From positions 1-48,252 of the forward strand of contig CAKZRR010000001.1 of assembly GCA_937146805.1 (NCBI GenBank): 48,252 nt of DNA, given 5' to 3'. The position numbers were made by a program, and so were the translations under genes. The stretch is from an uncultured Owenweeksia sp. (GTDB lineage Bacteria; Bacteroidota; Bacteroidia; Flavobacteriales; Schleiferiaceae). Shown in pieces: positions 1 to 48,252 of the stretch (positions are counted from its first letter, which is position 1; the number at the start of each line of letters is the position of its first letter). The notes beneath the pieces are model-generated. The model worked only from the letters and a program-made list of their open reading frames with translations. It had not been told where the DNA came from and made no database searches.

Positions 1-159
1 AATAAAGCACGAACGGCGAAATTCCGCAGGAATTTCCCAAGTGAGCCAAAACCAGCAATAAAGTTTATACGGTGTTGAACGAATCCTCCCTCCCGGTCGG
101 AAGCTTGCCAGACAAAAATAAAACAATTCTTACTTTTAAATGAACTAAAAATTAAGATC
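1..159. other. Non-coding left flank of the recombinase/transposase element
   Basis: No gene is seen here. There is a perfect 8-bp inverted repeat, GAAATTCC-gca-GGAATTTC, at 18-36. This could be part of the left end of the IS91-like element that follows, or a remnant of an older neighbour. The element boundary could not be fixed, because IS91-type elements have neither terminal inverted repeats nor target duplications. Confidence 0.3.
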
Positions 160-1063
160 ATGATAAAAAAAAAGTAAAACAATCCTTGAAACCGCATTAG
201 ATGAAGTAGAGGGGTTTAACGTTGTTTGTGAAGTACTTACTAAAAGTTTTGCTATAAATGGTAAAGCGGCAAGCACGTTGAATAATTATTTAAGATGTTT
301 AGCACATTTAGCGATTCATACGGAAATGAGTCCTGAAAAGTTGAGTAAAACGGCAATTGATGACTACCTTTTTCATTGTCAACATTTACATAAAACACCT
401 TCTGAGAGCTTTTTTAAACACACTATTTTTGGATTGAGAGCGCTATACAAAGTTCTTGGGATGTCTGGTCAAAAAGTAAACTTACCGCAAATAAAACGAG
501 ATACAAAACTGCCAATAGTCCTTAGTAAATCGGAAGTTAAAAGTTTACTCAATGCTCCCAAATACCTGAAGCACCGTTTAATGTTAGCGGTTTTATATGG
601 TTGCGGTTTGCGTAGTTATGAATTGTGTGATTTGAGATTGTCAGATATTGATTTTGAACGGAAAACGGTTTTTGTAAAAAAGAAAAAAGGAATCGTTGAT
701 CGCTACGTTCCATTGAGCGACCACCTGGCTAGAGGATTACAAAAGTACTTTCAGAGCGAACAGCCACAGGTTTATGTTTTTAACAGTCAGAAAACGGATG
801 ATGGTGCATTTAAGCCGCTTACAACAAGAGCCGTTCAATGGCTTATTAAGGAGTGTCGCGGTAAAATACAAACCAACAAAAAAATCACAGCACATACCTT
901 AAGACATACGTATGCCACGCATTTATTGGAAGATGGTTTGAATATAATGAGCTTGAAGGAACTTCTTGGGCATGCACATATTGAAACCACTTTAGTCTAT
1001 TTACATGTTGCCAATACAGGTAGTTCTAAAAAATTTAGTCCACTCGATACACTGTTTAAATAA
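160..1063 (+). CDS. Tyrosine recombinase of an IS91-like element, apparently frameshifted near its start
   Basis: A XerC/D-type tyrosine recombinase that would cut and rejoin DNA through a tyrosine. Numbered from the TTG at 278, the catalytic set is complete: Arg112 (GCGLRSYE), His206-x-x-Arg209 (HTLRH), His232 (LLGHAH) and nucleophile Tyr241. That TTG start gives only 261 residues and cuts the N-terminal core-binding domain. The same frame is open back to 167, and a good ATG lies at 160 in another frame, just before nine A residues (165-173). With eight A residues, the ATG frame would run straight in and give a normal 300-residue protein starting MIKKSKTILE. The stop TAA (1061-1063) overlaps the ATG of the transposase, so the two are translationally coupled. 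Whether the A9 tract is a slippage site, a mutation or a sequencing error is not known. Confidence 0.75.
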
Positions 1064-2187
1064 TGCGTCCGAAATATAAAGTTGCTGATGTTCTTGAACT
1101 GGAACAAAAGCAGCTCAATACGCTAAGTTTAACGACTTGGCACTACCGCTGCCTGCAAGCTATTCGACGGTGTAGGACTAGTGCCATGGGTGGACATATT
1201 GACAAGTGTAACTGTTGTAAAAAACTTCACTTAAGCTATAATAGTTGTCGCAATCGACATTGCCCTACCTGCCAAGGTCACAAGCGAGAAGAATGGATTA
1301 GAGCAAGGGAATTGGAACTGTTAAATACACCTTATTTCCATGTGGTTTTCACCTTGCCAAGCGAACTCAACAAATGGGCGCTGAGTGATGGTAAAATAAT
1401 TTATGCCTGCCTTTTTAAAGCAGCATGGCAAACATTGCAACAGTTTGGTGACAATCCTAAACATTTAGGTGGTAAAATGGGAATGATATCTGTGCTGCAC
1501 ACTTGGGGTCAAAATTTAAGTTTACACCCACATTTACACTGCATTGTTCCTGGGGGTGGAATTACTAAAGCCGGCAAATGGAAAACCGCTAAAAACAAAG
1601 GAAAGTACTTGTTTAATGTTAAATCAATGAGTCTAGTTTTTAGGGCAAAATACGTGGCATTACTGCGTAAAAGTAATATCAACATTCCTCAGCAAATATA
1701 TGATGTAATATTCTCTAAGAAATGGGTCGTTTACGCAAAACAGCCTTTTTCAAAACCTGAATATGTAGTAGAATATTTAGGAAGATACACGCATAAAATT
1801 GCGATCGGTAACCACCGTATAAACAACATAGACTACCAAAATAAAACGGTTAGTTTTAGTGCGAAGAATTACAAAAAAGGAGGTGCAAAACAAAACCTTA
1901 CTTTAAGTTCTAGCGAATTCGTTCGTCGTTTTGGGTTACATATTTTACCCAAAGGATTTACCCGAATACGGCATTACGGAATATTAAGTAGTAGTTGGAA
2001 AAAAGTGAAATTGCCCGAGTTACAGACGATGCTCTCTAAAAAGGGAATAACACAAATCAAACCCAAATCTAAACCTGAAAATTCACACCGTAAATGCCCT
2101 CATTGTAAAAAGGGAATATTAGAAACAGTATTGCTTTTTGATCAAAGAGGACCTCCAAAAGAATGGTTGAAAAAATTAAATAAATGA
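1063..2187 (+). CDS. IS91-family Y2/HUH transposase
   Basis: A 374-residue rolling-circle transposase of the IS91 family. An N-terminal zinc-binding region carries Cys49, Cys51, Cys52, Cys62, Cys67 and Cys70 (CNCCKK and CRNRHCPTC). The metal-binding HUH motif is HPHLHC at 155-160. Two tyrosines spaced YLGRY (Tyr238 and Tyr242) fit the Y2 nucleophile pattern. A further CPHC pair lies near the C-terminus. The ATG overlaps the upstream recombinase stop as TAATG. Some IS91-family elements are known to carry a phage-integrase-like gene ahead of the transposase, which matches this layout. The frame is intact, so the enzyme may still be active. Confidence 0.93.
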   Translation: MRPKYKVADVLELEQKQLNTLSLTTWHYRCLQAIRRCRTSAMGGHIDKCNCCKKLHLSYNSCRNRHCPTCQGHKREEWIRARELELLNTPYFHVVFTLPSELNKWALSDGKIIYACLFKAAWQTLQQFGDNPKHLGGKMGMISVLHTWGQNLSLHPHLHCIVPGGGITKAGKWKTAKNKGKYLFNVKSMSLVFRAKYVALLRKSNINIPQQIYDVIFSKKWVVYAKQPFSKPEYVVEYLGRYTHKIAIGNHRINNIDYQNKTVSFSAKNYKKGGAKQNLTLSSSEFVRRFGLHILPKGFTRIRHYGILSSSWKKVKLPELQTMLSKKGITQIKPKSKPENSHRKCPHCKKGILETVLLFDQRGPPKEWLKKLNK

Positions 2188-2511
2188 TTATTAAACACTT
2201 AAAAAAATTGCAAATGCGAACTGGATAACTATTGCCTAAAAATTAGCAAAAACGTTGTAAATCAACATGTTTGAATCAAAAACGATGGAAAAACTTAGAA
2301 AAAAGAATGAAATAGTCTAATTTTAAAGAAAATCAAATAGTTCTCCAAACAACCATCAATCCCAAATAAACACCATTTTTATCGTTTTACCCATAGTGAC
2401 TGAAATGGCGACACTTGTGCTGAGCATTTCTCGAAGTAAACGGATCCGTCAACAAGATATTCAGCGCTGGCCTATCGGCGCGCCGAATACTTAGTTATTA
2501 GCAAACGTTTT
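2188..2511. other. Intergenic stretch downstream of the transposase
   Basis: This 324-base stretch has no credible gene. The part up to about 2445 is A/T-rich and probably contains the right end of the IS91-like element. From 2447 it holds the attC-like hairpin listed separately. Confidence 0.4.
2447..2502 (-). repeat. attC-like recombination hairpin (site 1)
   Basis: Read on the minus strand, the site lies just after the stop of the beta-propeller gene. Arms TATTCGGCGC and GCGCTGAATA (plus-strand 2480-2489 and 2458-2467) pair with one mismatch around a short loop. The outer boxes are GCTAATAAC (2494-2502) and GTTGACG (2447-2453), the latter close to the integron core GTTRRRY. The call rests on shape and position only. 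Confidence 0.45.
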
Positions 2512-3489
2512 TTATTCAGTTAATATTTCAATTGTATTATCTTTTGCAATTGCGATTTGTTTGGTCTTTGGGTTAAAAGCAATTTTCGGTAAATATTCAA
2601 GATGATGTATTATTGAAGAACCTTGATTTCCAGAATTTACATCTTCTATTTTATCAATTATTTCGCCTGTAGTCAAGTCGATTATTTTTGGATATTTGTA
2701 TAAGTCCCAACATTTTTTATCGTCAATTGCAAATATATTTCCGAACTCTCCATTAATTCTCACAGATTTCTCTACTTCATTTGATTTAATATTCCAAATA
2801 GCAATATGTCCTGGTGGAATAGGTTCTTCATTTTCATCATCCATTGATTCTTCTTTGGAAGCGCAAACTAAAACTCGGTCATTATCTATAAAACTTGCAG
2901 AACAAATCTCAGAAGTGACATTTGGAATTGTTTTGCCTTCATCAAGTAATTTTGGTTCGTTAATACAATCTTCAATATTGAAGAGTTCGATTGAATCAAA
3001 AGGATGCCAAAACCATCCTTTACTTAAAAGGTGTTTATTGTCTTTACTTACTTCTAATCTTGAATGAAAGAAATCTTGAGGGTCTCGTTTTAACTTATTT
3101 GTTATAATTTCTCCAGTTTCTACATTTTCTATATCGAGTCTGCAATATTCAATCGGACAATGAATTAAATATGTTTCGTTTTTTAAAGTAAAAAATACAG
3201 CAGGAAATTCATAAACTGATGATTGATAATAGCTTCTATTGATTTCTCTTAACAGTTCTCCATTTTTTAATAATAAACCTTTAGTTCCTAACTTTTGAAA
3301 TATTAGCACATATTCTCCATTTTCGGAAGTTATTGAACCATCACATACGAATCCGTGATGATATTTATGTAATTGTTCTTTTTCTCCGTTTTCTAAATAT
3401 TGAGTTCCAGCAGAATTCCAGTCGACAACTTTGTTATCAAACCAATCAATTGTTCTCACAGAATATGCTTTTATAGTTTTTCTCTGCAT
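2512..3489 (-). CDS. Beta-propeller-like (WD40-type) protein of unknown function, cassette gene
   Basis: A 325-residue protein without a signal peptide or membrane segment, so probably cytoplasmic. The family was not recognised. Short beta-strand repeats with alternating 'DxxTGE' turns and strands such as GHIAIWNIKSNE and KQIAIAKDNTIEIL suggest WD40 or YVTN-like blades. An acidic loop (EESMDDENEE) lies near the middle. It is flanked on both sides by attC-like hairpins, which suggests it is the payload of a mobile gene cassette. Start ATG at 3489 lies shortly after the R'-type box of the upstream site. Confidence 0.75.
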   Translation of the reverse strand: MQRKTIKAYSVRTIDWFDNKVVDWNSAGTQYLENGEKEQLHKYHHGFVCDGSITSENGEYVLIFQKLGTKGLLLKNGELLREINRSYYQSSVYEFPAVFFTLKNETYLIHCPIEYCRLDIENVETGEIITNKLKRDPQDFFHSRLEVSKDNKHLLSKGWFWHPFDSIELFNIEDCINEPKLLDEGKTIPNVTSEICSASFIDNDRVLVCASKEESMDDENEEPIPPGHIAIWNIKSNEVEKSVRINGEFGNIFAIDDKKCWDLYKYPKIIDLTTGEIIDKIEDVNSGNQGSSIIHHLEYLPKIAFNPKTKQIAIAKDNTIEILTE

Positions 3490-3504
3490 TTAGTTTTTAA
3501 TGTT

Positions 3505-3702
3505 TGCTAACGTTCTGTGTATGGACAGTAGGGCAGGTTCGAAGCACTTTACTTTCAGTTTACCATTAAGCCAAAACAAACGTTTTTGCTTTTAATTTTC
3601 AATTATGTTAAACGTCAAAACTTTGTTTTGGCGTTGCCTGCTCAAAGAACAGGACTTTCAATTTATCACTAAATGCCCTATTGGCTATACACCTTGTTGT
3701 GG
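3505..3702 (-). repeat. attC-like recombination hairpin (site 2)
   Basis: About 200 bases between two minus-strand genes. The long arms are imperfectly complementary: 3516-3536 contains GTGTATGGACAGTAGGGCA, and 3674-3692 contains TGCCCTATTGGCTATACAC. Inner arms CCAAAACAAA and TTTGTTTTGG also pair. The outer boxes on the minus strand are CCACAAC (3696-3702) and GTTAGCA (3505-3511). This is the size and architecture of a long integron attC site. Confidence 0.65.
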
Positions 3703-3709
3703 GTAGTTT

Positions 3710-4330
3710 TTATTTTTCTCCTATTTGTTCATATTCGATTACACCTGTCCAATATTTGATAAGTTGCTTCTTAGAAACTGCCTGTTCTTTATACAAGTCA
3801 ATCATTTCTATTTGATAACCTTCAAAATCCTTTTCTTTCATATCGGTTAGGATTTTATCAGCCTTCGTAGTGTCACCTGAAGCTTCTAAAACTCCCACAT
3901 ATTCAATCAACAGGTCGAAATTAAGTGTGTCAATTTTAAGGTAGTCTTCATATTTTTCAATTGCTCTTGAATAATACTCGTTTGCATCATCAATTTTACC
4001 TTCAAGTTCTAAATACAAAGCTTTTTGTCCTAGGTATAATGGCTTGTCGGTCAGTCCAATTAATTTGTCGGCTACCTGAATTAATCCTTTTGAATCTTTC
4101 TTTCTAAACAGAAGTGTCGTTTTGTGATTTAATGCACTAAAGTTTTGGTCGTCAAACTCTAATGCCTTATTTGTCAAAGCAAGGGAACTGTCAATTTTAA
4201 TATCGTCATTTAGTTTAGCAAACATGTAAACATCCATGGCTTGCTTCATCGTTTCCTTCGACTCTTCAGACTGACGGCAAGAAGTCAATATCAAACAGCT
4301 TACAATAATTAAAGTTAGTCTTATGCTCAT
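3710..4330 (-). CDS. TPR-containing lipoprotein, cassette gene
   Basis: A predicted lipoprotein of 206 residues with tetratricopeptide-like helices. From the ATG at 4330 it begins MSIRLTLIIVSC and has a lipobox LTSC with the acylated cysteine at residue 18. A longer reading from a GTG at 4351 is possible, but that GTG lies inside the attC-like site and puts a basic segment ahead of the signal peptide, so the ATG is preferred. Helical pairs such as ALTNKALEFDDQNFSALN and DANEYYSRAIEKYEDYL match TPR spacing. It would sit on the periplasmic face of a membrane as a scaffold. Attc-like sites flank it on both sides. The partner is unknown. Confidence 0.8.
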   Translation of the reverse strand: MSIRLTLIIVSCLILTSCRQSEESKETMKQAMDVYMFAKLNDDIKIDSSLALTNKALEFDDQNFSALNHKTTLLFRKKDSKGLIQVADKLIGLTDKPLYLGQKALYLELEGKIDDANEYYSRAIEKYEDYLKIDTLNFDLLIEYVGVLEASGDTTKADKILTDMKEKDFEGYQIEMIDLYKEQAVSKKQLIKYWTGVIEYEQIGEK

Positions 4331-4347
4331 TGGTTTTTTCAAATTAC

Positions 4348-4397
4348 CCACAACGTGGGTATATCCGCAATGTGCAGATATACCGCTTTCGTTAGTC
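4348..4397 (-). repeat. attC-like recombination hairpin (site 3)
   Basis: A compact site between the integrase fragment and the TPR lipoprotein. Arms GGTATATC-c-GC (4358-4368) and GC-a-GATATACC (4374-4384) pair around a five-base loop. The outer boxes on the minus strand are GACTAAC (4391-4397) and GTTGTGG (4348-4354). The stop codon of the integrase fragment lies inside the first box, and the box CCACAAC recurs at site 2. Confidence 0.55.
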
Positions 4398-4652
4398 TTT
4401 GTTTATTTGTTTATTAGTCAGTGTTTTATCTCTTAAAATAGCGTCCAAAGGGTTTTCTATCCTGCGCAGAGATTTGTTGCTAACCTGTGCGTATATGGCT
4501 GTTGTTTCGGGGCTGCTGTGCCCCAAAAGTTCTTGAATGTAACGGGTGTCAGTCCCTCGCTCTAGCAGGTGCGTTGCAAAACTGTGCCTAAAGGTATGAG
4601 GAGTAGAGCGTTTGGTAAAATTATTTGTTTGAATAACGGCTTGGTTTGGCAT
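4392..4652 (-). pseudogene. C-terminal fragment of a tyrosine recombinase (left copy)
   Basis: An 86-residue ORF covering only the last part of a XerC/D or integron-integrase-like catalytic domain. It keeps His19-x-x-Arg22 ([10 protein letters not shown]), His45 (LLGHSS) and Tyr54. The first catalytic arginine and the whole DNA-binding domain are missing, so it cannot be a working recombinase alone. A near-identical start is found in inverted orientation at 37607. Homology begins at the same 40-base leader in both copies. It lies at the head of a row of cassette-like genes, as an integrase would in an integron. Confidence 0.8.
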
Positions 4653-4679
4653 AAACCAAATGTAGCAAACATCTTATAA
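4640..4679 (-). repeat. 40-base leader shared with 37580-37619 (left copy)
   Basis: The 40 bases from TTATAAGATG to CAAACCAAG are identical in the two integrase-fragment loci, although the coding parts diverge. It includes the start codon inside a hairpin TTGGTTT-atgcc-AAACCAA. Sequence upstream of it differs between the copies. Confidence 0.75.
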
Positions 4680-4873
4680 GTTTAACCCGTTAAGCATTTA
4701 GGTAAAGTTAACTTTCAAATTGTTTACCTCTCTAGGGCTTTCGAAAATATTACTTTGAAAGCACTCTGTTATTGATTGTAGTAATTGCTCCTTATTCATC
4801 TTTCAAATATAGATGGATTTAGTTTTTGATAATTCCAACACTCTGTCTCCTAAAAGGATAACTTATATGATGG
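4653..4873. other. Intergenic stretch left of the core region
   Basis: No firm gene. A 33-codon ORF on the minus strand (4698-4799, starting MNKEQLLQSI) has an ordinary composition and could be a remnant of a gene's 5' end, but nothing confirms it is translated. Confidence 0.3.
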
Positions 4874-5515
4874 TTACTTATCTATTTCAAACCGCAAGGA
4901 GTTTACCTCCACTTCTTTTTTTAATCCATCAAGGGCAAAAACATCCACAATGTAAACCACATCTCCAGACTCTACTTTATCAAAAACAGCCTGTGCTTCA
5001 TCTGTAAATCTACTTCCTGAAACTTCAACTGAACCAACAAGTTCCGAATCTCTCATGGCTATGATTTTAAATCTGGTAATGCTCGTTTCAACACCACAGC
5101 CTGTTATTTCCCAATCAACATAGATTGATTCTATTCCTTTGGCTTTCTTCAAGACTTCAACAGATAGAACTCCTGACACTTTATTAAAAACCGAAGCTTG
5201 AGGGAGTGGAATTGGGTAAACACGAATTCTTTTTTCAGTCAGCAACACGGTGTCTTTATTTTCCACCTTTGAAAACATAAGGTTTACTTGACCAACCTTA
5301 TCTGGAATTATGAGTAAGTATGAACTATCGCGAGAAACAGTACCGTTGTCACATGTTATCACTAAATCTAAACCGTCAAAACCCTCAAGGCTAAAACGTG
5401 CGTGATTATGACCAATCGGATACAATCGTCCATTTCTAATTTCTAGAATCAAATCTTGAGCCCACAAATTAGTGCACAACAAACTCAAAAAAGCAAATAG
5501 TAAAGTTGGCTTCAT
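4874..5515 (-). CDS. Secreted GldM C-terminal-domain-like protein
   Basis: A 213-residue protein with a clear signal peptide (MKPTLLFAFLSLLCTNLWAQ). The rest resembles the periplasmic C-terminal domains of GldM, the T9SS/gliding motor subunit: a beta-sandwich stretch ending in RIRVYPIPLPQA, then a second unit with ITRFKIIAMRD, a SRFTDEAQ segment and GDVVYIVDVFALDG. GldM itself has an N-terminal membrane helix and several such domains (about 500 residues); here only the C-terminal part exists and is secreted by itself. It could bind T9SS components or cargo, but that is inference. No other gld or por gene is nearby. Confidence 0.6.
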   Translation of the reverse strand: MKPTLLFAFLSLLCTNLWAQDLILEIRNGRLYPIGHNHARFSLEGFDGLDLVITCDNGTVSRDSSYLLIIPDKVGQVNLMFSKVENKDTVLLTEKRIRVYPIPLPQASVFNKVSGVLSVEVLKKAKGIESIYVDWEITGCGVETSITRFKIIAMRDSELVGSVEVSGSRFTDEAQAVFDKVESGDVVYIVDVFALDGLKKEVEVNSLRFEIDK

Positions 5516-5558
5516 GTTAATCTAGTTAACGGCAAGTAACTAATAACATTTCAATGTT

Positions 5559-6062
5559 TCATAATCTGATTAACTCTAATTGCTTTTCTACCTTCCTTCT
5601 TAATCTATAAGTAAAATACCCTGATAGAATTACCTGCAGAAAAATGACAACTATTATTAGAAAAGTGAATTTCGAATTATGTAATGTAGCTTCGGAAAAA
5701 TCCGTAAAATATAAAACCAACGCCAGTACAACTAATGCTATGTAGGTAGTAACTAATTTGAAAGGATTTGGAAAAACCATTCCTTCAATAAGCACCCTGT
5801 TCGACTGAATGATTTTGGTTCCTACAAAATAAGCATTGCCACGGCTGTAATGCCAAAAGCCTCTCGCCCCCAATCCAAAGTTCCATTTTTCCCAAAGCTC
5901 AAATTGCTCATTACTCACAATTTTTCCAAGTAAACTGACCTTAAAGTCAAAGTACTTTGAATCAACAATTTTACCTATGGTGTTATCTAAGTTGCGCTCA
6001 CTATACGGGTATTCATACTCAACCCTTTTAACAAATAATAGATAACGAATTAACTTTTTCAC
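5559..6062 (-). CDS. Unknown protein with two C-terminal membrane helices
   Basis: A 167-residue protein of no recognised family. The first 100 residues look soluble, with aromatic-rich stretches (WEKWNFGLGARGFWHYSRG). Two hydrophobic segments follow (about 103-120 and 132-152), then a basic tail. The start is GTG at 6062, only two bases after the stop of the ABC-F gene, so the two are probably co-transcribed. The function is unknown. Confidence 0.65.
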   Translation of the reverse strand: MKKLIRYLLFVKRVEYEYPYSERNLDNTIGKIVDSKYFDFKVSLLGKIVSNEQFELWEKWNFGLGARGFWHYSRGNAYFVGTKIIQSNRVLIEGMVFPNPFKLVTTYIALVVLALVLYFTDFSEATLHNSKFTFLIIVVIFLQVILSGYFTYRLRRKVEKQLELIRL

Positions 6063-6064
6063 AA

Positions 6065-7936
6065 CTAGCCTTCCTTCTCACTCAACTCCAACCAGCGCAT
6101 TTCCTTTTCATCCAATTCATCTTGTAAGGCCTTTGATTCTCTCGATAGTTCTTCTAACTTTTCAGCATCTAGTGTGGCATTTTCAAACTCTTTGGCTATT
6201 TCTGCTTTTCGCGTTTCTAACTTTTCCATTTCGCCTCCTAGGCTCTCCAACTCCAGGCGTTCGCCATAGGTTAGTTTGCTGGCATCTTTTTTAGGCGTAG
6301 CCTTAGGGGTTTTGGCAATTCCTTTTTCTCTTAACTTTTCGGTAGCCAGTCTATCTTCTTCATACACTTTGTACTCGCGGTAATTGCCATTAAAATCCTT
6401 TATTTCGCCATTGCCTCTAAAAACAAAGAGGTGATCGGTGAGCTTATCCATAAAGTAACGGTCGTGCGTTACTACCATGAGGCAACCTTGAAACTCCAAC
6501 AGGAATTCTTCCAATACATTTAAGGTAAGTATGTCCAAATCGTTGGTAGGTTCATCTAAAATCAAAAAGTTGGGGTTATCCATTAAAATGGTGAGTAAAT
6601 ACAACCTTCGCTTTTCGCCACCACTTAGTTTAGAAACATAGGTGTATTGCTTATCGCCTTCAAACAAAAAGCGATCGAGCATTTGAGAGGCGGTTACGTT
6701 TCTGCCCTTCTTCCCGATTGGTATAAAATCGGCTATTTCTTTAACCACTTCAATCACCCTTTTATCGCCATCTATGTTAATACCCGATTGGGTATAAAAG
6801 CCAAACTTTACGGTTTCGCCCGTAATTACTTTTCCGCCATCAATCTCCTCGCTGCCCGTTAATATTTTTAAAAGGGTGGTTTTACCCACTCCATTGGGGC
6901 CCACTATACCAATGCGCTCACCGCGCTTAAAAGTATAATCAAAGCCATCCAGTATTTTCAGGTCACCATAGTTTTTCTTAATTCTGTGCAGTTCTAAAAT
7001 CTTACTTCCCAGCCTTGTCATTTGCACTTCCATATCCAGTTGGCCTTTGCTTAAGTCCTTACCGGCCTCTTTCTTTATTTCATAAAAAGAATCAATGCGC
7101 GCCTTAGATTTTGTACCTCTTGCTTTGGGTTGTCTTCGCATCCATTCCAACTCCTTTTTCATTAAGTTTTTGGCCTTGCCCACATTTACGCCTTCTATCT
7201 CTTCGCGCTCTGCCTTACGCTCCAAAAAACTGGAGTAATTACCTGGATGGCTGTAGAGCGTTTCGTTTTCCAATTCAAAGATTTGATCGCAAATGCGCTC
7301 CAAAAAGTATCTATCATGTGTAACCATAAACAAAGTAATGCTGGGTTGCGATAGGTATTCTTCTAGCCACTCAATCATTTCCACATCCAAGTGGTTGGTA
7401 GGCTCGTCAAATATTAAAATATCTGGTTTGGAGATAAGTGTACGCGCCAAAGCAATACGCTTGCGCTGACCACCTGACAAATTATTGGCAATTCGATTAA
7501 CATCGTGCAAGCCCAGTTTGCCCAAAACTTGCTTTACTTGTGCTTCAAAGTCCCAGGCGTTATGCTGATCCATTTGATCAAAAGCTCTTTGGTAGGCGTC
7601 TACTTTTTCGGGGTTTTCCATGGCCACCTCATATTGCTTAATAATATGGGCTATTGGGTTATCAATAGACAAAACATTATCTAAAATACTAAGTGAGGTA
7701 TCAATTTCTGGGTCTTGAGTTAAGTAGCCCACGTTAATGCCTCTACGGTAGGTTACCAATCCTGCATCGGGTTTTTCATTTCCGGCTAGCATTTCCATTA
7801 TGGAAGTTTTGCCTGTCCCATTCTGAGCTACTAAAGCTACTTTTTGCCCTTGGGCTATGCCAAAAGACAAATCCTTAAAAAGGGTTCGAGCTCCAAAACT
7901 CTTCGAAATATTTTCTACCGACAGGTAATTAATCAT
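6065..7936 (-). CDS. uup: ABC-F family ATPase, Uup-like
   Basis: A 623-residue soluble twin ATPase without membrane segments. The first nucleotide-binding domain has Walker A QNGTGKTS (38-45), signature LSGGQ (153-157) and Walker B ILIFDEPT. The second has GPNGVGKTT (346-354), LSGGE (437-441) and LILDEPTND. An ABC-F linker lies between them. A C-terminal charged coiled coil (about 545-620) is typical of Uup, which binds DNA or ribosomes and is linked to transposon precise excision and ribosome function in other bacteria. The start ATG is the first residue of a canonical MINYLSVENISKSFG opening. Confidence 0.92.
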   Translation of the reverse strand: MINYLSVENISKSFGARTLFKDLSFGIAQGQKVALVAQNGTGKTSIMEMLAGNEKPDAGLVTYRRGINVGYLTQDPEIDTSLSILDNVLSIDNPIAHIIKQYEVAMENPEKVDAYQRAFDQMDQHNAWDFEAQVKQVLGKLGLHDVNRIANNLSGGQRKRIALARTLISKPDILIFDEPTNHLDVEMIEWLEEYLSQPSITLFMVTHDRYFLERICDQIFELENETLYSHPGNYSSFLERKAEREEIEGVNVGKAKNLMKKELEWMRRQPKARGTKSKARIDSFYEIKKEAGKDLSKGQLDMEVQMTRLGSKILELHRIKKNYGDLKILDGFDYTFKRGERIGIVGPNGVGKTTLLKILTGSEEIDGGKVITGETVKFGFYTQSGINIDGDKRVIEVVKEIADFIPIGKKGRNVTASQMLDRFLFEGDKQYTYVSKLSGGEKRRLYLLTILMDNPNFLILDEPTNDLDILTLNVLEEFLLEFQGCLMVVTHDRYFMDKLTDHLFVFRGNGEIKDFNGNYREYKVYEEDRLATEKLREKGIAKTPKATPKKDASKLTYGERLELESLGGEMEKLETRKAEIAKEFENATLDAEKLEELSRESKALQDELDEKEMRWLELSEKEG

Positions 7937-8091
7937 GCTGCTAATTTTGCGGTGAAATTACGAATGTTTGCTCCCCAAAAACTATCCAATATTAAGTATC
8001 TGCTGTAAGCAGGAATTGTATTTTCGCGGCTTCATTCGTTCATGCTATAAAGGCCAGAGCGGTTTTAACTAATGCTTGCTTAAAGCGTACC

Positions 8092-9237
8092 ATGCTTACC
8101 AACCTAAAAAGTAAATTACCCAATACCTCAGCTTCTATTTTCTCTGTAATGTCTTCCTTGGCAGCGCAGCACAATGCTATAAATCTTTCGCAGGGTTTCC
8201 CCGATTTTCCGGTAGATGATGACTTGCTTAAATTGGTGTCTACATATTTGAAAAAAGGGTACAACCAATACGCGCCCATGCCCGGTGTGCCTGCTTTGCG
8301 CCAAGTATTGAGTGATATTATTTTTAAAGATAACGGCTTTAGATACGACCCCGATACGGAGATTACGATTACCCATGGTGCCACCCAAGCTATTGCCACA
8401 GCTATTAGTTCTACCATCCGCGAAGGCGATGAAGTAATTATTTTTACACCCGCCTACGATTGCTATGCCCCTATGGTGGAATTGAATGGAGGCACGCCCA
8501 TTTTTGTACAATTAGAGCAACCCGATTACAGTATTAATTGGGAAACTTTTAAAAAGCAAATCAGCCATCGTACCAAAATGGTGGTATTAAATACGCCACA
8601 CAACCCATCGGGCAAGGTATTGCGAAAAGAAGATTTAGAACAGCTACAGGAATTGGTGCAGGGTTCGGATATTTTAATTTTGGCGGATGAGGTGTACGAA
8701 CAAATTATTTTTGATGGCTTAACGCACCACTCCGTTTGTCGGTTTTCTGATTTGGCTTCGCGTAGTTTCAAAATTGGATCTTTTGGGAAAACCCTACATG
8801 TTACAGGCTGGAAATTAGGTTATTGTGCCGCTCCCGAAATTCTAACCAATGAGTTTCGTAAAATTCATCAATACCAAGTATTTAGCGTAAATACGCCCAT
8901 GCAATATGCCATTGCCGATTACCTTGTTGATGAAAACAACTTGAAAATTGCGGGTGCCTATCAACAGCGAAGAGATCTGTTTTTAGAAGCTCTATCTGGC
9001 AGCGCCTTTAAACCCTTGTCCTCGCAGGGCACCTATTTCCAACTGCTCAACTATTCCGCAATAAGCGATAAAAACGAAGTAGACTTTGCTAAAGAATTGA
9101 CCATTAAACAGGGTGTTGCGGCCATTCCTATTAGCGTATTTTACCACATACCGCAAGAAAACCAAGTGCTGCGCTTTTGCTTTGCCAAAAGTGAAGAAAC
9201 ACTGCTTAAAGCAGCCAAACTTTTACAAAGTTTATAA
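8092..9237 (+). CDS. PLP-dependent methionine-type aminotransferase (YbdL-like)
   Basis: A 381-residue fold-type I aminotransferase of the class I/II family. The motifs are NLSQGFPDFP near the start, NTPHNPSG (Asn171), DEVYEQI (Asp199), and the PLP lysine Lys233 in GSFGKTLHVTGWKLGY. The GFPDF start and the SFGKTLHVTGWK signature are typical of YbdL/methionine aminotransferase, which converts methionine and 4-methylthio-2-oxobutanoate in methionine salvage and aminates other 2-oxoacids. Length is normal. It is divergent from uup. A kynurenine-oxoglutarate transaminase activity is a possible alternative. Confidence 0.9.
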   Translation: MLTNLKSKLPNTSASIFSVMSSLAAQHNAINLSQGFPDFPVDDDLLKLVSTYLKKGYNQYAPMPGVPALRQVLSDIIFKDNGFRYDPDTEITITHGATQAIATAISSTIREGDEVIIFTPAYDCYAPMVELNGGTPIFVQLEQPDYSINWETFKKQISHRTKMVVLNTPHNPSGKVLRKEDLEQLQELVQGSDILILADEVYEQIIFDGLTHHSVCRFSDLASRSFKIGSFGKTLHVTGWKLGYCAAPEILTNEFRKIHQYQVFSVNTPMQYAIADYLVDENNLKIAGAYQQRRDLFLEALSGSAFKPLSSQGTYFQLLNYSAISDKNEVDFAKELTIKQGVAAIPISVFYHIPQENQVLRFCFAKSEETLLKAAKLLQSL

Positions 9238-9296
9238 AACTGTTTTTGCAGACTCTAAAATTTTCTATATTCCCTTTTAATCAAAACCAATAAACT

Positions 9297-9485
9297 ATGC
9301 CAGCAACACAAACCTGGAGAGAATTAAGAGACATCCTAAACGAAGCTCCAGATGAAGCTTTGGATGCTATCCGAACTTTTAGCGTAGGTGACCAAAACTA
9401 TTACAGTGGGGCATCTCTAGAAGCTGATCATTTGAAAGACAAAGGTTATGGCGAGGCACCCCCACCAAGTTTTAACGATAACTAG
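9297..9485 (+). CDS. Small acidic hypothetical protein
   Basis: A 62-residue ORF without a signal peptide or membrane segment. It has acidic, helix-forming composition, with a conserved-looking WRELRDILNEAP start and a PPPSFNDN tail. It ends seven bases before the stop of the convergent barrel protein. I do not recognise a family. The codon use and clear start suggest a real gene. Confidence 0.6.
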   Translation: MPATQTWRELRDILNEAPDEALDAIRTFSVGDQNYYSGASLEADHLKDKGYGEAPPPSFNDN

Positions 9486-9492
9486 AAACTTC

Positions 9493-11118
9493 TTAATTCA
9501 ACTTCATTTGTAACTTAAGGTTTACCCCTATAGAGTAAGGAATTACTTTAAAGGGGTATTCTTCGTTATAGATGGTATTGGTGAAGTACACAAAGGTAGG
9601 TTCAAAACCAAAATTAAAATCTGGAGAGATGTGATAGGTAGCACCAATTTTAACGGTAAAAGAGGCTACATTTTTTCTAAAGTCGCGTTCTTCAAGGTTA
9701 ATTACCTCTAATGTTTTGTAATCCAGCGAAAGCCCCTTTGCACCTGCAAAATACATATAGCTTAAACCTCCTTCAATATTAATCCTTACATGATCAGATG
9801 CCCAAGGGCGGTAGGCAACACTAACAGGAAAGTTAAAATAACGGTACGAGTTGAAATCTTGAACCACAATTTGCTCGGTGCTCTCTTTTAAGGTATAGCT
9901 AGTTATTGCACCTGTTGCAGGATCAACATTAGCATCTCTAAAACTTAAAAAATCAAAGCCTACATTGGTTTTATGAGTAATATATTCCACTCCAAAATTT
10001 ATATAAGTAGCATCGTCTACTTGCCTGCTAAACTCAGCGCCAATATTTAAACTAAACTTACCATGTTCCGATACTTTTACCTGATCCACAAAATCACGGT
10101 GAATGTATTCGCTTTTGTTTTCATCAACCGAAAACTTACGGTATGTAAAGCTTGGATACACATTTAAAGAATACTCCCAAACCGTATTTTTGTGTAACGG
10201 ACTGATATATGGCCCACTTGCTTTACTCTCGTTAAAGCGTTCATCATCAATAGGATCACGAAGGTCGTAATTAGTAGCAGCCAAGCTAAAATCAATACTT
10301 CTAGGGTTTATAAAAATATTGCTGGCGCTATCCATAAAGCTAATACCCGCCAATTCTTCCTTCCAGTTTATACTCACCGCTGGCTTAGGTGCTACATCCA
10401 ATGCTGCTGGTTTTTCTACTCCACTTTCGTGGGATGTATAACTCGTTGAAACATGGCTTTTAGGAAAACCAGCTATAATACTTAGCTCTCCATGATTATC
10501 TTCTTCAATCGCCACAGTACTTTCTGCCCCCTCCGCCATAGCGCTGTCTACCAGTGCAACCACCGATGAGCTGCCTTGGCTGCCTGTCTCTCCTTCAAAA
10601 ATAGTATTGTTTCCTCCTTCAGCTTGATCTGGAGTATGGCTAGAAATAAATTTAGTAGCTAAGCCATCCTTGTTACCAAGCGGAGTATTGGCCAACGCAC
10701 CATTATTTGCTGTTACACTAGTGGTGGGTACTTTAGTTGTGCTATTAAGATTCTTACCAACCAAAATATTTTTAGGTTTAATACTAACCTCAACGGGCTG
10801 TTCAATGGCTTTTACTGCTGGGTTATCTGTAATACTCCACACGGCAAAATTGCCCGTACTACTAAATGGCGCTATGCCAATTTGCTCACCGGCCACTTTG
10901 GTATTACTTACCCAATGGTGCAAGGTGTTACTGGGGTCAAGTACCCCCAAGCTCACCAAAAGTAACAAGCCAAACACACCCGACCATTTCACACGTCTTC
11001 TAAAGACAGCCTTGTCCAGCTTCTTTTCAAACGCAGACCAATCCACCGCAACAGGTGTTTCAACCCTATCTAGGCTGCTTTTTAAAAAGTCTTCAATATT
11101 TTGTTTCTTCTGGCTCAA
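9493..11118 (-). CDS. Membrane-anchored anti-sigma-like protein with C-terminal beta-barrel-like domain
   Basis: A 541-residue protein overlapping the ECF sigma gene by four bases (TTGA: TTG start, TGA stop). The N-terminus (about 1-42) is a charged cytoplasmic-type helix region with VDWSAFEKKLDKAV. One hydrophobic segment follows (about 45-60, GVFGLLLLVSLGVL), then about 220 low-complexity, Ser/Thr/Ala-rich residues. The last 220 residues have alternating aromatic strands and end NLKLQMKLN, as outer-membrane beta-barrel proteins do. The layout suggests an anti-sigma factor whose far end reaches the outer membrane, but that is inference. No FecR or zinc anti-sigma motif is visible. Confidence 0.65.
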   Translation of the reverse strand: MSQKKQNIEDFLKSSLDRVETPVAVDWSAFEKKLDKAVFRRRVKWSGVFGLLLLVSLGVLDPSNTLHHWVSNTKVAGEQIGIAPFSSTGNFAVWSITDNPAVKAIEQPVEVSIKPKNILVGKNLNSTTKVPTTSVTANNGALANTPLGNKDGLATKFISSHTPDQAEGGNNTIFEGETGSQGSSSVVALVDSAMAEGAESTVAIEEDNHGELSIIAGFPKSHVSTSYTSHESGVEKPAALDVAPKPAVSINWKEELAGISFMDSASNIFINPRSIDFSLAATNYDLRDPIDDERFNESKASGPYISPLHKNTVWEYSLNVYPSFTYRKFSVDENKSEYIHRDFVDQVKVSEHGKFSLNIGAEFSRQVDDATYINFGVEYITHKTNVGFDFLSFRDANVDPATGAITSYTLKESTEQIVVQDFNSYRYFNFPVSVAYRPWASDHVRINIEGGLSYMYFAGAKGLSLDYKTLEVINLEERDFRKNVASFTVKIGATYHISPDFNFGFEPTFVYFTNTIYNEEYPFKVIPYSIGVNLKLQMKLN

Positions 11119-11735
11119 TTATATTTCTCGTTCAGCATCTTGGCTAATAATCGCTTTGCTTTGGCTAATTGGCTTTTAGAGGTCCCTTCTGAAATACCCA
11201 ATTGACTAGCTATTTCTTTATGGGTAAATCCATCTAAAACATATAAGCCTAGCACCGTTTTGTAGCCTAGGGGCAATTCATCTAATAATTCAAAAACTTG
11301 ATTGGCTGTGATTGGGTTTTTATGATGTAGCTCAAACTCGGTAGAGTCCGTTTCGCGAACGGGTACATCGTCAATATTTACTTTTATACCTCTTCTTACT
11401 TCTTTTTTAATAGCCGTTAAACTATTGTTAATCATAATGCGGGTAACCCAAGTTTCTAAAGACGATTCTCCTCTAAACTTCCCAATATTTAAAAACACTT
11501 TGATAAATCCATCGTGCATAAAATCTTGGGCCATTTCAAGATCCTTCGCATAACGCCTGCAAACGTTTACCATTTTAGGTGCAAACAGCTCATATATTCT
11601 TTGCTGTGCAGCTCGGTTCCCATTCTTAATGGCGGTTAAAAGTTCTTCCTCAGAATTTATCAATAGAAACTCTTTAGGTTGGATATAGTCCCCTAAAGTT
11701 TCCAAAGGCATGATATGTTCTGGCTTAGAATTCAA
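11115..11735 (-). CDS. ECF-type RNA polymerase sigma factor
   Basis: A 206-residue sigma-70-family factor of the ECF class. The sigma2 region has the AQDFMHDGFIKVFLNIGKF segment and SSLETWVTRIMINN. Sigma4 has the helix-turn-helix FTHKEIASQLGISEGTSKSQL near the C-terminus. There is no sigma3. It would direct RNA polymerase to a small regulon under control of the overlapping downstream gene. The overlap means both are translated in proportion. The N-terminal 25 residues are longer than usual; an alternative start is Met9. Confidence 0.93.
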   Translation of the reverse strand: MNSKPEHIMPLETLGDYIQPKEFLLINSEEELLTAIKNGNRAAQQRIYELFAPKMVNVCRRYAKDLEMAQDFMHDGFIKVFLNIGKFRGESSLETWVTRIMINNSLTAIKKEVRRGIKVNIDDVPVRETDSTEFELHHKNPITANQVFELLDELPLGYKTVLGLYVLDGFTHKEIASQLGISEGTSKSQLAKAKRLLAKMLNEKYN

Positions 11736-11807
11736 TTAAATTTTAGTTGGTGTACAATTAATTAGACGTTAAGAATTAAAATAGTTGCCTATAAGGTAAA
11801 AATAAAA

Positions 11808-11831
11808 AAGCCTAGCGGCAAAGCTAGGCTT
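11808..11831 (-). terminator. Rho-independent terminator after the coiled-coil lipoprotein gene
   Basis: A perfect 9-bp stem AAGCCTAGC / GCTAGGCTT around a six-base loop. On the minus strand it is followed by a T-rich run (rc of AAAAATAAAAAA), so it ends the gene at 11868-12326. Confidence 0.8.
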
Positions 11832-11867
11832 AAAAATACTACAAAAAACAATGTAATTAACGCAAAA

Positions 11868-12326
11868 CTATTGCTTTAGGCTTTGTGTAACCGAAGTTAT
11901 CTGATTTTGTAAGGTTTGTATTTGCTGATTAATTTGCTCATTAAGCTCTCCCCAGTTTTCTTTTGGTATAGCTTTTAGCTTCGCAATTTTATCATCTATC
12001 TCCTTAACCTGTTTCTCCAAGCCTTTAATCATGCCGCCAGCACCTTCCTTCGCCTGATCGCTGCTCATCTTTTTATAATTGCCAATATCTTTTTTTAACT
12101 CCTTCTGTTGCTTTTCAAGCTCCTTAATTTGCAGGTTAATACCATCTACTGAATAGCGCTCTTTGTAATTGGTAAGTTTTAATACTTCTTCTTGAGCTTT
12201 TTCAACAGCAGCGGTGGCCTTTGTTTCTTGGCTTAAAACTTTTTCGGCTGTAACTACCGATTTGCAACTGCTTAAGGCCAAAATAGCGGCACCCGCAAGC
12301 AGTAAAGGACTTTTAGATATTCTCAT
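11868..12326 (-). CDS. Coiled-coil lipoprotein
   Basis: A 152-residue lipoprotein. From the ATG at 12326, MRISKSPLLLAGAAILALSSC has a lipobox with Cys21. The remainder is rich in Lys, Glu and Gln heptads (about 60-150), predicting a long coiled coil; Asn/Gln-rich turns near the C-terminus end it. A longer reading starts at 12356 but adds residues ahead of the signal peptide. The function is unknown. It is downstream of secA but separated by a strong terminator, so it has its own promoter. Confidence 0.82.
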   Translation of the reverse strand: MRISKSPLLLAGAAILALSSCKSVVTAEKVLSQETKATAAVEKAQEEVLKLTNYKERYSVDGINLQIKELEKQQKELKKDIGNYKKMSSDQAKEGAGGMIKGLEKQVKEIDDKIAKLKAIPKENWGELNEQINQQIQTLQNQITSVTQSLKQ

Positions 12327-12376
12327 GATTTGTTGGTGTTTAATTTCACTGAACAAGGTATTATTTAAATGGATAA

Positions 12377-12422
12377 AACCAATAAAAAAACCGAGCTATT
12401 ACACTCGGTTTTTTTATTGGTT
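12377..12422. terminator. Strong bidirectional terminator of secA
   Basis: A perfect 19-bp inverted repeat with an eight-base loop: arms AACCAATAAAAAAACCGAG and CTCGGTTTTTTTATTGGTT. The stem contains its own U tract on either strand. It lies ten bases beyond the secA stop and before the lipoprotein gene. Confidence 0.85.
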
Positions 12423-12432
12423 CAAGTATTCT

Positions 12433-15400
12433 TTACTGCACCAGCATCCATTGGCGTGATTCCAACAGCGGTTGCGCTTTTTTAAATTTTATCTCTTTCT
12501 TTTCACCTGTGCTTAGACTTTGAATGGTAACTACATCATTACGACCGAAAGTTTTTTCACTTACCACAGGTTGCTTTTTAGGCGCTGGGGCGGGTTCACC
12601 CTCCTCCATTCTGCCACCACCCGAGGCTAGCTCCTCGTGACTGGTTTGTAAATTATCATAATTCACCTTTCGGGAAGTTTGCGCTTGTTGTACTTGGCTT
12701 GCATCCTGGCTTGGCAATTGACCTTTAAATAAAAAGGATACAATTTCCTTATTACTCTTATCAATCATCGTTTTAAACAATTCAAACGCTTCAAACTTGT
12801 AAATCAATAAAGGATCTTTTTGCTCATAAGAGGCACCTTGCACACTTTGGCGCAAATCATCCATATCGCGCAAATGCTCTTTCCAACTATCGTCAATTAA
12901 CGAAAGAATAATGTTTTTCTCAAAATCACGAATCAAGGTAACACCCTCAGAATCGTAGGCTTGTTTTAAGTTGGCAATTACCTGAATACCCTTGGTGCCA
13001 TCCGTAAAAGGCACCGCCATGTTTTCAAAGTTATTATCCTGATTTTCAAATACATTTTTAATAATAGGATAAGCCATTTGAGCAATACGCTTATTCTTTT
13101 CTGCGTAAGCTAGCAACACCGTTTCGTAGAGTTTATCTACTAACTTAATTTGTGCTGTTTTGGCAAACTCTTCCTCCGTTATGGAGCTTTCAAGTGTAAA
13201 TACACGGGCTAAATCCAAGGTAAATGCATCGTAATCTTTGGTGGCTTGGTGCTCATCTACCAATGATTGACAGGTATCGTAAAACATATTGGCGATATCT
13301 ACCTGTAGGCGCTCACCATGCAGCGCATGCTTTCTACGCTTGTAAATTACCTCACGTTGCGAGTTCATTACATCATCATACTCCAGCAATCTTTTACGAA
13401 TACCAAAGTTGTTTTCTTCTACTTTTTTCTGAGCTCGTTCAATGGATTTTGAAACCATAGAGTGCTGAATTACTTCACCCTCCTTCAGTCCCATTCTATC
13501 CATTAACTTGGCTACACGCTCCGAGTTAAACAATCGCATTAGGTTATCCTCCAACGAAACAAAAAACTGCGAACTACCTACATCTCCTTGTCTTCCAGAC
13601 CTACCTCTTAGCTGTCTATCTACTCTTCGTGAATCGTGGCGCTCGGTACCAATAATGGCCAAACCACCCGCCTCTTTACTTTCGGGTGTAAGCTTAATAT
13701 CAGTACCCCTACCTGCCATGTTGGTAGCAATGGTTACGGTGCCGGGCATACCTGCCTCGGCTACAATCTCCGCCTCTTTTTGATGCAGCTTTGCATTTAA
13801 TACGTTGTGTTTAATTTTTCGAAGTTTTAAGGCTCTACCCAGCAATTCGGAAATTTCCACGGAGGTGGTACCTACTAAAACCGGTCTTCCGCCTTCTACC
13901 AATTTGGTGATTTCATCAATAACCGCGTTGTATTTTTCGCGCTTTGTTTTAAAAACAAAATCCTCATCATCATTACGCGCTATGGGGCGGTTGGTAGGAA
14001 TTACTGTTACTTCTAACTTATAAATATCAAAAAATTCGCCTGCTTCCGTTTCTGCTGTACCGGTCATACCGCTCAGCTTGTTGTACATCCTAAAGTAATT
14101 TTGAAGGGTAACCGTAGCATAGGTTTGTGTGGCATCTTCAATTTTTACTTGTTCCTTGGCTTCAATGGCTTGATGTAAACCGTCTGAGTATCTACGACCA
14201 TCCATAATACGGCCGGTTTGCTCATCTACAATTTTCACTTTATTGTCCATCACCACATACTCTACATCCTTTTCAAAAAGAGCATAAGCTTTTAGCAGCT
14301 GGTTCATGGTATGGATGCGCTCACTTTTTACGCCAAAGTCCTGCATCAATTCTTCTCTACGCAGTACCTTTTCTTGGCCTTCTAATTCGCCTTTTTCGAT
14401 AGCTGAAATTTCAGTTGAAATATCTGGAAGTATAAAAAAGTCGCGCTCCGTATTTTGCGAAAGCAAATCAATGCCCTTATCTGTAAGATCAATTTGATTT
14501 TGCTTTTCATCGATGGTAAAAAACAATTCATCATCAATGATGTACATGTTTTTCATTTGCTCAGCCATGTAAAAATTCTCTGTTTTTTGCAACAGAGTTT
14601 TCATGCCTTCTTCACTCAAAAATTTGATTAACGCCTTGTTTTTAGGCATCCCTCTATGCGCTCTCAATAATTTTTTAGCACCTTCATCTCGCTGCTTTTT
14701 GTCGCTGCTCTTTACAAGATCTTTGGCCTCTTTCAATTCTTTAGAGGTAAGTGCTTTTTGCGCTTCAACCAATTTTATTACGTGCGGCTTAAGCTCATCA
14801 AACTGTTGGTTATTGGTTTGTGCCGTGGGCCCTGAAATAATAAGGGGTGTACGGGCATCATCAATTAAAACGGAATCTACCTCATCTACAATGGCGTAGT
14901 TATGCGGACGCTGTACCAAATCCTCCGCATTACGAGCCATATTGTCACGCAAGTAATCAAAACCAAACTCGTTATTAGTACCGTATGTAATATCTGATTT
15001 ATAGGCTTTTCTGCGTGCCTCCGAATTAGGCTGATGCTTATCAATACAATCTATGCTCATTCCATGAAACTGGAACAAAGGCCCCATCCATTCCGAATCA
15101 CGCATAGCTAGGTAATTGTTTACCGTTACTAGGTGAACCCCTTTTCCAGTAAGTGCATTAAGGTAAACCGGTAAAGTTGCTACCAGCGTTTTACCTTCAC
15201 CAGTTGCCATTTCGGCAATAGATCCTTTATGTAAAACACTACCACCAATCAGCTGTACATCGTAATGTACCATATCCCAAGTAACGGTAGTTCCGGCCGC
15301 GTTCCAGTTATTTTTCCAAATAGCGGTATCGCCCTCTACGGTAACGGCATTTATTAGGTGACTTACCTCTCGGTCAAAATCAGTGGCGGTTACCTCAATC

Positions 15401-15777
15401 GTTTCGTTTTCCGAAAACCTTCTTCCCGTTTCTTTAATTACGGCAAAGGCTTCGGGTAAAATTTCATTTAATAAAACCTCCGTTTTGCTGTACTGTTCGG
15501 CCTCTAGTTTGTCTACTTGGCCATACATTTCCTCCTTTGCCTCAATATCCTGCTCAACGTCAATCTTTTCTTTGAGCTCGGCAATCTGAGTAGTCTCTTG
15601 CGCAATGTTATCGGCAATACGCTTTTTAAAGTCAATTGTTTTACCTCTTAACTCATTGTTAGATAGTGATTTTACGGTTTCAAATTCTTTTTTAACCTTG
15701 TCAACAATTGGTTTTAACTCCTTAATGTCTCGTCCACTTTTATCACCAAAAAGTTTTTGAAGTATATTGTTTAGCAT
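12433..15777 (-). CDS. secA: Preprotein translocase ATPase SecA
   Basis: The motor of the Sec export channel, which pushes unfolded preproteins through SecYEG with ATP. The ATG at 15777 gives 1114 residues beginning [15 protein letters not shown], the usual opening for Bacteroidota SecA. A longer frame reaches 15918 but adds an unlikely N-terminus. Walker A MATGEGKT (190-197) and the DEVD box (298-301) are intact, as is the [15 protein letters not shown] block. The C-terminus lacks the usual Cys-rich zinc tail that binds SecB; it ends in a [10 protein letters not shown]...QWMLVQ stretch instead. SecA is long because of lineage insertions in the N-terminal half. It is divergent from the bestrophin gene. 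Confidence 0.97.
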
Positions 15778-15800
15778 AGTATCTTTTTTCAAAAGGAGGG

Positions 15801-15808
15801 CAAATTTA
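15801..15808 (-). promoter_or_regulatory. Candidate -7 box for secA
   Basis: TAAATTTG on the minus strand, 24 bases ahead of the secA ATG, matches the Bacteroidota -7 consensus TAnnTTTG. No clear -33 TTTG box lies at the expected spacing, so the call is tentative. Confidence 0.4.
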
Positions 15809-15932
15809 GCCCTATTTTTAATGCATTCGCATACACTAAAACTATACCTATCTAATAGAGCTGTCTTTTTGTCGTTTAATTCTATTTTTAGAGATTCGCC
15901 ATCCCGCGAAAGCGGCAAAAAAAACCACCACC

Positions 15933-16808
15933 ATGATTAAGTACAATCCCAAAAACTGGTTTGGATTAATTTTTAAATTTCACAAACAAGAAACCTTTAG
16001 GCAGCTGTTTTGGGTAATGATTTCGATATCTGTTTACACTGCCTTAGTATGCGTTTTAGAAATTGAGGTTTTCAATTTAAGCCTCACATCCAGCACATTA
16101 GTGCATTCGCTATTGGGTTTTATTATTTCGATGTTGCTAGTTTTTAGAACCAACACTGCTTACGACCGCTGGTGGGAAGGCCGAAAACACTGGGGCGCCT
16201 TAGTAAATGTGAGTCGTAATTTGGCTATTAAGGTTACAGAGTTATTGGAGCGTGACAAAGCCAACGAAAAAATTAACCTTTTGCAGCTTATTAAATACTT
16301 TCCCGAGGCATTAAAAAATCACTTACGTGATAAGCCCAGCAACTTAACTTGGGCCGAACTCCCCAATTTTAATAATGCGCGTAGCAAGGCAAGTCATGTA
16401 CCTTTAGAAATTGCGCGTTTGATGCAGGCCGAAATAGCACATCTTAAAAAACAGAAATACGTGGATGATGCGCAGTACTACGCCATGCAAAAAGATGTAA
16501 ATAATTTTATGAATATATGCGGTGCTTGCGAGCGCATTAAAAACACTCCTATACCCTACACCTATAATATATTTATTAAAAAGTTCATTTTTGCCTTTAT
16601 CATGACGATGCCCTTTGGCTTTGTATCTACCTTTGGGTACTGGACTATTGGTATTACCATTTTTACTTTTTACGCTTTGGCGAGTTTAGAAATTATAGCT
16701 GAAGAAATTGAAGATCCCTTTGGTGAAGACCCAAATGACTTACCTACCGATAATTTGGCTCTTGTTATAGCCAAAAATATTGATGAAATAAACAGCAATC
16801 TGCGCTAG
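15933..16808 (+). CDS. Bestrophin-family ion channel
   Basis: A 291-residue membrane protein of the bestrophin/UPF0187 family. The hallmark blocks are [20 protein letters not shown] (about 70-90), [15 protein letters not shown] (about 205-220) and the acidic [14 protein letters not shown] near the end. Four hydrophobic segments are visible (about 27-45, 50-70, 215-235, 238-258). Bestrophins form pentameric channels for small ions. It starts with ATG preceded by an A/C-rich stretch and has no close partner. Confidence 0.92.
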
Positions 16809-17016
16809 TTCCTACAAACAAACCATTTGGAGTTTTTACATTTGCCACATCAAAACGGAGGGGTTATTGACCTTAGCTTTTTCAAATTGAAACAGTGCAT
16901 GGCCGTAGAACAACCATTTTAGGGGCTTGACTTAAAAGGGCGGTGTTTTTGATAAAATAAAAACAACCCAACAGGGTTAATCATACACATATCACAGCAA
17001 ACTGAAATTTATAACT

Positions 17017-17856
17017 ATGAAAAGGATTTTTATTGGCACACTTGCCTTGAGTTTAGCATTAACATCATGCGTATCTAAAAAAAAGTACACTAGCTTAGAA
17101 GATCAGTACAATGAATGTGAAGACAAGCTGAGCAATAGCAAGTTGGAATTGGCACAATGTAAAGATGACAAAAAAACAGCCGCTAAAGAGATTGCTTACC
17201 TTAAAAACACTAATTACCAGTTGCTTAATAACGTAAGCGATTTGGCTACTTTATCTAAAAAGGAAGCCGAAAATTTAGAGCGTTCACTAGAAAGCATTAA
17301 AGAAAAAGACATGCAGATTACCAGCTTAAACCAAGCGGTAAATAAAAAAGACTCGGTAACCCTAGCCTTGGTTACTAGCATAAAAGGTGTGTTAGGCGAT
17401 ATGAGCGATAGCGACATTGAGGTATCGGTTGAAAAAGGCGTGGTGTTTATCTCTATATCGGATAAACTATTGTTTAACAGCGGTAGCTACAATGTGAACA
17501 GCCAAGCTAAAAGCGTATTGGCCAAAGTGGCTAAGGTGGTAAATGATAAGCCAGAAATTGACATTATGGTAGAAGGTCATACCGATAACAAAACCATTAG
17601 CAATGCCGAAATGAAGGATAATTGGGATTTAAGCGTAAAACGTGCTACCTCTATTGTACGTGTTTTACAAAATGATTACCAAGTAAACCCTCAACGTATG
17701 ACTGCCGCTGGAAGGTCGGAATACTTGCCCGTAGCTTCTAACGATACGGCCGAAGATCGCGCCAAAAATCGTAGAACACGTATTATTATTTTACCTAAGC
17801 TAGATCAATTTTCGGAATTGGTAGAGGAAGGAATGAAAGCCGCTCCTAAGCAGTAA
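17017..17856 (+). CDS. OmpA-domain lipoprotein
   Basis: A 279-residue lipoprotein: the signal MKRIFIGTLALSLALTSC places the acylated cysteine at 18. Residues about 25-120 form a coiled-coil-like stalk. The C-terminal OmpA domain (about 145-270) shows SGSYNVNSQAKSVL, VEGHTDN and NRRTRIIILP, the pattern that grips diaminopimelate in peptidoglycan. It thus links the outer membrane to the wall. A strong terminator lies just beyond. It resembles Pal/OmpA lipoproteins of Bacteroidota, but no Tol genes are nearby. Confidence 0.92.
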   Translation: MKRIFIGTLALSLALTSCVSKKKYTSLEDQYNECEDKLSNSKLELAQCKDDKKTAAKEIAYLKNTNYQLLNNVSDLATLSKKEAENLERSLESIKEKDMQITSLNQAVNKKDSVTLALVTSIKGVLGDMSDSDIEVSVEKGVVFISISDKLLFNSGSYNVNSQAKSVLAKVAKVVNDKPEIDIMVEGHTDNKTISNAEMKDNWDLSVKRATSIVRVLQNDYQVNPQRMTAAGRSEYLPVASNDTAEDRAKNRRTRIIILPKLDQFSELVEEGMKAAPKQ

Positions 17857-17874
17857 ACGAAATTTATAAAACGA

Positions 17875-17914
17875 AAAGCCGCCAAGCTGCAAATGCAGCT
17901 TGGCGGCTTTTTTT
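17875..17914 (+). terminator. Rho-independent terminator after the OmpA lipoprotein gene
   Basis: A perfect 16-bp stem AAAGCCGCCAAGCTGC / GCAGCTTGGCGGCTTT with a four-base AAAT loop and a following T run. Confidence 0.9.
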
Positions 17915-17953
17915 ATGACTTTTTGATCGACTTAAGCCTAGTAAATAATTTTA

Positions 17954-18652
17954 CTACCATTTTTGGTGCACACTCAGTTGTAGCTGATTTTTAGCCCAGC
18001 TACCCGTGCCTTGACGCATTACACCCAATTGCACTTTTAAAGTTTTTGAAAACGCATAACCTAAGGCCGAGTACAATCTATTTCTATCAAAATACTCAAC
18101 ACTCACTTGGTCGCCAATATTGCGTTGACCATTTACAAACAGCTCATTATATAGCGACACGTACAAAGTATTTTTTTCTACCGCCTTGTTATTTAAAGGT
18201 ACCGTTACAAACAGATTATAGCGATAGCGCGTTCTAAAATCTTGGCCATCTACAAAACGTTGCTCATACCTAAAACGGTGTTTGGTATAAATTCTACCAC
18301 CAAACTTTACGGGAAACAAAGCCTCCTGGTAAACCCGACTTTCCATTTTTTGTGCTTTACTATCACCATACGCACCCGAAGTAATATGCCCATAACCAAG
18401 GGTAAAAAGCACCTCCGCGCTTTTGGGTTTGTAAGTAAGCCCTGTACGTAGTAACAGCTGTTCTAAATCGCTGCCCATATCCCAGTTTCTAAACTGTATA
18501 TCGCCCTGTATGCCCCAAGGCCCTTCATTAAAAGTGGTATTAAAAAAATACATATACCAAGCACCTAGCTCCTGTTGGTCTATTTGTGCTTGCTGTGTTT
18601 TAGGTACTAAAAGGCCCATTATACAGGCTGTTGCAAAAAACAATTTCTTCAT
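17954..18652 (-). CDS. DUF2490-type outer-membrane beta-barrel protein
   Basis: A 232-residue secreted protein; the ATG at 18652 opens the signal peptide MKKLFFATACIMGLLVPKTQQAQ. A longer frame to 18718 adds 22 residues ahead of it and is less likely. Alternating strands rich in Tyr, Trp and Arg (GAWYMYFFNTTF, KHRFRYEQRFVDG, TRYRYNLFVTVPLN) match DUF2490, a Bacteroidota family predicted to be an outer-membrane barrel. The last residues, LQLSVHQKW, end in an aromatic as barrel proteins often do. The substrate, if any, is unknown. Confidence 0.82.
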   Translation of the reverse strand: MKKLFFATACIMGLLVPKTQQAQIDQQELGAWYMYFFNTTFNEGPWGIQGDIQFRNWDMGSDLEQLLLRTGLTYKPKSAEVLFTLGYGHITSGAYGDSKAQKMESRVYQEALFPVKFGGRIYTKHRFRYEQRFVDGQDFRTRYRYNLFVTVPLNNKAVEKNTLYVSLYNELFVNGQRNIGDQVSVEYFDRNRLYSALGYAFSKTLKVQLGVMRQGTGSWAKNQLQLSVHQKW

Positions 18653-18722
18653 AATTATTGGAGGATAATTGGTTCCCATTTCATTTTGGAGGAACAAAAA
18701 TAATACAGGTTGGGGCATAAAA

Positions 18723-18752
18723 AAACCGCCTAAAAATAATTTTAGGCGGTTT
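18723..18752 (-). terminator. Rho-independent terminator after the DUF2795 gene
   Basis: Stem AAACCGCCTAAAA / TTTTAGGCGGTTT with a four-base loop, followed on the minus strand by a T run (rc of the A run before it). Confidence 0.85.
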
Positions 18753-18783
18753 CATTAAATTGTATAATACAAATATTGCTTTG

Positions 18784-19008
18784 CTAATACTCGTCTTCGT
18801 TCCACAAAAAGTCCTCTTCGGAGGGGTAATCCGGCCAAATTTCTTGAATTCCTTCAAAAATTTCTTCTTCCTCATCTTCAATAGCCTGCAAGTTTTCAAC
18901 CACTTCAAGAGGAGCTCCTGTACGAATCGCGAAATCTACCAGCTCGTCTTTAGTGGCCGGCCAAGGGGCATCACTTAAATAACTTGCTAATTCTAATGTC
19001 CAATACAT
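18784..19008 (-). CDS. DUF2795 family small acidic protein
   Basis: A 74-residue acidic protein that matches DUF2795 as found in Bacteroidota: it starts MYWTLELASYLSDAPWPA and continues TKDELVDFAIRTGAPLEV before a Glu-rich stretch and an IWPDYPSEEDFLWNEDEY tail. It is cytoplasmic, with no known biochemical role. A near-perfect promoter and an AAGGAG ribosome binding site precede it, which suggests strong expression. Confidence 0.9.
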   Translation of the reverse strand: MYWTLELASYLSDAPWPATKDELVDFAIRTGAPLEVVENLQAIEDEEEEIFEGIQEIWPDYPSEEDFLWNEDEY

Positions 19009-19014
19009 AACTTA

Positions 19015-19061
19015 CTCCTTTTAATTTTTGCAAAAGTAGTTTTTTACGCCACTTTTCCAAA
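19015..19061 (-). promoter_or_regulatory. Bacteroidota-type promoter and Shine-Dalgarno of the DUF2795 gene
   Basis: On the minus strand, TTTG (19061-19058), a 19-base spacer and TACTTTTG (19038-19031) match the -33/-7 consensus exactly. AAGGAG (19020-19015) lies six bases ahead of the ATG, unusual in a group that seldom uses Shine-Dalgarno pairing. Confidence 0.75.
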
Positions 19062-19088
19062 CCTTCTATTTTTTTTTCATTATCAAGG

Positions 19089-19634
19089 CTAACCTCTTGT
19101 TTGCCATAACGTTTCTACCCCGCCATGCTGCTGGGTATAATAGCGAGCCAATGCAAAAAAATAATCGCTTAAACGGTTTAGGTATTTAACAATTATTTCA
19201 TCCAGCTCCGTGGTTTCCGCCAAGTCAATCGTCCGTCTTTCGGCTCGCCTACAAACACAACGGGCTACATGGCATTGCGAAGCTGCTAAGTCGCCACCAG
19301 GCAAAATAAAATTTTTGAGCGGTTCCAACTCAGCATCCATGCTATCAATTGCGGCTTCCAAGTCCATAATGTCTTGCTCTTGCAAGGCCGGCAAGGTCAT
19401 TTTACTATCGGGTGTAGAAGCCAATAAAGAACCCAGCGTAAACAAGTTATTTTGAATAGCCACCAATAAATCATTTGCCCCTTTAAAAGCTGCAGTATCA
19501 CGTATAATACCCACTACCGAGTTTAACTCATCTACCGTACCATAGGCCTCAATACGCGCATGATTTTTGGCTACGCGTGTTCCGCCAATCAAAGATGTAT
19601 CGCCTTTATCGCCTCTTTTAGTATAAATTTTCAT
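19089..19634 (-). CDS. Cob(I)yrinic acid a,c-diamide adenosyltransferase, PduO type
   Basis: A 181-residue corrinoid adenosyltransferase that transfers the adenosyl group of ATP to cob(I)alamin, making coenzyme B12. The N-terminal MKIYTKRGDKGDTSLIGG is the ATP-binding motif of the PduO family, followed by RIEAYGTVDELNS. The FILPGGDLAASQCHVARC and CRRAERR blocks are the usual helix-bundle residues. Length is standard. No other cobalamin gene is adjacent, and a B12-dependent mutase would be expected elsewhere. Confidence 0.94.
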   Translation of the reverse strand: MKIYTKRGDKGDTSLIGGTRVAKNHARIEAYGTVDELNSVVGIIRDTAAFKGANDLLVAIQNNLFTLGSLLASTPDSKMTLPALQEQDIMDLEAAIDSMDAELEPLKNFILPGGDLAASQCHVARCVCRRAERRTIDLAETTELDEIIVKYLNRLSDYFFALARYYTQQHGGVETLWQTRG

Positions 19635-19697
19635 CTCTATTCTTTTAGCCCCTTTCGGGGAATGTAATGTCGTTTACTTAAATTATCAAGCCCTGGT

Positions 19698-20441
19698 TCA
19701 ATTAATCTGGGGCACCAAAATACAGCGCGACCCACGGTAAAAAAACCAAGCCGAAATAAACATAAAAATATGAGCAAAATCGGCATGATTAAACCACTGG
19801 TGTGGCGCCAATTTTAAAATAAAAACAACGGCTGCCAAAGCCGCAAACAAGGTAGCTTTCATAAAGTTTACAATCACCTCATCTCTATTCCCTCTTAGCC
19901 AATTGTAAACACAAAATCCAAAAACTACTATCAACAATCCATACATAGAGTGAATCTCAACAAACCTAAAATTTAAATAACCAAAGGCCAGGCCTGCAAA
20001 AACTAGTAGCTCCACAATATTAAACCACCCTAAGTATTGTATTGTTTTAGGCTTTAAAACCGCTTTTGAATAACGAATAATTACCCGCTCCAACAAATTG
20101 ATGGCTAACATACTTAGTAGCCATCCGGGCAGTTTCCAACCAAAACCCAGGGCATACAAAAAGCCATGACCAATTAATCCGCCCAAAGCGGTAGCCAAAC
20201 CCATAAGTAAAAAATAAGCCAAGGTGTAACGTTTTAACACGCTTGATGTGCCCAACTTACGCAACTTAAAATAGGCATAAAAACACATGGTGGCCACTAG
20301 TAAATCCGTAAGAGTGGTTACTGGTTCGTCTATTCTAATGCCTAAAGGAAAAATGGGGGGTTGCAGCACGCAGCTAAGTTTTGGCGGCAAAAGTAGCGTG
20401 ATAAATCCAATTAACTCATACTCGAAAATCTGTAATATCAA
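19698..20441 (-). CDS. Predicted seven-helix membrane protein of unknown function
   Basis: About 247 residues with seven or so hydrophobic segments. Conserved-looking polar residues lie inside them: EPVTTLTD, LGGLIGHG, IHSMYGL and NHADFAHIFMF near the end. A pattern of buried Asp and His of this kind is seen in the CREST superfamily of membrane hydrolases (ceramidases, PAQR), but I cannot show homology. The ORF begins at a TTG (20441), which lies in the upstream repeat shared by the secreted paralogues; a GTG 24 codons later is another possible start. It is divergent from the first paralogue. Confidence 0.6.
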   Translation of the reverse strand: MILQIFEYELIGFITLLLPPKLSCVLQPPIFPLGIRIDEPVTTLTDLLVATMCFYAYFKLRKLGTSSVLKRYTLAYFLLMGLATALGGLIGHGFLYALGFGWKLPGWLLSMLAINLLERVIIRYSKAVLKPKTIQYLGWFNIVELLVFAGLAFGYLNFRFVEIHSMYGLLIVVFGFCVYNWLRGNRDEVIVNFMKATLFAALAAVVFILKLAPHQWFNHADFAHIFMFISAWFFYRGSRCILVPQIN

Positions 20442-20495
20442 ATTGCCAGATAAAATTTATACTATTGTTAACCTAAACAACAAACCTACTATAGT
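20425..20495 (+). repeat. Upstream block of secreted paralogue A1
   Basis: About 70 bases ahead of paralogue A1 that recur ahead of A2 (about 22153-22226) and A3 (about 23892-23964), with the shared core TATTGTTA-cCTAAACAACAAACCT. The block ends at the start codon and contains a TA-n-TATTG motif close to the -7 consensus. It was copied with the gene, so it is probably the promoter and leader. Confidence 0.7.
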
Positions 20496-22067
20496 ATGTC
20501 TCATTTTCGCTTGATTAAAAACTCAATCGTCTATTCATTCATCTTCATTTCCGGTTTTAGTTTTGGTCAAGGTACAGCCTATAGCGTTGAGGATAGCTAC
20601 ACCACGTTCAAAGACATGAATGACAATGACCCAAGAAAGTTACGAGATAAGAGCCAACGAGATGAAGATAATTTTTTGGAGGATGAAGACTACATATACT
20701 ATACGGGTAGAATATGGGAAACGATTTCCCTAACCCGTATATCGAAAAAAAATCCTTCTCGATCCATAACTTCTCAAATAAAATTACCCCTAGGGAATAT
20801 GTTATTGCATAGTGGCTTAAGAGACAACGAATTTTACATTGTATACTATGAGTTAATAAGAGGCAAAAATCGAAAGCCTGTAAGATTAATGTACCGAACG
20901 TACGATTTTGATAAAAACGACTGGACTAGTGAACCTATTGTCTACGTTAAACCACACTATGAACTGATGTATTATGCGGTTTCAACAATGAGTTTAGGCT
21001 ATAGCACTCACCCCTTTACCAAGAGAACTTCAGCGGATAAAAAAAACACCATATATACTTACAGCCCGCTATACCCGGAAAAACAAGATCAAGCCAAAAT
21101 ATCCGTTGCTTTTTCAAATGATGGCAAAATGGAATGGCACGAAAGCTATACATTACCATGGACGACTGCAAATGGTAAATGGTTTCAAACTCTCTTAAGT
21201 AATGATGGTAGTGTTTACCTGGTTTTTGGGGTTAATGAGGAAGGGCTAGGACATCGGTATGGCTACCAATTAAAAACAGTGCAATTAAATAGTGACGGGA
21301 GCTTTAATGTAAGTAATTTAAACCTTCCTTTCTCCTCTTTCAACCCCTCTATGCAACTGCTGGATCATCCTGAACATGGGAAAATCCTAATGGCCCAAGG
21401 AGGTTTGGACAAAAGGTCTCAAAACCAGTTATTTTATGGGCAGTTTCTAAAGGATGGTAGCGTATTCAAACCAAGACAAATAGACCTTAGCGCCATAAGA
21501 TCAAACACTTACTCTAAATCAATTTCGACAAGTAGTAAATTTCAAGAAAGGTTTCTCTCGCCCTTGCAGATGTATGACTTCAAAATACTAAACGATGGTG
21601 AGGTTCTCGTAGAATTTCAGTCCTACTATATTTCAAGCAGCTCTCTTACATTCTACGGAGTAGGACTAATCAAATTTGATATCCCAACGGAAAGCGTTTC
21701 TTGGGCAAGTTACTTACCTATTAATCATTCGGTCACTGATGCTGCGCTAATAAAATATAAACATCTGAATACAGAAAACGCCAGCCATATAATTTTAGCC
21801 GTTTCTAATAGACACGTTAATCTCCAAGAAAACAAACCATTATCACCCACTAGAATTTGGTTTCCTACAAACACCATTTTAATATGCTACTCCTTCTCTC
21901 ACCGATCCGGCCAAATGACAGCTCAAGTGCTATGCAATCCTGAAAAAGACAAAGTTCCAAGCATCTTTATTCCAAAACATTGTGTTTACACTGATGACCA
22001 AGTAATAATGGATACACGAACCCCTTCCGGTAAAAGAAGTATTCTAACAATTCCAGTAAAACTATAG
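20496..22067 (+). CDS. Secreted paralogous protein A1, unknown family
   Basis: A 523-residue secreted protein with a signal peptide ending SFGQ and no known domain. Repeating strand-turn units such as LTRISKKNPSRS, EFYIVYYELIRG, YRTYDFDKNDWTSEP and KMEWHESYTLPW suggest a beta-propeller. It is the first of three tandem copies. No T9SS sorting domain is present at the C-terminus (ILTIPVKL), so the protein may stay in the periplasm or on the outer membrane. Function unknown. Confidence 0.85.
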   Translation: MSHFRLIKNSIVYSFIFISGFSFGQGTAYSVEDSYTTFKDMNDNDPRKLRDKSQRDEDNFLEDEDYIYYTGRIWETISLTRISKKNPSRSITSQIKLPLGNMLLHSGLRDNEFYIVYYELIRGKNRKPVRLMYRTYDFDKNDWTSEPIVYVKPHYELMYYAVSTMSLGYSTHPFTKRTSADKKNTIYTYSPLYPEKQDQAKISVAFSNDGKMEWHESYTLPWTTANGKWFQTLLSNDGSVYLVFGVNEEGLGHRYGYQLKTVQLNSDGSFNVSNLNLPFSSFNPSMQLLDHPEHGKILMAQGGLDKRSQNQLFYGQFLKDGSVFKPRQIDLSAIRSNTYSKSISTSSKFQERFLSPLQMYDFKILNDGEVLVEFQSYYISSSSLTFYGVGLIKFDIPTESVSWASYLPINHSVTDAALIKYKHLNTENASHIILAVSNRHVNLQENKPLSPTRIWFPTNTILICYSFSHRSGQMTAQVLCNPEKDKVPSIFIPKHCVYTDDQVIMDTRTPSGKRSILTIPVKL

Positions 22068-22152
22068 AAGACACAGTACAAAGCACCTCCGTAACAAACC
22101 ACTATACCACCAAGCAATTGTGAATTAAATACTAGGGATAATAAGCCGACAC

Positions 22153-22226
22153 AAAAAATCTGTAATATCAAATGGCCCCATTAAATTTATAATATTGTTA
22201 GCCTAAACAACAAACCTCATTTTGCC
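22153..22226 (+). repeat. Upstream block of secreted paralogue A2
   Basis: Second copy of the leader block; it follows an 85-base stretch (22068-22152) that is itself nearly repeated after A2 (23805-23891). The duplicated unit therefore spans promoter, gene and downstream spacer. Confidence 0.7.
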
Positions 22227-23804
22227 ATGCTCCATTTTCGTTTAACTAAAAGCACTATTATCTGCTTACTCCTGCTTATTTCAGACTTTAGTTTTGGTCA
22301 AGGTACAGCCTATAGCGTTGAAGATAGCTACACCACGTTCAAAGACATGAATAATCGCAGCTTAAGAGGTTGGAGAGATGAAAGTCTGCGAGATGAGAAT
22401 AATTTTTTGGAGGGTGAAGGATACATCTACTACACTGGCTGGAAATGGGGGGAAATTTGTCTAACTCGCATTTCCAAAAACAATCCTTCGGAATCGATAA
22501 CTTCTCAAATAGAGTTTCCCTCTGGTCATATACTACTCCATACTGGTATTAAGGATAACCAGTTTTATGTTGTATACTATGAGATGGAAGGAGGTAAAGC
22601 TGGTAAGCCGATTACACTAATGTATCGTGAGTATGATTTCGATAAAAAGGATTGGCTTATGGAACCCATCAAGTATGTAGAGCCTCACTATGAATTGGCC
22701 TATGGAACTATTTCAAGTACAGGTATCGGTTTTAATAGTCACCCGTTTATTCGGAGAACCTCGAACAATGAAAAACACACAATTTATGCTTATAGTCCGC
22801 TTACTTGGGATAAACAGGATCGCGACAAAATTTCGGTGGCATTAAGTGATGAAAATAAGATAGAATGGCACGAAACTTACACGCTCCCATGGTCGCGCCC
22901 TGAGGGAGAATTATTCCAAACTTTAATTGCTAATGATGGTATTGTTTATATGATTTATGGCATTAAGGAAAATGAGAAAGGACCTCGTGATGGGCACCAG
23001 TTAAAGATTTTATCTCTTGAGGGTAATGGTAACTTCAGTATAGCTAACTTAGATATTCCTTTTACCTTTTTTTCTCCTTCCATTAAGCTAGTAGAGCACC
23101 CGGTACATGGCAAAATTATTATGGTCCAAGGAGGTTCCGATAAAAAAATTCCTAATAAGCTTTTCTACGCAGAGTTATTAAACAATGGAAAAGTAAAAAG
23201 CACGGGGCAGGTTGACCTTGGCGAAATTACATCTGCCAGCGATGCTGCAAGTAAAAATGCTCCAGGGTGGAGCATTTTTGAAAAAAAGTTTACTCGTTAC
23301 ATGAAGATGTACGACTTCGAAGTACTGGATGATGATAAAATTTTAATCGAATTCCATTCCTTTTATAGTACTCCAAATACCGGCAATTTAACCTTAAACG
23401 GAATTGGACTTCTTAAATTTGAAATCCCCTCTGGAAATATTTCTTGGGCTCAATGCATACCCATAAACCATATTACTACAAATGGAACAGTGCTAAAATA
23501 CCGCCATCTAAAAATCGCGAATACTAGTCATATAATCTTTTCCGATTCTGACCGGCAAAATGACAACCAAAGTCTACTAATGCCTAAAAGAATATTAAGG
23601 CCTACCAGCACAGTGTTAAAGTGCTATTCCATACCTCATGAATCTGGTAAAATATCTTCTCGACTATTATGTAATAGAGAAGGAGCCAAAGTTCCAGGAC
23701 TTTTTATTTCCAATCATTGTATTTATTACCAGAATCAACTATTAATAGACGTTAGTACCCTTTCTGGCAAAAGAAGTATTCTAACAATTCCAATAAAACT
23801 ATAG
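22227..23804 (+). CDS. Secreted paralogous protein A2, unknown family
   Basis: A 525-residue secreted protein, a close tandem copy of A1. Shared segments include FGQGTAYSVEDSYTTFKDMN, LMYREYDFDKKDW, KIEWHETYTLPWS and the C-terminal SGKRSILTIPIKL. Divergence is spread along the middle, so it is not an assembly duplicate. Its signal peptide is MLHFRLTKSTIICLLLL. It probably arose by tandem duplication of A1 with its promoter. Function unknown. Confidence 0.85.
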   Translation: MLHFRLTKSTIICLLLLISDFSFGQGTAYSVEDSYTTFKDMNNRSLRGWRDESLRDENNFLEGEGYIYYTGWKWGEICLTRISKNNPSESITSQIEFPSGHILLHTGIKDNQFYVVYYEMEGGKAGKPITLMYREYDFDKKDWLMEPIKYVEPHYELAYGTISSTGIGFNSHPFIRRTSNNEKHTIYAYSPLTWDKQDRDKISVALSDENKIEWHETYTLPWSRPEGELFQTLIANDGIVYMIYGIKENEKGPRDGHQLKILSLEGNGNFSIANLDIPFTFFSPSIKLVEHPVHGKIIMVQGGSDKKIPNKLFYAELLNNGKVKSTGQVDLGEITSASDAASKNAPGWSIFEKKFTRYMKMYDFEVLDDDKILIEFHSFYSTPNTGNLTLNGIGLLKFEIPSGNISWAQCIPINHITTNGTVLKYRHLKIANTSHIIFSDSDRQNDNQSLLMPKRILRPTSTVLKCYSIPHESGKISSRLLCNREGAKVPGLFISNHCIYYQNQLLIDVSTLSGKRSILTIPIKL

Positions 23805-23891
23805 GAGACACAGTACAATGCACCTCCGTAACAAAGCATTATGCCACCAAGCAATTGTGAGTTAAATACTAAGGACAATAAGCCGACACCC

Positions 23892-23964
23892 AAAAATCTT
23901 CAAAATCAACTTGTCAGATAAAATTTATAATATTGTTAGCCTAAACAACAAACCTCATTTTGCC
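23892..23964 (+). repeat. Upstream block of secreted paralogue A3
   Basis: Third copy of the leader block, with the same ATTGTTAGCCTAAACAACAA core and a CATTTTGCC stretch just ahead of the ATG, as in A2. Confidence 0.7.
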
Positions 23965-25527
23965 ATGCTCCATTTTCGATTTATTAAACAAGTAGCTCTC
24001 ACTCTATCCTTATCAATTTCAGGCTTATGCCTTGCTCAAGCACCTAGCTATAAGGTAGAAGAAAGTTACGCCAGCTTTAAAAGTAAAAATGGCTATAACA
24101 TTAAAGACGAAGCCAACTTTACTGAGGATGAAAGTCATATTTATATAGCCACAAACAAACCAAAAGGGCTCTCTTTAACCCGTATATCCAAAGATAACCC
24201 TTCGGAAACGGTAAATACCCAAGTTGAATTTTCTAAAAGCTTTATGCTCTTCCACAGCGGGCTACATGAGGGTACATTTTATATTGTTTATTATGAAATT
24301 GAGATTGGAAAGGGGCGAAAGCCTATTGAGCTAATGTATCGGGAGTATGACTTTGATAAAAAAGATTGGCTTACTGAGCCCATCGTGTACGTTAAGCCAC
24401 AATATTTATTAAACTATGGTGCCATTTTACAGATGAGTTTAGATTATGGCTATCCCTTTGTTAGAGAAACATCAGCCAATAAAAAACACACTATTTACAC
24501 CTATGGCCCGCTTGATTGGAGCAAAGAAGATAAAGCCAAAGTTTCGGTGGCATTAATCAATGAAAACAAAGTAGAATGGCACCAAACTTACATGCTGCCC
24601 TGGTCTGCCAGGGAGGGAAAGTTGTTTCAAACATTAATTACCAATGACGGTAATGTGTACATGATATATGGTGTTAACGAAGAAGGAAAGGGTCACCGTG
24701 ATGGTTATCAGCTAAAGACTTTACGTTTAAAGAGTGATGGCAGCTTCGGCACAATCAATTTTAGTCTCCCATTTAACGTTTTTAACCCCTCTATTAAACT
24801 AGCAGAGCACCCTGAGCATGGCAAAATAATTATGATTCAGGGAGGCGCAAGTAATAGCACACAGAGTCAATTACTTTACGGCAAATTTTTAGAGGACGGA
24901 AACATTGAACAGCTTGGTAACATTGACCTGCGAAAAACCACCAAAAATGCTTCATCAAAAAGCCAAGCCATTACCGGATGGAATAACTTTGAAATGAGAT
25001 TTTTACGTGATATGCGATTGCGTGATTTTGAAATACTAGATGATGGTCAGATTTTACTCGATTTACGTTCCTTTTCTGTAACGCTTGGTAATTCTGCTAT
25101 GAATCAGTTACTTAGTGGTGTAGGTTTATTAAAGTTTGATGTTGCTACGGGTGAAATCTCCTGGGCCAATTGTATTCCCATTAATCAAACCGTTTCTAAA
25201 ATACATTTAACCAAATACAATCATTTACAAATAAATAATTCCAGCCATATAATTGTTGCTGTTTCTAATAAACTAGCTGAAAATGAAGAAGGCGGCCTTT
25301 TAAAATCTAAAACTATATACAAGCCAACAAGCACCACTCTAATGTGCTACTCTATAGGGCACGAAACCGGTGAGACTGAAAGTCACATTTTATGCGATAG
25401 AAATGGACTTGAGGTTTCAGGGGCCTTTCTTACTCAGCGCAGTCTTTATCATAAAGGTCAAATTATGATAAATGTACGCAGCGGAAAGGGCGAGAGAAGC
25501 ATATTAACCGTACCCATTAAACTTTAA
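23965..25527 (+). CDS. Secreted paralogous protein A3, unknown family
   Basis: A 520-residue secreted protein, the third and most divergent tandem copy. The ATG at 23965 opens a signal peptide MLHFRFIKQVALTLSLSISG, aligned with A2; a longer reading from 23911 would translate the leader block and is rejected. Shared landmarks are LMYREYDFDKKDWLTEPIVY, KVEWHQTYMLPWS, HPEHGKIIMIQGG and GLLKFDVATGEISWANCIPI. Function unknown. Confidence 0.85.
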   Translation: MLHFRFIKQVALTLSLSISGLCLAQAPSYKVEESYASFKSKNGYNIKDEANFTEDESHIYIATNKPKGLSLTRISKDNPSETVNTQVEFSKSFMLFHSGLHEGTFYIVYYEIEIGKGRKPIELMYREYDFDKKDWLTEPIVYVKPQYLLNYGAILQMSLDYGYPFVRETSANKKHTIYTYGPLDWSKEDKAKVSVALINENKVEWHQTYMLPWSAREGKLFQTLITNDGNVYMIYGVNEEGKGHRDGYQLKTLRLKSDGSFGTINFSLPFNVFNPSIKLAEHPEHGKIIMIQGGASNSTQSQLLYGKFLEDGNIEQLGNIDLRKTTKNASSKSQAITGWNNFEMRFLRDMRLRDFEILDDGQILLDLRSFSVTLGNSAMNQLLSGVGLLKFDVATGEISWANCIPINQTVSKIHLTKYNHLQINNSSHIIVAVSNKLAENEEGGLLKSKTIYKPTSTTLMCYSIGHETGETESHILCDRNGLEVSGAFLTQRSLYHKGQIMINVRSGKGERSILTVPIKL

Positions 25528-25621
25528 ATATTCTCAATAAAAAGGAAAAGACTCTTAAGTTTGACAAATGAAAACTACCTTAATTTGGGTGTTTTCTCGA
25601 ACTATTTTTAGCATGTACACT

Positions 25622-27250
25622 ATGAAATTATTCTCAGCAATTACTGGCTTCCTACTTTTACTTAGCACTGGTCTCAACGCCCAATATCAATCTGATGAAG
25701 TTGATTTTGAACTAGGCACACCTTACGAAGTGGTAGATGCCGCCAATAAAATTTACTTTGATTATGGCGAATACACTCTTTCGGTAAAAATTAAACGAGA
25801 TATGGCCGTTGTGCAGCGTATAAATTTAGAAACGCTGAGCGAAATAAGCCGTAATACTCTGGAGCTGCCAGAAGACTTTAGATTTATTGACATTAAAAAA
25901 ATGCAGAACAAAATTGTGTTGTTTTTTAGGCGTGTAGATAAAGACTTAGGCATTGAGCAATTATGGGTAAAAGAAATTAATCCCGAGTCTGGCGAATGGA
26001 TAGGGAAAGAAAAGGTATTGGTGAAATTTGAAGGAAAAATTCCAAGTGTAGATATTTCGTTTGGCTATAAAGGTCTTGCTACCACCGTTTCTCCAACATT
26101 TTTCGTGAAATTATCTCCGGATGCCACTAAAATTTTGGTGTATCATAAAACGGATCCTGTTTTAAAAAACAACGATAAGAATTTTGAGAAAATAGGGCTT
26201 TATGTTTTTGACGATAACTACCAACGCATTCAAGGTGATGTGGTACGTATGCCTCATACCGAATCTCAAATGCGCATTGAAGATTATCACGTAAACAATA
26301 AGGGCTATGCCTATATAATTGCAGCAGTAGGCAAGGCCGCGCCATCACGCGGAGGCAAAACACCAACCGTTACCTATAACTACCAAATTTTTAAAAAGCG
26401 TCCTTCTAGCTCGGCATTAAGCTCAAATACCATTTCGGTAGATTTAGGAACCAAGAGTATTAAATCGGTAAGTTTTTACAATGATGCAGGTGGAGATTTA
26501 CAATTTGTTGGAAGCTACGGGCTAAGTGATAAGCCCGATGTTTATGGCTTATTTTCCCTTAAAGTAGATAAGAATGGTGACAAATATGATGAAGAATATT
26601 ATGCCATTCCTAAAAAAATAATAAATCAATACGCTAGTGAACGAGCAAAGGAGAAAAACGAAAAAGCGGCTAACGATGGACTAACGCTAGGCTTAAAAAA
26701 CATGTATGTTAGAGAAATAATTAAACATCATGATGGCAGTTTAGTTTTTATTTGCGAGAACCGATATTCAATTGTTACGGTAAATACAGATCTTAAAAGT
26801 CATAAGGTAGAAACAAGCGAGCGCTTTTACTACCGAAATTTGCTAATGGCTAAGGTTGATAAATCAGGTAGGCTGATTTGGATGAGCCAAATACCAAAAA
26901 GATTAATAAGCCCAGTATCTGTACCGTACAACACTTATAAATATGGGTATAAAGATGGAAAGCATTACGTGCTGTTTGTAGAAAACTTAGGCGATAAGGA
27001 TAAAGAACCTGAAGACCCTTTGCATAGCCACTTTATAGGTAAACACGGTGTTTTAAGCGCTTACATTATTGACGACCGACTAGGTAAGCCCAAAAAGTTA
27101 TCTGTTTTTGAAACCAAAGAGGTAAACGGTATTAAGCTAAACAAAGTAATGGCGCATCAATTTATTTACCTTGGCAATGGCCAATTTGTATTTGAAGCCT
27201 ATAAAAAGAAAAAGGAAGACATCTTGGTAAAACTTACCTTTAAGCAATAA
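25622..27250 (+). CDS. Secreted paralogous protein B1, unknown family
   Basis: A 542-residue secreted protein of the second subfamily. The ATG at 25622 begins the signal peptide MKLFSAITGFLLLLSTGLNAQ; an earlier start at 25568 adds a non-signal stretch. It aligns with the product at 28805: GTPYEVVDAANKIYF, RLIWMSQIPKR and the tail FVFEAYKKKKEDILVKLT. The mix of 'KVDKNGD' and 'HHDGSLVFICEN' turns suggests a beta-propeller. It ends five bases before the RidA-family gene and is probably in one transcript with it. Confidence 0.82.
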   Translation: MKLFSAITGFLLLLSTGLNAQYQSDEVDFELGTPYEVVDAANKIYFDYGEYTLSVKIKRDMAVVQRINLETLSEISRNTLELPEDFRFIDIKKMQNKIVLFFRRVDKDLGIEQLWVKEINPESGEWIGKEKVLVKFEGKIPSVDISFGYKGLATTVSPTFFVKLSPDATKILVYHKTDPVLKNNDKNFEKIGLYVFDDNYQRIQGDVVRMPHTESQMRIEDYHVNNKGYAYIIAAVGKAAPSRGGKTPTVTYNYQIFKKRPSSSALSSNTISVDLGTKSIKSVSFYNDAGGDLQFVGSYGLSDKPDVYGLFSLKVDKNGDKYDEEYYAIPKKIINQYASERAKEKNEKAANDGLTLGLKNMYVREIIKHHDGSLVFICENRYSIVTVNTDLKSHKVETSERFYYRNLLMAKVDKSGRLIWMSQIPKRLISPVSVPYNTYKYGYKDGKHYVLFVENLGDKDKEPEDPLHSHFIGKHGVLSAYIIDDRLGKPKKLSVFETKEVNGIKLNKVMAHQFIYLGNGQFVFEAYKKKKEDILVKLTFKQ

Positions 27251-27255
27251 ACAAA

Positions 27256-27669
27256 ATGAGCAAAGCACCAAAACCCGTAGGCACTTATCCTTTAGCGCGT
27301 AAAGTGGGTAACATTTTATTTTTAAGTGGTGTGGGGCCACGATTAGCTGGCAGCGATGCCAATGACTCTGGTGTACCAGGACTAAAATTGGACCATAACG
27401 GCAATTTTTTAGAGTTTGACTTTGAAGCACAAGTACGGTCTGTATTTGCCAATGTAAAAGCAATTTTAGAGGAGAACGATAGTAGCTGGGATAAACTGGT
27501 AGATGTGCAAGTCTTTTTAGTAGACATGAAGCGTGATTTCCAAACATTTAACCGTGTGTATGCAGAGTATTTTAAGGACGTAGACCCTAAGCCCTGCCGT
27601 ACTACTATTGCCATAAATGCGTTGCCTACTCCAATTGCTATTGAACTTAAATGCGTTGCCACGGTTTAG
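27256..27669 (+). CDS. RidA-family protein, 2-aminomuconate deaminase-like
   Basis: A 137-residue RidA (YjgF/YER057c/UK114) enamine/imine deaminase. The motifs are PVGTYPLARKVGNILFLSG, DFEAQVRSVFANVKAIL and KPCRTTIAINALPTPIAIEL, with Arg115 in the substrate position. This form, with an MKRDFQTFNRVYAEYF stretch, resembles the 2-aminomuconate deaminase branch of the tryptophan/kynurenine pathway, but no other gene of that route is near. It may simply clear reactive enamines. It is five bases after B1. Confidence 0.9.
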   Translation: MSKAPKPVGTYPLARKVGNILFLSGVGPRLAGSDANDSGVPGLKLDHNGNFLEFDFEAQVRSVFANVKAILEENDSSWDKLVDVQVFLVDMKRDFQTFNRVYAEYFKDVDPKPCRTTIAINALPTPIAIELKCVATV

Positions 27670-27699
27670 TTACATTGCGCCTTCAAAACCTCTTTTCTC

Positions 27700-28644
27700 G
27701 TGAATACCTCTCTTAACAGAAATGCCGATCTAAATCAACTATACGATCATTGCATGGAGCGCAAAAACCTATTATTGGCTGCGGCTAATGGCATGGGTAA
27801 AACAAGACTTTTATTGCAATTGCAAGAAAAACTAGTAGGCCGTAGAATTTGTTTCTCCGTATCGTTGCGTGGTATGGTAAGCCTACAGCAGTTTACAGAT
27901 GCACTCATAAACACCGTAAATTCGGTGGCGCAAAACCACCCCAACGTAGCCTATAATTTAAAGCAGTTTTTTGGCCAACATGCCGCGCCTATTGGTCATC
28001 CCGAAAAAACGGAATTATTCTTAACCGCTTTAGCCAACTGCTTTGAGCAAATGGCCAAAGACTTTTTGTTTGTGCTCGAAGATGCGCATGAATGGGAAGT
28101 AGATTATCCATTGGTAGATTTATTATACCGGCTAGCCAAACCAAAAAACAGTCAGTTTTTGGTGAGCAGCAGCAATACTTGGTTGGCGCCAAATGATTTA
28201 CCTAAAATGAACCTAGCTCCCCTACATTCCGAAAATGTAGAAGCGCCAAGCCTAAATGAAGAAACCAAGGCTGAACTGCTTCAGTTTAGCATGGGCAACG
28301 CAGCCCTTTTTATGGAATTAGTGGAGGTAATAGAAGAACATCAGCAAACACTACCCGCCTGCAAGGATATTTTACTGGAACGATATCACCCCACCTTTTC
28401 CAGTTTTAAAAGCCGTTTTACTTCTTTACAATGGCGTCTTTTAAAGGCTATTAGTAAAGAGGAAATAGTGCCGCAACCCCATGCTTTTGATTTTTTAGTA
28501 AAACACCGATTAGGAGCGGCAAGTAGTATTGAACGGGCTATTAAAAACCTAGCCGACACCGGTATGGCGCGTAAAACGGACGAAGGGTGGATTGTGAGTA
28601 ACCCCCTTTTTAACCGTTGGTTACAATGGGTTTATCAAACTTAA
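27700..28644 (+). CDS. ATPase of the archaeal-ATPase/STAND type with C-terminal winged helix
   Basis: A 314-residue ATP-binding protein. Walker A is NGMGKT (30-35), Walker B is FLFVLEDAH with Asp128, and the final third (WRLLKAISKEEIV...NPLFNRWLQW) looks like the winged helix of the ATPase_2 (archaeal-type) family. Such proteins often regulate or unfold partners. The start is GTG at 27700, 30 bases after the RidA stop; a later ATG would remove the Walker A. It lies inside the paralogue cluster and may be in one transcript with B1 and RidA. The role is unknown. Confidence 0.75.
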   Translation: MNTSLNRNADLNQLYDHCMERKNLLLAAANGMGKTRLLLQLQEKLVGRRICFSVSLRGMVSLQQFTDALINTVNSVAQNHPNVAYNLKQFFGQHAAPIGHPEKTELFLTALANCFEQMAKDFLFVLEDAHEWEVDYPLVDLLYRLAKPKNSQFLVSSSNTWLAPNDLPKMNLAPLHSENVEAPSLNEETKAELLQFSMGNAALFMELVEVIEEHQQTLPACKDILLERYHPTFSSFKSRFTSLQWRLLKAISKEEIVPQPHAFDFLVKHRLGAASSIERAIKNLADTGMARKTDEGWIVSNPLFNRWLQWVYQT

Positions 28645-28804
28645 TGCGATAACGTAAACCACTCTTAAGCCCCTCCCCTATACCACAACTAGCCTTATTT
28701 TGGGTAAATACATCTTGATCAGAGGTCACCCTGTACGAACGAATTCTATTCGTATTAATTTTCTTATAATTGTACATTACAAACTAATCAAAACATACCA
28801 TTAA

Positions 28805-30430
28805 ATGAAAAAAGTTTTAGCCCTCTTGCTTTTATGCGCATGCTCTCTACTTCAAGCCCAATATGTTGGAGAAAATAAATTAACCGTAAATGTAGGTGCT
28901 CCTTATAAAGTTGTTGATGCCAAACTAAAAGGCTACTTCTTTTTAAATAACAACATGCTCTCTTTAAAGTTTCAAAAAAAGGGAATAATGGTACAACTCT
29001 TTGATCCTATCTCACTTAAACAAAAAAAGTTTGGCACCTTAAAACTTCCTGAGCATGCCTCATACGAAACTCTCAAAATTCTAAATAACAAGTTGTATTT
29101 GTTCTATTCCGTTTACAATAAAGGAGCTCAAAGTGAACAACTGTTCTACAGGATTGTTAACGATGAAACTGGCGGCTGGTCGGGTTCGGCAAAGCGCATT
29201 ATCACCACTAAGGGCAAGGTACGCGGCAGCTATGCTCGAGCCGCTTTTGGTTTTAGCGTTAAAAAGGTAGATAAATTTGACTTTTATACCTCTGCTAATG
29301 AAGAGAAGTTCGTAGTAAAATATCATCTAAACCCAGACAAAAGGAAGAATAGCGAAAACTATGACAAAGTGGGCATGTTTGTGTTTGATAAAAACATGAA
29401 GGAAGAATGGGGGGAGGTTTTAAAAATGCCCTATACCGAGAAGAAAATGGATTTGATGGATTTTAGCGTTAATTCGGAAGGTTCTATATATGTGGTGGCT
29501 CGGGTGTATGATGACCATACTACAAAAGTAATTAAAGAAAAATCAGGCGAAAAGTACACACCAAATTATCATGTAGAACTTTTAATAAAAACACCAAGCG
29601 ACCGTGTGTTCACCAAAAGCACCATTACATTGGATAACAAGTTTACCAATGGTGTGTGGCTTTATGAAAGCCCAAACAAATCGATGGTGCTAGCGGGCTT
29701 CTACAATACTAAGAGTAGAGATGACGTAGATGGCATTTTTTATGGCCAATTAAGCGTTAATGGCAAGGTAGATCAAATAAATACGTTCGCTATTCCCGAT
29801 GAAATTTTGGCTCAAAACGAGCACAAACGCGTTGCAAAAAAGCAAGCCAAAAACAATAAAAAGGGTAAGAATAATTCGTTTGGAAGACTAAAACTTAGAA
29901 ATATAATTTTTGACGATGACGGTGCAGTAACAATAGTTGGAGAGCAATATTATGTTACGGAGCATACTACTACAACGGCCAATGGGGGTACCACCACCTA
30001 TACGTATCACTACAATGATATGCTGGTTACCCATATTAACGCAGAAGGAGAAATGGAGTGGATGCGAAAACTTGCAAAAACACAGGCTGGATCCAGCCCC
30101 AAAGGAACTATGTCGTTTAAGCATCATTCCGATGAAGATTTTGTTTACTTCTTTTATTTGGACCATGAAGATAATAAAGACTTGCCCGACACCGAAGCTC
30201 CACGTGGTTATAAAAGTGGATCTGCTGGCCACCTTGTAGCTTACTCCATTGAAAAAGAGAATGGCCTTGTACAAAAGGACTATTTGCTCAACATGAAAGA
30301 TGTTAAAGGAATAAGACTGTATCAATTTACGCCAACCAAAATTCTTAGAATCTCGGAAAGCGAATTTGTTTTTGAGGCCTACAAAAAGAAAAAAGAAGAT
30401 GTATTGGTAAAGCTTACTTTAGAAAAATAG
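28805..30430 (+). CDS. Secreted paralogous protein B2, unknown family
   Basis: A 541-residue secreted protein with signal MKKVLALLLLCACSLLQAQ. It aligns with B1 along its whole length (GAPYKVVDAKLKGYF, YHYNDMLVTHINAEGEMEWMRKL, FVFEAYKKKKEDVLVKLT). It carries a Lys-rich hinge (RVAKKQAKNNKKGKNN). A short palindrome ACGAAT-tct-ATTCGT at 28739-28753 lies upstream and could be an operator. No sorting domain is seen. Function unknown. Confidence 0.85.
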   Translation: MKKVLALLLLCACSLLQAQYVGENKLTVNVGAPYKVVDAKLKGYFFLNNNMLSLKFQKKGIMVQLFDPISLKQKKFGTLKLPEHASYETLKILNNKLYLFYSVYNKGAQSEQLFYRIVNDETGGWSGSAKRIITTKGKVRGSYARAAFGFSVKKVDKFDFYTSANEEKFVVKYHLNPDKRKNSENYDKVGMFVFDKNMKEEWGEVLKMPYTEKKMDLMDFSVNSEGSIYVVARVYDDHTTKVIKEKSGEKYTPNYHVELLIKTPSDRVFTKSTITLDNKFTNGVWLYESPNKSMVLAGFYNTKSRDDVDGIFYGQLSVNGKVDQINTFAIPDEILAQNEHKRVAKKQAKNNKKGKNNSFGRLKLRNIIFDDDGAVTIVGEQYYVTEHTTTTANGGTTTYTYHYNDMLVTHINAEGEMEWMRKLAKTQAGSSPKGTMSFKHHSDEDFVYFFYLDHEDNKDLPDTEAPRGYKSGSAGHLVAYSIEKENGLVQKDYLLNMKDVKGIRLYQFTPTKILRISESEFVFEAYKKKKEDVLVKLTLEK

Positions 30431-30455
30431 ATTCCATTTTTAAAACCTATTTGTT

Positions 30456-32012
30456 ATGCGTAATCTCAAAAATGCTTTCACCCTTATTACTGTACTGGCT
30501 GGCTTTTTTGCAGTTGCGCAATCACAAAATAAAACTTTTACTCAAAAAATAATGAAGGAATGGGAACCTCTAATAGAAAGAAGTTCCCTGTACTCTTTTG
30601 ATGGAAAAGTTGTAGCCAAAATATGGACTGGGGACTCTGCAGAGTTTGTTGTTTTTGATTTGGTACAAAACGAGATTCGTCAATCCGAAAAAATTGCTTT
30701 TGATAAATTCTCCTCAAGCTTTTTAACTTTTGCGGATGACTCCACACTAAAAACTTTCTATTCTAATACCATTTACAAGAATGACGAAAGCTTTAGGGAC
30801 ATTCATTGCTTGACCTATAACGTAAGGAGCGGAAACTATACAAACCGTGCTATTTGTGAAACACCCGGCTATTTGTTCAAAATGGGGTTTAAGGAGCAAA
30901 TTAATGGCAATTTTTATTCATCTGTGTTTAGTGCTTTCCGTTCCTCAACCAAAAAAAAGAGCATTATTGTTTACCGGCCCGAAGCGAAAAACCCGGATGA
31001 AGAAATGAGGTTTGGTGTTATTATGCTAAATGAACTTCTTGAGATGGAATGGCATCAGGAATATGACTTTCCATTTGATAGAGAACATGCCTCCATTTCT
31101 GACTGGGCTGTTGATGACGATGGTATTGCTCATGCATTTTTTGCTATAAAAAATGAGGATGCCAAAAAAAGACAGAAGAACTACAACGGGATTTATATTG
31201 CCAGCTTTAACAAGAACGAAATAGCAAAAATTTCTCAATTAAATTTCACAAAAAGCTCTTTCGGTAGCCATCTAGAGGTTTTTAAATCAGACAAAGAAGA
31301 AAAGTTTGGGGCTTGTATGGGCTTCATGAATGAAAGCAAGCCTGAACTTATGATTTTTGATATAGAAGATAAGGAAAAGTTGAGGCCTATTGTTTCTATT
31401 TCCATCTATGATGAATTAAAAAATGCCGTAGAAAAAATGGATAGAAATAACCTTTTCTACACGGAACAACAATTGGACGAAATGCTACCCTACTATTCGC
31501 TTCAAATAAAAGAAATACGCATTTTAGACTCTGGTAATTACCTGATTTTTCTTAGAGATAGACATGTAGTCTATGGGGACTCGCGCTATGACTATACCAA
31601 GTCGTTAACCGTGCTAAATGTAAGTAGCTCTTTTGAAGTTAATTGGATTAGAAAAATTCCTATCCACTCATCCAGCACGTACTATGGGACAAACAATAGT
31701 ATTCTAAACTTAAAATCTGATCAAATTGAAGTGATTAATTATGTAAATCGTGAAAACCTTGGTAAGGTGGAAAAGTCCAAACTTCTAATGATGCGAGCAT
31801 ACAAACCAAAAAAAACACAGCCGAGTGTTTTATTAAAACACTCCCTTTCCCTAAAATCCGGTGTAGCCGAAACAACCATCTTGCTAGATACTGAAGATTT
31901 AGGTTTAACAAAAAAAACGATAGCGCACACTTCAAAAGTGTATAGGAAGGATAACAACTCTTGGGTAACCATTTTAAAAACCACCGAAGGACTAAAGCTT
32001 TTTACTTTTTAA
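30456..32012 (+). CDS. Secreted protein C, distant relative of the A paralogues
   Basis: A 518-residue protein with signal peptide MRNLKNAFTLITVLAGFFAVAQ. It shares the layout of A1-A3, such as LLEMEWHQEYDFPF followed by a VDDDGIAHAFFAI turn and a VNWIRKIPIHSS segment, but sequence identity is low. It starts 25 bases after B2 and so is probably cotranscribed with it. Function unknown. Confidence 0.8.
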   Translation: MRNLKNAFTLITVLAGFFAVAQSQNKTFTQKIMKEWEPLIERSSLYSFDGKVVAKIWTGDSAEFVVFDLVQNEIRQSEKIAFDKFSSSFLTFADDSTLKTFYSNTIYKNDESFRDIHCLTYNVRSGNYTNRAICETPGYLFKMGFKEQINGNFYSSVFSAFRSSTKKKSIIVYRPEAKNPDEEMRFGVIMLNELLEMEWHQEYDFPFDREHASISDWAVDDDGIAHAFFAIKNEDAKKRQKNYNGIYIASFNKNEIAKISQLNFTKSSFGSHLEVFKSDKEEKFGACMGFMNESKPELMIFDIEDKEKLRPIVSISIYDELKNAVEKMDRNNLFYTEQQLDEMLPYYSLQIKEIRILDSGNYLIFLRDRHVVYGDSRYDYTKSLTVLNVSSSFEVNWIRKIPIHSSSTYYGTNNSILNLKSDQIEVINYVNRENLGKVEKSKLLMMRAYKPKKTQPSVLLKHSLSLKSGVAETTILLDTEDLGLTKKTIAHTSKVYRKDNNSWVTILKTTEGLKLFTF

Positions 32013-32066
32013 AGTATCTCTAATTAGCCGTCTGTATTCAACCATCATCAAACCCCGCCAAATTCC

Positions 32067-32074
32067 TACCTTTG
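32067..32074 (+). promoter_or_regulatory. Candidate -7 box for ileS
   Basis: TACCTTTG, 25 bases ahead of the ileS ATG, matches TAnnTTTG. A TTTG -33 box is not evident at the usual spacing, so the call is weak. Confidence 0.4.
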
Positions 32075-32099
32075 CCGCTTCAAAAATTGGAGCACGAAT

Positions 32100-35000
32100 A
32101 TGGCGCGCAAATTCCCTGAGCACAAGCAATTAAACCTCCCCAACATAGGCGAGGAAATTTTACAATACTGGAAAGAGAATCAGATCTTTGAAAAGAGCAT
32201 CTCTTCCCGCCAAGGCAAACCTGCATTTACCTTTTACGAAGGGCCTCCTTCGGCTAATGGTATGCCGGGTATACACCACGTAATGGGGCGTGCTATTAAA
32301 GATATTTTTTGCCGATTTAAAACCCTACAAGGTTTTCAGGTAGAGCGAAAAGCAGGCTGGGACACCCACGGCCTACCTGTAGAACTGGGCGTAGAAAAAG
32401 AGCTAGGTATTACCAAAGAAGATATTGGTAAAAGCATAAGCGTAGAAGAGTACAACGCTGCTTGTAAAAAAGCTGTAATGCGCTACACAGATGTGTGGAA
32501 CGACCTTACCGAGAAGATGGGTTATTGGGTAGACATGGACGACCCTTATGTAACCTACAAGCCCAAATACATGGAAACCGTATGGTGGCTGCTCAAGCAA
32601 CTTTGGGATAAGCAACTAATCTATAAAGGCTATACCATTCAGCCTTATTCGCCTAAAGCCGGTACGGGGCTAAGCTCGCATGAGATAAATATGCCGGGTA
32701 GTTACCGCGATGTAACGGATACTACTATTGTAGCGCAGTTTAGATTAAAAAACCACCTGCCTCAAAGTATACTTAATGTCTTTGAAGGCCTTATTGAGTT
32801 AAGAAAACAAAAGGTACAATCTACAGATGAGGTAATCTTAGTTAGTCTGCAAAAAGCTTTAGAAAGAATTAGTGAGAGGCAGGTTTACTTTTTGGCATGG
32901 ACAACAACACCTTGGACACTACCTAGTAATACCGCACTTACGGTAAACCCTAAAATCAAATATTGCTTTGTTGCTGCAACCAATAAATATACCGGAGAAC
33001 AACAAATTGTGGTATTAGCAAAAAACCTATTTCAAAAACATTTTGATATCAATGGAGTAAATTTAGAAGACATAACAACGGGTACTTATAGTAGCATTCC
33101 TCATTCCAGTTCAAAGAATGGTCATTGGCAATATTTATTTGAAGTTTTAGGCAGTGATTTAGTGGGTATAAAATACGAGCAACTATTGCCCTATGCCAAG
33201 CCTTATGAAAATGCCGAAAATGCCTTTCAAATTATTCCTGGTGACTTTGTAACCACAGAAGACGGAACAGGCATTGTACACACGGCCCCTACCTTTGGTG
33301 CGGATGATGCCAAGGTAGCCAAAGATGCGGGTGTACCACCAATGTTGGTGCTAGATGAAAATGACAACCCTGTGCCATTGGTTGACTTACAGGGGCGTTT
33401 TACTAAAGACATGGGTGAGCATGCTGGCAAGTACGTTAAAAACGAATATTACACAGATGGCGAGGCTCCAGAGAAGTCGGTAGATGTAGAAATTGCTATT
33501 AAGCTAAAAGAGGAAAACAAGGCCTTTAAAGTTGAAAAGTATGTACACAGCTACCCACACTGCTGGCGTACCGATAAGCCTGTATTGTACTATCCGCTTG
33601 ATAGCTGGTTTGTAAAAGTAAGCGAACACAAAGAACGTTTAGTAGCCCTTAACAAAACCATTAATTGGAAACCTAAAGCTACAGGCGAAGGCCGATTTGG
33701 CAACTGGCTAGAAAATGCCAATGATTGGAATTTGAGCCGCTCGCGCTATTGGGGAATTCCATTACCAATATGGAGCACCGAAGACGGAGCAGAACGCCAA
33801 ATATTTGGCTCGGTGGCCGAATTAAAAGAAGCTTGCGATAAGGCGCTTGAAGCTGGTTTAATGACTTCACACCCCTTTGAGAGTTTTGAAGCGGGAAACC
33901 TTAGCGATGCCAATTACGACCAGATTGATTTACACAGAAACATCGTTGATAAAATAGTACTACAATCGCCAAGTGGTAAACCTATGCAGCGCGAAAGCGA
34001 CTTGATAGATGTATGGTTTGACTCAGGGGCTATGCCTTATGCACAGCAACATTATCCTTTTGAGAATGAGGATAAGTTTAGAGCCCCCTCCGCCCCCGAA
34101 GGGGGAACTGAGCAGAATCCTAGATGGCAAACTGCCAATCCAGCTATTTATGAGACTTTAAAGGAAAGGTCAAAGGAGCTTCGTAAAAACGAAACTGAAA
34201 CCGAGAAAATACTTTGGGCAGAGCTTCAAAACAAAAAGCTAGGCAATATCAAATTCAGAAGACAGCACATCATCGATCAATACATTGTTGATTTTGTTTG
34301 TATTTCAAAAAAACTGATTATTGAGCTAGACGGTAAATACCACCTAACTGCTGAGCAGAAAAAAGCGGACCAACTACGTACAGAAAAGCTAAGTGATTTA
34401 GGATTCTCAGTACTTCGTTTTACAAACGATGAAGTATTAAAAGATTTAAAAAAGGTTACCGATACCATATTTGAAACACTACAAAAAGCCCCCTTAGGGG
34501 GTTTGGGGGCTCCCGCTCGCTTCCCAGCTGATTTTATTGCCGAAGGCGTAGATCAAACGCGTGGTTGGTTTTACACCTTGCATACTATTGCTGGCTTGGT
34601 ATTCGATTCGGTGGCTTACAAAAATGTGGTGAGCAACGGCTTGGTATTGGATAAGAATGGACAGAAAATGTCCAAGCGTTTGGGCAATGCAGCCAATCCT
34701 TTTGAAACCATAAACAAGTACGGTGTAGATGCGGTTCGTTGGTATATGATTTCGAATGCGCAGCCTTGGGATAACCTAAAATTTGATGTTGATGGCATTA
34801 CCGAAGTTCAGCGCAAATTTTTCGGAACCTTGTACAATACCTATGGCTTCTTTTCGATGTATGCGAACATTGATGGATTTGAATGGAAAGATGATGCGCT
34901 AACTAAAGTAAGCGAAAGACCCGAGCTAGACCGATGGATTTTATCTAGAGTGCAGGTATTGCGCCAAACGGTAGAAAAAAGCTTTGAAGAATACGAGCCT

Positions 35001-36032
35001 ACACGTGCCGCCCGCGCTGTGCAGGAGTTTGTGGATGAAGAGTTGAGTAACTGGTATGTGCGCCTATGCCGAAGACGTTTTTGGAAAGGCGAGATGAGCC
35101 TAGACAAGCAAATGGCTTACGAAACGCTGTACCAATGTTTAATGGACATTGCACAGCTGATGAGCCCGGTGGCTCCTTTCTTTGCAGATTGGTTGTATCA
35201 AAACCTAAGTAGCCATCTGCCGAAAGGCAAAAAATTAGACTCCATACACTTAACAGAGCTTAGCCCTGTACAGGAAAACTTAATTGATGAACGACTGAAC
35301 GACCGGATGAAAATGGCGCAGCAGTTGAGCTCTATGGTTTTTTCGTTGCGTAAACGGGAAAACCTTAAAGTACGCCAGCCTTTGCAAAAAATGATGGTGC
35401 CCGCACTAAAGTCCGATACCGTTTCGTTGATAGAAAGTATTAAGCACATTGTGCTGGCCGAGGTAAATGTAAAAGAGTTGGAAGTACTGGAAGACGTATC
35501 GGGTATACTCACCAAAAAGCTAAAAGCCGACTTTAAAAAACTAGGTCCGCGCTTTGGTAAAATGATGAAACAATTGGCGGGTGCTATTGCTCAAATGGAT
35601 CAAGCGGCCATTGGACAACTGGAAGCGGACGGAAAATACAACTTGGATATTGAGGGTAATACAGCGGAAATTACGCTGAATGATGTAGAAATAATTACCG
35701 AAGATATACCCGGCTGGTTGGTGTTAAGCGAAGGCGGGCTAACCGTGGCCTTAGATATTAACCTTAGCGAAGATTTGACCAACGAAGGAATTGCACGAGA
35801 ATTAATTAACCGCATTCAAAACTTACGTAAGGAAAGTGGTTTAGAGGTAACCGATCGCATAAATTTAGCGGTACAAAAGGCGCAAGGTGTTGATGCCGCA
35901 GTACAACAATTTGGCGCCTATATTAGCGAAGAAACTTTGGCCAACCAATTGCAAATTACCGATCAATTGCCTAATGGTAGTGAAGTGCAATTTGATGAAA
36001 TTGAAACACGAATTTGGCTGGAACGAGTTTAA
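32100..36032 (+). CDS. ileS: Isoleucyl-tRNA synthetase with an in-frame DUF559 endonuclease-domain insertion
   Basis: A class I tRNA synthetase that charges tRNA-Ile with isoleucine. The motifs are HHVMGR (59-64), WTTTPWTLPSNTAL in the editing domain and KMSKR (856-860). Without the insertion it would be about 1166 residues, normal for the large HHVM-type IleS of Bacteroidota. Residues 661-804 are foreign: a mobile element encoding a DUF559/Vsr-like endonuclease domain (about 687-794; Glu702, Asp731, Glu742, Asp744, His748) joined by Gly/Pro/Ala-rich linkers. It sits after WFDSGAMPYAQQHYPF and before FPADFIAEGVDQTRGWFY, a surface loop in most IleS. The frame stays open, so the enzyme is probably still functional. 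It heads an ileS-dksA-lspA run. Confidence 0.96.
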   Translation: MARKFPEHKQLNLPNIGEEILQYWKENQIFEKSISSRQGKPAFTFYEGPPSANGMPGIHHVMGRAIKDIFCRFKTLQGFQVERKAGWDTHGLPVELGVEKELGITKEDIGKSISVEEYNAACKKAVMRYTDVWNDLTEKMGYWVDMDDPYVTYKPKYMETVWWLLKQLWDKQLIYKGYTIQPYSPKAGTGLSSHEINMPGSYRDVTDTTIVAQFRLKNHLPQSILNVFEGLIELRKQKVQSTDEVILVSLQKALERISERQVYFLAWTTTPWTLPSNTALTVNPKIKYCFVAATNKYTGEQQIVVLAKNLFQKHFDINGVNLEDITTGTYSSIPHSSSKNGHWQYLFEVLGSDLVGIKYEQLLPYAKPYENAENAFQIIPGDFVTTEDGTGIVHTAPTFGADDAKVAKDAGVPPMLVLDENDNPVPLVDLQGRFTKDMGEHAGKYVKNEYYTDGEAPEKSVDVEIAIKLKEENKAFKVEKYVHSYPHCWRTDKPVLYYPLDSWFVKVSEHKERLVALNKTINWKPKATGEGRFGNWLENANDWNLSRSRYWGIPLPIWSTEDGAERQIFGSVAELKEACDKALEAGLMTSHPFESFEAGNLSDANYDQIDLHRNIVDKIVLQSPSGKPMQRESDLIDVWFDSGAMPYAQQHYPFENEDKFRAPSAPEGGTEQNPRWQTANPAIYETLKERSKELRKNETETEKILWAELQNKKLGNIKFRRQHIIDQYIVDFVCISKKLIIELDGKYHLTAEQKKADQLRTEKLSDLGFSVLRFTNDEVLKDLKKVTDTIFETLQKAPLGGLGAPARFPADFIAEGVDQTRGWFYTLHTIAGLVFDSVAYKNVVSNGLVLDKNGQKMSKRLGNAANPFETINKYGVDAVRWYMISNAQPWDNLKFDVDGITEVQRKFFGTLYNTYGFFSMYANIDGFEWKDDALTKVSERPELDRWILSRVQVLRQTVEKSFEEYEPTRAARAVQEFVDEELSNWYVRLCRRRFWKGEMSLDKQMAYETLYQCLMDIAQLMSPVAPFFADWLYQNLSSHLPKGKKLDSIHLTELSPVQENLIDERLNDRMKMAQQLSSMVFSLRKRENLKVRQPLQKMMVPALKSDTVSLIESIKHIVLAEVNVKELEVLEDVSGILTKKLKADFKKLGPRFGKMMKQLAGAIAQMDQAAIGQLEADGKYNLDIEGNTAEITLNDVEIITEDIPGWLVLSEGGLTVALDINLSEDLTNEGIARELINRIQNLRKESGLEVTDRINLAVQKAQGVDAAVQQFGAYISEETLANQLQITDQLPNGSEVQFDEIETRIWLERV
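34081..34512 (+). mobile_element. DUF559 endonuclease element inserted in ileS
   Basis: A 432-bp element, exactly 144 codons. The left end is GAGCCCCC-tccg-CCCCC-gaa-GGGGG (34081-34105); the right end read in reverse is GAGCCCCC-aaa-CCCCC-taa-GGGGG (34512-34488). Each end can also fold by itself. Both ends are translated as Ala/Pro/Gly linkers. The body encodes one DUF559 domain: LRKNETETEKILW, KFRRQHIIDQYIVDFVC, IIELDGKYH and FSVLRFTNDEV. No intein residues are present at the junctions (no Cys/Ser start, no His-Asn end), so no protein splicing is expected. Confidence 0.85.
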
Positions 36033-36054
36033 GAGTTTTTAATTTTTATATTTG
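36028..36054 (+). promoter_or_regulatory. Candidate promoter for the dksA-like gene
   Basis: TATATTTG at 36047-36054 matches TAnnTTTG and lies 50 bases ahead of the ATG, just after ileS. A weak -33 candidate is TTTA at 36028. The dksA-lspA pair could thus be transcribed apart from ileS. Confidence 0.4.
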
Positions 36055-36103
36055 GCGGAATTTGAAAACTGCAACTTTGCAAGTTGCTCATTTAAAAAAG
36101 ATT

Positions 36104-36481
36104 ATGTCAGAAAACAAAGTAAGATATACCGATGCTGAATTGGAAGAATTTAAAGCATTGATACAGGATAAATTAGCCTCGGCAGAGAAAGATTTAGGAC
36201 TATTGAAAGAAAACTTTGCCAACGATAGAAGCAACGGAACGGACGATACCTCTCCTACCTTTAAAGCTTTTGAAGAAGGCAGCGATACGATGAGTAAAGA
36301 GGCAAATAGCCAGTTGGCGGCTCGTCAAGAAAAATTTATTCGCGACCTTAAAAATGCGCTTATACGCATTGAAAATAAAACCTATGGTATTTGCCGTGTT
36401 ACAGGCAAGCTTATAAATGCTGAGCGCCTTAAGCTGGTGCCGCATTCTACCATGAGTATTGAAGCCAAAAACAACCAATAA
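36104..36481 (+). CDS. DksA/TraR-like protein lacking most zinc cysteines
   Basis: A 125-residue DksA/TraR-family protein that would bind in the RNA polymerase secondary channel. The ATG at 36104 (MSENKVRYTD) is chosen over an upstream ORF start that lacks family similarity. A coiled coil runs to about 90. The zinc-finger region YGICRVTGKLINAERLKLVP keeps only Cys97 of the four usual cysteines (Thr100 replaces the second), as in the Bacteroidota branch beside lspA. It is six bases upstream of lspA. Confidence 0.9.
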   Translation: MSENKVRYTDAELEEFKALIQDKLASAEKDLGLLKENFANDRSNGTDDTSPTFKAFEEGSDTMSKEANSQLAARQEKFIRDLKNALIRIENKTYGICRVTGKLINAERLKLVPHSTMSIEAKNNQ

Positions 36482-36487
36482 GCTACC

Positions 36488-37078
36488 TTGAAAAAAGCTG
36501 TCCTCCTTGTTTTTCTAATTTTATTGGTTGATCAAATCAGTAAAATATGGATTAAAACGCACCTTGTATTAGGCGAAGAAATTAGAATGGCCGACTGGGC
36601 TATTATTCACTTTACCGAAAACCCAGGCATGGCTTGGGGCATGGAATTGGGCGGCAGCTATGGTAAATTATTACTCACTCTTTTTAGGATTGTAGTAGTA
36701 GGTGGTATTATTTATTGGTTGCGAGGACTTATTAAAGAAAAAGCCAAACCCGTGGCCATTACAGCCGTTTCACTGGTGCTGGCAGGTGCTATTGGCAATA
36801 TTTTAGATTCTGTTTTTTACGGAGTAATTTTTAACCACAGTCATGGGCAATTGGCCACCGCTTTTTCGGCCGATGGAGGTTACGCCTCTTGGTTTCATGG
36901 CCATGTGGTAGATATGTTTTATTTCCCGCTGTTTAGAGGCTACTTGCCCGATTGGCTGCCCTTTTGGGGAGGTGATTATTTCATCTTTTTCCGCCCTATT
37001 TTTAATGTAGCCGATGTATCTATCTCGGTAGGCGTGGGTTTGTTACTGCTTTTCCAAAAAAAGATATTTGCTAAGTAG
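36488..37078 (+). CDS. lspA: Lipoprotein signal peptidase LspA
   Basis: An inner-membrane aspartic peptidase that removes signal peptides from prolipoproteins. It is 196 residues with four membrane segments. Motifs are VDQISKIWI near the N-terminus, NPGMAWGM, GNILDSVFYG, and the catalytic aspartates in HVVDMFYF (Asp142) and FNVADVSI (Asp176). The TTG at 36488 is the start, six bases after the dksA-like stop. Several lipoproteins in this window would be its substrates. Confidence 0.94.
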   Translation: MKKAVLLVFLILLVDQISKIWIKTHLVLGEEIRMADWAIIHFTENPGMAWGMELGGSYGKLLLTLFRIVVVGGIIYWLRGLIKEKAKPVAITAVSLVLAGAIGNILDSVFYGVIFNHSHGQLATAFSADGGYASWFHGHVVDMFYFPLFRGYLPDWLPFWGGDYFIFFRPIFNVADVSISVGVGLLLLFQKKIFAK

Positions 37079-37135
37079 CCTGATAGCGGTTATAACCTCT
37101 GGATATATAAATTTGGGCTGCTCGAATAACAAGCT

Positions 37136-37489
37136 ATGAAAGATAGACCCATTTTAAAGATCGCTCTAGCACTTACCCTTCTGCTCGAAATTGTCTTGGT
37201 TGTTGGAGTCTATCAGGTTATTGGACCTGAGCGGTTGATTGGCCAAACTATTAGAATTATTATCCAACTCCTATTAATACTCTTTATCATTTTTCAGAGC
37301 TCTAATAGAGCGCTTTTTATACTTACAGCTTACCACATTTTAAACGGCTTAATTGGTTTTTCTATGGAAAACCCAAGCATTAGTATTTATCATGTTGTAA
37401 TAGGTTGTGTGATTTATTTCCACGAAGAATTGGAAAACCGATTTCTTCCCAAAAATAAAACCGTTGACAAATCAAAATCCTTAAAATAG
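37136..37489 (+). CDS. Small membrane protein of unknown function
   Basis: A 117-residue protein with three hydrophobic segments (about 8-28, 37-52, 56-72) and a Lys-rich C-terminus (RFLPKNKTVDKSKSLK). The family is not recognised. It follows lspA by 57 bases and is the last gene before the right-hand accessory region. Confidence 0.7.
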   Translation: MKDRPILKIALALTLLLEIVLVVGVYQVIGPERLIGQTIRIIIQLLLILFIIFQSSNRALFILTAYHILNGLIGFSMENPSISIYHVVIGCVIYFHEELENRFLPKNKTVDKSKSLK

Positions 37490-37579
37490 CATTGATTTAC
37501 GCTGGCTTTTTACATAAAGCCCTCATTTTTGTTTTGTTTAAGGTATTAGGTATGGCAAACTATTATAACGATGCCAATG

Positions 37580-37619
37580 TTATAAGATGTTTGCTACATT
37601 TGGTTTATGCCAAACCAAG
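37580..37619 (+). repeat. 40-base leader shared with 4640-4679 (right copy)
   Basis: The same 40 bases as the left copy, in the opposite orientation on the chromosome, again ending just inside the integrase fragment. It includes the hairpin TTGGTTT-atgcc-AAACCAA over the ATG. Confidence 0.75.
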
Positions 37620-37822
37620 TCGTTATTCAATCAAATAATTTTACCAAACGCTCTACTTCACATACCTTTAGACATAGCTTTGCTACCCACTTGCTGGAAA
37701 GCGAAACTAATATTAGATATATACAGGTACTTCTCGGGCACTGGAGTACTAAGACTACCGAAATTTACACCAGGGTAAGTGGGTGTCATATTAGTCTGAT
37801 TAAGAACCTCTTAGGTGAATAA
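37607..37822 (+). pseudogene. C-terminal fragment of a tyrosine recombinase (right copy)
   Basis: A 71-residue ORF that aligns with the left fragment from its first residue (MPNQ.VIQ.NNFTKRS). It keeps His19-x-x-Arg22, His45 (LLGHWS) and Tyr54, and lacks the first catalytic arginine. The last third is degraded: it ends [15 protein letters not shown] instead of the usual VS-x-K...NPLD. It cannot be an active recombinase. Confidence 0.8.
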
Positions 37823-37893
37823 TTATATAGTAGATATAAAGAACATATTGTTTAGCCACTAGTTGGCGGTAATTAAAACCAACTACAACCAAG

Positions 37894-38316
37894 ATGAAAG
37901 TTATCACGCAATTTAACAATGATGAAATACCATCATTTTTTGGGGACGATGGATTCTCTTATGTTTCTAGTCCAGAAGTATATTCATATTTCCTAGACCT
38001 AGATCAACAAAATTTCACTCATTTTTTAGCAAGGTGGAAACCTAAGATCATTGAAAAGCAAAACACATTAACGGAAACAGATTTTCTTACAATACTTGAA
38101 CTTCGTAATAAACATAGATCTGAATACGACAAACAACGACAAAAGTTTTATCGCTATCAAGGTGAAATTTATTCATATACGTATTTGGGTGAATTTCATG
38201 TAGGCCATGTTATTGAAATTCGTCAATATAACAATGAGGACATAGTTAATTTACTCAATAACCTATTAAATAAGAAGGAAAACAAATGGCGGAAAATATG
38301 GAGAAACATTAAATAA
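37894..38316 (+). CDS. Unknown cassette-type protein
   Basis: A 140-residue soluble protein without signal peptide or known domain. It is rich in Tyr, Asn and charged residues (FARWKPKIIEKQ-like and YDKQRQKFYRYQGEIYSYTYLG stretches). Its stop lies nine bases before an attC-like site, and an integrase fragment lies upstream, so it may be a mobile cassette payload. A hairpin TAGTTGG/CCAACTA lies just before its start. Function unknown. Confidence 0.65.
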   Translation: MKVITQFNNDEIPSFFGDDGFSYVSSPEVYSYFLDLDQQNFTHFLARWKPKIIEKQNTLTETDFLTILELRNKHRSEYDKQRQKFYRYQGEIYSYTYLGEFHVGHVIEIRQYNNEDIVNLLNNLLNKKENKWRKIWRNIK

Positions 38317-38324
38317 AAAACTGC

Positions 38325-38454
38325 AGCTAACAACAAATAAACGCAAGGCGGCTTTAATCCCGCACCGATTGGGTGTTAACGGTTACATAGAAACCTTCCG
38401 TTTCTTTACAACACTACGGAAGAAGCCGCCCTGCGTTTATTCAAACCGTTGGGC
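38325..38454 (+). repeat. attC-like recombination hairpin (site 4)
   Basis: The clearest of the set. Arms AATAAACGCAaGGCGGCTT (38336-38354) and AAGCCGCCcTGCGTTTATT (38423-38441) pair with a single mismatch. The outer boxes are AGCTAAC (38325-38331) and GTTGGGC (38448-38454), the latter an exact GTTRRRY. Size (130 bases) and position between two same-strand genes fit an integron attC. Confidence 0.75.
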
Positions 38455-38459
38455 TTAAT

Positions 38460-39302
38460 ATGAAGAAAATGAACGTTAACATAAATCAACCATGTCCTGA
38501 GAATTGGGAGGCAATGAAAATTGGACTTCATTCTCGCTTTTGTGACAATTGCAAAAAAAACGTAACCGACTTTACAAGCAAGGACAAAAGGGAAATTTTG
38601 GAATATCTATTGACCAATCGAACGGATAAAGTTTGTGGTAGAATTTATCGCTCCCAACTTGATTTTTCTAATACTGACTTGCTAATTACAATTCAAGCAT
38701 TACCTAAGCAAACTAAAAACACAAATATTCCATTCTATTTATTGACAGCTGGAACAATTATATTAGCAAGTTGCAACAGGGAGACACCTGACAATCAACC
38801 CTCTACATCTAATGATACGGTTATAATCCAATCAGGCACGACCAAAAAAGATATTGAAACGAATGACGAACCCAAAGACACTATAAAGAAAATTGAACAG
38901 ACAAAAATTGAGCCCCCTATAATTCCAGCTGACATGATTTTAGGTGAAATTGACATTTACCACGACACTATTTATGGCAATACGGAGCCATATCAACTTG
39001 TTGACGTTATGCCTGAATTCAAAGGTGGAATTGACAGTTTGATGAGTTTTGTCAGACAGAATTTGAAATATCCTGATTGGGAAAGAGAAAATAAGATTGA
39101 AGGGAAAGTTTTCGTAAGTTTTATAGTTGACAAAAACGGCAAAATAGCAGAGCCTAAAATATTACGCTCTGTTCAAGGTTCAAAAAACTTTGACAAAGAA
39201 GTAATAAGAATGATTAAAAATATGCCTGATTGGACACCCGGACAACAGGATAAAAAAACTGTAGAAGTGCAGTTTAATTTACCAATCAACTTCAAACTGT
39301 GA
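38460..39302 (+). CDS. TonB C-terminal domain protein with N-terminal zinc-ribbon-like region
   Basis: A 280-residue protein starting six bases after the attC-like site. The N-terminus has a Cys pattern (Cys12, Cys28-x2-Cys31, Cys59: PCPENW, RFCDNCKKNVTDFT, VCGRIY) common in Bacteroidota envelope proteins. A hydrophobic segment (about 88-106, FYLLTAGTIILASC) is followed by a disordered Thr/Asp-rich part and a TonB C-terminal domain (about 185-280: EGKVFVSFIVDKNGKIAEP, WTPGQQDKKTVEVQFNLPI). It would contact an outer-membrane receptor from the periplasm. No ExbB or ExbD is nearby. The start may be ATG 38460 or 38469. Confidence 0.85.
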   Translation: MKKMNVNINQPCPENWEAMKIGLHSRFCDNCKKNVTDFTSKDKREILEYLLTNRTDKVCGRIYRSQLDFSNTDLLITIQALPKQTKNTNIPFYLLTAGTIILASCNRETPDNQPSTSNDTVIIQSGTTKKDIETNDEPKDTIKKIEQTKIEPPIIPADMILGEIDIYHDTIYGNTEPYQLVDVMPEFKGGIDSLMSFVRQNLKYPDWERENKIEGKVFVSFIVDKNGKIAEPKILRSVQGSKNFDKEVIRMIKNMPDWTPGQQDKKTVEVQFNLPINFKL

Positions 39303-39419
39303 AAGAAAAAGAAATACTACTGCAACACTAAATATAGTAAATAGGGGGTTCGGTGGTTGATATGGTAAACCACTACCCTCTGCACTTTTAGGATTAACAA
39401 TCCTGTTAAATTGAAAATA

Positions 39420-39902
39420 ATGAAACATAGAAAAACAATAGCAAGCATTGCCTTAGTCCTGCTAGGGTTTGGAGGACTGTACGCACAAGAAACAGTATCA
39501 ACCACAGGCGGTAATGCTATAGGCAGTGGAGGCTCATTGAGCTACACCGTTGGGCAAGTAGTTTACACTACCCACACAGGAACCAACGGTTCGGTAGCAC
39601 AGGGTGTGCAACAACCCTATGAAATTTCTACTGTAACTGGATTTAATGAAACCACTATCCATTTAGAAATAGTTGTTTATCCAAATCCAACAACAAACCT
39701 ATTACAACTAAAAGTAGAAAGCCAAGAGTTGGAAGATTTAAGGTTTCAATTGATAGACTTGCAAGGAGAAACAATTGAAAACAAAAAAGTATTAGAAATG
39801 CAAACTACCATAAGCATGGAGGCACTACCCAAGGCAGTTTACTTTTTAAATGTAATTAGCAATAACCAAGCTGTAAAAACATTTAAAGTACTAAAACACT
39901 AA
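39420..39902 (+). CDS. Secreted protein with T9SS type A sorting domain
   Basis: A 160-residue protein: the ATG at 39420 gives signal peptide MKHRKTIASIALVLLGFGGLYAQ. A Gly/Thr-rich stretch with GGSLSYTVGQVVYTTHTG follows, then a C-terminal T9SS domain (about 75-160: EIVVYPNPTTNLLQLKVES...KAVYFLNVISNNQAVKTFKVLKH). It would be exported by Sec and then across the outer membrane. It lies 27 bases before the broken gene at 39929. The TTG at 39411 is an alternative start. Confidence 0.85.
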   Translation: MKHRKTIASIALVLLGFGGLYAQETVSTTGGNAIGSGGSLSYTVGQVVYTTHTGTNGSVAQGVQQPYEISTVTGFNETTIHLEIVVYPNPTTNLLQLKVESQELEDLRFQLIDLQGETIENKKVLEMQTTISMEALPKAVYFLNVISNNQAVKTFKVLKH

Positions 39903-39928
39903 TGTACCAAACCTAAACTTTAGAAAAA

Positions 39929-40893
39929 ATGAAAAGGCTATTAACGATAACCGCAGCATTTTTAATGACTGCCCATTTATGGGCACAAGCACCACAAGGT
40001 ATAAGCTACCAAGCAGTAGTACGAGATGCAGCTAATACATTGGTAGCTTCGCAAGCTGTAGGAATGCAGATAAGTATTTTAGTTGCTAGCCCAAATGGTA
40101 CGGCTGTTTATGTTGAAACCCAAACGCCTACAAGCAACGCGAATGGTTTGGTTAGCCTAGAGATTGGATCGGGAACTGTTGTTTCGGGAACCTTTAATAC
40201 CATAGATTGGGGTAATGGGCTATATTTTATAAAAACAGAAATGGACCCAACAGGAGGAACAGCTTACACCATTACCGGTACAAGTCAATTAATGAGTGTA
40301 CCCTATGCCTTGCACGCCAATACAGCCAAAAGCATTACCGGAATAGTAAATTACACCGAAACAGATCCGGTTTTTGGAGCATCTATTGCCAATGGAATTA
40401 CGGCCATAGATACTGCACATTGGAACAACCACACCGTTGACACCGATACGCAGTTAGATTCAGCTGGTGTTGCTGCTTTGGGATTTGTTGCAGGAGCACA
40501 CACTGTTAACACCGATACTTAATTGGACTCAGCAGGTGTTGCTGCTCTAGGGTTTGTTGCCGGACCACATACGGTTGATGCCATTGAAGCTTGGATTACG
40601 CCTACCTTTGTTAATGGTTGGGTGAATTATGACACGTTAATTTATAGTTCTGTACAATATTACAAACATAATGATCGGGTTTATTTAAAGGGGTTGGTAA
40701 AGGACGGGCTTTCGCTGTCTGTAATCTTTACGCTACCACCCGGGTATAGACCCGTTTTCAGGCGATTATTTTCTACTATATCTTGGCATTCTACGGGTCG
40801 AATAGATATACTTCCAACAGGGGAAGTACAAGTGTATTAAATGGAAACACTGTTTGGATCTCCTTAGAGGGCATATCTTTTAGGGTACCGTAA
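39929..40893 (+). pseudogene. Broken secreted repeat protein (nonsense plus frameshift)
   Basis: It begins with signal peptide MKRLLTITAAFLMTAHLWAQ and a typical SYQAVVRDAANTLVASQ start, as in Bacteroidota tail-fibre-like secreted proteins. Two 69-bp repeats (40436-40504 and 40505-40573) encode VDTDTQLDSAGVAALGF and its copy. In the second, the glutamine codon is TAA (40520-40522). The frame reopens from 40523 and continues to 40840, where a one-base loss truncates it; restoring that base gives a natural end (LNGNTVWISLEGISFRVP) at 40893. Two lesions imply a decaying gene. Confidence 0.85.
40436..40573 (+). repeat. Two tandem 69-bp repeats in the broken gene
   Basis: Units 40436-40504 and 40505-40573 encode 23-residue near-copies. 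Differences are mostly synonymous except the Q-to-stop change, so they were under selection before the break. Confidence 0.85.
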
Positions 40894-41089
40894 TTTTCTC
40901 TTCGTTGAAACTTGATTTTTATAAAAAAGTACTTACTGATTTTACAAAAAAAAAGATGCCAGGTAACAAAGGAAAACATTGGGTAAACATTTCCGCTGTG
41001 CATCACTAAATGACCCAAAAACGTCTTTTGGTGTACTCAAATAAATTTCGCTTATTTTTGGTTATTCCCATTAATCAAATAGCCAAATT

Positions 41090-42907
41090 ATGAATTACAG
41101 AGTTCTTAGCTTCCTGCTTTTTAGCATTTTACTCATAACATCAGCCTGTAAAAAAAATAAATCTAATGGCGGTGCAGTTACCGACAGCGTTCGTGAAGAT
41201 GTGCAGCAATTGTACTCCTTACACCAAAGTATAGCCGCACAATTTGAAAGTAGCCTAGATGGATATAACATAAGTGATTTTGATGTGGATCTCCATGCCG
41301 AAGATATACTCGTGTGGATTAAAAATCAGCCAAATGTAGCTGAAGCGGAAATGCAGGCACTGGACTTATTTTGGATAAAGCACACCAATGGGTTAGAAAG
41401 CACAATGATTTTTAGGCCCAAACCTACTAAAGCAAGTGAGATTGGACGTGGTGCAGCTAGCACAGGGGCTGCGTTAACCAAATTTCCGTTAGGAGAATTG
41501 CCTCTATTGAAGTCCGCTAAAGATGATAAACTCATAAAAAACAAAAAGGCCTTAATCATTCTGGCTCATTCATCCGATTTCTACGCCCCGTATTGTACTC
41601 TTTCCGATGCAAAGAATATACAAGATGTGGTGGAGCTATTAGAATATGCAGATATAGATTTAGAGGTTGATATAAAAGTTGATCAAGGTCTTGCGGCATT
41701 TCACAATATTGATGATTATGGTTTTATATTAATTGAAACACATGGCTCGCGTGATGGCAGCTTTTCTTCGGGAGAAGAAGTTTTTGATAAAAATTTATTA
41801 GCAGGATCAAACCCGCCACTTACAAATGCCATTACGAGTATCGCTGAAGACGTAAGAAAAAACCATGTAATAGTTACCACGTTCTGGGATTATGATTTGA
41901 ATAAAGCCGTTGAAATTTCAAGCGCAAGCTGGACTTTAACCCCAGCTTTTGTAGCCAAACAAAATTGGGATTTTGACGATGCTGTTTGGCTTGGAAATTA
42001 CTGTTACTCTGGAGCAAATTTTGGAGTTATGGCTGATGCGTTTAAAACAAAAGGACTAAAAACGTTTTATGGGTATGGATGGGCACATGGCCCAAGCCAC
42101 GAAATCACGAACGGTATGGCTTGGCGAACGGAAGATACTATTATAAGAAGCCTATTTTATGATGTGGATACTACCGGGATAGCCCATCTGGAGAAGGGTG
42201 TTAATGAAATAACGGATACCCTTTTGTGGAATAAAATTCCGCAACGCATTAAGGACAGGTATTGGACCCCAAAGTTTGTAACCTCAGCTCAACCGATGCG
42301 TCATTTCTTGGACCCAGGTTATCGTTTTGACGATTGCGATACCGCACTTATTGACAGTAGAGATAACAAGGAATATAAGATAGTTTGCATTGGCGAGCAA
42401 GTGTGGATGGCTGAGAACTTAAATTGGCAGGGCGCAGGAAGTTGCTTTGATGGCAACCCTCAAAACTGCAAAACCTATGGTAGATGGTACACCCAAGTCG
42501 AGTTAACAGGCGGCACCTATTCAGATAGCAACCCAAGCGGTGTACAAGGCATTTGCCCAAAGGGCTGGCATGTGCCTTCAATTGCAGAATGGCAGGAGAT
42601 GCTTACTACAATTGGAGGAGCTACTAGTGCCGGAGGAAAGTTAAGAGACAGCTCAAGCCTTTGGGACACTGACCCTGGAACTGATGATTTTGGTTTTGCC
42701 GCTTTACCTGCTGGGGAATGTAGTATTGACTTATCAACTTCGACCTATGATTGCTTTAATATGGGGGATGATGCCAATTTCTGGACAAGCAGCTCAAGTA
42801 CGGGCGGTTATGGAGAATATATTCTTATTCAAGGGATAGATTATGTTAGTCAATTATCTGCACCACAAGATAGTAAGTTCTCATGTAGATGCTTAAAGGA
42901 TAAGTAG
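41090..42907 (+). CDS. Lipoprotein with caspase-like peptidase domain fused to FISUMP domain
   Basis: A 605-residue lipoprotein (signal MNYRVLSFLLFSILLITSAC, Cys20). Residues about 150-360 look like a clan CD cysteine peptidase (caspase, gingipain and CHAT group): hydrophobic strands ALIILAH and GFILIETHG place His218-Gly219, and VWLGNYCYSGANFG places Cys305. The last 200 residues are a FISUMP (Fibrobacter succinogenes major paralogous) domain: GEQVWMAENLNW, CPKGWHVPSIAEWQEML, FGFAALPAG, FWTSSSS and CRCLKDK. The peptidase assignment is from motif shape only. It would act at the cell surface or periplasm, and substrate is unknown. Confidence 0.75.
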   Translation: MNYRVLSFLLFSILLITSACKKNKSNGGAVTDSVREDVQQLYSLHQSIAAQFESSLDGYNISDFDVDLHAEDILVWIKNQPNVAEAEMQALDLFWIKHTNGLESTMIFRPKPTKASEIGRGAASTGAALTKFPLGELPLLKSAKDDKLIKNKKALIILAHSSDFYAPYCTLSDAKNIQDVVELLEYADIDLEVDIKVDQGLAAFHNIDDYGFILIETHGSRDGSFSSGEEVFDKNLLAGSNPPLTNAITSIAEDVRKNHVIVTTFWDYDLNKAVEISSASWTLTPAFVAKQNWDFDDAVWLGNYCYSGANFGVMADAFKTKGLKTFYGYGWAHGPSHEITNGMAWRTEDTIIRSLFYDVDTTGIAHLEKGVNEITDTLLWNKIPQRIKDRYWTPKFVTSAQPMRHFLDPGYRFDDCDTALIDSRDNKEYKIVCIGEQVWMAENLNWQGAGSCFDGNPQNCKTYGRWYTQVELTGGTYSDSNPSGVQGICPKGWHVPSIAEWQEMLTTIGGATSAGGKLRDSSSLWDTDPGTDDFGFAALPAGECSIDLSTSTYDCFNMGDDANFWTSSSSTGGYGEYILIQGIDYVSQLSAPQDSKFSCRCLKDK

Positions 42908-43058
42908 TTGGTGCAAATTCTAGTAAAGACCAAATAATCGGTAGTAGAGAAGCTCTTCGTGATTGGTATTTTTAGGCTGAATCTGTCTTTTACCTTTGCG
43001 TACCTCCGGGTGTCAAGTATCACATTTCAATTGATTTGCCACTATTATCATTAAATCC

Positions 43059-43445
43059 ATGCTAAAAAAACTCTGCTATTTCAATTTGACTTTTAGTGCA
43101 ATAAATGCTTATTTTATTTTTAATCAGTCACATGGCTTTTTCGGCTATTCCATTGGAGTATTCTTGATAATGTGTATTTGGTACAACTGGAATCTAATAC
43201 AACAACTTAAAGGACTTAAAAGCCTTAATAGACAGCATAAAATTTTGGCCATTGGTGCATTTATTATTTCCCTAACTTTCTTTACAATTGGATATCACCA
43301 ATTATATACTGGAATAAATCTTAATGAAAGAGGTTTTGCTTTTTTAGGAATCTTTAATCTAATGTTTGGGCTTTCTCAACTAAGTCAAATTGTCTTTGAA
43401 TATAAAAGAATAAAAAAAGAGTCATCAGCAAAATCTCTGATGTAA
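43059..43445 (+). CDS. Small multi-helix membrane protein of unknown function
   Basis: A 128-residue protein with about four hydrophobic segments (about 5-22, 27-45, 63-82, 91-112) and a basic C-terminus. The family is not recognised, and no partner is evident. It stands alone between accessory genes. Confidence 0.65.
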   Translation: MLKKLCYFNLTFSAINAYFIFNQSHGFFGYSIGVFLIMCIWYNWNLIQQLKGLKSLNRQHKILAIGAFIISLTFFTIGYHQLYTGINLNERGFAFLGIFNLMFGLSQLSQIVFEYKRIKKESSAKSLM

Positions 43446-43599
43446 TTCAGAGAAATGTCAATAATTAAGCTTAGTACATTATTCTACCAAATCTTAAAAG
43501 AAAAATTAGCTCAGTGAATTAGAACTTAAAGCTTCCGGCAATTCAATTCTCAATTACACTAAGCCAAGCGCTTTCTGAAATCAATTTTAAATGCACAGT

Positions 43600-44313
43600 C
43601 TATTTAATAAACACCTTTTTAATCATTTCTGATTGGCTATTAGAGGCTTTTAAGATATACACGCCACTAGGATTTTCACCATCTATGGTAACCAATCCTT
43701 GATTCGCAACATTTTTAAATAACACTCTTTCTCCTGTTAGGCTGTAAAGCTCAATTGTATTGTTTTTGCTTTCGCTTGGAAACTGGTAATACACCGAATT
43801 ATTAGCGGTATAGAAGTTTCTTTTATTCAAATCACTTGATAAGTCAATAGTACTGAGACCACCGCAACCAGTTGTTTTAAACGTGGTACAGTGTACCCCC
43901 TTAGTAGGATCTGCGTTGGGTGCATAAGGATTGTAGGCTGGCCAAATACATACTTGCCAAGTAAAGCATGGGTCTAATGGCAAGGTGGTGTTATGATGCG
44001 CATACAAAGTAGCAGATTGCCCGTTTGCCATTGGAGCCGGCCAGCTCATCGTTCCCAAAGTATCTATAACGCTGCTGCCCACAGTCTGCCAGCCAAACGA
44101 AATTTTATCTCCTGGGTTTAAGCCTTGTTGATTGAGAAGGTTGTTAGTAAATTTGAAATGTATAACTACGGAGGCACCTGGCGTTAAGCCCGTATCGGCT
44201 AAAGGAATATCACCTGGGCCATTGGCAAAATATACATCTGTTACATCTAAATGTTGACCTTGTAATGCGAAAGAAAAAATGGCCGCTGATAAAAGGGTAA
44301 ATAGGGTTTTCAT
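43600..44313 (-). CDS. Secreted protein with T9SS type A sorting domain
   Basis: A 237-residue protein. The ATG at 44313 gives signal peptide MKTLFTLLSAAIFSFALQGQ. The middle is a beta-sandwich-like domain with TDVYFANGPGDIPLADTG and a WQVCIWPAYNPY stretch, resembling CARDB-type or Ig-like adhesion modules. The C-terminal 55 residues (NNTIELYSLTGERVLFKNV...SGVYILKASNSQSEMIKKVFIK) are a T9SS type A sorting domain. It should be exported to the surface. An earlier start at 44343 is possible but lies ahead of the signal peptide. Confidence 0.85.
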   Translation of the reverse strand: MKTLFTLLSAAIFSFALQGQHLDVTDVYFANGPGDIPLADTGLTPGASVVIHFKFTNNLLNQQGLNPGDKISFGWQTVGSSVIDTLGTMSWPAPMANGQSATLYAHHNTTLPLDPCFTWQVCIWPAYNPYAPNADPTKGVHCTTFKTTGCGGLSTIDLSSDLNKRNFYTANNSVYYQFPSESKNNTIELYSLTGERVLFKNVANQGLVTIDGENPSGVYILKASNSQSEMIKKVFIK

Positions 44314-44546
44314 GATTTTTAATTTTAAATGGATTATATCCATTCTGATGAAAATTATAGGGTTAGATAATTCTGAATTGGGTTAAATATACAAAGGATT
44401 AGTTTTAATTCGAAATGAAAATACTATCCCTCTTATTCCGATGCTAGCTAAAAACAACTGTTTAAAAATATATCTTGCTGAATGCATCGCTTAACCACAA
44501 CGGTACTCGCAAAATACTCCCCGTTAATTACAAAAAAAGTGAAATT

Positions 44547-44987
44547 ATGATTAACCGATTAGTATTTTCCATAGATATTAAAGCTGAAAAAAGTGCTATT
44601 TGGAAAGCCTTATGGAGTGACAGCTGCTATCGCGAATGGGCGAGTGTTTTTTTTAAAGGCTCTTATATAATTGCCCATAATTTGGATAAAGGTAGCAAAG
44701 TGCATTTTCTAGGGCCTGATAAAAATGGTATTTACAGTGTAATCGAAAAACACATTCCGAATAAAATGATACAGTTTAAGCATATCGGAAATGTGCTAGG
44801 AGGAAAAGAGCAAGCTATTGATAATGAAACCAAAAAATGGTCTGGGAGCACAGAGATTTACACACTATCCGAAGGAAAAGATACTACTTCGTTATTAGTT
44901 GAATTGGATGTTATGGATGAACACCTGGAATTTATGACCGATACATTTCCAAAAGCTCTGAAAAAAATAAAGAATGCCTGCCAATAG
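44547..44987 (+). CDS. SRPBCC/START-like domain protein
   Basis: A 146-residue cytoplasmic protein of the SRPBCC superfamily (AHSA1-like). The ATG at 44547 (MINRLVFSIDIKAEKSAIWKAL) is the natural start; the longer ORF adds 24 unlike residues. Landmarks are REWASVFFKGSYII, KGSKVHFLGPDKNGIY and the long C-terminal helix FMTDTFPKALKKIKNACQ. The fold binds hydrophobic ligands. A specific role is not clear. Confidence 0.85.
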   Translation: MINRLVFSIDIKAEKSAIWKALWSDSCYREWASVFFKGSYIIAHNLDKGSKVHFLGPDKNGIYSVIEKHIPNKMIQFKHIGNVLGGKEQAIDNETKKWSGSTEIYTLSEGKDTTSLLVELDVMDEHLEFMTDTFPKALKKIKNACQ

Positions 44988-45070
44988 ATTAGCTGTATAA
45001 GCTATTGTCTTTACAAAGACATAATGGTTTGGTGATTGCTCTTAATTTTGGCGTAAAATAATAGTAAGCC

Positions 45071-45790
45071 ATGAAAAACATATTTCTACTAGCCTTTGCT
45101 TTAGTAACCCTTAACACTACCGCACAGGTTGCCGATACTACGGTAACCGATTGCAACGCCAATACCAACAGCATTTATGCTGTTTTAGCCTCAGGCAAAC
45201 CTTTAATCATTGCATCTAAAGGTTTTGATTGTTCTAATTGTAAAAGCACCGCTGCGGCTCTGCAAACGTGGGCTTCTCAAAATAAAAGTGACGTAGAAGT
45301 ATGGGGAGCCATGACCTTTACCTACAGCGGAAATACACCCACCTGTACCAATGTATCATCTTGGGTTTCTACCTACAGTTGGACCGATATTTTTACCTTT
45401 TTAGATAGCGGCAGACATTGGTTTAAAAACGGTACTCCCCGATACTATGTGTACGACCCTGCCGACAGCACCATTGCCTACGAAGGCAACCGCCAAGCTA
45501 CCGCCTTAAGCACGGCCAGCAGTTTGGTAAGCAGCGTTAGTGTTGATGAACTAAAACAACCCAAGTTTTTAGCCAGCGGTGGAGATGGACTCATCACCCT
45601 ATTTAACATTCCGGAGGCCAGTACCATTGAAGTAATGTCTTTAACCGGGCAGGTAGTAGAACGCTACGAAACTTTGGCTCCTGCCAAAACAGCTTCTATC
45701 AACATTTACGAATCAACTCCTCAAATTTATGTGGTACGATTGAATAGCGCTGGAGCTGCCCCTCAGCAAATTAAAGTGCTGGTTCAGTAG
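45071..45790 (+). CDS. Secreted thioredoxin-like CxxC protein with probable T9SS sorting domain
   Basis: A 239-residue protein with signal peptide MKNIFLLAFALVTLNTTAQ. A thioredoxin-like part follows (PLIIASKGFDCSNCKSTAAAL: Cys at about 54 and 57; then a TPRYYVYDPADSTI strand), so it may carry out thiol-disulfide exchange. The C-terminal 75 residues (GLITLFNIPEASTIEVMSLTGQVVERYE...QIYVVRLNSAGAAPQQIKVLVQ) resemble a T9SS type A sorting domain. A terminator follows at 45821. Confidence 0.8.
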   Translation: MKNIFLLAFALVTLNTTAQVADTTVTDCNANTNSIYAVLASGKPLIIASKGFDCSNCKSTAAALQTWASQNKSDVEVWGAMTFTYSGNTPTCTNVSSWVSTYSWTDIFTFLDSGRHWFKNGTPRYYVYDPADSTIAYEGNRQATALSTASSLVSSVSVDELKQPKFLASGGDGLITLFNIPEASTIEVMSLTGQVVERYETLAPAKTASINIYESTPQIYVVRLNSAGAAPQQIKVLVQ

Positions 45791-45820
45791 TATTTAAATT
45801 AGATATTTGGAAATTATATT

Positions 45821-45852
45821 AAAAAGAGGCGTGAAATTTTGCGCCTCTTTTT
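45821..45852. terminator. Bidirectional terminator between convergent genes
   Basis: Stem AAAAAGAGGCG / CGCCTCTTTTT with a ten-base loop and T runs. It serves the CxxC protein on the plus strand and the kinase gene on the minus strand. Confidence 0.85.
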
Positions 45853-45871
45853 TTAGGCAATAAAGTCAAAA

Positions 45872-47809
45872 CTAAAATTGACTAATGCTAAGTACCACCC
45901 TAGTACCCTGCGTACTATCGGTTTTAACCGTTGCCTTTAGCTTAGTGGCCAAAGAGTTTATTAACTGATAGCCAAAGCTCTTCTCGGTGTCCTGTCCAAA
46001 ATCGGCTGGTAAGCCTACCCCATTGTCTGCAACAATCAGTTCTAAATGCTCTTCCGTTTTACGTAAAACTACTTCGAGCTTTCCATGCGATTGTCCTTCA
46101 AAAGCATACTTAAAGGCATTGGTAATAAGCTCATTAAATATAATTCCAATGGGCATGGCCGTGTCAATATCCAAATACATAGGCTCTACATTTACCTGGT
46201 ATTCTATTTTGGTTTTATCCACCTTTAAGGAGTGTACCAAGCTTTCTACCAAATGGCCCATGTACTCTTTCATTTGCACGCCTTTTAGGTTTTCTTCTTG
46301 ATATAATTTTTGATGTACCAAAGCCATGCTTTGCACCCGATTTTTACCTTCTATCAAAGTAGCCAAAGCGTCCTTGTCTTTAACGTGGCGTGCCTGCAGG
46401 TTGAGTAAGCTCGATATAAACTGCAAATTGTTTTTTACACGATGATGAATCTCGCGCAATAAAACTTCCTTCTCCTTTAGCGATTTCTCTATCAAAGCAT
46501 TTTTATCCTGCAATGCTTCGTTGTTCTTCTTTTTAATACCATATTGCCTAAACACCATAGCCAAAATCACCAAAATAAAACCCACCAAACCTATTAAAGC
46601 GTAGCGCTGATTTTGTTGTTTTTGATGTACTAGTTCGCGCATATCAATCTCTGACATAGCCTGCTTTAGCTTACGATCCTTAACCTCGCTCTGGTACTTT
46701 TCTTCCAACTCGGCAATTCGGCTTTCTGTTTCTTCATTATCCACGCTATCGCGCATTTTCTCATATAAAAGTCGGTATTCCAAAGCCTTTTCAAAATCAC
46801 GCCCCGCCTTATGTATGTCTGAAATTATGTTGTAAGCCCGCGCAATTCGAGTCATACTATGTAGCTCCAAAAAATTAGCCAATGCCATCTCGGCATTAGC
46901 CAGAGCAGTAGTAGTATTACCCAGTCTCAGGTCAATTTCGGCCAATCTAAGTATGGAACCATTGCTTCTAATTTTATCGCCCAATCTTTCAAACAACTCC
47001 AAACTGTTTAAAAACTGCTGTCGGCTTTTTTCTAGCTCGTTAAGCTCAAAGTAGGCAACGCCTAAATTAAAATGCACTACGCCCAGCCTTATTTCGGGAC
47101 CCTGTTCTTTAAAATAATTTTGTGCCTCGGTGCTAAACTCAACAGACTTTTCATGCTCGCCCATCTCATTGTAAAGGCCGGCCATATTCAGCTTGGTTAA
47201 GTATTCACTTTGTTGATTACCAACCGCTTTGAAACTTTTAATAGCTTGTAAAAAATAGTTTTCTGCCTCTTCGCGCTCTCCTCGTACCGCGTAAAAAATT
47301 CCAATACTAATGTAACCCGAGCCCGCAGCATTGGTGTCACCCAGCTCCTGATTTATCTTTAAACTGCCCTGCAAATACTCCAATGCCTCTTCATATTGAT
47401 CCAGCTGACGTTTGCTTTCGCCCATTCTGTTGAGCATATTGGCCTCCCCTTTTCTATCGCCTTTAGATTTAGCATAGGCACAGGCAATTTCATAGTTCTC
47501 AAAAGCCAGGCGGTAGTCGCCCAAATAACCATTAGCTCTTCCTAACTTTTGATGCGCTAAATAGGCACCTCTCTCAAATTTTAGTTGCTTGGCCAAATCC
47601 AAGGCCATTTGAGCAAAATCGCGCCCTTTATCAAAGTTCTCTTTTAAAGCCATTTCGCTGAGCTCTACAAAGGCCATCACCTTGCTAGTATCTGCTTCCA
47701 TGGCTTCCACCCTGGCAATTTCTACATCTATAGAAGGTTGTCCTAAACAAACAGAGTTGGCCAACAGAAACAAGGTAAGAAGTATACTGAGAGTGTTTTT
47801 TAATAACAT
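45872..47809 (-). CDS. TPR-containing sensor histidine kinase (HisKA_2 type)
   Basis: A 645-residue membrane sensor kinase. It has a signal peptide (1-24), periplasmic TPR repeats (about 40-350), a coiled coil, one membrane helix (about 403-420) and a cytoplasmic kinase. The HisKA_2 dimerisation box is [20 protein letters not shown] with phospho-accepting His455. The ATPase has [12 protein letters not shown] (N box), DNGVGLP (G1) and GYQLINSL. It resembles PdtaS-like kinases. No response regulator is adjacent, so its partner is elsewhere. The start ATG at 47809 begins a canonical signal peptide. Confidence 0.93.
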
Positions 47810-48089
47810 GGCCGAAATTTAGCCAATTTGTAAAAGCCAAGCATTTTTAGATTTTGAAATTGCTTCAAACTCATATTTCAATCAAAAGGAAGCACCGTTT
47901 GAACAAAATACAATCAGCTAAAAAGTATTCTGTTGGTTGCTGCCTATGTTGGGTTGAGACTAGAAATAAGTTTTGGATAAATAAAACACTCCAAATTATC
48001 CCACACAATATGCTGAAAAATTCCTACATTAGCTATTGCTCCTTTTTCATATTTCGTTCCCTATAAAATAATAATGCAACTCTTAAATC
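47810..48089. other. Intergenic stretch upstream of the small lipoprotein
   Basis: This 280-base stretch holds the kinase promoter region on the minus strand. A 70-codon ORF at 47854-48066 has a basic, Cys-rich composition unlike its neighbours and no recognisable start context, so it is not called a gene. Confidence 0.35.
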
Positions 48090-48176
48090 ATGAAAACGTC
48101 TTATTTACTCAGCTTACTCCTTTTAGTGCTTATCAGCTATTCTTGTAAAAAGGAAGATTCTTCATCCGAAGATTAG
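48090..48176 (+). CDS. 28-residue lipoprotein or truncated lipoprotein
   Basis: The ORF encodes MKTSYLLSLLLLVLISYS, then Cys19 and KKEDSSSED, then TAG. It is a complete lipoprotein signal with a lipobox (Cys19) and a tiny acidic tail. It may be a genuine micro-lipoprotein, or a longer gene cut by a stop codon at 48174-48176; the sequence after the stop does not continue an obvious protein in this frame. It is close to the window end. Confidence 0.5.
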   Translation: MKTSYLLSLLLLVLISYSCKKEDSSSED

Positions 48177-48252
48177 CTGTGTTCAACCCATAAATGCAAC
48201 ACATCGGTTTTTTAGTTTTTCAATAGGGCTAATGTAATCGAACTTTCTAATG

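Follow-up and report, generated by a model that had tools for sequence, protein, structure and literature searches.

An in-frame DUF559 nuclease element in ileS of an uncultured Owenweeksia and its relatives in conserved genes of Bacteroidota

The isoleucyl-tRNA synthetase gene (ileS) of an uncultured Owenweeksia sp. contains an in-frame insert that encodes an EDxHD/Vsr-like (DUF559) nuclease domain. Comparison of sequences places this insert in a family of elements of approximately 430-450 bp, each consisting of the nuclease domain between two C/G-rich palindromic ends in inverted orientation. As far as such comparison can establish, these elements lie in frame in their hosts, are bounded by their ends, are variably present, have been copied between sites and lose their nuclease in frame, and the best reading of the ends is that they double as Pro/Gly-rich peptide linkers. 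Mobility of the element appears well supported on these grounds. That the mobility is driven by the nuclease is inferred, no cleavage, homing or transposition having been observed, and the existence of full-length IleS with the insert in cells is inferred as well. We consider it probable that the insert is a mobile, non-splicing, in-frame nuclease element of a small family, spread by its own nuclease together with host repair.

To our knowledge, homing nucleases are generally viewed as needing introns or inteins in order to occupy essential coding sequence. The elements described here appear to occupy essential genes without splicing, including those for tRNA synthetases, methionine synthase and DNA-repair helicases, across the phylum. 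The in-frame relatives found in many key enzymes of Bacteroidota point to an overlooked kind of mobile element. If this is true, it would explain odd extra domains in annotated enzymes, offer a candidate mobilising enzyme for in-frame palindromic repeats, and supply protein engineers with linkers and insertion points that occur naturally and are tolerated.

The insert, its ends and its nuclease domain

The window, which is the whole stretch of DNA analysed, comprises 48,252 nt of contig CAKZRR010000001.1 in assembly GCA_937146805.1; the 3.16 Mb genome to which it belongs is referred to below as the window genome. Features of the ileS locus are collected in Table 1.

Table 1. Features of ileS and its insert in the window
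Feature	Position	Strand	Basis
ileS, isoleucyl-tRNA synthetase, 1310 aa including the insert	32100..36032	+	open frame and profile search
IleS motif WFDSG, on the left side of the insertion loop	34014..34028	+	conserved motif
Net inserted segment as given by the sequence-only reading, 432 nt, 144 codons	34081..34512	+	gap comparison
Element proper, from left AGCCCCC to right GGGGGCT	34082..34511	+	direct reading; limits set by analogy to the paired metH copies in L172
Left terminal inverted repeat, AGCCCCCTCCGCCCCCGAAGGGGGAACT, C-rich arm and C5/G5 hairpin; putative in-frame linker APSAPEGGT	34082..34109	+	direct reading
DUF559 (EDxHD/Vsr-like) nuclease domain	34158..34484	+	profile match; core D, E, D, H present
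Right terminal inverted repeat, AGCCCCCTTAGGGGGTTTGGGGGCT, inverted copy of the left; putative in-frame linker APLGGLGA	34487..34511	+	direct reading
IleS motif FPADF, on the right side of the insertion loop	34521..34535	+	conserved motif

The host parts of the frame match the equivalog model TIGR00392 (NCBIfam profiles, E 7e-287). The gap between the WFDSG and FPADF motifs measures 164 residues, compared with 20-23 in the 27 empty relatives read, which corresponds to a net gain of about 144 codons. A reading made from the sequence alone had described an insert lying in frame between these motifs, free of stop codons in the host frame and bounded by C/G-rich terminal inverted repeats. We find the same: the frame is open throughout the gene, the 144 codons contain no stop, and the repeats are real and can be read directly at both ends. 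The extent it proposed stands as the net inserted segment, the element proper being one base shorter on each side. Residues 661 and 807 of the window IleS align with residues 539 and 541 of the IleRS chain 8c8w_A. Since a structure model of IleS with its insert was of low confidence (11 sequences, pLDDT 46.8), we claim placement of the insert on the IleS surface only from this alignment. Elsewhere in the gene, the stretch at 32640-33179 (IleS residues 181-360) displays an unusually high protein difference between the window genome and G003, the other genome with this insert; pN reaches 0.22-0.40 in three windows of the comparison and is matched only by the last window of the gene (0.41), as if part of ileS had another history.

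The nuclease domain matches PF04480 (DUF559) with 133.4 bits (E 7.2e-39) against a curated cut-off of 20.6, without an internal stop, and the insert meets the criteria for the DUF559/EDxHD nuclease superfamily, namely a profile score above the cut-off and a D...ExD...H core. It falls below the cut-off of NF007294 (71.6 bits against 218). The closest profile matches in PDB are 3hrl (E 3e-31), which is NGO0050 by title, and 3r3p (E 3e-7), the catalytic domain of I-Bth0305I, which PDB calls a mobile intron protein. When a structure model of the domain (60 aligned sequences, pLDDT 84.9, ends of low confidence) was compared using Foldseek, 3hrl and two chains of 3r3p were the sole PDB matches at E <= 0.001, with an E-value of 2.6e-4 for I-Bth0305I; E. 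coli Vsr (E 0.1) and mitoribosomal proteins were among the weak fold matches. The initial assignment of the domain as a Vsr-like DUF559 nuclease was therefore right in kind: its nearest solved homologues are I-Bth0305I, an EDxHD homing endonuclease, and NGO0050, and E. coli Vsr matches its fold weakly. A defence-gene reading was set aside, as the best PADLOC match is a homing-endonuclease model (E 4.7e-6). Matches in PHROGs were weak and comprised endonuclease and unknown families.

Of 108 distinct embedded copies, 105 keep the core D, E, D and H residues intact, as do all 40 free-standing copies. Two leuS copies and one metH copy are the exceptions; they lack intact catalytic residues and still have open frames. 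Finite dS was obtained for 6 of 11 pairs, and in these the dN/dS ratio of the insert is 0.05-0.14. In both genomes with the ileS insert, no ATG, GTG or TTG occurs in frame within 30 codons before or 20 codons after the start of the domain, from which we infer that the nuclease is to be expected only as part of IleS.

A pattern for the ileS ends, allowing up to 2 mismatches, matches the 3.16 Mb window genome solely at the two ends of the insert, with 0 control matches. The sequence-only reading had proposed a genome search for further copies of the ends as a check, absence of which would count against it; no such copies were found with this pattern, and here the outcome goes against that reading. 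Single-strand DNA folding of the ileS ends is not better than that of shuffled sequences (z -1.35 and -0.28). The two ends of this element alone match each other no better than they match the ends of other elements (rank 18 of 70). Over all 70 elements, the match between an element's own ends averages 29.9 as against 19.1 for the ends of others, the highest of 5000 permutations being 21.7, and for 19 of the 70 the own end is the best match in its row.

Host genes, insertion sites and alleles

DUF559 matches were found in 143 of 393 genomes of the order. Among the matches listed, 45 of 150 lie in frames of at least 350 aa, and all 45 were read. Their hosts, with representatives named by profile and the rest by sequence likeness, are leuS (15), metH (9), recG (7), restriction-modification genes (4), ileS (2), recB-like genes (2), hsdR (2), hemD (2), hisD (1) and aroC (1). 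For a scan of the whole phylum, in which the query was built mainly from embedded copies, the best 80 relatives were kept. Judging from record titles, all of them come from Bacteroidota. In 64 the long frame is shared with another gene and 16 are free, a proportion that is not a frequency because the query favours embedded copies. The hosts of these 64, named by likeness and in 20 cases by profile, are leuS (12), metH (12), ileS (10), recG (7), metG (4), valS (3), and two each of recB-like genes, gmk and alpha-xylosidase; uvrA, recQ, ispF, mazG, CCA-transferase, an aminotransferase, a WbcJ-like reductase and a helicase occur once each, and two frames remain unnamed. The order and phylum sets overlap in part and are not additive.

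Altogether, related elements lie in a common open frame with more than twenty kinds of host gene. In five of these they form terminal extensions (N-terminal in hemD, gmk, ispF and recQ, C-terminal in hisD), where an open frame alone is no proof of translation as one protein. Several carriers are named cultured strains, which makes assembly error unlikely; cultured carriers include Marinilabilia salmonicolor for ileS (L170), Cellulophaga baltica for leuS (L186) and Tamlana nanhaiensis for recG (L165). The suggestion that such nuclease domains enter loops of other conserved genes is supported: many of these genes harbour an in-frame element of this type, and one gene, the metH of L172, holds two copies.

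The sites are recurrent. All 12 ileS inserts found occupy the same loop. The leuS insert lies just before a TTRP-type motif in 12 of the 14 loci shown (27 are in the tree) and at another site in 2, and all 3 valS loci for which the right flank is available also have the insert just before the TTRP motif, so that leuS and valS elements sit at an equivalent place in two different synthetases. No shared target-site sequence was seen by eye in the junctions compared (ileS, leuS/valS and metH). Tandem repeated palindromic ends are visible by eye beside the embedded nuclease in L123 (G005), L187, L170 and L177, with the frame kept. Short secondary model matches in L006 and L191 were taken as spurious and left out of element counts.

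Phylogenetic trees of the domain were built on 110 columns and contain many weak forks. The smaller tree holds 70 domains, selected in part because their frames are long, and has a clade of 35 rows (SH-aLRT 93) made up entirely of embedded copies; its counterpart in a 148-row tree, a clade of 113 rows (95), includes 14 free-standing copies. The ileS copies fall in several places of the larger tree (6 changes, at least 2 of them forced by starred branches), where the window insert groups with the hisD insert (97). Domains of less than 85 aa, identical or near-identical rows and, in the larger tree, the partial copy L003 were dropped. Viral contigs contain 53 relatives, mostly in short frames of their own. 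One contig of the viral collection (L238, 1-3177) carries valS with an in-frame element, and this valS is probably host DNA or a prophage flank.

We searched 45 genomes, including the window genome, for ileS and read 30 loci at the site: 2 are full, 27 are empty and 1 has a lone palindrome in the same loop (G020). The full alleles belong to the window genome and G003, which are of the same genus; G001 and G002 of that genus are among the empty ones. The empty alleles in relatives that the first interpretation had called for are thus present, even within the genus. The recG search covered 81 genomes of a single genus; among the 30 loci read, 4 are full, 25 are empty and 1 retains an in-frame remnant of 24 nt. 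The metH search, also confined to one genus, covered 121 genomes, of which 118 had a match and 46 were read at two sites; these comprise best matches and stretches picked partly for long frames, and the shares are therefore not frequencies. Site 1 is full in 10 genomes and without the element in 36. Site 2 has 2 full elements in frame, 1 full element with a broken frame (G498) and 4 nuclease-less forms that are in frame with both ends kept, the remaining 39 genomes being without the element. Three genomes (G408, G425 and G445) combine a full copy at site 1 with a nuclease-less copy at site 2. One further in-frame nuclease-less metH form is found in L183, and a lone hairpin occurs in metH as well. 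In G498 (L323, about 2100-2640), the break in the host frame falls inside the C-rich left end of the full site-2 element and may reflect either real slippage or a sequencing error.

Imprecise loss had been expected to break the host gene. This expectation is backed only indirectly: the partial losses that we see, namely the nuclease-less forms and the recG remnant, are in frame, and one metH is broken at the element. G362 (full) and G428 (empty) form the closest metH pair compared, with flanks that are 85 and 87% identical; in the full allele the element stands in place of roughly ten codons of the loop. Inspection of the metH pairs by eye revealed no target-site duplication, and a DDE transposon reading was set aside; with flanks that differ by 13-15%, a very short duplication could be missed.

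Age and copying of the elements

The clearest sign of element-sized copying comes from L172, a Flavobacterium MAG in which a single metH frame, cut at the contig start, holds two copies at two sites. The copies are 83.6% alike over 458 alignment columns and are bounded by the inverted ends, with unrelated flanks; because they are alike only from end to end, they also fix the limits of the element.

Between the window genome and G003, the synonymous difference pS is 0.33 in the insert (bootstrap range 0.23-0.43) and 0.68 in the host ileS (0.63-0.72). Across 833 overlapping 143-codon windows of the host, pS reaches a minimum of 0.49, and the domain alone yields 0.40 against 0.68 for the host. 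With a pS about half that of its host, the insert is younger than the divergence between the ileS genes of the two lineages. The left flank has no dip in pS and the right flank only a slight one (0.55), which argues against a long co-conversion tract as in classical homing. A second case is the metH site-2 pair G362/L158 (host 0.33, insert 0.15). We compared 104 same-site pairs; pairs in which insert and host were both close to saturation, and those with fewer than 150 host codons, had been excluded. The synonymous difference is lower in the insert in 7, higher in 2 and neither in 95. The comparison was thus largely uninformative, with most pairs giving no indication of recent transfer, and it suggests that most copies are old, vertical or saturated. 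The three other scorable ileS pairs do not have a younger insert, and one has the reverse; recG copies look largely vertical. Support for a homing endonuclease function is indirect only, consisting of the polymorphism of full and empty alleles and the younger insert in the window genome and G003.

Proposed mode of spread, alternatives and known systems

According to the mechanism that we propose, the nuclease would be made solely as a domain of the host enzyme and would cleave DNA at empty alleles, at its own hairpin ends, or at both. Host repair would then copy the element into the break, using the element as template. Copying within the same gene would result in homing-like spread to the same loop, and rare ectopic copying would deliver the element to new host genes. 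Only in-frame insertions into tolerant loops would survive, and loss would likewise be tolerated only in frame, which in this proposal keeps the element in essential genes without splicing. We regard as evenly balanced the broader idea that such elements are a third way beside introns and inteins, that is, a homing-type nuclease without start or stop and never removed, whose ends would serve both as DNA ends and as linkers and which the host would make, shelter and carry. Full elements may land on nuclease-less copies and lone hairpins that already reside in the same loops.

The alternative that survives best, and which we consider possible though not favoured, is that the elements inserted independently into a few tolerant loops and were then inherited vertically with frequent loss and without homing, recurrence reflecting tolerance only. 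It overlaps with our explanation in that both need a mobile element, and the two differ on same-site homing. The 95 of 104 pairs without a difference in divergence between insert and host, the distribution of ileS inserts over several DUF559 branches, and the junction residues, which differ between the window genome and G003, all speak for it; the clearly younger inserts in ileS of these two genomes and at metH site 2 of G362/L158 speak against it.

We think it rather unlikely that mobility belongs to the palindromes, with an unrelated enzyme such as a Y1/RAYT transposase moving them (compare REP) and the DUF559 gene captured between two of them as a passenger. Palindromes do occur without the nuclease in ileS of G020 and in metH, both in nuclease-less forms and as a lone hairpin, and 7 of the 8 genomes checked, the window genome among them, carry Y1_Tnp genes elsewhere. 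However, G445, listed as 99% complete, carries full and nuclease-less metH forms with no Y1_Tnp match, both palindrome types that were searched in the window genome occur only at the ends of DUF559 copies, and the core is intact in more embedded copies than a passenger would need. REP/RAYT systems have a small enzyme gene, that of a Y1 HUH transposase, between inverted hairpin ends, and the present elements resemble them in this layout. They differ in that the enzyme is EDxHD-like and not Y1 HUH and in that the elements lie in frame within genes; the criterion of a Y1 transposase with palindromes is not met, given that the element encodes DUF559 and that G445 carries elements without a Y1_Tnp match.

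Very little speaks for the insert as a stable accessory domain that aids its host enzymes, for example in RNA or DNA binding, and arose by domain shuffling and selection. The low dN/dS of the domain would fit, as would the mitoribosomal proteins among the weak fold matches and the fact that Vsr-like folds can serve RNA-binding proteins, FASTKD4 being a Vsr-like protein at least according to the title of its source. Such a role is difficult to reconcile with sporadic presence (2 of 30 ileS loci), with hosts as unrelated as tRNA ligation, methionine synthesis, DNA repair and restriction enzymes, with two copies in one gene and nuclease-less in-frame derivatives, or with three embedded copies that have lost catalytic residues and kept an open frame.

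Inteins with homing endonucleases are translated in frame with an essential host and contain the nuclease inside the element, and the ileS insert is like them in both respects. Despite this, its in-frame position near conserved motifs and its homing-endonuclease-type domain, we dismiss with near certainty a remnant of an intein or intron that is removed from protein or RNA, since the ileS frame is open throughout, Pfam and NCBIfam searches revealed no Hint or intein domain, the junctions (R-A on the left, A-P-A-R before FPADF on the right) have neither a nucleophile nor a terminal Asn, as the initial reading had already stated, and Rfam produced 0 matches in 31900-36200 at E up to 1, so that neither the intein criteria (Hint splicing domain, junction nucleophiles) nor that of a group I/II intron (catalytic RNA around the nuclease gene) are met.

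With these alternatives weighed, the mobile in-frame nuclease element can be compared with its closest known counterparts. It shares with I-Bth0305I a homologous catalytic domain, insertion into conserved genes and recurrence at one site. I-Bth0305I is described as a phage-derived, long, multi-domain enzyme, and homing endonucleases of this fold are characterised in the same way (PMC3943268). The ileS-type element, unlike it, is a lone nuclease domain with terminal inverted repeats, without intron or intein, that shares the frame of the host protein. Among in-frame bacterial MITEs, Rickettsia palindromic elements (RPE) are the element type that comes nearest; they are described as palindromic repeats of 105-146 bp that lie in frame in conserved proteins, including guanylate kinase, and are translated and tolerated; the review treats such elements as non-autonomous (PMC2229807; PMC3733652). 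The present elements meet the criterion of a palindromic element in frame in conserved genes. Full copies encode a nuclease and do not meet that of a short non-autonomous element, and nuclease-less derivatives fit the RPE type. A stricter reader could class the family as a nuclease-bearing variant of in-frame palindromic elements. We found no paper on in-frame DUF559 elements in a literature search whose coverage mostly excludes subscription journals, and our claim of newness rests on this and on the failed membership tests.

The free-standing DUF559 proteins PRK09767 and NGO0050 have the same domain and, unlike the insert, are stand-alone genes. The window genome also contains a second full DUF559 copy (G000:C13, L002 1390-1950), which is free-standing in a 133-aa frame and is adjoined on both sides by genes that by eye resemble methylmalonyl-CoA mutase subunits. 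Its palindromic ends are of a different, double-hairpin type, and the hairpin searched is absent elsewhere in the window genome. Similar copies with like flanks, again judged by eye, are found in G001 (L008) and G003 (L020).
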